47,758 nt of DNA from Bacteroidales bacterium (GTDB lineage Bacteria > Bacteroidota > Bacteroidia > Bacteroidales > P3), in NCBI GenBank assembly GCA_017501495.1, contig JAFVWV010000090.1, forward strand, positions 1 through 47,758, written 5' to 3'. Position 1 is the first letter of the stretch. Every line of letters starts with the position of its first letter. The translations under genes and the position numbers were made by a program. Of this stretch, positions 1 through 47,758 are shown piece by piece. The notes beneath the pieces are model-generated. The model was not told the DNA's origin, ran no database searches, and saw nothing but the letters and a program-made list of their open reading frames with translations.

Positions 1-9
1 AATACAGGC

Positions 10-49
10 CCGTCGGGGCGGCACTTGCGTGCCGCCCCGACGGCTTTTT
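10..49 (+). terminator. Intrinsic terminator of an upstream gene
   Basis: A 15-bp GC-rich stem (arms 10-24 and 29-43) with loop TTGC is followed by a T run at 45-49. It ends transcription of a plus-strand gene lying left of the window and insulates the next promoter. Confidence 0.85.
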
Positions 50-82
50 ATAATATTTTTCTTTATTTTTCATAAAAATATG

Positions 83-90
83 TATCTTTG
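83..90 (+). promoter_or_regulatory. Bacteroidota -7 promoter box for the carboxylase gene
   Basis: TATCTTTG matches the Bacteroidota consensus TAnnTTTG and lies 58 bases before the ATG at 149, just after the upstream terminator. No clean TTTG -33 box is visible at 19-20 bases upstream; the region there is simply T-rich. Confidence 0.6.
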
Positions 91-148
91 CACTGTCCCA
101 TTTATTCATTAAATTGGGATAAAGTTTTTTAAAACAGTACATTACACT

Positions 149-1918
149 ATGGCAAAAGAAATCAAATTCAGCCTCGTCTACCGCGATATGTGGCAGAGCA
201 GCGGCAAATACCAACCCCGAGTGGACCAGCTCGAACGCATCGCCCCCGTCATCGTCTCGATGGGATGCTTCGACCGCATCGAAACCAACGGCGGCGCCTT
301 CGAACAGGTGAACCTCATGTACGGCGAGAACCCCAACCGCGCCGTCCGCGCCTGGACCAAGCCCTTCAACCAAGCCGGTATCCAGACCCACATGCTCGAA
401 CGCGCCCTCAACGGCCTGCGCATGTACGGCGTGCCCAAAGACGTGCGCCAGCTGATGCCCAAGGTCAAAAAGGCCCAGGGTGTCGACATCATGCGCTCTT
501 TCTGCGGCCTCAACGACCCGCGCAACCTCGAGCTCTCGGTCAAGTATGCCAAAGAAGCCGGCATGATCAGCCAGGCCGCCCTCTCCATCACCCACTCTCC
601 CGTCCACACCGTGGAATACTACATGGGCATCGTCGACAAACTGGTCTCCTTCGGAGCCGACGAGATATGCCTCAAAGACATGGCCGGCGTGGGCCGTCCC
701 GCCACGCTGGGCCGCCTCGTCCACGAGATAAAGACCAAATACCCCCACATCATAGTGCAATACCACGGCCACACAGGCCCCGGCCTCTCCATGGCCTCGA
801 CCCTCATGGTGGCCCAGGCCGGCGCTGACGTCATCGACTGCGCCATGGAGCCCCTCTCCTGGGGCATGGTGCACCCCGACGTCATCAGCGTCCAGGCCAT
901 GCTCCGCGACGCAGGCTTCCTCGTCAAGGACATCAACATGGATGCCTATATGGAGGCCCGCAAGCTGACGCAGGAGTTCATCGACGACTTCCTCGGCCTC
1001 TACATCAACCCCGGCAACCGCATCAGCACCTCGCTCCTCGTGGGCTGCGGCCTGCCCGGCGGCATGATGGGCTCCATGATGAGCGACCTCCGCGGTGTGC
1101 ACGGCGCCATCAACATGGCCCTCAAGAAGAGCGGCAAGCCCGAAGTCTCCTTCGAAGAGCTCACCGTGCAGCTCTTCCAGGAGGTGGAGCACATCTGGCC
1201 CATGCTGGGCTATCCCCCGCTGGTGACCCCCTTCAGCCAGTACACCAAGAACATCGCCGTCATGAACCTCCTCTCCATGGCCCAGGGCAAACCGCGCTTC
1301 AGCCAGATCGACAAAGACAGCTGGAGCATGATTCTCGGCCGCGCCGGCCGTCTGCCCGGCCAGCTGGCCCCCGAAATCGTCGAGCTGGCCAAGAGCCAGG
1401 GCATGGAGTTCTACACCGGCGTGCCGCAGGATGCCTACCCCGACGCGCTGCCCGAATACATCAAGGAGATGGAGCAGAACGGCTGGGACCGCGGCCAGGA
1501 CGACGAAGAGCTCTTCGAGCTGGCCATGCACGACCGCCAGTACCGCGACTACAAGAGCGGCCTGGCCAAAGAGCGCTTCAACAAGGAGGTGGCGCAGCTG
1601 CGGGCCGAGAAGAACGCCCCCGCCCCCGCCGCCACGGCCGAGAGCCTCGCCCTCAACTATATCACCCCGCGCCACCCCGGCGCCACACCCGTCGTGGCCA
1701 CCGCAACAGGCCGCCTGCTCTGGGAGGTGCGCTTCGACGACCGCAGCACCGCCCCCGCACCGGGCACCGAACTCAAAGAAGGCGACACCCTGGCCAACAT
1801 CGAAGCCCCCTACGCCATTGTGCCCGTCACCGCACTCAAAGGCGGCCGCATCGTCGACACCTGCATCCCGCAGGGCCGCATGGTCAAAAAAGGCGACGTC
1901 ATCGGCTGGGTAGAGTAG
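149..1918 (+). CDS. Pyruvate/oxaloacetate carboxyltransferase alpha subunit (OadA/PycB-like) with a non-canonical biotinyl domain
   Basis: The 589-residue protein has the DRE-TIM carboxyltransferase barrel of oxaloacetate decarboxylase alpha and pyruvate carboxylase B. Visible are the N-terminal RDMWQSS metal-site motif, the CLKDMAG motif with the lysine expected to be carbamylated (about residue 176), and the YHGHTGPG metal-binding histidines (about 207-209). A conserved carboxylase domain follows, then an Ala/Pro linker near residues 485-500 and a barrel-sandwich (biotinyl/lipoyl-like) domain at about 515-589. That last domain reads IEAPYAIVPV where biotin acceptors have EAMKM, so the biotinylated lysine is absent. 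Members of this enzyme class normally transfer a carboxyl group between a 2-oxoacid and biotin. No beta or gamma decarboxylase subunit or separate biotin carrier is next to it. Family assignment is firm; substrate and carboxyl carrier are not known from sequence. Confidence 0.85.
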   Translation: MAKEIKFSLVYRDMWQSSGKYQPRVDQLERIAPVIVSMGCFDRIETNGGAFEQVNLMYGENPNRAVRAWTKPFNQAGIQTHMLERALNGLRMYGVPKDVRQLMPKVKKAQGVDIMRSFCGLNDPRNLELSVKYAKEAGMISQAALSITHSPVHTVEYYMGIVDKLVSFGADEICLKDMAGVGRPATLGRLVHEIKTKYPHIIVQYHGHTGPGLSMASTLMVAQAGADVIDCAMEPLSWGMVHPDVISVQAMLRDAGFLVKDINMDAYMEARKLTQEFIDDFLGLYINPGNRISTSLLVGCGLPGGMMGSMMSDLRGVHGAINMALKKSGKPEVSFEELTVQLFQEVEHIWPMLGYPPLVTPFSQYTKNIAVMNLLSMAQGKPRFSQIDKDSWSMILGRAGRLPGQLAPEIVELAKSQGMEFYTGVPQDAYPDALPEYIKEMEQNGWDRGQDDEELFELAMHDRQYRDYKSGLAKERFNKEVAQLRAEKNAPAPAATAESLALNYITPRHPGATPVVATATGRLLWEVRFDDRSTAPAPGTELKEGDTLANIEAPYAIVPVTALKGGRIVDTCIPQGRMVKKGDVIGWVE

Positions 1919-1972
1919 AGCGTAGAATATAGTTAAAAAAGGAGAGCCCGAAATCGTTTTTTTTAACTTTTA

Positions 1973-2004
1973 TTTGGTCAGTTTCAAAAAAGTATGTACT
2001 TTTG
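1973..2004 (+). promoter_or_regulatory. Bacteroidota promoter for rnfA
   Basis: TTTG at 1973-1976, a 20-base spacer, then TACTTTTG at 1997-2004 fit the Bacteroidota -33/-7 pattern (TAnnTTTG). The ATG follows at 2032. The A/T-only inverted repeat just upstream (GTTAAAAAA at 1932 and TTTTTTTTAAC at 1957) could be a weak terminator of the preceding gene, but it lacks GC pairs. Confidence 0.6.
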
Positions 2005-2031
2005 CATTTCGAATTACTAAACTAATCGACT

Positions 2032-2619
2032 ATGGGAATCACGATACCTGCCCTTATCATCGGGGCCATTTTCGTCAACAATGTAGTGCTCGCCCAGTTC
2101 CTCGGCATCTGCCCCTTTCTCGGTGTGAGCAAGGACGTTAAGTCGTCCGTCGGCATGAGCGGAGCAGTCCTTTTCGTCATGCTCCTCGCCACCCTCGTCA
2201 CCTGGCTCATCATGCAGTATGTGCTCGTGCCGCTCAACCTCCAATATCTGCAAACCATCGCCTACATCCTCGTCATTGCCGGCCTTGTGCAGATGGTAGA
2301 GATAGTGCTCAAGAAGATTGCCCCCTCGCTCTATCAGGCCCTGGGCGTCTTCCTGCCGCTGATCACCACCAACTGCGCCGTCCTCGGTGTGGCCATCCTC
2401 GTGGTGCAGAAGAACATGAACCTGCTTGAGAGCGTTGTCTACGCCGCCTCTATCGCCGTGGGCTTTGCCCTGGCGCTGGTGCTCTTTGCCGGCATCCGCG
2501 AGCAGCTCGACCTCACGGGCGTGCCCAAAGGCATGAAGGGTGTGCCCATAGCGCTGATCACCGCCGGCATCCTGGCCATGGCCTTCATGGGCTTCAACAA
2601 CCTCGTGCCGCTGCCCTAA
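2032..2619 (+). CDS. rnfA: Electron transport complex subunit RnfA (RsxA/NqrE family)
   Basis: A 195-residue integral membrane protein with about six hydrophobic helices, the usual length for RnfA. It carries the two inverted half-channel cysteine motifs of the RnfA/RnfE/NqrD/NqrE family: GICPFLGVS near residue 25 and TTNCAVLGVA near residue 108. RnfA is a core membrane subunit of the Rnf complex, which couples ferredoxin:NAD+ electron transfer to ion pumping and in several systems holds a membrane [2Fe-2S] centre on these cysteines. The C-terminal GFNNL motif is also typical. Bacteroidota usually encode Rnf as one rnfBCDGEA run; here rnfA stands alone behind its own promoter, followed only by a small lipoprotein gene. 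NqrE is the close alternative; the sequence reads more like RnfA. Confidence 0.9.
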   Translation: MGITIPALIIGAIFVNNVVLAQFLGICPFLGVSKDVKSSVGMSGAVLFVMLLATLVTWLIMQYVLVPLNLQYLQTIAYILVIAGLVQMVEIVLKKIAPSLYQALGVFLPLITTNCAVLGVAILVVQKNMNLLESVVYAASIAVGFALALVLFAGIREQLDLTGVPKGMKGVPIALITAGILAMAFMGFNNLVPLP

Positions 2620-2637
2620 CGTAAGACATCGAACACA

Positions 2638-2817
2638 ATGAATATTCAGAAAGTCACCAAGGCCCTTCTTCCGCTGCTGGCCTGCGTCCTGCTGCTGGCC
2701 GCCTGCGGCAGCCGCACCGCTGCCCCCGACACCACCCAGCTGACCGACGATGCCGCGGCCCTCGCCTTCGGCGAACCCGTCGAAGACGCCGTCGAGGAAG
2801 TGCTGCCCCAAGCCTGA
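2638..2817 (+). CDS. Small lipoprotein, 59 residues
   Basis: An ATG at 2638, 18 bases after rnfA, opens a 59-residue frame ending in TGA at 2815-2817. It has a basic N-terminus (MNIQKVTK), a hydrophobic stretch and a textbook lipobox LLLAACG, with Cys23 as the expected lipidation site. The mature part is only about 37 residues, Ala- and Asp/Glu-rich (DTTQLTDDAA, EPVEDAVEE), with no recognisable domain. It is probably co-transcribed with rnfA, and the strong terminator at 2837 closes the unit. Function is unknown; such tiny acidic lipoproteins are common and poorly annotated in Bacteroidota. The lipobox makes a real gene likely. Confidence 0.7.
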   Translation: MNIQKVTKALLPLLACVLLLAACGSRTAAPDTTQLTDDAAALAFGEPVEDAVEEVLPQA

Positions 2818-2836
2818 GAAGAAACCAAAACCCTAT

Positions 2837-2880
2837 AAAGAGTGAGGGCCGACGCATTCGCGTCGGCCCTCACTCTTTTC
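2837..2880 (+). terminator. Intrinsic terminator after rnfA and the small lipoprotein
   Basis: A perfect 19-bp stem (2837-2855 with 2860-2878) with loop ATTC ends in TTTT. The left arm starts with AAAG, so it could also work weakly for trpS arriving from the other strand. The 100 bases between it and trpS hold only short degenerate AAG/CCTAAG repeats. Confidence 0.85.
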
Positions 2881-2979
2881 ACAGAAAGCCCAAGGGTGGT
2901 CTATGAAGTCCCAAGAAGCCTTAAGGAGCCATAGGACATCCTAAGAAATCCCAGGATAACCTAAAGCTTCCTATAACAC

Positions 2980-3978
2980 CTAATTCCTGTACCCTATCAC
3001 CCGGCGCACCTCGGCGAGGGTCCGGGCGGCGCTCTCGTGGGCCTTCTCCTTGCCGCGGTCCATGATGCGGCGCAGGGCCTCGTCGTCGGCGCCGATCTCG
3101 AGTATGCGCTGGCGCAGCGGCTCCACGAAGGCCACCATGTCTTCGGCCAGCTGCTTCTTCAGGTCGCCGTAGCGTATCTGGCAGCGGTTGTAGAGGTCGT
3201 CGAAGTATTCCACCGTGTCGGGTGTCGACACGGCCCTCAGCAGCGCGAAGAGGTTCTCTATCTCCTCGGGCTTCTGCTGGTTCATCTCCGTGGGGCCGCT
3301 GTCGCTCTTGGCTTTCATTATCTTCTTGCGTATCACCGACGGCTCGTCGGTGAGGAAGATGGTGCTGGCCTCGCCTTCGCTCTTGCCCATCTTGCCGCTG
3401 CCGTTGAGGGCGGGTATCTTCACCAGGCCCGTCTTCGACCCGATGGCCTGCGGCAGCGGGAACACCTCGGCGCCGTACATCGTGTTGAAGCGCTGGGCGA
3501 AGGTGCGGGTCATCTCCAGGTGCTGCTCCTGGTCTTTGCCCACGGGCACGCGCGTGGCCTTGTGTATCAATATGTCGGCGGCCATGAGCGTCGGGTAGGT
3601 CAGCAGGCCGGCGTTGACGTTGTTGGGGTTCTGGCGCACCTTGTCTTTGAAGGATGTGACGCGCTCGAGCTCGCCGAGGTAGGCGTTCATGTTGAGGAAG
3701 AGGTAGAGCTCGATGGTCTCGGGCAGGTCGCTCTGCAGGTATATGGTGGCCTTCTCGGGGTCGAGGCCGGCGGCCAGGTACTGCACCAGTATGGTGCGGG
3801 CGTCCTGATAGATGCTGCCCGGCGTGGGGTGGGTGGTCAGCGAGTGGTAGTCGGCCACGAAGAAGTAGCAGTCCAGCTCGTCCTGCATAGCCACGAAGTT
3901 GCGCAAGGCGCCGAAATAGTTGCCCAGGTGCAGGTTGCCCGTGGGGCGTATACCGCTGCAAACGATGTCTTTAGCCAT
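2980..3978 (-). CDS. trpS: Tryptophanyl-tRNA synthetase
   Basis: The product is 332 residues from the ATG at 3978, giving MAKDIVCSGIRPTGNLHLGN, the standard N-terminus; a longer frame to 4014 exists but its extra 12 residues overlap the promoter. It is a class I synthetase that charges tRNA-Trp. The HIGH-equivalent is PTGNLHLGN near residue 15, and the KMSKS-equivalent is KMGKS near residue 200. The Trp/adenylate-binding region with DQEQHLEMTR is also present. Length and motifs match bacterial TrpRS. It is a single-gene unit on the minus strand with its own promoter, convergent with rnfA. Next to tryptophanase, it makes this a small neighbourhood of tryptophan use, probably by chance. Confidence 0.95.
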   Translation of the reverse strand: MAKDIVCSGIRPTGNLHLGNYFGALRNFVAMQDELDCYFFVADYHSLTTHPTPGSIYQDARTILVQYLAAGLDPEKATIYLQSDLPETIELYLFLNMNAYLGELERVTSFKDKVRQNPNNVNAGLLTYPTLMAADILIHKATRVPVGKDQEQHLEMTRTFAQRFNTMYGAEVFPLPQAIGSKTGLVKIPALNGSGKMGKSEGEASTIFLTDEPSVIRKKIMKAKSDSGPTEMNQQKPEEIENLFALLRAVSTPDTVEYFDDLYNRCQIRYGDLKKQLAEDMVAFVEPLRQRILEIGADDEALRRIMDRGKEKAHESAARTLAEVRRVIGYRN

Positions 3979-4003
3979 AATTCTATCACATTGATCAATG
4001 TTG

Positions 4004-4033
4004 CAAATATACAAAAAAAATTTATTTTCCCAA
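4004..4033 (-). promoter_or_regulatory. trpS promoter
   Basis: On the minus strand TATATTTG (4011-4004) is a clean -7 box, preceded by TTG (4033-4031) at a 19-base spacing. The predicted transcript start is about 15-20 bases before the trpS ATG. Confidence 0.65.
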
Positions 4034-4079
4034 CGCCACCTTTACCTGCGACACAAACTTGTTATATTGGCTCAATGTC

Positions 4080-4170
4080 GCGTCTCTTCGAGACGCCGGG
4101 AGACAGGGATATCGTCGACCCCGCACTGCGTTCCTCGTGTGGGGTTATTGAGATTCAACCTCTCCGAGTC
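4080..4170. repeat. Short-hairpin cluster, degraded copy
   Basis: It contains GCGTCTC-TTC-GAGACGC (4080-4096), an imperfect CCCCGCAC/GTGTGGGG stem (4119-4144) and a decayed third hairpin (CCTCTCCGAG near 4160). The same three hairpin types recur at 4623, 6592 and 6757. Non-coding. Confidence 0.7.
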
Positions 4171-4212
4171 TGTCAGAAAATCAGTAACATTTTAAACTAT
4201 AGGTGGGTTCTA

Positions 4213-4607
4213 TAAATCCTTAATTCTCCTGCTCGCCTTCGGCATCGCGAAATCTTGTAAATCTTATAAATTATTCCGCCTGCGGCGGTTACGCGTAGCG
4301 CAAAATCTATAAGATCTATAGATTTCTGCCCGCAGGGCAAGGTGTCTGTTGATTTTTAAATCCTTAATCCTCCTGCTCGCCTTCGGCTTCGCGAAATCTT
4401 GTATATCTTATAAATTATTCCGCCTGCGGCGGTTACGCGTAGCGCAAAATCTATATGATTTATAGATTTCTGCCCGCAGGGCAAGGTGACTGTCGTTTTT
4501 TAAATCCTTAATCCTCCTCCTCGCCTTCGGCATCGCGAAATCTTGTAAATCTTATAAATTATTCCGCCTTCGGCGGTTACGCGTAGCGCAAAATCTATAA
4601 GATTTAG
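4213..4607 (+). repeat. 144-bp tandem repeat, about 2.7 copies
   Basis: Units begin at 4213, 4357 and 4501 with TAAATCCTTAAT, exactly 144 bases apart, and the third unit breaks off near 4607. Each contains TCGCCTTCGGC, GCGAAATCTTGTAAATCTTA, GCCTGCGGCGG, GTTACGCGTAGCGC and, in the first two, a TTTCTGCCCGCAGGGCAAGG end. There is no ORF of note. A single inverted, diverged member of the family lies at 12690-12823. This fills most of the trpS-tnaA gap, together with the flanking hairpin clusters. Confidence 0.9.
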
Positions 4608-4622
4608 GGGACATCTATAAAT

Positions 4623-4708
4623 TGCCTCGAAGAGGCATTATCTCAATAACCCCACACGGAAGTGTGGGGTATATCAAGCAAATACAACTCAGCGTCTCGG
4701 AGAGACGC
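4623..4708. repeat. Short-hairpin train (three types)
   Basis: Three perfect hairpins lie in a row: TGCCTC-GAA-GAGGCA (4623-4637), CCCCACAC-GGAA-GTGTGGGG (4650-4669) and GCGTCTC-GGA-GAGACGC (4692-4708). They are spaced by A/T-rich linkers and are non-coding. Confidence 0.85.
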
Positions 4709-4732
4709 TACTAAAAGTGAATTAATAGAACC

Positions 4733-4773
4733 AAAGTGGCCGGCTTCAACAATAAAGCCGGCCACTTTTTTTT
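4733..4773. terminator. Hairpin terminator downstream of tnaA
   Basis: A 14-bp stem (4733-4746 with 4755-4768) has an 8-base loop. The plus-strand side has a long T run (4766-4773); for the minus-strand tnaA transcript the following U tract is short (TTT). It sits 20 bases after the tnaA stop, so it is probably bidirectional. Confidence 0.7.
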
Positions 4774-4791
4774 GTTAAAACATTCTGCCTT

Positions 4792-6168
4792 TTAGCCGAG
4801 GCGCTTGAACTGGCAGGTGAAGTGACGCATCAGCTCGGCCTCCCAGGTGATCTCCAGACCGCGCTTGATGGTGTCGCGGCGGTCGTAGACGTTCTTCAGG
4901 GCGGCGGCTATCACGTCCATGTGGTTGTTGGTGTACACGCGGCGCGGGATGCAGAGGCGCACGAAGTCGTTGCCGCCGAAGCGGTTCTGGCGCGTCACCG
5001 GGTCGCGGTCGGCCAGCACATAGCCGATTTCGCAGGCGCGGATGCCGGCCTCGAGATACAGCTCGCAGGTCAGCGTCTGGGCCGGGAACTCTTCTTTCGG
5101 CACATTGCTCAGCACCTTGTCGCCGTCGACGAAGATGGCGTGGCCACCGGCGGGACGCTGGTAGGGGATGCCGTACTCGTCCAGCTTGTCGGCCAGGTAC
5201 TGCACCTGCTTGATGCGGGTCTCCACCATCTCAAACTCGATGTTCTCTTTCAGACCCACGGCCAGGGCGTCCATGTCGCGGCCGTTCATGCCGCCGTAGG
5301 TCAGGAAGCCCTCGAAGGGGATGCAGAAGAGCTTCGCACCCTCGTACCAGTCCTTCTTGTTGGTGGCTATGAAGCCGCCCATGTTCACCAGACCGTCTTT
5401 CTTAGCACTCATGGTCATCGAGTCGGCATAGCTGAACATCTCCAGGGCTATCTCGCGCAGGGTCTTGTTCTCGTAGCCTTTCTCGCGGGTCTTGATGAAG
5501 TAGGCGTTCTCGATGAAGCGGGCGCTGTCGACGTTGACGGGCACGCCGTATTTGTGGCAGAGTTCGCAGGTCTCGCGGATGTTCTGCATGCTGACGGGCT
5601 GGCCGCCGACGGTGTTGTTGGTCACCGTGAGCACCATGAAGGGCACATTGCCCTTGTTCTCCTGCAGCACCTTCTCCAGCTTGGCCAGGTCCACATTGCC
5701 CTTGAAGGGCACCTCGAGCTGCGTGTCGTAGGCCTCGGGCACGGTCACGTCGATGGCGAAGGCCTTGCGGCTCTCGATGTGGCCCTTGGTGGTGTCGAAG
5801 TGGGCGTTGCCGGGCACCACCATGCCGGGCTTCACCAGGTAGCTGAACAGCACGTTCTCGGCGGCGCGGCCCTGGTGCGTCGGTATCACGTACTCAAAGC
5901 CCGTCAGCTCGGTGATGGTGTCTTTCATGTGGTAGAACGAGCGGGCTCCGCCGTAGCTCTCGTCGCCCTGCATCATGGCCGCCCACTGGCGGTCGCTCAT
6001 GGCGCCCGTGCCGCTGTCGGTCAGCAGGTCGATGTACACATAGTCGCTCTTCAGCATGAAGACGTTGTTGTGGGCCTCTTTCAGCCACTGCTCGCGCTGC
6101 TCGCGAGTGCTCTTCTTGATGGGTTCAACCATCTTGATTTTCCAGCTTTCTGCAAATGGAAGTTCCAT
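4792..6168 (-). CDS. tnaA: Tryptophanase (L-tryptophan indole-lyase)
   Basis: A 458-residue PLP enzyme that cleaves tryptophan to indole, pyruvate and ammonia. The ATG at 6168 gives MELPFAESWKIKMVEPIKK, which lines up with the E. coli TnaA N-terminus; the frame stays open to 6525 but that part is the untranslated leader. Visible motifs are DLLTDSGTGAMS, the IPTHQGRAAE block, VTNNTVGGQPVS, DSARFIENAYFIK, and the PLP lysine in MSAKKDG (about residue 263). The C-terminal RHFT carries the histidine typical of tryptophanase; tyrosine phenol-lyase, the close relative, usually has Phe there. No tryptophan permease gene is adjacent. Expression is probably controlled by the leader ORF and terminator at 6287-6407. 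Confidence 0.96.
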   Translation of the reverse strand: MELPFAESWKIKMVEPIKKSTREQREQWLKEAHNNVFMLKSDYVYIDLLTDSGTGAMSDRQWAAMMQGDESYGGARSFYHMKDTITELTGFEYVIPTHQGRAAENVLFSYLVKPGMVVPGNAHFDTTKGHIESRKAFAIDVTVPEAYDTQLEVPFKGNVDLAKLEKVLQENKGNVPFMVLTVTNNTVGGQPVSMQNIRETCELCHKYGVPVNVDSARFIENAYFIKTREKGYENKTLREIALEMFSYADSMTMSAKKDGLVNMGGFIATNKKDWYEGAKLFCIPFEGFLTYGGMNGRDMDALAVGLKENIEFEMVETRIKQVQYLADKLDEYGIPYQRPAGGHAIFVDGDKVLSNVPKEEFPAQTLTCELYLEAGIRACEIGYVLADRDPVTRQNRFGGNDFVRLCIPRRVYTNNHMDVIAAALKNVYDRRDTIKRGLEITWEAELMRHFTCQFKRLG

Positions 6169-6221
6169 AATCTTAATGTTTTTTTTGTGATTGATTATTA
6201 TGATTTTTTCTGATTTTTTTC

Positions 6222-6275
6222 CGATTACTCCGATTACTCTGATTACTCTGATTACTCCGATTACTCCGATAATCA
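6222..6275 (-). repeat. 9-bp tandem repeat in the tnaA leader
   Basis: Five consecutive 9-mers of the form (C/T)GATTACTC run from 6222 to 6266, followed by a partial unit. They lie in the transcribed leader between the terminator hairpin and the tnaA ATG, about 55 bases upstream of the start codon. The copy number is a multiple of three bases per unit, but the region is outside the gene. Confidence 0.85.
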
Positions 6276-6286
6276 AAAGAAAAAGC

Positions 6287-6330
6287 AAAAGAAAAACCGC
6301 CGTCTGCCCTCTTCGGCGAGGGCGGCGGTC
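6287..6330 (-). terminator. Intrinsic terminator (attenuator) in the tnaA leader
   Basis: On the minus strand ACCGCCG (6329-6323) pairs with CGGCGGT (6302-6296). An inner CCCTC/GAGGG stem (6322-6318 with 6311-6307) has a 6-base loop, and T5-C-T4 follows (6296-6287). It begins 3 bases after the leader stop codon and ends about 120 bases before tnaA, so it would stop transcription before the gene unless prevented. Confidence 0.8.
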
Positions 6331-6332
6331 AA

Positions 6333-6407
6333 CTAAAAGCAGACGTCTCTCTTCTTGATGTTCAGGAAGAGCTTGTGGATGGTCATGTATGGGTTGGCCG
6401 TGGTCAT
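6333..6407 (-). CDS. Candidate tnaA leader peptide, 24 residues
   Basis: An ATG (6407-6405) opens 24 codons ending in TAG (6335-6333). The peptide begins MTTANPYMT and ends KKRDVCF. It starts 11 bases downstream of a strong -7 box, so the transcript is nearly leaderless. Its stop codon lies 3 bases before the left arm of an intrinsic terminator. It has the same length as E. coli TnaC but no sequence likeness that I can see: no tryptophan codon and no terminal proline. A ribosome held at the stop codon would cover the terminator's first arm and allow read-through to tnaA. The ORF, promoter and terminator are seen directly; the peptide-sensing role is inferred by analogy with TnaC. Confidence 0.6.
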   Translation of the reverse strand: MTTANPYMTIHKLFLNIKKRDVCF

Positions 6408-6418
6408 AATTCAGGCGG

Positions 6419-6449
6419 CAAAGATACAAAAAAAAATCCATCCAACAAA
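6419..6449 (-). promoter_or_regulatory. tnaA promoter
   Basis: TTTG (6449-6446), 19 bases, then TATCTTTG (6426-6419) on the minus strand: an exact match to the Bacteroidota -33/-7 pattern. The start of transcription is expected near 6412-6414, placing the 24-codon leader ORF and attenuator inside the mRNA. Confidence 0.85.
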
Positions 6450-6591
6450 AAAAACTTTTCCCGCACGACGCGGATTGCCGCTTCCCTCTCGGACACACAT
6501 CGCCGTTCCGGCTTTTTCCAAACACGAATTATCATGAATTGGACATGAATTACCATGAATTTTTACACGGTTGTCCGCGACATCGCGTTAA

Positions 6592-6685
6592 TGCCTCGGA
6601 GAGGCATGATTTTAATAACCCCAGACAAACGAAGTGCAGTCTGGGGATTGACAAACAGACCGATAACAGCGTCTCGGAGAGACGC
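6592..6685. repeat. Short-hairpin train (three types)
   Basis: TGCCTC-GGA-GAGGCA (6592-6606), CCCCAGAC/GTCTGGGG (6619-6646) and GCGTCTC-GGA-GAGACGC (6669-6685). Same order and loops as the cluster at 4623. Confidence 0.85.
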
Positions 6686-6756
6686 GCCCTCGTGTGTATG
6701 CCAGTCGCGGATTATCCTGTGAAATGACTATCCTTAGTCTGCATGCTTATGAGGGC

Positions 6757-6917
6757 GCGTCTCTCCGAGACGCTGCTTTGTATTTGTTTGATATACCCCA
6801 CACTCGAAGTGCGGGGTTATTGAAAGTTTGCCTCTTCGAGGCAATTGCTGCTTTGTATTTGTTTAATAACCCCACACTCGAAGTGCGGGGTTATTGAGAG
6901 TTTGCCTCTTCGAGGCA
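6757..6917. repeat. Short-hairpin train, reversed and partly duplicated
   Basis: GCGTCTC-TCC-GAGACGC (6757-6773) comes first. A CCCCACAC/GTGCGGGG hairpin and a TGCCTC-TTC-GAGGCA hairpin follow, and the last two then repeat (to 6917) with a near-identical linker GCTTTGTATTTGTTTAATA. The order is the reverse of 6592-6685, so the two trains form a large inverted arrangement upstream of tnaA. Confidence 0.85.
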
Positions 6918-6952
6918 ATTAAAGCCATTCGTGTCGCAGAAAACCACGGCCC

Positions 6953-7174
6953 GCTTATCGTTTTTGCCACCAGCCACAGAAGCCACCCATTCGGCACATC
7001 AACGATACATCAACGATATATCAACGATATATCAACGATTGAAATCGTCGAAATATCGTTGATATATCGTTGATGTATCGTTGATATGCGCTACCGGTAC
7101 GGGTGCAGACAGGGCAAAAACAGCCGCTTTTTAACCAATTTTAACTAAAATCACCCCCTTCCGGACGCCAAAAC
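6953..7174 (+). repeat. ~220-bp palindromic element, copy 1
   Basis: The core (6998-7085) has perfect 33-bp arms, each made of three units ATCAACGATA(C/T), around a 22-base centre. Flanks outside the palindrome are also shared with the inverted copy 3 at 44840-45059: CGTTTTTGCC and AAGCCACCCATTCGGC on the left, TTTTTAACCAATTTTAACT and CCGGACGCCAAAAC on the right. No ORF is contained. From its end to the promoter at 7371 I see no feature beyond A/T-rich DNA and a GCC-rich stretch. Confidence 0.85.
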
Positions 7175-7370
7175 GCCCCCTGTGGCCGTCACAGAAACGC
7201 CGGTTGCGGACATGCCAGTTTATCAAAATTGCCACCTCCGCAAGCGCCCCCGGCAGGCACCGATGGCACCGGCCGGCGAACGTGCCGCCGACGGGTGGAA
7301 CCCGCACACACCGACGGACACAAAATTGCGCCTGTTAGAAATTATTAATAATAAATATCAAAAAAAAACG

Positions 7371-7378
7371 TATCTTTG
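7371..7378 (+). promoter_or_regulatory. -7 promoter box for giant protein 1
   Basis: TATCTTTG matches TAnnTTTG; no clear TTTG lies 19-20 bases upstream. The start codon is at 7601, implying an untranslated leader of about 215 bases, A-rich and without a strong hairpin that I can see. Confidence 0.55.
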
Positions 7379-7600
7379 CATTTTAGCGCATAGAGCAACT
7401 TTTGACGTAAAATAAATAAAAACAACACAATAGGCGCAATATACGCCGACGGAAACAATATAAAAAAAGAGAAAAAAAACGACAACCCGACCGCGAATAC
7501 ATGATAGACGAGACAGTGATGGAACTGACAGAAACCAACACTAATCACGAATAAAAAAAGCATCTTAGATATAACCCACGAAATAAACCACACACACAAT

Positions 7601-10600
7601 ATGAGCAATTTAGTACTCACGAACGGAAAGAAATCATTGAACGGAACGAAACGGATACTGCTTTTGGTCGGCCTGGCCATCGCCGCGGCGCTTCCTGCGC
7701 AGGCTGCCGACTATGTGTTCATGTACAACGGCGGCTACCTTGCTGTCAACAACTCCGGTGCCGTAGTCTCCACCACCACCTTCAGCCGCTCCTGCGTCTG
7801 GACCTGCGTGTCGAACACCACCACGCTGACCGCCGCCACCCTCAGCGGAACGTCCACCTGGTTGTACACCGAGGCCAACGGCAAGCGCTATTGGCTTGTG
7901 GGCAGCAACTCAGACGGCACAAGTGTTACCGTACAAGAAGCGGCACCCGGAACGGCACGTTGGCGTTCCGACGGCACATATCTGTTCCACAGACAAAGCA
8001 ATAATTACTACCTGTATTACCGCGGCGGTTCGTGGAAAACCAGCCGGAGAAACAATGGTAACTCTTATGGAGAAAACGCCTACATGTCAGGCAATGGCAG
8101 TGGTACCGACTATCGCTCCACCACCTCCACGGTGACGACGAACAACGTGGACGAGGCCGTCATCGGCTCGCTCTCTACCCCCACCATTACGCCCAACGAG
8201 GCGCAAAGCGTCGAATACAACGGCAGCGTCAGCTACAACGCCTCGGCCACGGGCCCCACCCGCATTGTGCCGGCACACACCACCTATACCCACAACAGCA
8301 ACACCATCTACTACTACAACAACCAGACCCATACTTCTACCGATGCCTTCGCCATCAACAACCCCGAGGTTACCTACACTTGGACCCTCTCCGGTGACGG
8401 CGCCAGCGCACTGGAGCTGATGTCCACCACCGGCGAGAACACCATCGTGAAATACACCGGCAGCGCTACCGGCACCACGGCCACACTCACCGTCACCGCC
8501 AGGGTGGGTACCGAGACCCGTACGGCCTCCGTCACCATCAACGTCACACCCGTGGAGCCCACGGCCATCAGCGCCACAGGCACCACAGTGTATATGGGCA
8601 ATAGCGGCGAGGTGGTCTACACCCTCACGCCCAACTATGCCTACAACCGCGTCGCGGCCGTCTCCGGCAACTCCGACATCTTCACCGTCAGCTCGCCCGC
8701 CACGAGCGGCGCCGTGGCCATCACCCCCGTGGCTCCGGGCCAGGCCACGTTGACCCTCACGGCCCTCAACTCCAACGGCAGCAACGGTCCCAGCGTAGTG
8801 GATACCGTCATCGTGCGCGACATCTGCGCCGTGCCGCAGTTCGCCTTCGCCCAGAGCGGCAGCTCCGTGCTGGCCACCATCACCACCACTACCCCGGGTG
8901 CCACCATCCGCTACATCACCGACGGCACCGACCCCACCCCCACCACCGGCACCGTCTACTCATCAGCCCCCTTCACCGTTGCCGACGGCACCAACATCAA
9001 GGCCATTGCCGTGAAGGACGGCTACTACGACCCCTCGGCCGTGGCCACCAAGGTAGTGCGCCCCATCGACTATGTGGAGCAGGGCGTCAGCGGCGGCATC
9101 GTCACCCTCAACGACCTGGAAGACCACACCTGGACCTACTACAGCGGCGTGAGCAGCGACCTCGACGGCGGCAACTACAACACCAACTACCTCGGCAAGC
9201 TCTACAGCCCCAACCCCCGCAATGTGAAAATCACCTACAAGGCCAACGGCGGCGCCGTCTCCATCGACGAGAGCGATACGCAGTTCGTCTACTACAAGAC
9301 CCTCGAGGAGAGCGCCACTACCGGCGAGTACGCCTACCAGGTCATCAGCAACCCCTTCAGCAAACGCCCCAACGGCAAAGGCTTCGGCGGATGGAAGATC
9401 AAAGATGGTGCCGACTACATCAAAGGCTATAACGACGAGGCCACCCTGCCGCTCGACGCGGAGATTGTCTTCAACAACCTGCCCTATGCCAGCACCAACT
9501 GCGTCTCGGCGGAGATTGTCTTCGAGGCCACATGGGTGGACCTGAACAATATCACCTATGCCAGCGGCAATACCATCACCTACAATGTCTCCGGCGGCAA
9601 CTACGAGACCAACATCCTTGTGCTGAACCGCAACGTCACCGGCACCATCACCACCTCGTCGCCCGTCACCATCATGATGGTGGAACCCAACGGCAGCAGC
9701 GACTACCGTGACACCTACACCTTCACCGGCAACATCACACCCGACAACAACGGGGTTACCAAGATAGAGTTCACGCGGTGGAATAGTCAAAATACAGTAG
9801 ATGCAGATTACAACAACCTGTGGATCGGCCGTGGTATGACAACAACCAGCCGTTGCGCCAACCTGATAACAGGAGTCAATGGCACCGGGAGTGTGGCAAG
9901 CCCACAATACAGCATCAAGGTTGAAAGCGGAGTATACCAATATTTCGATTTTTATAAGGGACATAGTACATACACAGGAGGAACTGAAAACACAGGCTTT
10001 ACCGTCTCGGGAAGCAGCGCCAATGCAAGAATCACGATTGGCAATGACTATGACAGAGCCAGTGGCACCAATACCAACCTTGAATTCATCTATGGCCCCA
10101 TGTTCGGTTACTCTGGTAATTTTTCGACTAGGGGCAACCGCGACAATCTGCACACCCTGGATTTGGTTGTCAAGAGTGGCAGCATAGGCACAACCTTCTT
10201 CATGGAAAACACTAACACGGCCACCTACCTGCAGGGTGGTGCAGGATATTGCATGTATTTGAGCTCTGCTGGTAGCCAAACCAACGTTGGCGGCAGAAAT
10301 GTGGTAATAGAAGGCGGCGATATATGCTCTATCGGCGGAGGTGTCGACAGTTATAATAATGCTCCCAGCAACAACAATACTCCAAGCACAACGACACACT
10401 ACGACCGAATGGCATTGAATATACGCATCAAAGGAGGTACCATTCATGGCAATGTGTATGGCGGCGCCGCTAAATCACCCTCGGGTGGCAACAAGATAAT
10501 CGTTATGACTGGTGGTCAAGTGAAAGGATGGCTTGCTGCTGGATGCAACGGCACAGATAATGATGGAGGACAGAACTATGGAACATCCTATGTATATATA

Positions 10601-12649
10601 GGTGGCAAGGGCGCCGTTGACAGCGACGGAAGCACCAAGGTGCTTGGCTATGCTAACGGTGGCAACGTCTATGCCGCCGGAGCAGGCCGACAGGGTGCCA
10701 CCACCTGCGGCGAGATGACCTTCGGCTCCAATTTGGTTATTGCTGACGACTCCTACATCGAGCGTGGTATCTACGGCGGCGGCAACTATGGCTACGCAAA
10801 GCAAAACACCAGCATCTACATTATGGGAGGCGTTAACGAAGGACTTGCGGGAACCGTTAACACCGTAACTACCGAAGGAGGCCTTTATGGCGGCGCAAAC
10901 CAGCAGGACGGTCCCGATGTGCATATATATATGAACGGCGGCGAGATGCGCGGCGGCGTCTACGGCGGTTGCAACACCTCCGGCTCCATCGACGGCGACG
11001 TCACCATGCACATCGACGGTGGCCAGGTGGGTACCACCACCCAGGCTGCCAATATCCACGGCGGCGGATACGGCCAGGCCACGCGTGTGCTCGGCAGCGT
11101 CAACCTGACGCTGGGCAAGGCCGACTGCAGCACCATCGCCGATGGTGTGACCGTCTACGGCGACGTCTACGGCGGCAGCGCCGAAGGCCGCACCAACGGC
11201 AACAACGGCCTCACCTCCGGCGCCGTGACCAACGTCAACCTCTACCACGGCACCATCTACGGCGCCCTCTACGGCGGCGGCCTCGGCACTAAGACACCTG
11301 ACCATCCCGCCATCGTCTACGGCCCCGTGGCCGTGAAGGTCTACGGCGGCAGCGTCCGCACCAACGACGGCAGCGGCGAGAACGGCTCGGGCGGCGTCTT
11401 CGGCTGCAACAACGTCAACGGCGCCCCGCAGGGCAACGTAACGGTCGACATCTACGGCACCGACTCCGCCGAGGCAGGCCACGAGTTTGCCCTCTATGCC
11501 GTCTACGGCGGCGGCAACCGCTCCGACTACGACCGCACCCCAGTGGTTACCATCCACGGCTGCAAAAACCACATCGAGTACGTCTACGGCGGCGGCAACG
11601 CCAGTGCCGTGCGAGGCACCGACGTCACCATCTGGGGCGGCCACATAGGCAACGCCTTCGGCGGCGGCAACGGCTTCAGCGTCACCGGCAACCACACCGA
11701 CGCCTCGGCCGACCACTACAACCCCGGCGCCAACATCACCGCCGACGGCACCAACCTCACCATCCACGGCGGCACCATCGACGCCGCCTTCGGCGGCAGC
11801 AACCAGTGGGGCTACATCAACAGCACCATCACCGTCACCGTCGAGGAGCAGACCGAGTCCGCCAACGACCCCTGCACCGGGTCGGCCTATAAACCTTGCG
11901 ACAACCTCATCGTCGAGCTCTACGGCGGCGGCAACCAGGCCCCGGCCGTGACCCGGGAGGATGCCTACATCAGCCCCGACGTCAACATCAACTCCTGCAA
12001 CATGGAGATCACCAACCTCTTCGGCGGCGCCAAGAACGCCAACCACGGCGCCAACATCAACCTCGAGGTCACCAAGGGCAAGTTCGAGAACGTCTTCGGC
12101 GGCAACAACCTGGGCGGCACCATCACCGGCAACGTCACCCTCACCCTCAAGGGCGGCACCATGACCAACGCCTTCGGCGGCAACAACATGGGCGGCTCCA
12201 TCACGGGCACCATCACGGTTCTCGTCGACTCCACGGGCGAATGCCCGCTGAAGGTGGACAACGTCTACGGCGGCGGCAACCAGGCAGCCTACGCCCCCAA
12301 CGACCCCACGGCGGCGACGCCCACGGTCAACTTCGTCAACGGCACGGTGCGCAACGCCGTCTTCGGCGGCGGCCTCGGCGACGCAGCCAAAATCACGGCC
12401 AACCCCACCGTCAACATCGGCGGCACCGGCAGCAAGCATGCCGTAGTGGGCGGCACCCGTATTAACGGCACCAAGGGCGACGGCAACGTCTACGGCGGCG
12501 GCTCGCAGGCCGACGTCCTCAAGGACGGCGCTGGCACCGGCAACACCAGCGTCACCCTCAGCGGCCACGCCACGGTGAAGGGCAACGTCTACGGCGGCGG
12601 CAACGAAGCCAATGTAGAGGGCAACTCGTCGGTGAAATTGGAAGAATAA
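7601..12649 (+). CDS. Giant secreted VYGGG-repeat protein 1
   Basis: A 1682-residue protein with a Sec signal peptide (basic start, LLLVGLAIAAALPAQA, cleavage after about residue 35). It has an N-terminal domain (about 36-150) with the SCVW motif, similar to giant 3. Ig/BIG2-like beta domains follow (about 195-405). Next come a chitobiase C-terminal-like domain (about 410-487; PGATIRYITDGTDPTP) and an InlB/Flg_new-like segment (about 540-610; YKANGG...GFGGWK). A long glycine-rich repeat region runs from about 950 to the end, with rungs of 20-30 residues ending VYGGGN or VFGGGN. The repeats suggest a right-handed beta-solenoid stalk (inference). There is no T9SS sorting domain; the protein ends on a repeat. 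DNA from about 9770 to 10900 is visibly richer in A/T than the rest. A surface or adhesin role is likely; the ligand is unknown. Confidence 0.85.
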   Translation: MSNLVLTNGKKSLNGTKRILLLVGLAIAAALPAQAADYVFMYNGGYLAVNNSGAVVSTTTFSRSCVWTCVSNTTTLTAATLSGTSTWLYTEANGKRYWLVGSNSDGTSVTVQEAAPGTARWRSDGTYLFHRQSNNYYLYYRGGSWKTSRRNNGNSYGENAYMSGNGSGTDYRSTTSTVTTNNVDEAVIGSLSTPTITPNEAQSVEYNGSVSYNASATGPTRIVPAHTTYTHNSNTIYYYNNQTHTSTDAFAINNPEVTYTWTLSGDGASALELMSTTGENTIVKYTGSATGTTATLTVTARVGTETRTASVTINVTPVEPTAISATGTTVYMGNSGEVVYTLTPNYAYNRVAAVSGNSDIFTVSSPATSGAVAITPVAPGQATLTLTALNSNGSNGPSVVDTVIVRDICAVPQFAFAQSGSSVLATITTTTPGATIRYITDGTDPTPTTGTVYSSAPFTVADGTNIKAIAVKDGYYDPSAVATKVVRPIDYVEQGVSGGIVTLNDLEDHTWTYYSGVSSDLDGGNYNTNYLGKLYSPNPRNVKITYKANGGAVSIDESDTQFVYYKTLEESATTGEYAYQVISNPFSKRPNGKGFGGWKIKDGADYIKGYNDEATLPLDAEIVFNNLPYASTNCVSAEIVFEATWVDLNNITYASGNTITYNVSGGNYETNILVLNRNVTGTITTSSPVTIMMVEPNGSSDYRDTYTFTGNITPDNNGVTKIEFTRWNSQNTVDADYNNLWIGRGMTTTSRCANLITGVNGTGSVASPQYSIKVESGVYQYFDFYKGHSTYTGGTENTGFTVSGSSANARITIGNDYDRASGTNTNLEFIYGPMFGYSGNFSTRGNRDNLHTLDLVVKSGSIGTTFFMENTNTATYLQGGAGYCMYLSSAGSQTNVGGRNVVIEGGDICSIGGGVDSYNNAPSNNNTPSTTTHYDRMALNIRIKGGTIHGNVYGGAAKSPSGGNKIIVMTGGQVKGWLAAGCNGTDNDGGQNYGTSYVYIGGKGAVDSDGSTKVLGYANGGNVYAAGAGRQGATTCGEMTFGSNLVIADDSYIERGIYGGGNYGYAKQNTSIYIMGGVNEGLAGTVNTVTTEGGLYGGANQQDGPDVHIYMNGGEMRGGVYGGCNTSGSIDGDVTMHIDGGQVGTTTQAANIHGGGYGQATRVLGSVNLTLGKADCSTIADGVTVYGDVYGGSAEGRTNGNNGLTSGAVTNVNLYHGTIYGALYGGGLGTKTPDHPAIVYGPVAVKVYGGSVRTNDGSGENGSGGVFGCNNVNGAPQGNVTVDIYGTDSAEAGHEFALYAVYGGGNRSDYDRTPVVTIHGCKNHIEYVYGGGNASAVRGTDVTIWGGHIGNAFGGGNGFSVTGNHTDASADHYNPGANITADGTNLTIHGGTIDAAFGGSNQWGYINSTITVTVEEQTESANDPCTGSAYKPCDNLIVELYGGGNQAPAVTREDAYISPDVNINSCNMEITNLFGGAKNANHGANINLEVTKGKFENVFGGNNLGGTITGNVTLTLKGGTMTNAFGGNNMGGSITGTITVLVDSTGECPLKVDNVYGGGNQAAYAPNDPTAATPTVNFVNGTVRNAVFGGGLGDAAKITANPTVNIGGTGSKHAVVGGTRINGTKGDGNVYGGGSQADVLKDGAGTGNTSVTLSGHATVKGNVYGGGNEANVEGNSSVKLEE

Positions 12650-12689
12650 ACATTATAAAGATGGACTCTATAAATCAAAATGCTCCTAT

Positions 12690-12823
12690 CCCTGCGGGCA
12701 GAAATCTAGTAAATCCAGTAAATTTTTGCTGACGCAACAAACGCGAAGCGTATAATTTACAAGATTTACAAGATTTCGCGGTGCCGAAGGCAAGCAGGAT
12801 AATCAAGAATTTATAGAACCCTC
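12690..12823 (-). repeat. Inverted single copy of the 144-bp repeat family
   Basis: Read on the minus strand, this stretch carries GGTTCTATAAAT, TGCTTGCCTTCGGCACCGCG, AAATCTTGTAAATCTTGTAA and TTTCTGCCCGCAGGGATAGG. These align with the units at 4213-4607, with some divergence in the middle. It fills most of the gap between giant 1 and the MNT gene. Confidence 0.8.
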
Positions 12824-12845
12824 CTAAAGAATAAAGGAAGAACCC

Positions 12846-13154
12846 ATGAAACGGAAAGAAATAACAGACACACTCAGCCGGGAGTTCAGCAAGCTGCCTC
12901 TCGACATCGAGGTGTGGCTCTACGGCAGCGAGGCCCGCGGCGACGCACGTCCCGACTCGGACATCGACCTGCTGGTTCTTTTCAACAAGCCGGAAGTCAG
13001 ATACGCCGACAGGGACAAGATTTTCGAGGTAACATATCCGATAGAAATGGAAACAGGTGTCATCATCAGCCCTTTTATCCTGCCCAAGTCCCAGTGGGAG
13101 TCGCGTATGACCCCTTTCCGTATGAATGTTATGAATGAAGGAATACGGCTATGA
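12846..13154 (+). CDS. MNT-type minimal nucleotidyltransferase (antitoxin of an MNT-HEPN pair)
   Basis: A 102-residue DNA polymerase beta-like minimal nucleotidyltransferase. The signature YGSEARGDARPDSDIDLL (about residues 26-43) supplies the G-S motif and the D-x-D metal-binding pair. In characterised MNT-HEPN (type VII) systems the MNT protein neutralises its HEPN partner by transferring AMP to it. The stop codon overlaps the start of the HEPN gene by ATGA (13151-13154), typical translational coupling of these pairs. It lies 196 bases after giant 1 and just after a repeat of the 144-bp family. I see no clear TAnnTTTG promoter in front, so read-through from upstream is possible. Confidence 0.88.
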   Translation: MKRKEITDTLSREFSKLPLDIEVWLYGSEARGDARPDSDIDLLVLFNKPEVRYADRDKIFEVTYPIEMETGVIISPFILPKSQWESRMTPFRMNVMNEGIRL

Positions 13155-13576
13155 GCGAATTGAACCAACAGCAGAGAACCGACATTGTGCGTTATCGTAT
13201 GGAGAACGCACGCAACACCCTGGCAGAAGTCGAGTTCCAGATAAACAACGGCTTCTACAATACTGCGGTGAACCGCATGTACTATGCCTGCTACTACGCT
13301 GTGTGTGCTCTGCTTATAGCCAACAAGATACAGACCAAGTCACACGACGGCGCCAGGCAGATGTTCAGCCTGCACTTCGTGAAAACAGGAATTGTGTCGA
13401 AAGAATACGGAAGGTTTTACAGCAACCTGTTTGAGGAACGCACTACGGGAGACTATGAAGACCTTTTCGACCACGACCTTGCGTCGTGCAAGGAACTTTA
13501 CCCGATGGTGAAAGAATTTGTTGCAACACTGCTTCACATAGGAGAAGAGTGGCTTAAGGATAACCAAGTGAAATAA
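13151..13576 (+). CDS. HEPN-domain protein (toxin of an MNT-HEPN pair)
   Basis: A 141-residue all-helical HEPN protein (PF05168 type). Family marks are NRMYYACYYAVCALL (about 37-51), TKSHDGARQMF (about 59-69) and the following HFVKTG. An R-x5-H arrangement (RQMFSLH) fits the HEPN RNase motif. The C-terminal part has the ERTTGDYED sequence commonly conserved in this family. HEPN toxins cleave RNA and are restrained by their MNT partner. It overlaps the MNT gene by four bases, and only 7 bases separate its stop from the start of giant 2, so all three may be on one transcript. Toxicity is inferred from family, not shown. Confidence 0.85.
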   Translation: MSELNQQQRTDIVRYRMENARNTLAEVEFQINNGFYNTAVNRMYYACYYAVCALLIANKIQTKSHDGARQMFSLHFVKTGIVSKEYGRFYSNLFEERTTGDYEDLFDHDLASCKELYPMVKEFVATLLHIGEEWLKDNQVK

Positions 13577-13583
13577 TAATACA

Positions 13584-16500
13584 ATGAAACATACTAATAG
13601 TTATACTATGAAACATACTTTTGCAGGCAAGGCCGCAGCGGTGGCTTTGCTGGCCATGCTGGGCTTGGGCGGCAATGCCCAGGCGCAGATCGTTGTCCAT
13701 GGCGACGTCTACGGCGCCGGCAAGGGTGTATATCCCGGCGTGGATGTGGCCCGCGTGCACGGTAACTCCACCGTGGTGATGAGCGCCGGCACCGTAGACA
13801 GTAACGTCTACGGCGGTGGCGAGTTGGGCGCCGTCAACGGCAACACCGACGTGGCCATCTCCGGCACCGCCCATGTGGGAGGCAACGACCTCACCAGTTA
13901 CAATGGCTTCGTCTTCGGCGGCGGCTCCGGCACCATCCAAGACCCCGGCTATGCCAATGTCAAGGGCAACTCCCATGTGGCCATCAGCGGCGGCTATGTG
14001 CACAACACCGTCTTTGGCGGCGGCGAGCTGGCCTCCGTGGGCACCTTTACCTTGGCTGCATCTGCCGATGCCGCGAACGACATCGTGGTCGGCGAGCCCG
14101 TCAACTGCGCCAGTGGTACCGGTCGCAGCCTGGTGGAGATCAGCGGTGGCCAGATAGGCCATAAGGACGCCACCTTGCGCGTGGATATCGGCTATGTCTT
14201 CGGTGCCGGTATGGGTGTCTACACCGACCCCCATGCTGCCAACGAACCGGCCCCCTCGGCCGACAACGCCCGTTTCGGCTATGTCAACACCGCCGAGGTG
14301 CAAGTCAGCGGCTCGGCCTTCATCGTGGGTGCCGTGTGGGGTGGCAGCGAGAACGGCCAGGTGCTCGACAGCTGCGGCGTCATCGTCAGCGGCGGCCAGA
14401 TTGGCAACGGCTATGACTGGACGAACAAAGAGGGTAAAGGCCTCTATACTGCTGCCAACTGGGACGAAGCCGTTGCAGCCGTCAAGGCCCAGGATGCTAC
14501 GCGCATCAACACCATTGCCGCTGCTATGCCGGAGTGCATGCACTGGAAATATGGCTACGATACCATCATCAACGGAGATTCTACCAAGCACTACCTCCCC
14601 TACGACCGCTATGCCAATGAAACCGGCGACACCACAGCCTCCTACAACCCCGGCGACGGCCACACCTTCTTCGGCAATGTCTTCGGCGGCGGCTCGGGCT
14701 ACTACCCCTATGCCACCGACAATAGAGGCACGGGCGGCGAGTTCACCACCCAGTTCTACAAATTCCAGGGTCGTGTGCGCGGCAATACCTATGTGGAGAT
14801 CACCGGCGGACATATCCTGACCTCGGTCTATGGCGGCTGCGAGTATGCCGACGTGTTGGGCGACTGCCGCGTGGTGATGACCGGCGGCACCCTCGGCCTC
14901 CCGCGAACCATCGACTCCATCACCGACCACCCCGTCACCAGCTACCTCTTCGGCGCCGGCAAGGGTGACCAGCGTACCGAGTTCAATATGCGTACCAATG
15001 TGCAGAATGTCAACGTGAAGGTCAGCGGCGGTCTCATCTTCGGTTCCGTCTTCGGCGGCGGCAAGGATGGTCACGTGCTGGGCGACGCCAAGGTGACCAT
15101 CGACAGCGCTGCCTGGGTAGGCACCTGGGGCACCTCGTATGTCGACGGCAATATCTTCGGCGGCGGCCGCGGATTCGGCGGCACGGCCTACACGGCCGGC
15201 TCCATCGGCGGCAACGTCGAAGTCAATATCAACAACGACACCGTGGCGGGCACCCCCGTGAGACCCACCATGCTCGGCTCCGTCTACGGTGGTGGCCGTC
15301 TGGCCTCTGTGGGCTCCTACTTTGTGGCCGTGGGTGACCCCAATTATAGCCAGCTGCAGGACGGCGACGACCACGGCAATATCAAGATTAACATCACCGG
15401 CGGCACCATCGGCAACCTCAGAGAGTTCTCCCACCCAGTCTTCGATCCCGCCGCGAGTTACAGCGTGGGCGACGTGGTGGCCTACCAGAACCAGATGTAC
15501 CGTTTCACCAGCGCACATCCCGCCGGCGCATGGAACCAAGCCGATGTCACCGACATCGTGCACACCACCGGCGGCAACGTCTTCGGCTCGAGCATGGGAC
15601 GTCTGTTCAAGCTCGGCGCCACCGACGAGACCGACTCCAACAGCTTCCTGCGCATCTGGCCCGGTATGGCCAAGTGCAAGAACACCGAAATCAACATCAG
15701 CGGCGATGCCACCATCTATAGTAATGTCTATGGCGGCGGCGAGCTGGGCTATGTGATGAAGGACACCAAGGTGACCATCGACGGCAGCCAGGTGACCATC
15801 GGTCACGGTGTGGCTACCGGCACCACCGACGCCTGCTACCTGGGCTCCGTCTATGGCGGCGGCTACGGCAGCGACAACATCACCCCACACATCAACGACA
15901 CAGCGAGCATCACCTCCACCTCCGGCTTTGTTTCGGCGGCCATGCATGCCGGCCGCGTCTACGGCAACACCGAGGTGGAATTGAAGAACGGTCACATCCT
16001 GGGCAACATCTATGGTGGCGGCGAGCTGGCCTCCGTGGGACGCCGCTGGAAGGACATGACCTACGCCTACGACCCCTCAAACCCCTATAAATTCCAGCCT
16101 CCCTACAACGGCACCGCCGCGACCTACAACTACGAGGTGAACGGCGTAACCTACACCTCCTACGGCTACAGCGCCAATGTGGGCAACACCAAGGTGACCG
16201 TCAGCGGCGGCAAGGTGGGCGAGGTGGACAATGTCACCGTCGGCACCCACCGTGTGGCAGGCCACTCGACCGGCCGCAAGGGTTCCGTCTTCGGCGGCAG
16301 CAAGGGCCGCCCAGGCTATTTTGATACAATTAATAATAAAGACTACGGCTTCCACTACACCCGCATGGCCTATGTCGACAAGACGCAGGTCATCATCAAG
16401 GGCGGTCAGATTGCCGCCTCGGTCTTCGGCGGCGGCGAGAACGGCCACGTGCGTTACGACGCCACCGTCACCATGACCGACGGCACCGTGGGTCTGGAAC

Positions 16501-19500
16501 TCACTGCAGGGGAGAAAGCCCTCGACGCGAATGGCGAAGCCCTTGTAGATATATATCACGGCAACGTCTACGGCGGCGGCCGCGGTATCGATATGACCCA
16601 GAGCGGCTACCTGGGCGAGGCTTCCGGCCAGGTGTTCGGCAACACCACGGTCGACATCAGCGGCGGCACGGTGCGCCACCACGTCTTCGGCGGCGGCTCC
16701 ATTGCCTCGGTGGGCACCTACGTCGCCTACCCCATCGTCCCGGGCGACCACGCCGAAGCCTTGACCGGCAAGGCCACCGTCACCATCCACGGCGGTGTGA
16801 TTGGCTCCGACGGTATGAACAACGGCTTTGTCTACGGCTCGGGCCGCGGTGTGGCTTATACCGGTTCCGACTATGCCCACAAGGCCTTCGTCAACAACAC
16901 CGAAGTGAATATCCAGACCGGCGCCGATGTGCGTGGCTCGGTCTTCGGCGGCGGCGCCAACGGCCACGTGATGACCGACACCAAGGTGAACATCAGCGGC
17001 GGCACCATCGGCTCGCCCATCAACAGCACCGACTGGACGCTACCCGTTGCCTATACACCCACAACGCCGGGGGCTGCAGACATGGTGGGCACCGAATGGG
17101 TGAAATACCCCACCAACGACCCCTCCGACCCCAACTATAACGACTATATGTCCCAGCTCGGCGAGAGCGCTGTGACCCACTTCCACGGCAACGTCTACGG
17201 CGGCGGCCGCGGTGTGGACCGCCACGACGGCAACTTCAGCACCACCGCCGGCCGCGTGTACGGCAACACCAATGTCGACGTCAGCGGCGGCATCATCTAC
17301 CACAACGTCTATGGCGGCGGCTCGATGGCCTCGGTGGGCTACTATAACGAGGTGCCCATCACGCCCCACTCCACCATACTTAGCGGCGGCATCGCCACCG
17401 TCACCATCCGTGGCGGCCAAATCGGCACCACGGGCCACAACAACGGCCACGTCTTCGGCTCGAGCCGTGGTATGGCCGGCAGCGAATATTCCCACTTCGC
17501 CTTCACCGAGGACACCTATGTCAACATCAAGGATGGCGCCGACATCCGCGGCTCGGTCTTCGGCTCGGGCGAGAACGGCCACGTGCTCAACAACACCTAT
17601 GTCACCATGACCGGCGGCAAGGTGGGTCGCGACCTTACGGTGAAGGCCACCCTTCTGGACGACACCACCGAACTGGTCACCGGTGAAGCCTGCACCGAAG
17701 AGGCGGGCGCCGACGCGTCCGTCATCTTCCGTGGCAACGTCTACGGCGGCGGCCGCGGTGTGGACCGCCACAACGGCAAGCTCAGCCTCAGCGCCGGCAC
17801 CGTCTACGGCAACACCCACGTCGACATCAGCGGCGGCACCGTCACCCACAACGTCTACGGCGGCGGCTCGATGGCCTCGGTGGGCTCCACCAAGTACAAG
17901 GACGCCGAAGGCAACTACACCTCCTATGAGCCTGTCCGCAACGGGACATTGGAACCCCCCGTCTTTTACGACACGGTAGGCAAACCGGAGCGCTCGCACC
18001 GCTACAAGGACTCCCATGGCGAATACACCTCCCGCATCCCTGTGGAGACCCCCTGTACCTACAAGTATAAGACCAGCGCCGATGCTACCGAGTACACGAG
18101 CGATACGAGCGTGGCGGACCCCGTGACCGGTGACTATTACGACTCTATCAAATACCGCTGGATGAATCCCACTACCGGCAACTATACCGAAACGAGCTTA
18201 ACCTATTATGACACTGTCGGCGTCGATACCATTACCGGCATGGCCATCGTCACCATCAGTTCCAATGCCATCATCGGCAACGCCGGCGAATTTGTCGTCG
18301 ACCGCAAGGGCTTCAACAACGGCCGCGTCTTCGGCGCCGGCCGCGGTATGGCCGGTGGCGCATATGCCGCCCGCGCCAACGTCTACAACACCATCGTCAC
18401 CATCAATGGCGGCACGGTCAACGGCTCCGTCTTCGGCGGCGGCGAGAACGGCCACGTGCTGCATAACACCCGCGTCACCGTCAACGACGGCACCATCGGC
18501 CACAACATGAACGCCTCTTATGCCGCTGTCGAAGGTGCCTTCGGAAGCAGCATGCCTGAGATGATTCCGGTCATGAAGAGCCGTATGGCCAACGTCGGCA
18601 ACGTCTACGGTGCCGGCCGCGGATGCGACCTGGACCATGACGGGACCTATTCCATGAGCGCCGGCTACGTGCGCGGCAAGACCGTCGTCACCGTCAACGG
18701 CGGCACCATCCACCGCAACGTCTACGGTGGCGGTTCGATGGCCATTGTGGGCGACTACGGCCTCAATGGCACCGAAGACCACATCCAAGACGCCAACTCC
18801 GGTTTGGCCACCGTCAACATCCACTCCTCTGTGGGCGACTCGAACGACAACGTGGGCTTCGGCGGCAACGTCTTCGGCTCGAGCCGCGGACGCGCCAACG
18901 ACCCCGCCAACCCCGATTTCGACTTCGCCGATATGGCCTATGCCTTCAAGACCCAGGTCAACATCGGTAACGATGCCGGCGACGAGGTTCTCACCGTCTA
19001 CCGCAATGTCTACGGCGGCGGCGAAAGCGGCCACGTCGACTACGGCGGCACCACCGTCAATATCAAGAGCGGCACCGTCAAGGGCAACGTCTTCGGCGGC
19101 GGCCGCGGCAGCTCCCTCTCGCCGACGGCAGGCATCGTCGACGGACCCACGCAGGTCAACATCGGCACCGAAGCTCAGCTGACCAGCGACATTGCGAACA
19201 CCGTGGTCGTCGAAGGCCACGTCTTCGGCGGCAACGACGCAGGCTCGTCGCCACTCGGCATCATGAACGTCGACATCTGGCGCACAGCCCACAGCGGCAA
19301 CAACGTCTACCCCACCCTCACGTCCGAGACCGACACGGCGGCGCTGCTCAACCAGCCCGACTCAAGCTACTACGCCATCAGCGGCGTCTACGGCGGCGGC
19401 AACGAGGCTTCGGTGCTCACGGGCGACGTGAGCATAGACGCTCCCGCCTGGGCCGGCAAAGAAAGCATGCTCAACACCAAATACATCGACCAGCGCCTCA

Positions 19501-20813
19501 ACGTCGCGTCATGGCCCGGCGGCACGAGCCGTCTCTCGAAGGTGACCATCCACGAATGCTCGGAGAACACCGTGATGTACGTCTACGGCGGCGGCCGCGC
19601 GGCCGACACCTACGAGAATGAGGTGCTCATCGAGGGCGGACGCGTCTACCGCGCCTTCGCCGGCGGCGACGGCCACACCGGCACCAAGTCCGACGTCGTC
19701 ACCGACGCCTCGATCACCGTCGAGGGCGGCCTGGTCTACCAAGTCTTCGGCGGCTCCAACACCAACGGTATCGTGAAAGGCGTGGCCAGCGTCAACCTCG
19801 ACCCGCAGGACAACTGCGAACTGGTCAACCACAGCATCTTCGGCGGCGGCAACGAAGCCCCCGGCGGCTCGACGGTGGTCACCATCCCCTGCGGCACCAC
19901 AGGCATCAACGACGTCTACGGCGGCGCCAACGAAGCCCTCATCACCGGCGACGTGATACTCAACATCCTCGGCGGCTCGATGAACCGCGTCTTCGGCGGC
20001 TCGCGCAACGCCGAAATCGACGGCAACGTCACCGTCAACATCACCGGCGGCAGCATCGACACCGTCTTCGGCGGCAACAACGTCGACGGCAACATCACCG
20101 GCCAGATCGACGTCAACATCGACTGGGGCAACAACACCTGCACCGACCCGCTGTACATAGGCACCGTCTTCGGCGGCGGCAACGAGGCTCGCTACACGCC
20201 CTCGTCGGCAGCCCTCGTCTCGCCCTCGGTCAACATCGTCAAAGCCACCATCAGCGAAGACATCTTCGGCGGCGGCAACGGCACCACCCGCACCGCCACG
20301 AGCGACGCCCAGGTGACGGCCAACCCCTCGGTGCTCGTAGGCGCACCGCGCTTTGCCGACAAAACCGGCGCCACACTGGCTCCGGCCGTCGACTGCGACA
20401 CCGTGACCGTCATGGGCAGCATCTTCGGCGGCGGCAACGCCTCACCCACCATCGGCAACACCACCGTCGTGGTGCGCGGCGAGAAGACCCTGGTGCAGCA
20501 GAGCGTCTACGGCGCCGGCAACGCAGCCACCGCAGGCTACGCCACCGCCACCGACACCAGCACCACCGACGTCCACATCGGCTACTACGCCGGCACCACC
20601 GAGCCGGTCGTCGTCAGCGTCAGCGACGGCAAACTCAGCGCCACCTGCGCCACCCCGGGCGCCGTGATACGCTACACCGTCGACGGCACCGATCCCGCTG
20701 TGGGCGAGGTGTATAGCGCACCCATACCCGTCAGCTCGGGCAAGACCGTCAAGCTCCGCGCCACCCGCGGCGGCTACGAGCCCTCGGCACTGACGACCCA
20801 CACCGAGCCGTAA
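13584..20813 (+). CDS. Giant secreted VYGGG-repeat protein 2
   Basis: 2409 residues from the ATG at 13584; a second ATG at 13608 begins with the same 12 bases (ATGAAACATACT) and gives a more typical signal peptide (MKHTFAGKAAAVALLAMLG, cleaved after AQA). Almost the whole protein is VYGGG/VFGGG repeat, starting within 10 residues of the signal peptide. A higher-order unit of roughly 200 residues recurs about four times between 16550 and 19100 (NVYGGGRGVDRH..., NVYGGGSMASVG, FGSSRGMAG, SGENGHVL). Near residues 618-655 a short CBM5/12-like segment is embedded (YSVGDVVAYQNQMYRF). The last ~75 residues are a chitobiase C-terminal-like domain (PGAVIRYTVDGTDP). No T9SS sorting domain. Probably a beta-solenoid surface protein. 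Confidence 0.85.
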   Translation: MKHTNSYTMKHTFAGKAAAVALLAMLGLGGNAQAQIVVHGDVYGAGKGVYPGVDVARVHGNSTVVMSAGTVDSNVYGGGELGAVNGNTDVAISGTAHVGGNDLTSYNGFVFGGGSGTIQDPGYANVKGNSHVAISGGYVHNTVFGGGELASVGTFTLAASADAANDIVVGEPVNCASGTGRSLVEISGGQIGHKDATLRVDIGYVFGAGMGVYTDPHAANEPAPSADNARFGYVNTAEVQVSGSAFIVGAVWGGSENGQVLDSCGVIVSGGQIGNGYDWTNKEGKGLYTAANWDEAVAAVKAQDATRINTIAAAMPECMHWKYGYDTIINGDSTKHYLPYDRYANETGDTTASYNPGDGHTFFGNVFGGGSGYYPYATDNRGTGGEFTTQFYKFQGRVRGNTYVEITGGHILTSVYGGCEYADVLGDCRVVMTGGTLGLPRTIDSITDHPVTSYLFGAGKGDQRTEFNMRTNVQNVNVKVSGGLIFGSVFGGGKDGHVLGDAKVTIDSAAWVGTWGTSYVDGNIFGGGRGFGGTAYTAGSIGGNVEVNINNDTVAGTPVRPTMLGSVYGGGRLASVGSYFVAVGDPNYSQLQDGDDHGNIKINITGGTIGNLREFSHPVFDPAASYSVGDVVAYQNQMYRFTSAHPAGAWNQADVTDIVHTTGGNVFGSSMGRLFKLGATDETDSNSFLRIWPGMAKCKNTEINISGDATIYSNVYGGGELGYVMKDTKVTIDGSQVTIGHGVATGTTDACYLGSVYGGGYGSDNITPHINDTASITSTSGFVSAAMHAGRVYGNTEVELKNGHILGNIYGGGELASVGRRWKDMTYAYDPSNPYKFQPPYNGTAATYNYEVNGVTYTSYGYSANVGNTKVTVSGGKVGEVDNVTVGTHRVAGHSTGRKGSVFGGSKGRPGYFDTINNKDYGFHYTRMAYVDKTQVIIKGGQIAASVFGGGENGHVRYDATVTMTDGTVGLELTAGEKALDANGEALVDIYHGNVYGGGRGIDMTQSGYLGEASGQVFGNTTVDISGGTVRHHVFGGGSIASVGTYVAYPIVPGDHAEALTGKATVTIHGGVIGSDGMNNGFVYGSGRGVAYTGSDYAHKAFVNNTEVNIQTGADVRGSVFGGGANGHVMTDTKVNISGGTIGSPINSTDWTLPVAYTPTTPGAADMVGTEWVKYPTNDPSDPNYNDYMSQLGESAVTHFHGNVYGGGRGVDRHDGNFSTTAGRVYGNTNVDVSGGIIYHNVYGGGSMASVGYYNEVPITPHSTILSGGIATVTIRGGQIGTTGHNNGHVFGSSRGMAGSEYSHFAFTEDTYVNIKDGADIRGSVFGSGENGHVLNNTYVTMTGGKVGRDLTVKATLLDDTTELVTGEACTEEAGADASVIFRGNVYGGGRGVDRHNGKLSLSAGTVYGNTHVDISGGTVTHNVYGGGSMASVGSTKYKDAEGNYTSYEPVRNGTLEPPVFYDTVGKPERSHRYKDSHGEYTSRIPVETPCTYKYKTSADATEYTSDTSVADPVTGDYYDSIKYRWMNPTTGNYTETSLTYYDTVGVDTITGMAIVTISSNAIIGNAGEFVVDRKGFNNGRVFGAGRGMAGGAYAARANVYNTIVTINGGTVNGSVFGGGENGHVLHNTRVTVNDGTIGHNMNASYAAVEGAFGSSMPEMIPVMKSRMANVGNVYGAGRGCDLDHDGTYSMSAGYVRGKTVVTVNGGTIHRNVYGGGSMAIVGDYGLNGTEDHIQDANSGLATVNIHSSVGDSNDNVGFGGNVFGSSRGRANDPANPDFDFADMAYAFKTQVNIGNDAGDEVLTVYRNVYGGGESGHVDYGGTTVNIKSGTVKGNVFGGGRGSSLSPTAGIVDGPTQVNIGTEAQLTSDIANTVVVEGHVFGGNDAGSSPLGIMNVDIWRTAHSGNNVYPTLTSETDTAALLNQPDSSYYAISGVYGGGNEASVLTGDVSIDAPAWAGKESMLNTKYIDQRLNVASWPGGTSRLSKVTIHECSENTVMYVYGGGRAADTYENEVLIEGGRVYRAFAGGDGHTGTKSDVVTDASITVEGGLVYQVFGGSNTNGIVKGVASVNLDPQDNCELVNHSIFGGGNEAPGGSTVVTIPCGTTGINDVYGGANEALITGDVILNILGGSMNRVFGGSRNAEIDGNVTVNITGGSIDTVFGGNNVDGNITGQIDVNIDWGNNTCTDPLYIGTVFGGGNEARYTPSSAALVSPSVNIVKATISEDIFGGGNGTTRTATSDAQVTANPSVLVGAPRFADKTGATLAPAVDCDTVTVMGSIFGGGNASPTIGNTTVVVRGEKTLVQQSVYGAGNAATAGYATATDTSTTDVHIGYYAGTTEPVVVSVSDGKLSATCATPGAVIRYTVDGTDPAVGEVYSAPIPVSSGKTVKLRATRGGYEPSALTTHTEP

Positions 20814-20837
20814 CCCCTCACGGCCCCGAACGGCCAA

Positions 20838-20909
20838 CGGCAAAAAAACATACCGCACCGCCCCCGCAACGGCCTCAAAACCACTGCGGGGGCGGCGCTT
20901 TTTTTGCCC
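20838..20909 (+). terminator. Intrinsic terminator after giant protein 2
   Basis: CCGCCCCCGCA (20858-20868) pairs with TGCGGGGGCGG (20885-20895), followed by T7 (20899-20905). An outer GGCAAAAAAA/TTTTTTTGCC pair makes it symmetric and possibly bidirectional. Confidence 0.85.
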
Positions 20910-20942
20910 TGCCGGGGCGCATAAAACCGAGCGCACCGTAAC

Positions 20943-20986
20943 GGGGGCGATGCCCCCGCCTGAGTTCTTTGTCCCCTGACGGGGAC
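20943..20986. repeat. Two short GC hairpins
   Basis: GGGGGC-GAT-GCCCCC (20943-20957) and GTCCCC-TGAC-GGGGAC (20971-20986) lie next to each other, with a further CCTGACGG/CCGTCAGG pairing nearby. They resemble in style, not in sequence, the hairpin trains around tnaA. Non-coding. Confidence 0.7.
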
Positions 20987-21066
20987 GCTTGCAGGGCACC
21001 GTCAGGGAAAATTTACATCAGGCCTCCAACCGTTCCGGCAGCGGACAAAAAGCCATCAACCACCCT

Positions 21067-21180
21067 ACCGGTAGTGCATATCAACGATACATCAACGATA
21101 TATCAACGATATTTCGACGATTACAATCGTTGAAATATCGTTGATATATCGTTGATGTATCGTTGATATGCACTGCCGGT
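21067..21180 (+). repeat. Palindromic element, copy 2
   Basis: The palindrome extends 114 bases, from ACCGGTAGTGCATATC to GATATGCACTGCCGGT, with three ATCAACGATA units per arm and centre TTTCGACGATTACAATCG. The long outer flanks shared by copies 1 and 3 are only weakly recognisable here (AAAAAGCCATCAACCACC on the left). It lies between the terminator of giant 2 and the promoter of giant 3. Confidence 0.85.
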
Positions 21181-21249
21181 CAAAGAGCGGGTGGGAGTAA
21201 AATTATAAATTTTTAATATAAAACACCGTGTCAAATTGACAAAAAGATG

Positions 21250-21257
21250 TATATTTG
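21250..21257 (+). promoter_or_regulatory. -7 promoter box for giant protein 3
   Basis: TATATTTG fits TAnnTTTG and lies about 80 bases before the first ATG. No good -33 TTTG is visible at the right distance. Confidence 0.5.
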
Positions 21258-21332
21258 CAGATTGAACCATAGTATGCAGTTTGGTGTATATAACTATACA
21301 TCAGACTTTTGGGGTATCTATGGGCAACAGAA

Positions 21333-24300
21333 ATGATGCAAAAAATGAAAATGACTATGAGACACATCAACATACTGAACCACGCCGTCAGACTGGCAGC
21401 GCTGACCATCGTGCTCCTCGGAGGAGTGTGCGGCAACGCCAAAGCACAGCAGCAGGAGTACTACACCCTGACCAACGGCAACGTGTACTTTTACGACGGC
21501 CTGCAGGCCGACTTCGACTGGACCGACAGATACCACATCTACCCCCGCGGCTTCAACAAGCACCAGGGCTGGGCCGAAGTGCACCCCTACGGCGGAATGA
21601 ACCTCACGCAGGTGACGGAGAAAGGCGAGCAATACCTCATGCTCGACACGGCCAACGTCAAAGTGGGCCACACCAACGTCTTCTCGCCGCTCTGCGTCTG
21701 GAAGCGCACCGGCACGACGGGCTACTACTACCAGGAGTGGAACGGCTACTACTACTACCTCATCGGCAACGCCGATGAGCTGACCATCGAGAAGATGGCC
21801 CCCACCGACGCCACCACCCTGCTGGCCAAATGGTACGACTGGGACTTCGGCGTAGCGCTGACGGTCACCAACTTCATCGACGGCTCGCCCTCCAAGTCCT
21901 ACTACTGGGCCTACTACGACACCGCAGCGAGCAACTGGGATATGTCGTGCATCAGCTACGAGCGCCCCAACGACCGCATCTTCGAAGACTACGACTCCGT
22001 GGCCCACATGGAAGACTTCGAATACAACTGGAACATCCACGGCACCTACTACTGCCCCGTCGGCGACGAAGGCGTCGAGAAGAAGATGTCGCCCGGCGCG
22101 GCGGCACTGTTCATGCCCATCGAGGTGGAAGAGCACGGCATCGAGCTGGCCGAGATCGGTTCGGGGCTGGGCCTGCAGGGCCTGGCACTGCAGTATGCCG
22201 AAGGCGGCGCACCCGTTTCGGCCATCAAGCTCAAAGACTCGATGCTGATCAACCTCAACGTGGTGGAGGCCGACGGCAACGCCGTGGGCGTCACACCCCC
22301 CTACACCAAATACACCGAGCGCACCTTCATCTACGGCATCAACACCAACTGGGAGCGTCGCGTCGACGACCAGCACGTACCCGTCTACGAATACGGCAAG
22401 GCCGGTCTGACCACCGACACGGTGCGCTACTACTACCAGGCCGCGGGCGACGCCGCAGTGAGCGAACACCAGACCGCCCCGGTGGCCGAGATGCGCGAGC
22501 TCAAAGTGAAGACCATCCACTACAGCATCAACAACAGTGCCCTCCGCTTCCTGACGCTCGACACCACCGGCTGCACCACCGACCCCACCGCCAAGCCCGT
22601 GCTGAAATGCATCGGCGTGCCGGCAGCCTTCGCCGAAGTGGTCGTCACCGCCACGGTGACCTACACCAACGGCGCCCAGCAGACGAAGAGCATCAAGGTG
22701 GCCACCTCGCAATACTACGAGCGCACCCCCATGCCGCAGCCGCAGAACGGCCCCGTCATCGCGGGCTACGTGGTGGGCGGCGCCCGCATGGCCAACGTGG
22801 TGGGCAACACCAGCGTCACCGTGCACCGCGCCGACTCCATCTACGCCCTCTACGGCGGCAACGACATCGCCGGATGGGTGCAGGGCCAGCGCGGCGCCAC
22901 CATCCAGCTCGGCACCGAGCACACCGACGCCAGCCATCCGGTGCACATAGGCTACGTCTACGGCGGCGGCTGCGGCTACTACGCCTACCAGAAACCCTAC
23001 GACGCCGCCACCGAAGCCTGGGCCGACGACGACTCGCTGACCACCACGGTCAGCTACGGCCAGTTCTGCTTCAACGGCAAAGTCTACCCCTGGATGACAC
23101 CCTCGAGCGACATCGCCTCCGCCACACCGGTGGTCGACAAGGTGTTCTCCTACAATCCCGCGACAGGCAGCAACTACGGCCATACCGAGACGGGCAACAA
23201 CGGCGACGGCACCGTGCCCTACATCAAGACGGCCCACATCACCGTCGGCATACCGATGCCCACCCCCGTCGACAACAGCGACGAAGCCTACCTGGCAAGC
23301 GACAGCACCATGCGCTCGCACAACGACTACATCCTCATCGACACCGTCTTCGGCGGCGGCGAGAACTCGTTCATCGGCGTCACCTCGAACGAAATCACCC
23401 AACCCGAGAACGGCGTGACCATCGACATCCACGGCGGCACCATCTTCTCGGTCTTCGGCGGCAACAACTACGGCGGCGCTGTGGCCCAGACGGCCACGGT
23501 CTTCGTCAACGTGCACGACACCAAGCTCCTCGACTCCGACCAGGAGCCGAGCGACCTGACCTACTTCACCGGCTACGGCCGCGAATACGGCATCCGCAAC
23601 CTCTTCGGCGGCGGCAACCTGGTGGAGAGCTCGCACGCACACGTCGAAATCAAGGGCGGCATGATCGACACCTGCTACCTCGGCGGCAACCGCGCCTCGG
23701 TGCTGCAACCCATCGGCATCGTCGACTGCAAGGCCGTCGGCCACACCAACAGCCACGGCTACGACGGCCGCTTCATCATGACCAACCCGACCTACCCGCT
23801 CGACCTGGTGAAGGCCGGCCAAATCAACACCGCCAACCTGGCCGACGACGCCTGGGTCGACGCCAACCTCATCGGCAGCTACGGCCCCGACAACTTCACC
23901 CCCGAGGTGGGCAACTACAACATACGCGCACTCTTCGGCGGCAACAATCAGGCACCGATGAACAACCTGGCCGTCATCCAGCTCAACTCCGGCGGCGTGA
24001 GCTCCGTCTACGGCGGCGGCAATGCCGGCGACATGCGCTGGGGCGGCGGCCTGAGCATACCCATGTACATCGACCTCATGGCCCAGGCCATCGAAGGCAG
24101 CCACCTGCCCTACCCGCAGGGCGTCGGCGCCATCGTCAGCTCGCTGCACGACTCGAAAATCATCTGCGACTACATCTTCGGCGGCTGCCGCATGGCCAAC
24201 GTCGACTACTCGAGCGGTCTCTACCTCGCCGGCGGCGTCTTCGGCTACGTCAAGGGCGGCAACGACATCAGCGGCGACGTAGGCTCGACCAAGGGCGACT

Positions 24301-27300
24301 ACGCCGAAGGCAAGAGCAACGGCGCATACGTCATCATGGACAGCAGCGTGCTGGTCATCGGCGACGTGGTAGGCGGCAGCGACGGCTACTACCACTGCGA
24401 CAACGGCTCGGGCCACTACGACTCCAAAGGACTCACCGACAACTACAACGGCCTCAACTACGACCCCTTCGACGAATACATCGGCATGCTGATGCCGACC
24501 CACAACAACACCAACGTCTGCATGAAGCGCGGCGTGGTGCTTGGCAGCCTCTACGGCGGCGGTGCCCACTCCAACGTGGGCTTCAACAACACCGGCAACA
24601 CCGGCCGCCGACTGGTTGACGGCGTAGAGACCACCTTCAGCCCCATCGGAGGCATTCAGAACGGCTCGGTACATCTTTATATGAGCGGCGGCCGCGTGGT
24701 AAACAACGTCTACGGCGGCGGCTACATGTCGGCCATCTACGGCCTGGCCTACCTGCAGGTGGGCGGCTCGACCCGCATCGACGGAGCCCTCTACGCAGGC
24801 AACGACTTCCTCGGCAAGATCGACAACTTCGGCGCCTACTACGACAGCATTCCCGCAACAACCAACAACGGCGATCTGCGCGGCTGGAGCGAATACAAGG
24901 CCAGCAACGGCCAAGACCTCAACATACAGGAAGGCAGCAGCTGGAACGCCCGCTACTCGGCCTACCTGCTGCTGAGCGACTCGGTGCGCATCAAGAGCGT
25001 CTACGGCAGCGGCAACGGCGACTACGACTACGAAGGCGCCGACAAAGAATACGTCTGCGCCGACGGCGGCAACGTCAACCGCCCGCTGCAGAGCTCGACA
25101 TTCATCGACATCAACACCGCCAGCGGCTACATCGACACAGTCTTCGGCGGCGGCAACGGCATCGGCGTGCGCGACAACGTGACGGTGCTGCTCAACTGCA
25201 AACAGAACACAAACCAGCTCGTGGGCACCATCTTCGGCGGCAACAACAAGGAAGACATGACCGGCACCTGCGTGCCGCAGATCGTGCTCAACTACGGCCG
25301 CGCCAAGAACGTCTTCGGCGGCGGCAACTCGGGCAACATGCTCGGCCGCACCACGCAGAAAGACATCTGCGGCAACGAAGTGAAAAACGTGGCCTCCTAC
25401 ATCCGACTCGAAAAAGACGAAGCCATCATCGACGACAGCATCTTCGGCGGTTGCCGCATGGCCAACGTCGACGGCATGGCCTACATCGACATGCGCAAGG
25501 GCAACGTGAACTACATCTACGGCGGCAACGACATAGCCGGCAACGTCTACGGCAACACACGCATCGACGTCAGCGGCGGCACCGTGGCCCACATCTACGG
25601 CGGCTCCAACGGCCGATACGACTACTACCAGCGAGGCGACCAAACCTGGGACATCTACAAATTCAACTCGCCCCACGACGACGCCAACAAGCTGGCCACC
25701 GGCAACGCAACCGGACGCCCCTTCGTCGACTCGACAGCCGTCAACCTCTACGGCGGCACCATCAACACCGACGTCTTCGGCGGCGGCGCCATGGGCGACT
25801 GCCGACTGACCAGCGTGGTGGTCAACGACCAGATATGCCCCGGCAGCCACGACTCGCTGAGCCTCACCATCAACGGTTCGGTCTTCGGCGGCGGCGAGGG
25901 CAACTGGCAAGACCTCAACGCCGAACGTCACGGCAACGTCACGCTGACCGACGACGGCAACGGCGCCACCTATGTGCACCTGCACCACGCCACACACCTC
26001 TCGACCGCCACGGCCTACGGCGGCGGCAAGGGCGGCGACGTGCAGAACACCCACATCACAGCCTACAGCACCTGGGACCAGCCCTTCGAGGCCATCTACG
26101 GCGGCTGCTGGGGCTCCGACGTCTACAGTACTGCCTACGTCGTCATGGAAGGTGCCAGCGACCCCGGCGCCTACACGGCCTACAACGTCTACGGCGGCAA
26201 CGACTTCACGGGCACCGTCTACAAGACCGACATGAAGATACTCGACGGCCGCTACGGCGACATCTACGGCGGCGGCAACGGCGACTATCCGGCCAAGATG
26301 TATTCCGGCGACACCACAGGCTACACCGTCTACAGCGGCACCTACCCCACCGACGCCACCGACCAATACGTCGACGGCGCTTCGCGCAGCCTGCAGGTGC
26401 CCAACAATGAAAAAACCGAGATCAACTTTGAGAATGGCATCGTGGAGGGCAACCTCTACGGCGGCGGCAAGCTCGGCACCACCATGCGCCTCAAACGCAC
26501 CGCCGACGGAACCGACTTCGACGACTTCGGCGGAGCCAGCAAAAAATACAACAACACCGAGGCACACACCAACATCGACGACTATTCGAGCATCATCGTC
26601 AACGTCAAGGGCGGTACCTTTAATAATAATATATATGCCGGCGGCCACGGCGCCAGCGGCGGCCAGTGCATCGTCTACGGCCTGAAGGTGCTGAACATCA
26701 TGAACGGCACCAAGGTGGCCGAATCGGTCTACGGCGGCTCGGAGAACGTGAACGACGGCTACGCCAACGAGTGCGACAGCACCGGCAACAGCAACCGCTA
26801 CAAGATCAACCCCTCGACCGGCGAGCAATACGGCGAGTCGGCCTTCACGGCCACCACCATGCGTCCCTCGTCGATACTGAACATCGTGGGCGGCACGGTG
26901 AAGAGCCACGTCTTCGGCTGCGGCTACCTCGGCGACACCTACGGCTCGGCCTACGTCAACATAGGCCTCGACGCCGTGGAGAGCTGCCCGGTCTGGACAG
27001 ATACCGTCAACGGCACCGAAAACGCCTATGCAGCCTTCAAACCCGGCGCCACAGACGGCCACATACCGGCCTTGATACAAGGCGAGGTGCAGCTGCAAGG
27101 CTCGGTCTACGGCGGCGCCAACTGGGGCGACAACGTCGGCAACGCCGACTTCTCGAAGCCCGGCTTCTACGGCGGCAAGAGCCGCATCATAATCGACGGC
27201 AACAAATATAACACATACATGGACGACGCCCACGTGAGCCTGCCGCAGATGAACATCAGCAACTCGGTTATCGGCTCCGGCACCTCGGTGGCCGGCGGCG

Positions 27301-30300
27301 ACGTCTACAACCGCATCGACATACGCAACTACGGCGCCGTTGACCCCAACTCCTGCAAGGCCACCCGCGAACTGCGAGCAATACAGCGTGCCGATGCCGT
27401 CTACCTGCGCAACACAGCCATCGACTACACCGGTTCGACCGACGCCATCTCGGCCTTCCTCTCGCAGCAGTATACAATCAACCGTGTCGACACGCTCAAC
27501 TGCCGCGGCTACAACGTCATCGACGTCGAGGCCACCATGACCAATATACAAACGGTGAACTTCTACTATGAGACCGGCACCGAGCACAACGGAAACCTCA
27601 TCACCGACGCCGACTGGGTGCTGGTCGACAACCAGGATATACCTACCTGCGTCGAGAGCGAGCCCTGCTCGGCCTGCGGCGAAGCGACATCGCTGACGCT
27701 CTGCGACCAGCTGACCAAGATATCGCGCGACCAAGAACCCATCAACAAGCAGACGGCTCTGGTGATGAACAACGGTATCAACGTCGACCTTATCTCGCCC
27801 AAGGGCGCCTATGCCGCCGTGAACGGATTTGCCTTCATCGTGGCACAGTCGGGCACCAACGCCGTCATTACGGCCCGCTCGAAATACGGCACCACCAACA
27901 TCAACGACGGCGGCTTCCTGCCCGTCTGCTCCGACTCGTCGCGCAAGGTTGACGGATACACCGGCACCCTCGTACACTGGTCGCAGCCCGGCTTCGACAA
28001 CACCGAATCGTGGGAATACCGCTACGACAACTACGGCGAGACATACCGCGTCTGGTCAATCGGCCAGGGTATACGCCGCCGCTACGCCGTCATCCAGGCC
28101 CACAGTAACCCCACACGACTGGAAGAAAACAAGCGCATCACGCTGCTCGACACCACCGACGGTTCCAACATGCTGTACAACTTCGCCATAGCCAAATCGA
28201 AACTCGTACTGCCGCCCACAAGCCCCGGAAACTACTACAAGATAGACCCGATGGGCGTCGTCATCTACGACGAAAACTCGGAGATGCGACTGACCGACAT
28301 GAGCTACAGATTGAAACGCGAATGGGACAGCCTGACCGACACATGGCGCATCGACACCATCTCCAACGCCAAGCCCTACGTCGAAGGCACCGACGCCAAC
28401 AAGATGGAACCCGACGCCAACGGCGGATGGCAGATGCTGGATCCTACCGCCGGCGGCAGCCTGGTGGGTGTAAACAACATCCACACCGGTGCTGGCGAAC
28501 GCCAGTACTTCGGACTGATGATGCAGTCGGGCGAAAACTTCAGCACCAATGCTCCTAAGAGCATGACCGGCTGGATAGACGGCTCGACCATCTCGGGCAA
28601 CGCCTACACCAACCTGGTGAGCAATTTCGCCACAGCCCAGGTGGGCGCCGCCCAGAACGCCTCGCCCGAACTGGACCTCTACCTGCTCTACAACAACGAC
28701 TTCGCACACACGCTGGTCGGCACGGTCAACTTCACACTCAACGAGTACCGCGCAGTGCCGAAACGCGAACACTATGACGGCTCGAACATAAACACCAACA
28801 CAGGCGACATAGTGATGAACGGTCCCGACACGGTGTGGATAGACAGTAACCTGAACGCCCCCATCGAAATCGAAATCACCATCTCGACCATCCTGCAAGA
28901 CTTCAACAGTATGGAATACGAGGTGCTGGCTATGTACAACGAAGGCGCCAACGACCTCTTCTCGCGCAAGGTGGTGCTTCCGGCCACACTGCAGCACCGC
29001 GAACTCTATCTGGAGACCGTGACATGGATGCCGACAAGCCTCACCTCGGGAACAGGCAACGACGAGGCCAACGGCGACACCATAAGAAGCGCCATCAACC
29101 CCGACTGGTTCTATATGACCGACAGCATACCCCTCATCAAAAACCAGGAAGACGGTAAGCACAGCTACTTCGGCATGTCGATACAGCCGGTGGACAACAT
29201 CTCGAACACTCTGGTGTCGGCAGTGGGTTGGCACAGCAAGAGAGAAGACACTGTGAACCTCTACACAGCCGTGTTCAAAGGCGCCACACACGACGTAATC
29301 CGCACAGCTACAACCAACGACGAATACTATAAAGACGAAACCCACACCATCAACTCGGCCTACGTAGGCAAAACCGACGGCGCGGGCAATCCTCTCGACG
29401 GCGACCACGGTCTCAAGATAGGCGAGCTCGACGGTCGTGGCGAGGCCGCTATCAACGTACTGTTCAACTACGACGGTAGCCGACTCTACAACGCACACCA
29501 CGGTAAAGGCTATGTAGGCAAAGTGGTACTTGGCATGGTGTCATATACCGGCGGAAAATACGACGAGCCGAACCGATTCAACATCACCATCAACGTCAAG
29601 ACCCGCGACCGCGGCGACACAATCTACATCACCTCGCGCATACCGGAAGGCGGTCCTGGCCATACGCTGACCACCGGCACCGCCAAGGGTGCAAAATTGG
29701 CCACCGAGGAAGATTTCGTCGACCACGCCGACAAGGTGGGTAAGAGCCCCGACTACTACCTCAGCAACATATATGAAGCCCTTGTGCGCGTATATCAGGA
29801 AGGCGACGTAATTGCCATCATCGACACACTGAACATCAGCGGCGGCGACCAAGTGCTCATCAAGGGTATGGAATATATGCCGATACCCATCATCAGATAC
29901 GACGGCCACCACCACCTGCTGGCCGGCGAGGAGCACGTTTATCGCGGACCGATGTTTGTGGTCTCTGGCCAAGGCACCGTGCTGACAGCCCGCTGCATCG
30001 ACTTCAAAGGCACAATGGTTGGCAAGACTGTCGCCGGTACAGGAGCCACCTATCCTGACGGTGTGCACAAACTGTTGTACAACGCCATCGATACCGACGA
30101 TGTAAAATATTCCGACACCAACATGGCCTACGGTCCCATCATAGCCGTCAAAGACGGTGCCACCGTGTTGCTGCAGAACGGTGTCATAGTGCGTGAAAAC
30201 TACAACGGCTACACTGGTGACAACGCCATGCTCAACGGCACTATAAGCGTAACAGACGGCGGCACCCTGAGCTTGATTAACAACGTGACCATCAAAAACA

Positions 30301-33300
30301 ACCTTGTAGTCAAGCAAGACTCCCCGTCGAACCACCCGCTGAGCGGCGCAGTGTACCTTGACGGCGGCACGATAGAGTTGAAGCAGTCCAACCTCAGCAC
30401 AGCAGTGCTCATCGACGACAACTACGTATACGACCCGAGCAGCTCCGACAAATTCTGGTCCGAACACACAACCAGTGTCGACGGCACCGACAAACTGGTA
30501 CACTACGACTTCAACAGTACTGCCTACAATAAAACCAGCGACAAGACCAAGGCCAACGTGCTGCTGGTGCGCACGGAGCCTACGACAGTACCTGACAGTA
30601 TAACTGCTGCAGGAACAACTGCTGTGGCTGAATACAAGGACATGACCGATCAGAAGAGCGAAATGATAACCTTCGGTAACTACGCCCTGCCCAGCGGCTC
30701 GCACATCGGCGTGAGCAAGTGGTTCCCCGACCTGGCAGGCGAGCTGCGCGACACCATCCGAATCGTCTATCAAGGCAACGCCACCCACCTCGGAGAGGCC
30801 GACGACGACAGCATCTTCTTCTCCGACAATCCAGAGTTCTTCACCTTCTACAACTACGGCGTCAACAGCCAGCGCCTCTACCTGGCCCGCTGCGCCACAT
30901 TCAAGTTCCAGTTGGCCAATGGCGTGCCCATGCTGGCGGGAAGCAGCGTCTATCCCGGCGATGCATTGCAGTACGGTGCTTTGACCACCGCAACTTGCCC
31001 CACCGGCGGCGACACAATGATCTTCCGCATCCAGGGCGGTTTCTTCCCCTACGAGTACACTTGGCACAACAACGTGACAAATACCGACGACAAATATCGC
31101 AAGACGACAGGCTCCAACGTCGAAATGGACAAGTTGATAGCCAGCCACAGCTTCAGCAACTACCAGGTTGCCGTGGCCGATACATTCTACACCAACCACG
31201 TCGACATGCGCCACGACCAGCTTGATGAAGAGCTCAGCTATACCATCACCGGTACCGACGCATCGAAACATTGCACTCTGACCAAAAACGTGAAGGTACG
31301 CCTCCACAAGAACACCGTCGACGAGACACCGACCAAATTCGCCAAGGACACCAACACCTACGACGAATGGACAGACATCGCCCATGCCAAGGCCAATACC
31401 GTGGGCGACACTGCTCGCGGCTTGCGCCAGTTCAAGGCCATCAAGATTACGCCACGCGTATGGTCACCCAACAGCGGTTTCATTGCCGTCGCCGTGCCCG
31501 GTACCGAGAACATCCTCGTTGGCGACGACGTCAACAACAATCCGCTGGCCGACCTCTCATTCTGCGAGGGCGATGTCATCAGCCTCTTCACTGCACCCAA
31601 GCCAGGCGAGGAGTTCATCATGTGGGATTTCGACCCATACTACAACCCCTATGCCACCTATATGGTGCCGCCTCATTCAGAGACCGTCACCGCCTACTTC
31701 GGCCCGACTCGCTACTGGATAGACACCATCAGCAGCACCTCTATAGCACGTGCCGCACTCTCTGACCAGTATTACTACGATGGACGCCCGATGGTTGAAG
31801 GCCAAAAGGCCAGCTACGTGACCACTTACAACGACGACGTCCACATCTACGACGAACGCGGTCTTGCATGGTTCATCAGCGTTGTCAACGGTATCAACGG
31901 CACACAGGCTCGCGAATTCTACTTCAACAACGTGTATATCCACAAGAAGTCCGACGGCACTCCCTACGACATGAGCGAATTCCTTTGGACACCCGTTGGA
32001 ACCACACAGCACCCCTTCCGCGGCTACCTCATCGGTGTCGACAGTGAAGACACCTGCACCACCCCGTTGGTCAACATCAGCGGTTCCGACACCACAACAG
32101 ACTATGTTGTAATCAAGAGCGTCATCGCCAACGAGCCCAATGCCGACTATGTAGGCTTCTTCGGCCATATCGAGTCAGCCCGCATCATTGGCATACAGCT
32201 CACCGGCGCACTGGTGCGCGGCGCACAGTATTCAGCAGCGATGGCAGCCGACTCCCGCAACTCTAAGATTGCAGGCTGTAAAGTTGACAGCGAGACAGCT
32301 GATTCCACGGCCACCATCATTACCACCCACTACGTCAGCGGCGGATTGGTGGCTAAGTCGGAGAACGACAGCCTGACCAAGAACCTCCATGTAGGAGCCA
32401 AGTTTGTCGGCGACGCCGTATACACCGGCGGCATGGTCGGCACCGGAAAATCGAGCAAAATATACAACAACTACACCTACGTCGACATCCGCAACAACGC
32501 CCTCTATCAAGGCAGCATTGCAGGTTCGATGGATGGTGTGGCACCTACCAACCGCCTCTTCCGTGCCAAGACTTCAGCCAACTACGGCCAGATTGTCAAC
32601 AACTATGCTCGAGTCAAAAACGACGGACGTCCCGAACGCGTCGGCGGCGTTGCCGGCTACTCAAAGAACACCGTCATCGAAAACAACTATGTCTATGGCG
32701 ACCTGACCGGTTCTGCCGTAAGCGGTGCTGTAGCGGCTGTGGCCGATCAAGGCACCAATGCCGACTACAACTACTATGAAACCGGTTCGACCAACGCCAC
32801 AGTCGGCCAACAACGGAGCGGAGCCTCTGTCGCCACAACAGTAGCCTTCAAGGGCAGCGGCAATCAGGTGGCATTGGCTTCCGAGGCCTACGGTGTCGAC
32901 AACCTGACCCGTGCCCTCAACCGCTGGGTGCGCGACCACGGCAACGGTGACTACCTGACCTGGCGCAGCGACCTCGATGGACGCAACGGTGGTTACCCTG
33001 TATTCGGCACACCCGACCTCATACCCGTCAGCAACACCATCGCCATCCATGGCTGCGACAGCATCATCTACGACGGACGCAGCTACACCGACGGTGAGAG
33101 CTTGACAGTGCATGTCGTCGACAGTGTCGAAATGATTGACAGCACCTCTACCCTGTTCTTCTATGTGGGCCACAGCTCCTATGAGAGCCATACTGACACC
33201 GGCCACGTGGGTATGCCCTACAGCGGCTACGGTTTCTACCTCAGCCCCACCGAGACCGAACTGCTGCGCAGCACCCTCGATGCCGAAGGCCGTGCCACCA

Positions 33301-33641
33301 TCGTGCTCACCGACACCCTCAGCACATCGACCGGATGCGACAGCATCGTCAGCCTCACCATCACATTCTTCGGCAACACCGACATTCCCGAAGTCACCGA
33401 TGAGCCCACAGCGGCTGACATCCACGTCTATCCCAACCCGACCACATCGGTGGTCAATGTCGAAGCCGACGGCTTGCAGCACGTCGAACTCTACGACAAC
33501 GACGGCCGCACGCTGGCCGACTACACCACCGCCGACGGCCGCAGCGTCAGATTCGATGTCTTCAACCTCAGCAGCGGCATCTACTATCTCCGCGTGCACG
33601 CTGCCGGCAACGTAACAATACAGAAACTCATCAAAAAGTAG
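21333..33641 (+). CDS. Giant T9SS-exported VYGGG-repeat protein 3
   Basis: About 4100 residues. In-frame ATGs at 21333, 21336, 21345, 21351 and 21357 are possible starts; MRHINILNHAVRLAALTIVLLG then gives a signal peptide cleaved near AKA-QQQ. An N-terminal domain (about 35-170, with PLCVWKR and YYYYLIGN) matches giant 1. VYGGG/VFGGGN/FGGCRMANV repeats run from about 480 to 1990. Then come a cysteine-containing segment, long non-repeat beta regions, a beta-helix-like block (about 2870-3030), a bacterial-repeat segment ending PHSETVTAYFGPTRY, and GLUG-like repeats (about 3550-3820; GGLVAKS, GGMVGTG, GGVAGYS). The last ~80 residues are a type A T9SS sorting domain (IHVYPNPTTSVVNVE ... SGIYYLRV ... 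QKLIKK). It should be exported and anchored on the cell surface. It heads an operon with the next three genes. Confidence 0.87.
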   Translation: MMQKMKMTMRHINILNHAVRLAALTIVLLGGVCGNAKAQQQEYYTLTNGNVYFYDGLQADFDWTDRYHIYPRGFNKHQGWAEVHPYGGMNLTQVTEKGEQYLMLDTANVKVGHTNVFSPLCVWKRTGTTGYYYQEWNGYYYYLIGNADELTIEKMAPTDATTLLAKWYDWDFGVALTVTNFIDGSPSKSYYWAYYDTAASNWDMSCISYERPNDRIFEDYDSVAHMEDFEYNWNIHGTYYCPVGDEGVEKKMSPGAAALFMPIEVEEHGIELAEIGSGLGLQGLALQYAEGGAPVSAIKLKDSMLINLNVVEADGNAVGVTPPYTKYTERTFIYGINTNWERRVDDQHVPVYEYGKAGLTTDTVRYYYQAAGDAAVSEHQTAPVAEMRELKVKTIHYSINNSALRFLTLDTTGCTTDPTAKPVLKCIGVPAAFAEVVVTATVTYTNGAQQTKSIKVATSQYYERTPMPQPQNGPVIAGYVVGGARMANVVGNTSVTVHRADSIYALYGGNDIAGWVQGQRGATIQLGTEHTDASHPVHIGYVYGGGCGYYAYQKPYDAATEAWADDDSLTTTVSYGQFCFNGKVYPWMTPSSDIASATPVVDKVFSYNPATGSNYGHTETGNNGDGTVPYIKTAHITVGIPMPTPVDNSDEAYLASDSTMRSHNDYILIDTVFGGGENSFIGVTSNEITQPENGVTIDIHGGTIFSVFGGNNYGGAVAQTATVFVNVHDTKLLDSDQEPSDLTYFTGYGREYGIRNLFGGGNLVESSHAHVEIKGGMIDTCYLGGNRASVLQPIGIVDCKAVGHTNSHGYDGRFIMTNPTYPLDLVKAGQINTANLADDAWVDANLIGSYGPDNFTPEVGNYNIRALFGGNNQAPMNNLAVIQLNSGGVSSVYGGGNAGDMRWGGGLSIPMYIDLMAQAIEGSHLPYPQGVGAIVSSLHDSKIICDYIFGGCRMANVDYSSGLYLAGGVFGYVKGGNDISGDVGSTKGDYAEGKSNGAYVIMDSSVLVIGDVVGGSDGYYHCDNGSGHYDSKGLTDNYNGLNYDPFDEYIGMLMPTHNNTNVCMKRGVVLGSLYGGGAHSNVGFNNTGNTGRRLVDGVETTFSPIGGIQNGSVHLYMSGGRVVNNVYGGGYMSAIYGLAYLQVGGSTRIDGALYAGNDFLGKIDNFGAYYDSIPATTNNGDLRGWSEYKASNGQDLNIQEGSSWNARYSAYLLLSDSVRIKSVYGSGNGDYDYEGADKEYVCADGGNVNRPLQSSTFIDINTASGYIDTVFGGGNGIGVRDNVTVLLNCKQNTNQLVGTIFGGNNKEDMTGTCVPQIVLNYGRAKNVFGGGNSGNMLGRTTQKDICGNEVKNVASYIRLEKDEAIIDDSIFGGCRMANVDGMAYIDMRKGNVNYIYGGNDIAGNVYGNTRIDVSGGTVAHIYGGSNGRYDYYQRGDQTWDIYKFNSPHDDANKLATGNATGRPFVDSTAVNLYGGTINTDVFGGGAMGDCRLTSVVVNDQICPGSHDSLSLTINGSVFGGGEGNWQDLNAERHGNVTLTDDGNGATYVHLHHATHLSTATAYGGGKGGDVQNTHITAYSTWDQPFEAIYGGCWGSDVYSTAYVVMEGASDPGAYTAYNVYGGNDFTGTVYKTDMKILDGRYGDIYGGGNGDYPAKMYSGDTTGYTVYSGTYPTDATDQYVDGASRSLQVPNNEKTEINFENGIVEGNLYGGGKLGTTMRLKRTADGTDFDDFGGASKKYNNTEAHTNIDDYSSIIVNVKGGTFNNNIYAGGHGASGGQCIVYGLKVLNIMNGTKVAESVYGGSENVNDGYANECDSTGNSNRYKINPSTGEQYGESAFTATTMRPSSILNIVGGTVKSHVFGCGYLGDTYGSAYVNIGLDAVESCPVWTDTVNGTENAYAAFKPGATDGHIPALIQGEVQLQGSVYGGANWGDNVGNADFSKPGFYGGKSRIIIDGNKYNTYMDDAHVSLPQMNISNSVIGSGTSVAGGDVYNRIDIRNYGAVDPNSCKATRELRAIQRADAVYLRNTAIDYTGSTDAISAFLSQQYTINRVDTLNCRGYNVIDVEATMTNIQTVNFYYETGTEHNGNLITDADWVLVDNQDIPTCVESEPCSACGEATSLTLCDQLTKISRDQEPINKQTALVMNNGINVDLISPKGAYAAVNGFAFIVAQSGTNAVITARSKYGTTNINDGGFLPVCSDSSRKVDGYTGTLVHWSQPGFDNTESWEYRYDNYGETYRVWSIGQGIRRRYAVIQAHSNPTRLEENKRITLLDTTDGSNMLYNFAIAKSKLVLPPTSPGNYYKIDPMGVVIYDENSEMRLTDMSYRLKREWDSLTDTWRIDTISNAKPYVEGTDANKMEPDANGGWQMLDPTAGGSLVGVNNIHTGAGERQYFGLMMQSGENFSTNAPKSMTGWIDGSTISGNAYTNLVSNFATAQVGAAQNASPELDLYLLYNNDFAHTLVGTVNFTLNEYRAVPKREHYDGSNINTNTGDIVMNGPDTVWIDSNLNAPIEIEITISTILQDFNSMEYEVLAMYNEGANDLFSRKVVLPATLQHRELYLETVTWMPTSLTSGTGNDEANGDTIRSAINPDWFYMTDSIPLIKNQEDGKHSYFGMSIQPVDNISNTLVSAVGWHSKREDTVNLYTAVFKGATHDVIRTATTNDEYYKDETHTINSAYVGKTDGAGNPLDGDHGLKIGELDGRGEAAINVLFNYDGSRLYNAHHGKGYVGKVVLGMVSYTGGKYDEPNRFNITINVKTRDRGDTIYITSRIPEGGPGHTLTTGTAKGAKLATEEDFVDHADKVGKSPDYYLSNIYEALVRVYQEGDVIAIIDTLNISGGDQVLIKGMEYMPIPIIRYDGHHHLLAGEEHVYRGPMFVVSGQGTVLTARCIDFKGTMVGKTVAGTGATYPDGVHKLLYNAIDTDDVKYSDTNMAYGPIIAVKDGATVLLQNGVIVRENYNGYTGDNAMLNGTISVTDGGTLSLINNVTIKNNLVVKQDSPSNHPLSGAVYLDGGTIELKQSNLSTAVLIDDNYVYDPSSSDKFWSEHTTSVDGTDKLVHYDFNSTAYNKTSDKTKANVLLVRTEPTTVPDSITAAGTTAVAEYKDMTDQKSEMITFGNYALPSGSHIGVSKWFPDLAGELRDTIRIVYQGNATHLGEADDDSIFFSDNPEFFTFYNYGVNSQRLYLARCATFKFQLANGVPMLAGSSVYPGDALQYGALTTATCPTGGDTMIFRIQGGFFPYEYTWHNNVTNTDDKYRKTTGSNVEMDKLIASHSFSNYQVAVADTFYTNHVDMRHDQLDEELSYTITGTDASKHCTLTKNVKVRLHKNTVDETPTKFAKDTNTYDEWTDIAHAKANTVGDTARGLRQFKAIKITPRVWSPNSGFIAVAVPGTENILVGDDVNNNPLADLSFCEGDVISLFTAPKPGEEFIMWDFDPYYNPYATYMVPPHSETVTAYFGPTRYWIDTISSTSIARAALSDQYYYDGRPMVEGQKASYVTTYNDDVHIYDERGLAWFISVVNGINGTQAREFYFNNVYIHKKSDGTPYDMSEFLWTPVGTTQHPFRGYLIGVDSEDTCTTPLVNISGSDTTTDYVVIKSVIANEPNADYVGFFGHIESARIIGIQLTGALVRGAQYSAAMAADSRNSKIAGCKVDSETADSTATIITTHYVSGGLVAKSENDSLTKNLHVGAKFVGDAVYTGGMVGTGKSSKIYNNYTYVDIRNNALYQGSIAGSMDGVAPTNRLFRAKTSANYGQIVNNYARVKNDGRPERVGGVAGYSKNTVIENNYVYGDLTGSAVSGAVAAVADQGTNADYNYYETGSTNATVGQQRSGASVATTVAFKGSGNQVALASEAYGVDNLTRALNRWVRDHGNGDYLTWRSDLDGRNGGYPVFGTPDLIPVSNTIAIHGCDSIIYDGRSYTDGESLTVHVVDSVEMIDSTSTLFFYVGHSSYESHTDTGHVGMPYSGYGFYLSPTETELLRSTLDAEGRATIVLTDTLSTSTGCDSIVSLTITFFGNTDIPEVTDEPTAADIHVYPNPTTSVVNVEADGLQHVELYDNDGRTLADYTTADGRSVRFDVFNLSSGIYYLRVHAAGNVTIQKLIKK

Positions 33642-33664
33642 CACCATATAAATTACACCGAAAA

Positions 33665-33877
33665 ATGAAAAAAACATATATCAAACCGCTACTTGAGACA
33701 TATCTCTACAGCCCAGAGAAAGGATTCGCCACCTCCGTGGGTCTCGCCAATGAAAACAGAATGCGCGACTACGTGCTCATTGAAGGTGAAGACCGAGGCG
33801 TACGCCGAGCCAGCGACGAACTCACCGAATACACCAATGAAAGCGGTGAGTACGAAACCGGCATGTGGAGTTTCTAA
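33665..33877 (+). CDS. Small conserved-style protein, 70 residues
   Basis: The ATG is 23 bases after giant 3. The protein starts MKKTYIKPLLETYLYSPEKG, the MKKxYxxP start seen on many short Bacteroidota proteins encoded next to surface-protein genes. The rest is charged (EGEDRGVRRASDELTEY, NESGEYETG) with no hydrophobic core, no clear signal peptide and no known domain. It is probably co-transcribed with giant 3 and the following lipoproteins. Function unknown. A longer frame of the next gene overlaps it in another register, but that extension is not needed for the lipoprotein. Confidence 0.6.
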   Translation: MKKTYIKPLLETYLYSPEKGFATSVGLANENRMRDYVLIEGEDRGVRRASDELTEYTNESGEYETGMWSF

Positions 33878-33914
33878 AAACAGACAACCATTCAACGCTA
33901 AAACCACAGACAAC

Positions 33915-36260
33915 GTGAAAAAGACACTGACAATACTGGCGCTCACCCTGACTACGGTCTTGGCGCTCACCTCGTGCAAAGAAGACCGTGAGTTGCGCAG
34001 CATGAACTTCAACGCCACCATCGAACGCCTCGGCAACGATGGGTCGAAAGTGCTCCTTGCCGATGAACACTGGACCTATTGGCAAATCGGCGACCAAATA
34101 AGCATCGCCTCCGACCTCTCCACGGCAAGCGACAAGCACTTCGGCGACCTCGTCAACTCAAGTGCCGGCACCGACTTTGACGAGTACAACGGCGTTTTTC
34201 TGGCCAATGTGCCCGACGGTTCGCACTACTTCCTCGGCCTATTTCCAAGGAGCGATGACAATATCATTGTTCCTGAAGGCGAAAACTCAAAAGGGTTCTC
34301 AGCCACTATCAACCTCGAACGCCGCCAGCCGCTGACCAGCGACACTTCGTTCGCCAGCAAAGTCTTCCCCATGGTGGCATGGTATGGCGGCAACATGTAT
34401 GACGCACCTGACTACGAACCTGCCAATCTCGACTTCCACTCTTTGGCCAGCATCCTGCGTCTCCAGATTTTCTCCACCGACGGCAACATGCACGTCATCG
34501 ACAGTATCAACCTCACATCCAATCACCAACTCCACGGTAAATTCCAAGTCGAAAACTACCGCACTGCCGATCCCTACCTTTACGGCATCGAGAACACTAA
34601 GAAGACTATCACCCTCTACTGCCGCAACAACCCCACTCTGGCCACTCTCGGTCCTGAATCGCTCCGCACCTTCTACGTTGTCATACCTGCTACCAAGACA
34701 CGCAACGACTCCGTCCGACACAGCTTCAGTCTTACAGTCTGGGACACCGCCGGCAACCACTGCAGCGCCGACTTCACAGCCAACATGCGCCGCAACGGCA
34801 TCACCTACCTGCAAGCCCTCAACATCCATACGTGGGTTGCCAGCGGTGCGACCGGCGAAGGCTCGGCATCGGCAGGTCTTGTTGGCAACGGCACCGCCTC
34901 GCGCCCATTCAAAATCTACACTGTCGACGACTTAAACTATCTTCGCATACAGTTCCACAACCCCGTGGCTGGGCAGGTGCGCATCAACAATCAGGCCGTC
35001 AACTCCAACACCCACTTCCGCATCATGACCTCCACCATCACCCTCAATAACGACAACTGGAAAGACTACGGCATCGAGAACTTCACCGGCATCATGACCT
35101 ATGGTGCCAGCAACGGTTCCAATCCCGGCATCACCAACAACAGTTCCGTCCCCCTCTTCAACAGCATCAACAACGGAGGCCGCGTGGAAGGGCTCAGCGT
35201 CAAGCGCGGCTCAATCAACACCGCTCCTACCCGGAACTGGTCTCCTTTCTGCACCACCAACAACGGCATCATCAGCAACTGCCGCCTGCGTTCGTCCGAA
35301 TCTGATCCCATCCAGTTTACCGCCAACTACGGATTTGCCGGCATCTGCGTGACCAACAACGGCACCGTCACCGGTAGCGGCTGCGAAGCCGCCGTTTCGG
35401 CAAGCAACAGCTTTGCTGGCATCTGCCATATCAACAACGGCACCATCCGTGGCTGCTACTTTGGCTCACCTGCAGCCGTCTATTCTGCATCGTCGGCAGC
35501 AGGCATCTGCTACACAAACAACGGTTCTGTCTACGACAGCTACTTTGCAGGTCGCATCAGTTCATCGTCCACCAACTGGGGCGGTATTGTCTACCAAAAC
35601 GAAGGTCGAATCGAGCACTGCTACGCCAGCTCCGACGGTCTCATCATCACCACGGGTTCAGTAGGCGCAATAGTCAACACCCAAGCCACAATCAGTGCCG
35701 TTGTCAACTACTGCTACAGCGACATCTCTCTCCGCGGCAGCACCATCGGTTCTATTGTGGCCAACCTCAGCAACGGCAAGGTCCTCAACTCTTTCGTCAA
35801 CGACAACCTCGTAGTGCTCACTGTCAGTGCCGCAAGCCACGTGGCCGGTGGCCTCGTGGGCTCCATGAGCGGTGGCACCGTGGCCAACAGCTACGCCTAC
35901 TTCAACCACATGGCCCGCATCAACGGCGAAGGCCTCGCCGGTGGCCTTATCGGGCGCCACACAGGCGGCACTGTGACTAACTGCTACGCCTACGAAAGCA
36001 CAACAACAACACGCCTCTTCTACGGCGACCCGGCTTCGTCTACCGCGAACCTCAACAACTGCTACCTCGTCGGTGCCGACCAGACCGGCGTCACCAACCA
36101 GAGCACCTCGGCTCTCATAGGTGGCGGCGACGATCAATTGCTCAGCCTGCTCAACAGCAACCGCAGCACCATGGCCGCAAGCTACACTGGAGCCGACACT
36201 CTCCGTGCCTGGCGCTCCGACGGCACCGTGCCTGCTTTCTACCCGTACACGTCTAATTAA
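33915..36260 (+). CDS. Fimbrillin-like lipoprotein with GLUG repeats
   Basis: I choose the GTG at 33915, giving VKKTLTILALTLTTVLALTSC: a lipoprotein signal peptide with lipobox LTSC (Cys21). The frame is open further upstream (to 33693) but would overlap the 70-residue gene. The product is 781 residues. Residues about 25-310 resemble the N-terminal fold of fimbrillin/Mfa-like proteins (HWTYWQIGDQISIAS, FLGLFPRSD, LASILRLQIFS). After GTASRPFKIYTVDDLNYLR (about 325) come GLUG-type repeats (FAGICVTNNG, AGGLVGSMSGGTVANSYAY, AGGLIGRHTGGTVTNCYAY). It is probably an outer-membrane surface lipoprotein. It lies 37 bases after the 70-residue gene and 18 bases before the next lipoprotein. Confidence 0.82.
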   Translation: MKKTLTILALTLTTVLALTSCKEDRELRSMNFNATIERLGNDGSKVLLADEHWTYWQIGDQISIASDLSTASDKHFGDLVNSSAGTDFDEYNGVFLANVPDGSHYFLGLFPRSDDNIIVPEGENSKGFSATINLERRQPLTSDTSFASKVFPMVAWYGGNMYDAPDYEPANLDFHSLASILRLQIFSTDGNMHVIDSINLTSNHQLHGKFQVENYRTADPYLYGIENTKKTITLYCRNNPTLATLGPESLRTFYVVIPATKTRNDSVRHSFSLTVWDTAGNHCSADFTANMRRNGITYLQALNIHTWVASGATGEGSASAGLVGNGTASRPFKIYTVDDLNYLRIQFHNPVAGQVRINNQAVNSNTHFRIMTSTITLNNDNWKDYGIENFTGIMTYGASNGSNPGITNNSSVPLFNSINNGGRVEGLSVKRGSINTAPTRNWSPFCTTNNGIISNCRLRSSESDPIQFTANYGFAGICVTNNGTVTGSGCEAAVSASNSFAGICHINNGTIRGCYFGSPAAVYSASSAAGICYTNNGSVYDSYFAGRISSSSTNWGGIVYQNEGRIEHCYASSDGLIITTGSVGAIVNTQATISAVVNYCYSDISLRGSTIGSIVANLSNGKVLNSFVNDNLVVLTVSAASHVAGGLVGSMSGGTVANSYAYFNHMARINGEGLAGGLIGRHTGGTVTNCYAYESTTTTRLFYGDPASSTANLNNCYLVGADQTGVTNQSTSALIGGGDDQLLSLLNSNRSTMAASYTGADTLRAWRSDGTVPAFYPYTSN

Positions 36261-36278
36261 TCCTCTCCTATCGTGCCT

Positions 36279-38096
36279 ATGCGCCGCACCTGCCCCACCC
36301 TGCTGCTCACAGCCGCCCTCGTCATGGCGGCATGCCAAAAAGAGAACCCGATGCAGCAGTGGGTGGAAGTCAGCACCGAAAGCTACAACACAGCCAAAGT
36401 GGTCCTCGACGGCACCAACGCCACCTGGGCCGACGGCGACGAACTACTCGTCAACGGCACCACCACCGCCATACACCGCCACATCAACGGCCACACATAT
36501 ATCGATGCCTCGGCCGTCAACGCCACGGGCGTCAACCGTGCCCTCTATCCCGCCGACCTGAGTACTTCGGATATAGGCACCGACATCATCAGCGTCAACC
36601 TTCCTGCGCAGTACCGCTACCGCACAGACAACGGCGGCCATCAACTGCTTGCCATTCCTATGGCAGCCCGTAGCGACGGCGCTTCGCCCATGCTTTTCCA
36701 CCATCTCACCGGGGCCCTCGTCTTCAATATCGTCAACCACCTCGACCGCCCACTGACAGTCGACCGCCTGACAGTGCAGAGCGACCGCTACAGCCTCAGC
36801 GGCACCCGCAACATAGATTTCAGCGCCCTCGACGCCACAAGCGACACTACGCCGATACAAGCCGACCGCACAGTCGAACTCATCTTCGACGGCCAGCAGC
36901 TCGCCGCCGGCGACAGCCTGAGTGTCACCGTTCCAATTGCCCCCGTGGGCGCAGACAACCACTTCACCATCAGCGTCAGCGGCCACCACGAAGGCACCCG
37001 CTACAGCTACTCGCGCAGCCAGACTTCCGGCGGTGCCCTCGCACGCAATCAGATGGGCTACGCACGTACAGAGATGAACACAACAGACAATCGGACACAA
37101 ACTGGGGCATTATTCAGATATTCCATAAGAGATGTCGAAAGCTATATCGTGCAATATTATATTTCAACACCCGAAGAATTCAAGCTAATGGCTGAAGCCA
37201 TATCTAACAAATGGTTTTTCAACACAAACCAATACCCATACAATAAAGGCTGCTACAAGATTGAAAACGACATCGACATGTCCGGTCTTGCAATATCACC
37301 AATTACTGAATTTACTGGAGCGGAATTCGACGGAGACTCCAATACCATAAGCAACCTAACCATCAATGGAGCCGATGGCAAATGCGGTCTGTTTGCCACC
37401 ATCGGCAATGCAAGCATCCGCGACATCACTCTGAACAATACAACATTAAACTATACTGGTACCGGAGAACTTCATATCGCGCCTCTCATCTGTGACTTGA
37501 CATCATCAAATACTTTGACCAACTGCAACATCAACAACGTAAAAGTCGCAATATCCAACAGTGTAACCGACATCTACTATGGCGGACTGGTAGCATACTG
37601 CACAGCTTCAGGTGACTTTACAATACAATCATGCACCACCAACCATGCACCATCTTTGTCCACCACAAACTGCACTATATATTGTGGTGGACTTATTGGT
37701 TATGCTACAGCATCAAACAATACAATCATCACCTCATGCCATGTCAATTGCACAAACACAAATATCTCCACAAGTGCCAGAATATATTATGGCGGTTTTA
37801 TCGGCAACTCTGTATCAACAATCAGGATTTCATCCTGCACATGGTCAGGAGAAAACGTATCCCTCAATTGCAATAATTTACGCTTAGGTGGTATAGTAGG
37901 AACTACTGCTGCAAACGCACTATTTAACGATAACTGCACTATAAACGGAACATTTACAACAAACAATCCGTCTACGAAATATACCGGTAAGTATGCCGGA
38001 TATAAAAATAAAGCCGGTTTCACTTTAGACACACCGAACAGCGAAATCAATATCATTGTCGACGGTGTGGCAATAAATGCCAATACCGGCAACTAA
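36279..38096 (+). CDS. Fimbrillin-like lipoprotein, second paralogue
   Basis: The ATG at 36279 gives MRRTCPTLLLTAALVMAACQ, a lipoprotein signal with lipobox VMAAC (Cys19); a GTG two codons earlier is less likely. The product is 605 residues. Residues about 25-265 are fimbrillin-like (TWADGDELLVNG, LLAIPMAARS, LFHHLTGALVFNIVNHL). Residues about 290-600 contain YKIENDIDMSGLAISPI, FDGDSNTISNLTI, GLFATIGNASIRDITLNN and YGGLVAYC, i.e. GLUG/beta-helix-like repeats. Base composition changes sharply near 37080: the first part is GC-rich like its neighbours, the second clearly A/T-rich with different codon use, suggesting a recombined 3' half. It ends the giant-3 operon and converges on the cotransporter gene 12 bases away with no visible terminator between them. 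Confidence 0.82.
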   Translation: MRRTCPTLLLTAALVMAACQKENPMQQWVEVSTESYNTAKVVLDGTNATWADGDELLVNGTTTAIHRHINGHTYIDASAVNATGVNRALYPADLSTSDIGTDIISVNLPAQYRYRTDNGGHQLLAIPMAARSDGASPMLFHHLTGALVFNIVNHLDRPLTVDRLTVQSDRYSLSGTRNIDFSALDATSDTTPIQADRTVELIFDGQQLAAGDSLSVTVPIAPVGADNHFTISVSGHHEGTRYSYSRSQTSGGALARNQMGYARTEMNTTDNRTQTGALFRYSIRDVESYIVQYYISTPEEFKLMAEAISNKWFFNTNQYPYNKGCYKIENDIDMSGLAISPITEFTGAEFDGDSNTISNLTINGADGKCGLFATIGNASIRDITLNNTTLNYTGTGELHIAPLICDLTSSNTLTNCNINNVKVAISNSVTDIYYGGLVAYCTASGDFTIQSCTTNHAPSLSTTNCTIYCGGLIGYATASNNTIITSCHVNCTNTNISTSARIYYGGFIGNSVSTIRISSCTWSGENVSLNCNNLRLGGIVGTTAANALFNDNCTINGTFTTNNPSTKYTGKYAGYKNKAGFTLDTPNSEINIIVDGVAINANTGN

Positions 38097-38108
38097 CTAT
38101 AGCAATCT

Positions 38109-39848
38109 TCAGTCTTCGCTGTGCTTGCGGCTGCCGTCGATGGCTTCACTGACGTTGATTACATAGTCGCCGAGTTTCTCGTATAGAGCGTAGAGGCTGC
38201 TGTAGGCATTGCCGATGGCATAATCATAGACACCGAGTTTCAGCGCATCAAGATGCTGTGCACGCAGGCGGTCGCGGAATTCGTTGATTTCGTGTTCGGC
38301 GGCATAGGCAGCGTCGAGGTCTATATGGTCATAGTCGGCCAAGTTTTTGTTCATCACATCAAGTGCTTTCTGCACTAGCTCGCTCATGTGGGCCAAGTTG
38401 GCGTTGAGGCCTGCGTCGAAGTGCACTGCGTCTTCACGTTTGGTCTTGCGAGTCATAGCTATCTGGTAGATGGCGTCGCCTATCGACTCGAGGTTGTCTA
38501 TGATGCGCAGCATGGAGCTGATGCGCTCTGAGGCGTGTTCTGACACATCACCGCTGCCCACGCGCGTGAGGAACTTTGAAATCTCCATCTCCATGCGGTC
38601 GGTGATATCTTCGTACTTAGAGATGCGGTTCATGACCGATTCAAACTCCTCGTCGCTCCCGGCGGTACGCAGTCCGGGCAGGAAGGTGTACATGCGTAGC
38701 ACGCGCTTTGAAAACTCTGCAATCTCGCTCTTGGCACTCTGGAGGTTGAGCTCGGCGGTGCTGAGCCAGTTGCCCTCGATATACGTGAGGCGGAATTCAT
38801 CGTCGGCGGTATCTTCGGGTTTAGACTTCACCATCCAGTCTACAATCTTAATTATCTGTGGTATGAAGAAAGCCAGAATGATTGTGTTGCCCACATTGAA
38901 GACGGTATGGAAGAGCGATATGGCCAGCGGCACCGACTCGGGGTTATAGGCTGGGTCGGAGGCAGGCATATAGGGGCTGCAGCCGGTCATACTCTCGGCC
39001 ACAGAGGCTATAAAACGCATCAACGGCGAGAAGACGACAAGGGTAATCAGCACGCCCACCACATTGAATACCAGATGGGCACGGGCAGCTTTCTTGCCGG
39101 CGGTATTGGCCACCATGGCAGCCAGATTGGCAGTGATGGTGGTGCCGATATTCTGGCCCATCACAAGAGCCACAGCCACATCGAAACCAATCCAACCGTT
39201 ATAGCACATGACCAGTGTGATGGCCATCATGGCCGCCGAAGCCTGAACCAGGCAGGTCAGTGCGGCACCGATGGCAATAAAGAGCAGGATAGACCAGAAA
39301 CCATACCCGCTCATAGAGCCCAGGGCATGCAGAAAAGCTGGATACTCTTCGAGGTTTGGCATAGCCGACTGCAGAAGTTCCATGCCGATAAGCAGCAGAG
39401 CAAGTCCGATGACCGACTGGCCGATAGACTTCATGCGGTCGCGATGCGAGAAGATGAAGAAGAGGCTCACCGTGGCCAGCAGCATGGGCAGGCTGAAGCC
39501 CTCGGCGTTGCCGCCGAGGCCGAAGAGGGTGATAATCCATGCCGTCACCGTGGTACCGATATTGGCACCCATAATGACCGCCACTGCGCCTGCAAGCGAA
39601 AGGAGACCTGCATTGACGAAACTCACCACCATCACTGTCGTGGCCGACGAGCTTTGGATGGCCGCCGTCACTGCCGTGCCAGTCAAGATACCACTCAGCG
39701 GCTTGCCGGTGATTCGGCTCAGCACAGCCCTCATCTTGGAGCCGGCAATCTTCTGCAGGCCCTCGCTCATCAATTTCATAGCAAAAAGGAAGATAGCCAA
39801 TGCACCGGCTAAATTCAAGAGCATGAATAAGATATCAGTCAATTGCAT
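38109..39848 (-). CDS. Na+/phosphate cotransporter family protein with PhoU-like tail
   Basis: 579 residues. The N-terminal ~340 residues hold two Na_Pi_cotrans repeats. The first has TAAIQSSSATTV (about 62-73) and GANIGTT (94-100); the second has CLVQASAAMMAITL and GQNIGTTITAN. These QSS/QAS and NIGTT motifs line the substrate path in the NptA/YjbB family, which moves phosphate with sodium across the inner membrane. The C-terminal ~200 residues are a helical PhoU-like domain (LRMYTFLPGLRTAG, IIDNLESIGDAIYQIAM) of the type that often regulates or accompanies phosphate transport. Length and order match the family. It is transcribed alone, from a -7 box TAATTTTG on the minus strand (39883-39876), downstream of the large surface protein. 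Confidence 0.92.
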   Translation of the reverse strand: MQLTDILFMLLNLAGALAIFLFAMKLMSEGLQKIAGSKMRAVLSRITGKPLSGILTGTAVTAAIQSSSATTVMVVSFVNAGLLSLAGAVAVIMGANIGTTVTAWIITLFGLGGNAEGFSLPMLLATVSLFFIFSHRDRMKSIGQSVIGLALLLIGMELLQSAMPNLEEYPAFLHALGSMSGYGFWSILLFIAIGAALTCLVQASAAMMAITLVMCYNGWIGFDVAVALVMGQNIGTTITANLAAMVANTAGKKAARAHLVFNVVGVLITLVVFSPLMRFIASVAESMTGCSPYMPASDPAYNPESVPLAISLFHTVFNVGNTIILAFFIPQIIKIVDWMVKSKPEDTADDEFRLTYIEGNWLSTAELNLQSAKSEIAEFSKRVLRMYTFLPGLRTAGSDEEFESVMNRISKYEDITDRMEMEISKFLTRVGSGDVSEHASERISSMLRIIDNLESIGDAIYQIAMTRKTKREDAVHFDAGLNANLAHMSELVQKALDVMNKNLADYDHIDLDAAYAAEHEINEFRDRLRAQHLDALKLGVYDYAIGNAYSSLYALYEKLGDYVINVSEAIDGSRKHSED

Positions 39849-39875
39849 AGTATTGGTATCCTTAGTTTAAGAGAG

Positions 39876-39883
39876 CAAAATTA
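39876..39883 (-). promoter_or_regulatory. -7 promoter box for the Na/Pi cotransporter
   Basis: TAATTTTG on the minus strand matches TAnnTTTG and lies 27 bases before the ATG at 39848, within the 90-base gap after the preceding gene. No clear -33 box. Confidence 0.5.
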
Positions 39884-39938
39884 CGTTTTTTTAACAGCGG
39901 TCGATGTTAAGTTTTTGTTAAGTTTTCATGCCTGACGG

Positions 39939-42900
39939 TCATCGGACGACGAGTTTGCCGACTGAGGTACCCAAGGCCGAGGTGGCGCGAACGAAGCATG
40001 TGCCTCGCGGCAGGGAACTTATGTCTATGCTCTGCGTACCGGCGCCAACGGGTGTGCGCAGCAGCATGCGTCCTTCGACATCGTAGAATGTCAGCATCGC
40101 CGGCGCGTCGGTGGTGACGCCTACGTACGAGCTGGCCGGGTTGGGGCTGAGGCGCAGCTGAGGCTCATTGTGCTGGGCGCTGGCGTCGATGCCCACCGGC
40201 GGCACACCGCCGGCATAGGTCCACACCGACCGCGAGCCATCGTCGCAGACGGTGGCCACGTAGAAGTCGTACATCCGGTCAGGTTCGAGACCTTCGATGC
40301 GGAGCATTGTGGCGTCGGTGGTGTAGGAGCCAATGGCCTCGCCGCGTACAAAATCGCGCAAGCCATATTCGACGCGGTAAGTCTCGGCATTGGCCGAGGG
40401 AGACCATCTGACCACAGCCGCCGTCAGCCCGTCGGCCACAACGCTGGCACCGGTCACCGGCTGGCAGTAGCCTGTGGTGAATTCGATGGTGTCGACCCAG
40501 TCGGAATGCAAGCCATAGGCGAGGCCGCAGAGCGAACGTACGGCGACATGATAGGTCACGTCGGGCACAAGGTCAGTCAGCTCGAAGACACTGTCGGTCA
40601 GCTCGAAGACGGTATCGATACGGAAATTGAAGAGATGGAGCTGCCAGCGGTCTGCGCCGTTGGCATTGAAGCGAATGACGGCCTCGGCCGAGGTGACGTC
40701 GGTGGCGGTCAGGCCGGAGGGCTCGTCGCAGGCTATCTGCAGCGTGCGGACGACACGTGTGCTCCAGTTTGATGTCATGCCGGGGCAGATACGACGCACG
40801 CCGACAATATAGTTGGTCACAGGCTCAAGGCTGTCGAAGGTGAAGAGGCCGCTATTGTCGACCGTCAGCACCTCGCCGCTCCAAATCCATCCTTGGCTGA
40901 TGCTCATCTGACACATGGCGCCGCCGGCATCGTAGGCCATGCCGATATAGTCGGATGACGCCACGACCTCGCCGAGCACAGGCGAAGCACAGGTGGGCAC
41001 CTCGCCCGGACAGATGAGGAAGCGGGCGTCAGAACGCATATAGCTCATGTTGACATCCATCGTGTCGGTAAACGGAACATGGTCGGAATTGTAAAGGAGC
41101 GACACCGGACGTCCGGTATTGTAGCTCCCAAAAGCATGCGCAATGTTGACGTTCCTCGACTCGGCCACGACCGTGAGCAGCAGGTTGCCGACGCCGTCGT
41201 ATTCGTACGGCGCCGAGAAATAGACGGTATGCCAGTCGTTGCCGTCGAAAAGCAGCGGGCCGGCGTATACCAGCACCCGGCCGGAGGTCTGCCATTGGAC
41301 CAGCGTGTCGGCGTAGCAGGGCGCGAGGTAGATGGAGCAATTAACAATCTCCAAAGGCACGGCATCGTTGCAATAGCGCAGGTCTATGCCGGTGATGGTC
41401 GACGGCAGATTGTCGAATTCGGCGGCGGAGAAGAGTTGCTGCGAAGCCGAGAAACGCTTTTCTGCGCTGATGGGTATCGGCGACGTAAAATAGGGCATGG
41501 CCTGGTTGGAGAACGCCGACTGCTCGACAGACTGGGTATTGTCGCACCTCGTGGTGAAGGGCACACGGTCGGAGGCCACCTGCACCTCGCCGCCGCAGTA
41601 CATCTCGACCCATACACGATAGGCGGTCAGCGCGTCGAGATTGCAGATGGTGTAGGACGTCGAGTCGACAAAGAAATCGCCCGCAGGCTGGCCGTCGTCG
41701 GTCTCGATATGGATGGTATACGATGCGTCGACATTGCGCGCCACGTCGACATCCCACTCGATGTCGGCGCTGTAGCTCCAGACGTTGCTCACCCGCACGG
41801 AGTTGATAGAGCCCGAGCAGGTAGGCACCGGTCCGAGCCATACATTGTCGATGCGGACCTCGGTGGCTACCGGCGACTTGATGCGCAGCGCCGGCCAGTG
41901 GCCGGTGCCGGCATAGGATGTGAGGAGCACCTCGTAGGTATGCCACTGGCCGGTGGCCGGGCAGTAGACGGTGTCGAGCGGGAAGAAGGTCAGGTCGTCG
42001 TCGGGCCGTTGCATGATGCCCACCTCTATCGTTGCCTCGGCCAGCGCTGCCGAGCCGAGGGCGTTCAGCGCCTCGAAACGCACCATGAGGTCGTCGACCA
42101 CGTCGACGGCCGGCATCGAGGCATACACCGCGCTGCCGCTGCCGCCAAGGCTGACCGTGAGCGATGGCGAGGCGTCGCCTTCGGCCTGCTGCACGCCATA
42201 GCCGGCGCCGGGGGTCATGAATACCCAGCAGGGCACATCGACGCCCGCTCCGGAAAGCGAGTCGAACGGCTGCTCATAGGGCAGCTCGGTATGCGTCATA
42301 TAGGGGCAATAGGTGCGGAAAGAGGTGCCGACGGGTTGCGACAGCGAGCCGTCATAGCAGATGGCAGCGGCGCTGACGGTATATTCGGAGCCTGATTCGA
42401 GCATGGTGAGGGTTACGATTGTATCGGCCACGTCGACCGAGTCGACAATGCCGTTGTGCGCGGTGTAGAGGCGGTAGAAACCTGCATCCGACGGGTCGTC
42501 GATGTGGACGAAGGCCATGTCGGAGGCCAACGAGTCGACCCATACGCCGAGCGGGTCGTGGCAACGCTGGTGGAAAACAGCAAGGTCGTCGACAAGCGCG
42601 ACCGAATAGGTGGGGGCCTGAATGCGGAATGCCAGACGCATGGTGTCTGACGTAGGCAGCTGGTCGGTGTAGAATATATGCGTCTGGTTGTTGCCTTCGT
42701 CGGGGTAGACGGTGTAGAGCGGCACAAAGCCGCCGAGGGTGTCGTCGACAACGCCTACCTGCAGTATGGTGCTGAGGCTGACGGCCTTGAAGCTGACGCG
42801 CAGCTCGTCGGCCGGCGCACGCAGCAGCGGTGTGGCCACAATTAACGAGTCGCCGACGGCGACATACATATAGAGGCTCTGGCTCTGACGGTACCAACGG

Positions 42901-44579
42901 CTGGTCGCACCGCCGGCATCTGACATCCAGCACGGCTCCTCCTCGTAGTCGTCGCCGTCAAAGGTGTATACATAGGGCAGGTTGACCGAGCCGCACTCAG
43001 TATGGGTCGAACCGATGAAGAGCCAGCGTGCCGAGTCGGCCGGGCAGAGGGCGCGCACCCAGAAGCCATAGGTCGACGAGGGCTCAAGGCCGCCGATGGC
43101 GATGGTGGCATCGTAGGTCATGACCGACATGGAAGCCGAGGCCACATCGAGCGTCTGTCCGTAGCGCACCTCGTAGCCGGCGGGCGTGGCGCTGAAGTCT
43201 TCCCAGACGAGCACCACTGTGTCGGCATAGGCGGTGTCTATGTGGGCATCGGTGGGCGCATGACAGGGACCTGCAGGCAGGAGCGAGATGTCGTCGACCA
43301 GGACAGGGGCTGTGCCTGTCCAGAAGAAGGCTACGCGATAGGCAGAATCCAGACTGACGGCCGACACGGTGTCGGTGTAGAACTCATAGTCGAACCACGG
43401 CTGATGACCCGCCACGTCGACGCTGCTGTTGGCCACCGTCAGCACGGGGAAGAAAGCGCTGTCGGTGTGCTGCATCAAGCCGGCCACGAAGGTGCCGGGG
43501 CCGCCGAAGCTCAAGCGGAACATGACGTGCAGGCGGTCGTCGGCAGGCGCCATCAACGGCGACACGAGGCCCACCGGCGCGTCGTCGCCGTCAGACTGCA
43601 TCAGGTAGACGGCATCTTCGCCAAGCGTGTAGCTGACAACGTGCGGATAGGCGGTCCCGTCGCTGCCATGCCACCTTCCGGCGACACTCCAGCAATAAGG
43701 GTCTTCATCGTCGCGATAGACGTTGAAATTCTCAACCAACGGCAGCTGCATCGCTCCGCAGGCGGTATGGAAATCGAGCACGGCGACATCGGTGGTGTCG
43801 CCCGCACGGCAGACGGCCCGCAGCTCGACGTGCACGTTGGAGTTGGCGTCGAGCCCTGTGAGCAGCAGCTCGTTCGTGTCGTGCTCAAAGGGGTCGGCGC
43901 CGCCTATACGCACAAGCCACAGGCAGCTGTCGGCAGCGGGTTGCCAGACGAGGTGCGCGGCGTTGCTGTCGACCCAATCGAGAGCAAGCCCCTGAGGACT
44001 CATGCACGAAGCGCCGGCATAGGCAGCGAGTCCGTCGACGAAGCATCCCGCACCCGCGACCACACCAAGCATCGGCCGCCATGCGCCGCTGTCGGGCAAG
44101 GCCAGGAGCACAGTGTAGCGACGGTATTGCCCGTCGGCCGGCAGAACCAGGTATTCCTGCACAACGGCGACCGAAAGGGTGTCGGCATCAGGCATCAGAC
44201 CGACAGCGAGCGTGGACGGTGATGCCGCGCTGTCGGGCATCGACGCCGCCCAGAACGAAATCTCCACATAGGCCACCGACGAGTCGACAGCCGGAAGGGC
44301 CACACTGTTGTCGGCCTCGGCGGTGGAGCAGGCTATGCGCAGGGAGCGATGGCCGTCGTGGCTCGACGAGGCCACTGTCGACGGCAGGTCGCAGACACCG
44401 GCCGTGTCGGGCACGGCGCGCAGCCAACACTGCGGGACAGCGCCTACGGCAGTAGACTCAAAATTCTCGAAGTATGGAAGTTGCATGAATGCGCAGCCCG
44501 CATTCTGCGCCTGAAGGGCGCAAGCAGACAATACAAATGCCCAAAAGACGAAAAAAACTCTTACAACAGTGCGTTTCAT
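39939..44579 (-). CDS. T9SS-exported surface protein with choice-of-anchor J and fibronectin III-like domains
   Basis: 1546 residues from the ATG at 44579 (MKRTVVRVFFVFWAFVLSA, cleavage near LQAQ-N); a 14-codon upstream extension would lie outside the signal peptide. Four choice-of-anchor J / cleaved-adhesin-type beta domains start near residues 35, 280, 535 and 766 (LPYFENFES...CW, LPLVENFN...CW, LPYVYTFD...CW, LPYEQPFD...CW). They alternate with fibronectin III-like domains (GLALDWVDSNAAHLVW, ADTVVLVWEDFSATPAGYEV, AAVVRWSPSANAETYRVEY). The last ~75 residues are a T9SS type A sorting domain (LRLSPNPASSYVGV ... LPRGTCFVRA ... GKLVVR). The repertoire is that of Bacteroidota adhesins or protease-associated surface proteins. 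No peptidase or glycosidase catalytic domain is recognisable. Confidence 0.88.
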   Translation of the reverse strand: MKRTVVRVFFVFWAFVLSACALQAQNAGCAFMQLPYFENFESTAVGAVPQCWLRAVPDTAGVCDLPSTVASSSHDGHRSLRIACSTAEADNSVALPAVDSSVAYVEISFWAASMPDSAASPSTLAVGLMPDADTLSVAVVQEYLVLPADGQYRRYTVLLALPDSGAWRPMLGVVAGAGCFVDGLAAYAGASCMSPQGLALDWVDSNAAHLVWQPAADSCLWLVRIGGADPFEHDTNELLLTGLDANSNVHVELRAVCRAGDTTDVAVLDFHTACGAMQLPLVENFNVYRDDEDPYCWSVAGRWHGSDGTAYPHVVSYTLGEDAVYLMQSDGDDAPVGLVSPLMAPADDRLHVMFRLSFGGPGTFVAGLMQHTDSAFFPVLTVANSSVDVAGHQPWFDYEFYTDTVSAVSLDSAYRVAFFWTGTAPVLVDDISLLPAGPCHAPTDAHIDTAYADTVVLVWEDFSATPAGYEVRYGQTLDVASASMSVMTYDATIAIGGLEPSSTYGFWVRALCPADSARWLFIGSTHTECGSVNLPYVYTFDGDDYEEEPCWMSDAGGATSRWYRQSQSLYMYVAVGDSLIVATPLLRAPADELRVSFKAVSLSTILQVGVVDDTLGGFVPLYTVYPDEGNNQTHIFYTDQLPTSDTMRLAFRIQAPTYSVALVDDLAVFHQRCHDPLGVWVDSLASDMAFVHIDDPSDAGFYRLYTAHNGIVDSVDVADTIVTLTMLESGSEYTVSAAAICYDGSLSQPVGTSFRTYCPYMTHTELPYEQPFDSLSGAGVDVPCWVFMTPGAGYGVQQAEGDASPSLTVSLGGSGSAVYASMPAVDVVDDLMVRFEALNALGSAALAEATIEVGIMQRPDDDLTFFPLDTVYCPATGQWHTYEVLLTSYAGTGHWPALRIKSPVATEVRIDNVWLGPVPTCSGSINSVRVSNVWSYSADIEWDVDVARNVDASYTIHIETDDGQPAGDFFVDSTSYTICNLDALTAYRVWVEMYCGGEVQVASDRVPFTTRCDNTQSVEQSAFSNQAMPYFTSPIPISAEKRFSASQQLFSAAEFDNLPSTITGIDLRYCNDAVPLEIVNCSIYLAPCYADTLVQWQTSGRVLVYAGPLLFDGNDWHTVYFSAPYEYDGVGNLLLTVVAESRNVNIAHAFGSYNTGRPVSLLYNSDHVPFTDTMDVNMSYMRSDARFLICPGEVPTCASPVLGEVVASSDYIGMAYDAGGAMCQMSISQGWIWSGEVLTVDNSGLFTFDSLEPVTNYIVGVRRICPGMTSNWSTRVVRTLQIACDEPSGLTATDVTSAEAVIRFNANGADRWQLHLFNFRIDTVFELTDSVFELTDLVPDVTYHVAVRSLCGLAYGLHSDWVDTIEFTTGYCQPVTGASVVADGLTAAVVRWSPSANAETYRVEYGLRDFVRGEAIGSYTTDATMLRIEGLEPDRMYDFYVATVCDDGSRSVWTYAGGVPPVGIDASAQHNEPQLRLSPNPASSYVGVTTDAPAMLTFYDVEGRMLLRTPVGAGTQSIDISSLPRGTCFVRATSALGTSVGKLVVR

Positions 44580-44686
44580 ATTTGCTTTTTTGTGTTTGTT
44601 CAATATCCAAAATGGCGACACAACACATTCAATAACATGATGTTCAGCGTAGTTACGCCGTATCTGTACGCCATATTACCCAACCG

Positions 44687-44718
44687 CAAATATACACAAA
44701 ATTCCAAATATACGCAAA
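44687..44718 (-). promoter_or_regulatory. Promoter of the J-domain surface protein
   Basis: Minus strand: TTTG (44718-44715), 20 bases, TATATTTG (44694-44687). A second TATATTTG (44712-44705) lies 18 bases upstream and could be an alternative box. The transcript leader would be about 100 bases. Confidence 0.65.
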
Positions 44719-44839
44719 ATAATCGCCCGTTCCGACGCGACAGCCGGAGCACGAAACCTTTTTGGCGGATGATTGCGGTGGCATTTTTGATAAACTGCAT
44801 AGGGTGCATCCACGGCCCCTAAGGTGGTCGAAGAGGGCT

Positions 44840-45059
44840 GTTTTGCCGTCCGGAAAGGTGATTTTAACTAAAAATTTGTTAAAAAGCAGGCATTTTCATG
44901 CCATCAGGACCCGTTCCGGGAGCGCATATCAACGATACATCAACGATATATCAACGATATTTCGACGATTGAAATCGTTGAAATATCGTTGATATATCGT
45001 TGATGTATCGTTGATATGCCGAATGGATGGCTTTTCGGACATGGAGCAAAAACGATAAA
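44840..45059 (-). repeat. ~220-bp palindromic element, copy 3 (inverted)
   Basis: The core palindrome GCATATC...GATATGC (44923-45018) has three ATCAACGATA units per arm. The flanks match copy 1 in the opposite orientation: GTTTTGCCGTCCGGAAAGGT and GTTAAAAAGC on the left, GCCGAATGGATGGCTTTT and GCAAAAACGATAA on the right. From its end to thyA (45060-45211) I see no clear promoter box, hairpin or ORF. Confidence 0.85.
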
Positions 45060-45211
45060 TGCACTGCGGCCGATGTGCACACAAAAGCAGGCGGCGCAAG
45101 ATTGCCGACACACGCGCTATAAACTATAAACCAGGCGCGTAGGCAGCACGGGCGAAAATATTTTCAGCGAGCATACAACATTTTCAACTGAGCCGCGTTA
45201 ATGATGCAGAT

Positions 45212-46105
45212 ATGAAACAATACCTCGACTTGCTGCAGCATGTGCTCGACCACGGCACCGAGCGCCAGGACCGCACCGGCACCGGCACGGTGGGTGTCTT
45301 CGGCTACCAGATGCGCTTCGACCTCGGACAGGGCTTTCCTGTGCTGACCACCAAGAAGCTGCACCTGCGCTCCATCATCTACGAGCTGCTGTGGTTTCTG
45401 CGTGGCGACACGAACATCAAGTACCTGAAAGACCACGGTGTTTCGATCTGGGACGAATGGGCCGACGCCGAGGGCAACCTGGGGCCGGTCTACGGCTCGC
45501 AGTGGCGCTCGTGGCCCGACGGCCGCGGCGGCACGATAGACCAGATTGCAGGCGTGGTGAACCAGATAAAGACCAACCCCTACAGCCGCCGCCTGATGGT
45601 GACGGCCTGGAACCCCGCCGAAATTGAGGACATGGCCCTGCCGCCATGCCACTGCCTGTTCCAGTTCTACGTGGAGCCTGCGGCTCCGCAAGTGGATAGT
45701 GGACAGTGTGTAGTGGACAGCAATCGGGAGCAGGTGCTACCCACTACCCACTCAGCACTACCCACTCAGCCTGCCAAGGGCAGGCTTTCCTGCCAGCTCT
45801 ACCAGCGGAGCGCCGACATCTTCCTCGGCGTGCCGTTCAACATAGCGAGCTACGCCCTGCTGACGATGATGATGGCGCAGGTGTGCGGCCTGGAGCCGGG
45901 CGAGTTTGTCCACACCTTCGGCGACGCACACATCTACAAGAACCACCTCGACCAGGTGCACCTGCAGCTCACGCGCGAGCCGCGCCCGCTGCCCACCATG
46001 CGCATCAACCCCGAGGTGAAAGATATATTCGGCTTCCAGTACGAGGACTTCACGCTGGAGAACTACAACCCCTGGCCGCACATCAAAGGAGAGGTCTCGG
46101 TATAA
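45212..46105 (+). CDS. thyA: Thymidylate synthase with a 37-codon in-frame insertion
   Basis: 297 residues, against 264 for the standard ThyA. It makes dTMP from dUMP using methylenetetrahydrofolate. All core motifs are intact: [51 protein letters not shown], the catalytic cysteine in [38 protein letters not shown], and [22 protein letters not shown]. Between FQFYV and LSCQLYQRS, where other ThyAs have about four residues, 37 residues encoded by repeat-like DNA (45674-45784) are inserted without breaking the frame. The site is a surface hairpin turn after the catalytic strand, so the enzyme may tolerate it. First gene of a run with manC and asnS (gaps of 24 and 12 bases). Confidence 0.95.
45674..45784 (+). 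repeat. Palindromic-type insertion inside thyA
   Basis: 111 bases. The left half is AGTGGATAGTGGACAGTG plus GTAGTGGACAG; the right half is CTACCCACTACCCACTCAG plus CACTACCCACTCAG. The halves are imperfect reverse complements, and each is itself repetitive. The composition is unlike the rest of thyA. It looks like an intergenic palindromic repeat captured in frame. Confidence 0.75.
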
Positions 46106-46129
46106 GAAAACAAACAACCGTTGGCGCCG

Positions 46130-47254
46130 ATGCCGACGCAAACAAGACCAAACGACTTGAGAAACAACGCATCAACGCACCTTTGGTGCATCATAATGGC
46201 CGGCGGCCTCGGCAGCCGCTTCTGGCCCATAGCAGGCGCCGACAGCCCCAAGCAGTTCATCGACGTCATGGGCACTGGCCGCACCATGCTGCAGAGCACA
46301 TTCCGCCGCTTCTGCGACATCTGTCCGCGCGAGCACATCGTCATCATCACCGGCGAAAACTATGTGGCTCAGGTACACGAACAGATATCCGACCTGGAGC
46401 CGCACCAGGTGCTCGGCGAACCACTGCGCCGCAACACCGCACCCTGCATCGCCTATGCCGCCGCCGTCATCGGCAGCCTCGACCCCGAGGCCACCATCAT
46501 CGTCTCGCCGGCCGACCACGCCGTATTCCGCCAGGAGAGATTCACAGCCGACCTGCAGCAGGCCGTCGACACGGTGCAAGGCCACGACTGGATACTGACC
46601 GTGGGCGCCGTGCCCGTGCGCCCCGACACCAGCTACGGCTACATACAGTTCCGCGACGAGCCGTCGCTGCCCAAGGCCAAGAACCTGCACAAGGTGGTCA
46701 CCTTCACCGAAAAGCCGCCCGTCGAGATGGCGCGCCAGTTCATAGCCAGCGGCGAGTTCTTCTGGAACACCGGCCTGCTCGTGTGGCGACTGCCGGTGCT
46801 CAAAGAGGCCTATCGCCGCTTCCTGCCGGCCATTGCCGAAAACTTCTTCGGATTCAACGTCATGACGCCCGCAGCCGAGCTGGAGCGCGTCTATTCGCAG
46901 AGCGAAGGCATCTCCATCGACAACGGCATCATGGAGAAGGCCGACAACGTGCACGTGCTGGCCGCCTCGTTCGGTTGGAGCGACGTCGAGACCTGGGGCA
47001 CACTCTACGACGCCGTGCCGCACGACCGCCACGACAACGCCATCGTCAGAGGCAATGTCTTCACCTACGACACACGCAACACCCTCGTAGTCATGCCCGA
47101 CGACCCGACGAAGACCATCGTCATCGACGGCCTCGACGGCTACATCGTCGCCGCCAGCGACGACACCCTCATGATTTGCCGCCGCAAAAGCGAAGAGCAG
47201 ACATTCCGCTTCGCCAGCGACGTGGCGTTGAAAAAACTGATAGACAAGAAATAA
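46130..47254 (+). CDS. manC: Mannose-1-phosphate guanylyltransferase
   Basis: 374 residues from the ATG at 46130; a TTG three codons earlier is possible but unlikely. It makes GDP-mannose from mannose-1-phosphate and GTP, feeding capsule, LPS or glycoprotein sugars. The nucleotidyltransferase signature IIMAGGLGSRFWPIAG (about 24-39) with downstream PKQFIDV is diagnostic. VSPADHAVF, TFTEKPP, FFWNTGLLVWR and SFGWSDVETWGTL are also conserved. It is the short form without the phosphomannose isomerase domain of bifunctional ManC/AlgA. The gene lies 24 bases after thyA and 12 bases before asnS, so one transcript is likely. Confidence 0.93.
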   Translation: MPTQTRPNDLRNNASTHLWCIIMAGGLGSRFWPIAGADSPKQFIDVMGTGRTMLQSTFRRFCDICPREHIVIITGENYVAQVHEQISDLEPHQVLGEPLRRNTAPCIAYAAAVIGSLDPEATIIVSPADHAVFRQERFTADLQQAVDTVQGHDWILTVGAVPVRPDTSYGYIQFRDEPSLPKAKNLHKVVTFTEKPPVEMARQFIASGEFFWNTGLLVWRLPVLKEAYRRFLPAIAENFFGFNVMTPAAELERVYSQSEGISIDNGIMEKADNVHVLAASFGWSDVETWGTLYDAVPHDRHDNAIVRGNVFTYDTRNTLVVMPDDPTKTIVIDGLDGYIVAASDDTLMICRRKSEEQTFRFASDVALKKLIDKK

Positions 47255-47266
47255 AAAAAATACAAT

Positions 47267-47758
47267 ATGAAACGTTACGAGATCAAGCAACTGCTGAAAG
47301 AAGACGTGAGCGCCCTCCTGGGCACCACAATATGTGTAAAGGGATGGGTCCGCACCAAGCGCGGCAACAAGAACGTCGCCTTCCTGGCCGTCAACGACGG
47401 CTCCATCATCCACAACATACAGGTGGTGGCGGACCCCGCCCGCTTTGAAGAGGAGCTGAAGCGCATCACCACGGGCGCCTGCATCGGCGTGGAGGGCAAG
47501 CTGGGCGAAAGCCAGGGCTCGGGCCAGGCCGTCGAGGTGCAGGCCGAGAGCATCGTCGTCTACGGCGAGGCCGACCCCAACACCTACCCCCTTCAAAAAA
47601 AGGGACATTCTATGGAATTTCTCCGTGAAATAGGACATCTGCGCCTGCGCACCAACACCTTCGGCGCCGTCATGCGCCTGCGCCACAACATGGCTATGGC
47701 CATCCACACCTTCTTCCACGAGCGCGGCTTCTTCTACTTCCACACGCCGCTCATCACC
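47267..47758 (+). CDS. asnS: Asparaginyl-tRNA synthetase, N-terminal part (runs off the window)
   Basis: The ATG at 47267 opens 164 codons with no stop before the window end. The N-terminal OB-fold anticodon-binding domain is seen: [20 protein letters not shown] at about 22-41, then IQVVADP and [22 protein letters not shown]. The class II linker and start of the catalytic domain follow: [20 protein letters not shown] and [29 protein letters not shown] in place of the KHxxEFLR of AspRS, and KKGHS, are typical of AsnRS. The enzyme charges tRNA-Asn. The gene is 12 bases after manC. Confidence 0.93.

Follow-up and report, generated by a model that had tools for sequence, protein, structure and literature searches.

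A conserved leader peptide upstream of tryptophanase genes in Bacteroidales as a candidate nascent-peptide switch

Known leader systems and the layout of the locus

Indole from bacterial tryptophanase (TnaA) is a major signal in the gut, and Bacteroidales are among its makers. The closest described system is the tnaCAB operon of Escherichia coli, whose leader peptide TnaC (MNILHICVTSKWFNIDNKIVDHRP) relies on Trp12, Asp16, and Pro24, according to two studies (PMC8429421, PMC10941005). The Bacteroidales locus described here resembles tnaCAB in that a short ORF immediately precedes tnaA on the same strand, and in that both peptides hold an aromatic-x-N-I-charged stretch (W-F-N-I-D in TnaC, F-L-N-I-K in the present leader), a likeness that may reflect convergence or chance. 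In our reading the two would also be alike in outcome, with an arrested ribosome leading to transcription of tnaA. They differ in that the Bacteroidales leader lacks Trp12, Asp16, and Pro24 and has a core that ends 1 to 11 residues before the stop codon, in that the spacer between leader and tnaA is mostly 57 to 160 nt rather than the 220 nt of E. coli, and in that the locus examined here carries an intrinsic terminator. A nascent chain that responds to a small molecule and regulates the gene downstream is a principle also shared with SpeFL, whose ligand is ornithine, and with the drug-induced erm leaders; to our knowledge these peptides are unrelated to the Bacteroidales leader.

In Bacteroides thetaiotaomicron, short ORFs within long 5′ UTRs have been noted as reminiscent of attenuation leaders (PMC7366714), and neither tnaA nor tryptophan occurs in the main text of that study. 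A survey of tnaA genes used tnaC as an exclusion term (PMC8537960). Among the matches listed from the open-access literature, there was no description of the leader or of how tnaA is switched on in Bacteroidales.

The stretch of DNA that was analyzed, hereafter called the window, comprises 47,758 nucleotides of contig JAFVWV010000090.1 from a Bacteroidales genome assembly (GCA_017501495.1). Direct reading of its minus strand gives the order Bacteroidota promoter, 24-codon ORF, intrinsic terminator, 9-bp tandem repeat, and tnaA (Table 1). The original prediction of a promoter, a 24-codon ORF ending in TAG, and a strong bulged hairpin with a T run upstream of a same-strand tnaA was thus confirmed, with further support from the fold of the hairpin and from the score of the tnaA product, which exceeds its equivalog cut-off. 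The hairpin has a predicted energy of −23.7 kcal/mol (z = −3.84), and none of 200 shuffled sequences folded as well; a longer stretch that takes in the ORF stands out less (z = −1.79, with 10 of 200 shuffles as good). The output of a generic terminator scan does not contain the bulged hairpin, and no Rfam family reaches its gathering threshold in the window, sub-threshold matches within positions 6100 to 6520 having E values of 0.57 or worse.

The leader ORF adjoins the promoter match and is read in a frame different from that of tnaA, with which it presumably shares a transcript. The sequence CGUCUGC within the ORF (positions 6345 to 6339) is the full complement of a segment of the terminator 3′ arm, which makes an antiterminator pairing possible; the complementarity was noticed in the window only and, at seven bases, is not clearly above chance.

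Table 1. Positions of the promoter, leader, terminator, and tnaA features in the window
Feature	Position	Strand	Basis and remarks
Promoter −33 element, TTTG	6446..6449	−	Direct reading; 19 nt 5′ of the −7 element
Promoter −7 element, TATCTTTG; Bacteroidota type TAnnTTTG	6419..6426	−	Direct reading; 11 nt, then ATG
Leader ORF, MTTANPYMTIHKLFLNIKKRDVCF; 24 codons	6333..6407	−	ATG 6407–6405; stop codon TAG 6335–6333
Core F-L-N-I-K-K-R-D-V-C in the leader	6339..6368	−	Residue and codon tables; Asp codon 6347–6345
Bulged GC-rich terminator hairpin (predicted)	6295..6330	−	Onset is the third base past the stop codon; 5′ arm 17 nt past the first Asp-codon base
U tract, UUUUUCUUUU, 3′ of the hairpin	6287..6296	−	Direct reading; first two U residues paired in the model
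GCAGACG in the terminator 3′ arm	6301..6307	−	Spotted by eye
Tandem repeat of a 9-bp unit (5.7 copies), separating the terminator from tnaA	6220..6270	−	Repeat detection
tnaA, tryptophanase; presumed regulated gene	4792..6168	−	NF053783.1, 879.4 bits against a cut-off of 750 (NCBIfam equivalog)

Several other elements were observed in the neighborhood. An inverted repeat at 6994 to 7089, between the tnaA promoter and the next gene, is built from 11-bp units such as ATCAACGATAT and has 47-nt arms that are 94% complementary. Direct and inverted copies of small, repeated hairpin units (CCCCACACTCGAAGTGCGGGG, TGCCTC..GAGGCA) are located at 6592 to 6920, 5′ of the tnaA promoter, and a 144-bp tandem repeat of 2.7 copies occupies 4213 to 4606, between tnaA and a downstream trpS gene on the same strand. 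Two very long repetitive proteins, rich in VYGGG/VFGGG-like repeats and with Fn3-associated and chitobiase C-terminal-like domains, are encoded at 7601 to 12649 and 13584 to 20813. A gene with a nucleotidyltransferase domain, followed by one with a HEPN domain, lies at 12846 to 13576, a pair that we take to have the make-up of an MNT-HEPN toxin-antitoxin system. In several relatives of the window leader, short repeats of other kinds were seen by eye near the place of the 9-bp repeat, and the spacer between leader and tnaA, with its repeats, may vary quickly.

Distribution and conservation of the leader peptide

Of 393 Bacteroidales genomes, 284 contain a TnaA match with an E value of 1e-80 or better, a loose cut under which other lyases may be included. 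The 133 tnaA loci used below comprise 130 of the first 133 among the 150 matches listed, with G413, G511, and G575 left out as lying near contig ends, and three of the last 17 (G443, G448, and G458), which are included because the strict pattern described below had found them. At 88 of these 133 loci, an ORF encoding N[IVL]KxRD lies no more than 400 nt upstream of tnaA, whereas the antisense strand gives none and shuffled sequences give 0.05 per 133 loci; with the three loci added through the pattern removed, the core is present at 85 of 130. Six further loci have K-x-R-D-x-[FY] with the N replaced, which brings the count to 94 of 133. The core is absent at the other 39 loci, and tnaA can therefore do without the leader. 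Leaders are present in 43 of the 62 families sampled, most of which are represented by one to five genomes.

The consensus core is [FY]-x-N-[IVL]-K-x-R-D-x-[FY]. A conserved motif had been anticipated upstream of tnaA and was found there, in a form other than the expected (K)KR(D/E)xCF; the window leader itself carries C at the last core position. In keeping with an ORF that is not a chance frame, the Bacteroidota −7 element TAnnTTTG is present no more than 45 nt upstream of an in-frame ATG at 168 of 186 leaders, against 4 in a control window. Distances of 10 to 12 and 17 to 19 nt between this element and the ATG are the commonest, and 87 of the 168 leaders also have TTG or TTTG 14 to 26 nt upstream of the −7 box.

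A second search, with the TnaA protein, gave a similar picture at closer range: among the best 80 of at least 589 confirmed stretches, 75 have upstream DNA and 47 of those have a core ORF. In our reading, some of the other 28 have a promoter-like site near tnaA and others a repeat-rich gene directly upstream, and a search of these 28 loci at nucleotide level for a core followed closely by a stop codon gave no match elsewhere in them. We also used a strict pattern, that is, degenerate DNA for [FY]LN[IV]K[KE]RD in which the Arg codon admits Ser as well. This pattern matched 77 of 190 genomes of the window family, once in each, and its reverse matched none; a TnaA match lies downstream at all 30 loci retrieved from the 77 genomes. 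Order-wide it matched 51 of 393 Bacteroidales genomes, with two matches for the reversed pattern, and 43 of the 51 matches are directly upstream of tnaA.

At class level, the strict pattern matched only five of 395 genomes sampled, a set in which 380 genomes belong to other orders. Two of these are Bacteroidales, two matches are located inside long frames (L169 and L170), and one is a true tnaA leader (L167), the single such case among the 380 genomes of other orders under this pattern. By this pattern, a leader general to the class is not supported.

Conservation acts at the level of the encoded residues. The 189 tnaA-linked leaders from all sets comprise 168 distinct nucleotide cores of 10 codons and 84 distinct peptide cores, and third codon positions vary across the ten core codons with entropies of 0.84 to 1.82 bits. 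The core Arg is encoded by AGA, AGG, CGC, CGT, CGG, or CGA (112 leaders). Although N, K, R, and D are constant in the core, those letters were demanded by the search; the residue two places after Asp was free to vary, and 84 of 88 leaders, or 177 of 189 in the larger set, have F or Y there. Because third positions and nucleotide cores vary while the peptide is kept, the comparisons indicate that selection is acting on the peptide. Conservation of the reading frame in relatives had been set beforehand as a test of the prediction, and the frame is indeed kept at the peptide level. Taken together, these comparisons mark the ORF as real and the leader as conserved across the order Bacteroidales, which goes beyond the original prediction.

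Leaders can be very short. The peptide at L078 (MRKFANIKERDPYI) has 14 residues, with a stop one codon upstream that closes the frame and a TAnnTTTG element nearby; that at L260 (MNYLNIKDRDAFLC) also has 14 residues when counted from the only in-frame ATG, with an earlier TTG start possible. Between 1 and 11 residues follow the core Asp, and Pro is the last residue in one leader of 189.

These features set the leader apart from TnaC. A motif of W12, D16, P24, and stop, which detects TnaC itself, occurs at none of the 133 Bacteroidales tnaA loci, so the proposed kinship to TnaC is rejected. A relaxed form (W...D.......P*) was found only at L193, where the new core is present too. On sequence grounds the Bacteroidales leader is best described as an analogue of TnaC and not as a TnaC.

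The same leader counts bear on classical attenuation of the trp type, in which slow decoding of certain codons during a shortage of charged tRNA would determine the outcome. Leader, hairpin, and terminator are fitting parts for such a mechanism, in the window as in the trp and his attenuators, where a leader ORF and then an intrinsic terminator likewise precede the first gene, and aromatic codons (F or Y) are kept at two core positions. However, runs of control codons, those for tryptophan included, are absent among the leaders listed, and Trp occurs in just 7 of 189 leaders taken from the innermost ATG, or in 4 of 163 taken from the ATG behind the −7 box, counts that rule out attenuation by codon runs. 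In addition, the use of six core Arg codons would call on different tRNAs, what is kept is the peptide and not the terminator, and control by starvation fits biosynthesis rather than a catabolic gene. We therefore regard the trp-type explanation as very improbable.

As a separate observation, TnaA of the window is 92 to 95% identical to that of genomes in three other families (f2, f81, and f101; L178–L188 and G000) and 80 to 82% identical to that of another genus of its own family. Because identity is higher across families than within the family, these values suggest horizontal transfer of tnaA, in several cases in f81 and f101 together with the leader.

Placement of the hairpin and readout of the leader

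In the original prediction the intrinsic terminator was the heart of the mechanism. Terminator-like hairpins of −6 kcal/mol or better are enriched in the window family, where they occur in 24 of 70 spacers compared with 3.7 in shuffled sequences, and the window hairpin has the lowest energy of the 70. Outside the family they occur near chance, in 7 of 81 spacers against 2.0 shuffled; one of the seven is of the window type (L183, counted within the 81) and is the strongest there. Leaderless controls gave 1 of 45 against 0.7. A GC-rich hairpin with a U tract between leader and gene is thus present in the window and absent as a feature of the whole group, and a terminator conserved order-wide is ruled out. 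Among the 23 other leaders nearest to that of the window by sequence, most are followed by longer hairpins located further on, several at D+25 (positions given as D+n are counted in nucleotides past the first base of the Asp codon). Since enrichment is confined to the window family and hairpins differ even among the nearest relatives, the intrinsic terminator is, as judged from these predictions, a lineage-specific readout, and its central role did not hold.

It is accordingly worth asking whether the nascent peptide is read out everywhere through Rho or RNA decay, with the window hairpin a secondary local feature. This would agree with the lack of order-wide terminators, and with the many distant spacers that are 50 to 80 nt in length and little structured (median minimum free energy of −7.2 kcal/mol); moreover, TnaC of E. 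coli uses Rho. Rut-like composition is weak. C exceeds G in 70 of 87 order-wide spacers, but the same excess is common in leaderless controls (34 of 45 5′ regions). YC dimers number 12.0 per 100 nt in the spacers against 6.9 in the leaderless 5′ regions. The 88 leaders that entered the composition analysis include eight window-type loci. Given also the very strong hairpin and U tract of the window and the enrichment of such hairpins in its family, a readout by Rho or decay at every locus seems unlikely, and we prefer a reading in which the window terminator itself responds to the arrested ribosome.

The point at which that ribosome would be held had been predicted to be the stop codon. We examined this by measuring hairpin onset, defined as the start of the first stem of at least five pairs, in 83 representatives of 95 window-family spacers; six of the 83 have no qualifying stem. 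For stop codons located 9, 12, 15, 18, 27, and 30 nt past the start of the Asp codon, the median onsets are 16, 21, 25, 20, 19, and 20, respectively, and regression of onset against stop offset gives a slope of −0.07 (SE 0.18; n = 74, onsets up to 45). The standard deviation of onset is 7.4 nt when measured from Asp and 8.9 nt from the stop codon, or 12.3 and 13.9 nt, respectively, under another hairpin definition. These models argue that the family keeps its hairpin at a distance set by the Arg-Asp core and not by the stop codon, with a large scatter; together with the variable number of residues past Asp, they speak against stalling at the stop codon.

Onset falls within D+15 to D+26 in 53 of the 83 family representatives, compared with 22.0 in shuffled sequences, and in 37 of 67 against 17.1 once a subclade sharing a hairpin motif is removed. 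The interval was picked on these family data, and related sequences make the tests non-independent; in an order-wide set that was not used for its choice, with the eight window-type loci left out, 27 of 80 leaders have an onset within it against 11.9 in shuffled sequences, where the maximum of 30 shuffles is 18. Members of the subclade share a homologous hairpin (GCCATAGG..CCTATGGC), and the stop codon lies inside it in some of them and ahead of it in the rest. In this alignment 92.6% of cells are paired and 14 two-sided changes are seen against 4.0 in shuffles, with none of 500 shuffles as high, in 15 sequences whose choice for one common hairpin motif biases them toward covariation. Two of five covariation measures are weak, as 23 of 500 shuffles are as high for pairs with a two-sided change and 116 of 500 for further pair types.

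As judged from toeprints in general, a ribosome whose P site holds the Asp residue or one of the next two extends to approximately D+16 to D+22. Comparison of this reach with the onset interval suggests that the hairpin, where present, tends to lie at the leading edge of a ribosome stalled on the core. The group therefore combines a kept peptide, rather than a kept RNA, with an RNA element placed at a set distance downstream, although the distance scatters and part of the leaders lack the element. As regards the original interpretation overall, a leader peptide kept in relatives and an intrinsic terminator before tnaA in the window are retained, whereas descent from TnaC, a stop-codon stall, and the central place of the terminator are not.

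The proposed signal and mechanism, and their significance

The same leader also precedes genes other than tnaA. In four genomes (L171, L172, L288, and L289) it lies before operons with indolepyruvate-oxidoreductase (IOR)-like or acyl-CoA-ligase genes, and it was found upstream of the gene for the IOR-like 2-oxoacid oxidoreductase at 3 of the 6 loci with that protein in 198 genomes. At L172 it is followed by an operon that joins genes for an acyl-CoA-ligase-like and an IOR-like protein with a third gene, whose product looks like an aminotransferase, with no family match at the threshold used. A wider aromatic amino-acid regulon is possible, and is less than certain because the IOR and ligase proteins score below their NCBIfam equivalog cut-offs.

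The eight strict matches that are not beside tnaA are of several kinds. Two (L113 and L118) are at IOR and ligase operons, and one (L127) is at a caprolactamase/hydantoinase-like gene with a peptide identical to that of tnaA leader L128; the L128 peptide precedes such a gene on the minus strand of L173, in another genome of the same genus. Matches L112 and L130 encode KKSD and are taken as chance, L153 and L154 have no ORF of 90 residues downstream within the fetched stretch, and L163 is not leader-like.

An input common to tryptophanase and the arylpyruvate route would be an aromatic amino acid, most likely tryptophan, and on this basis we infer that tryptophan is probably the ligand. An alternative is a leader without tryptophan sensing, one that sets the level of tnaA by arresting constitutively or on another trigger (for example, indole, another aromatic amino acid, or the general state of translation) or by serving reinitiation. 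It has been proposed that leader genes can increase translation of the gene that follows them (PMC4833913). However, linkage of the leader to both tnaA and IOR-like operons points to a tryptophan-related cue, and the constraint on its sequence would appear to exceed what reinitiation needs. We consider such a leader quite unlikely.

Our preferred reading, which we judge reasonably probable as a whole, is that a nascent-peptide switch governs aromatic amino-acid breakdown, with arrest on the core and, in the window, antitermination. That the leader peptide controls tnaA in cis is highly probable. Transcription would start just 5′ of the leader ORF, and a ribosome would translate the leader. At high levels of the ligand (most likely free L-tryptophan), a chain ending in [FY]xN[IVL]KxRDx[FY] would arrest the ribosome, and such arrest on the core is likely. 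It would occur at one constant position within the Arg-Asp-x-aromatic core, with the front of the ribosome near D+16 to D+22, where the hairpin begins.

In the window, the predicted terminator has its onset at D+17, and the arrested ribosome would spoil its first arm, so that tnaA is transcribed. A ribosome held at the residue two places after Asp would cover the first six bases of the hairpin, and the hairpin that remains would no longer adjoin the U tract. Without arrest, the ribosome would be released at the stop codon close by, and the terminator would form. We place antitermination at this terminator at slightly better than even. In most other Bacteroidales examined, the spacer lacks a terminator-like hairpin, and the same peptide would therefore be read out in a different manner, with Rho-dependent termination as a first guess.

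The chances appear evenly balanced that Bacteroidales have independently evolved their own way of sensing tryptophan (or an aromatic amino acid) on the ribosome, with a leader of as few as 14 residues that is little longer than the core, an internal Arg-Asp-x-aromatic arrest site, control of both tnaA and the IOR/acyl-CoA-ligase route, and varied readouts that include the intrinsic terminator of the window. A conserved leader of few residues offers a directly testable switch for tnaA. If tryptophan is sensed with no Trp in the peptide, the leader would be a second and simpler solution to the problem that TnaC solves, and, if this is true, comparison with TnaC would show what a ribosome requires to catch a free amino acid.
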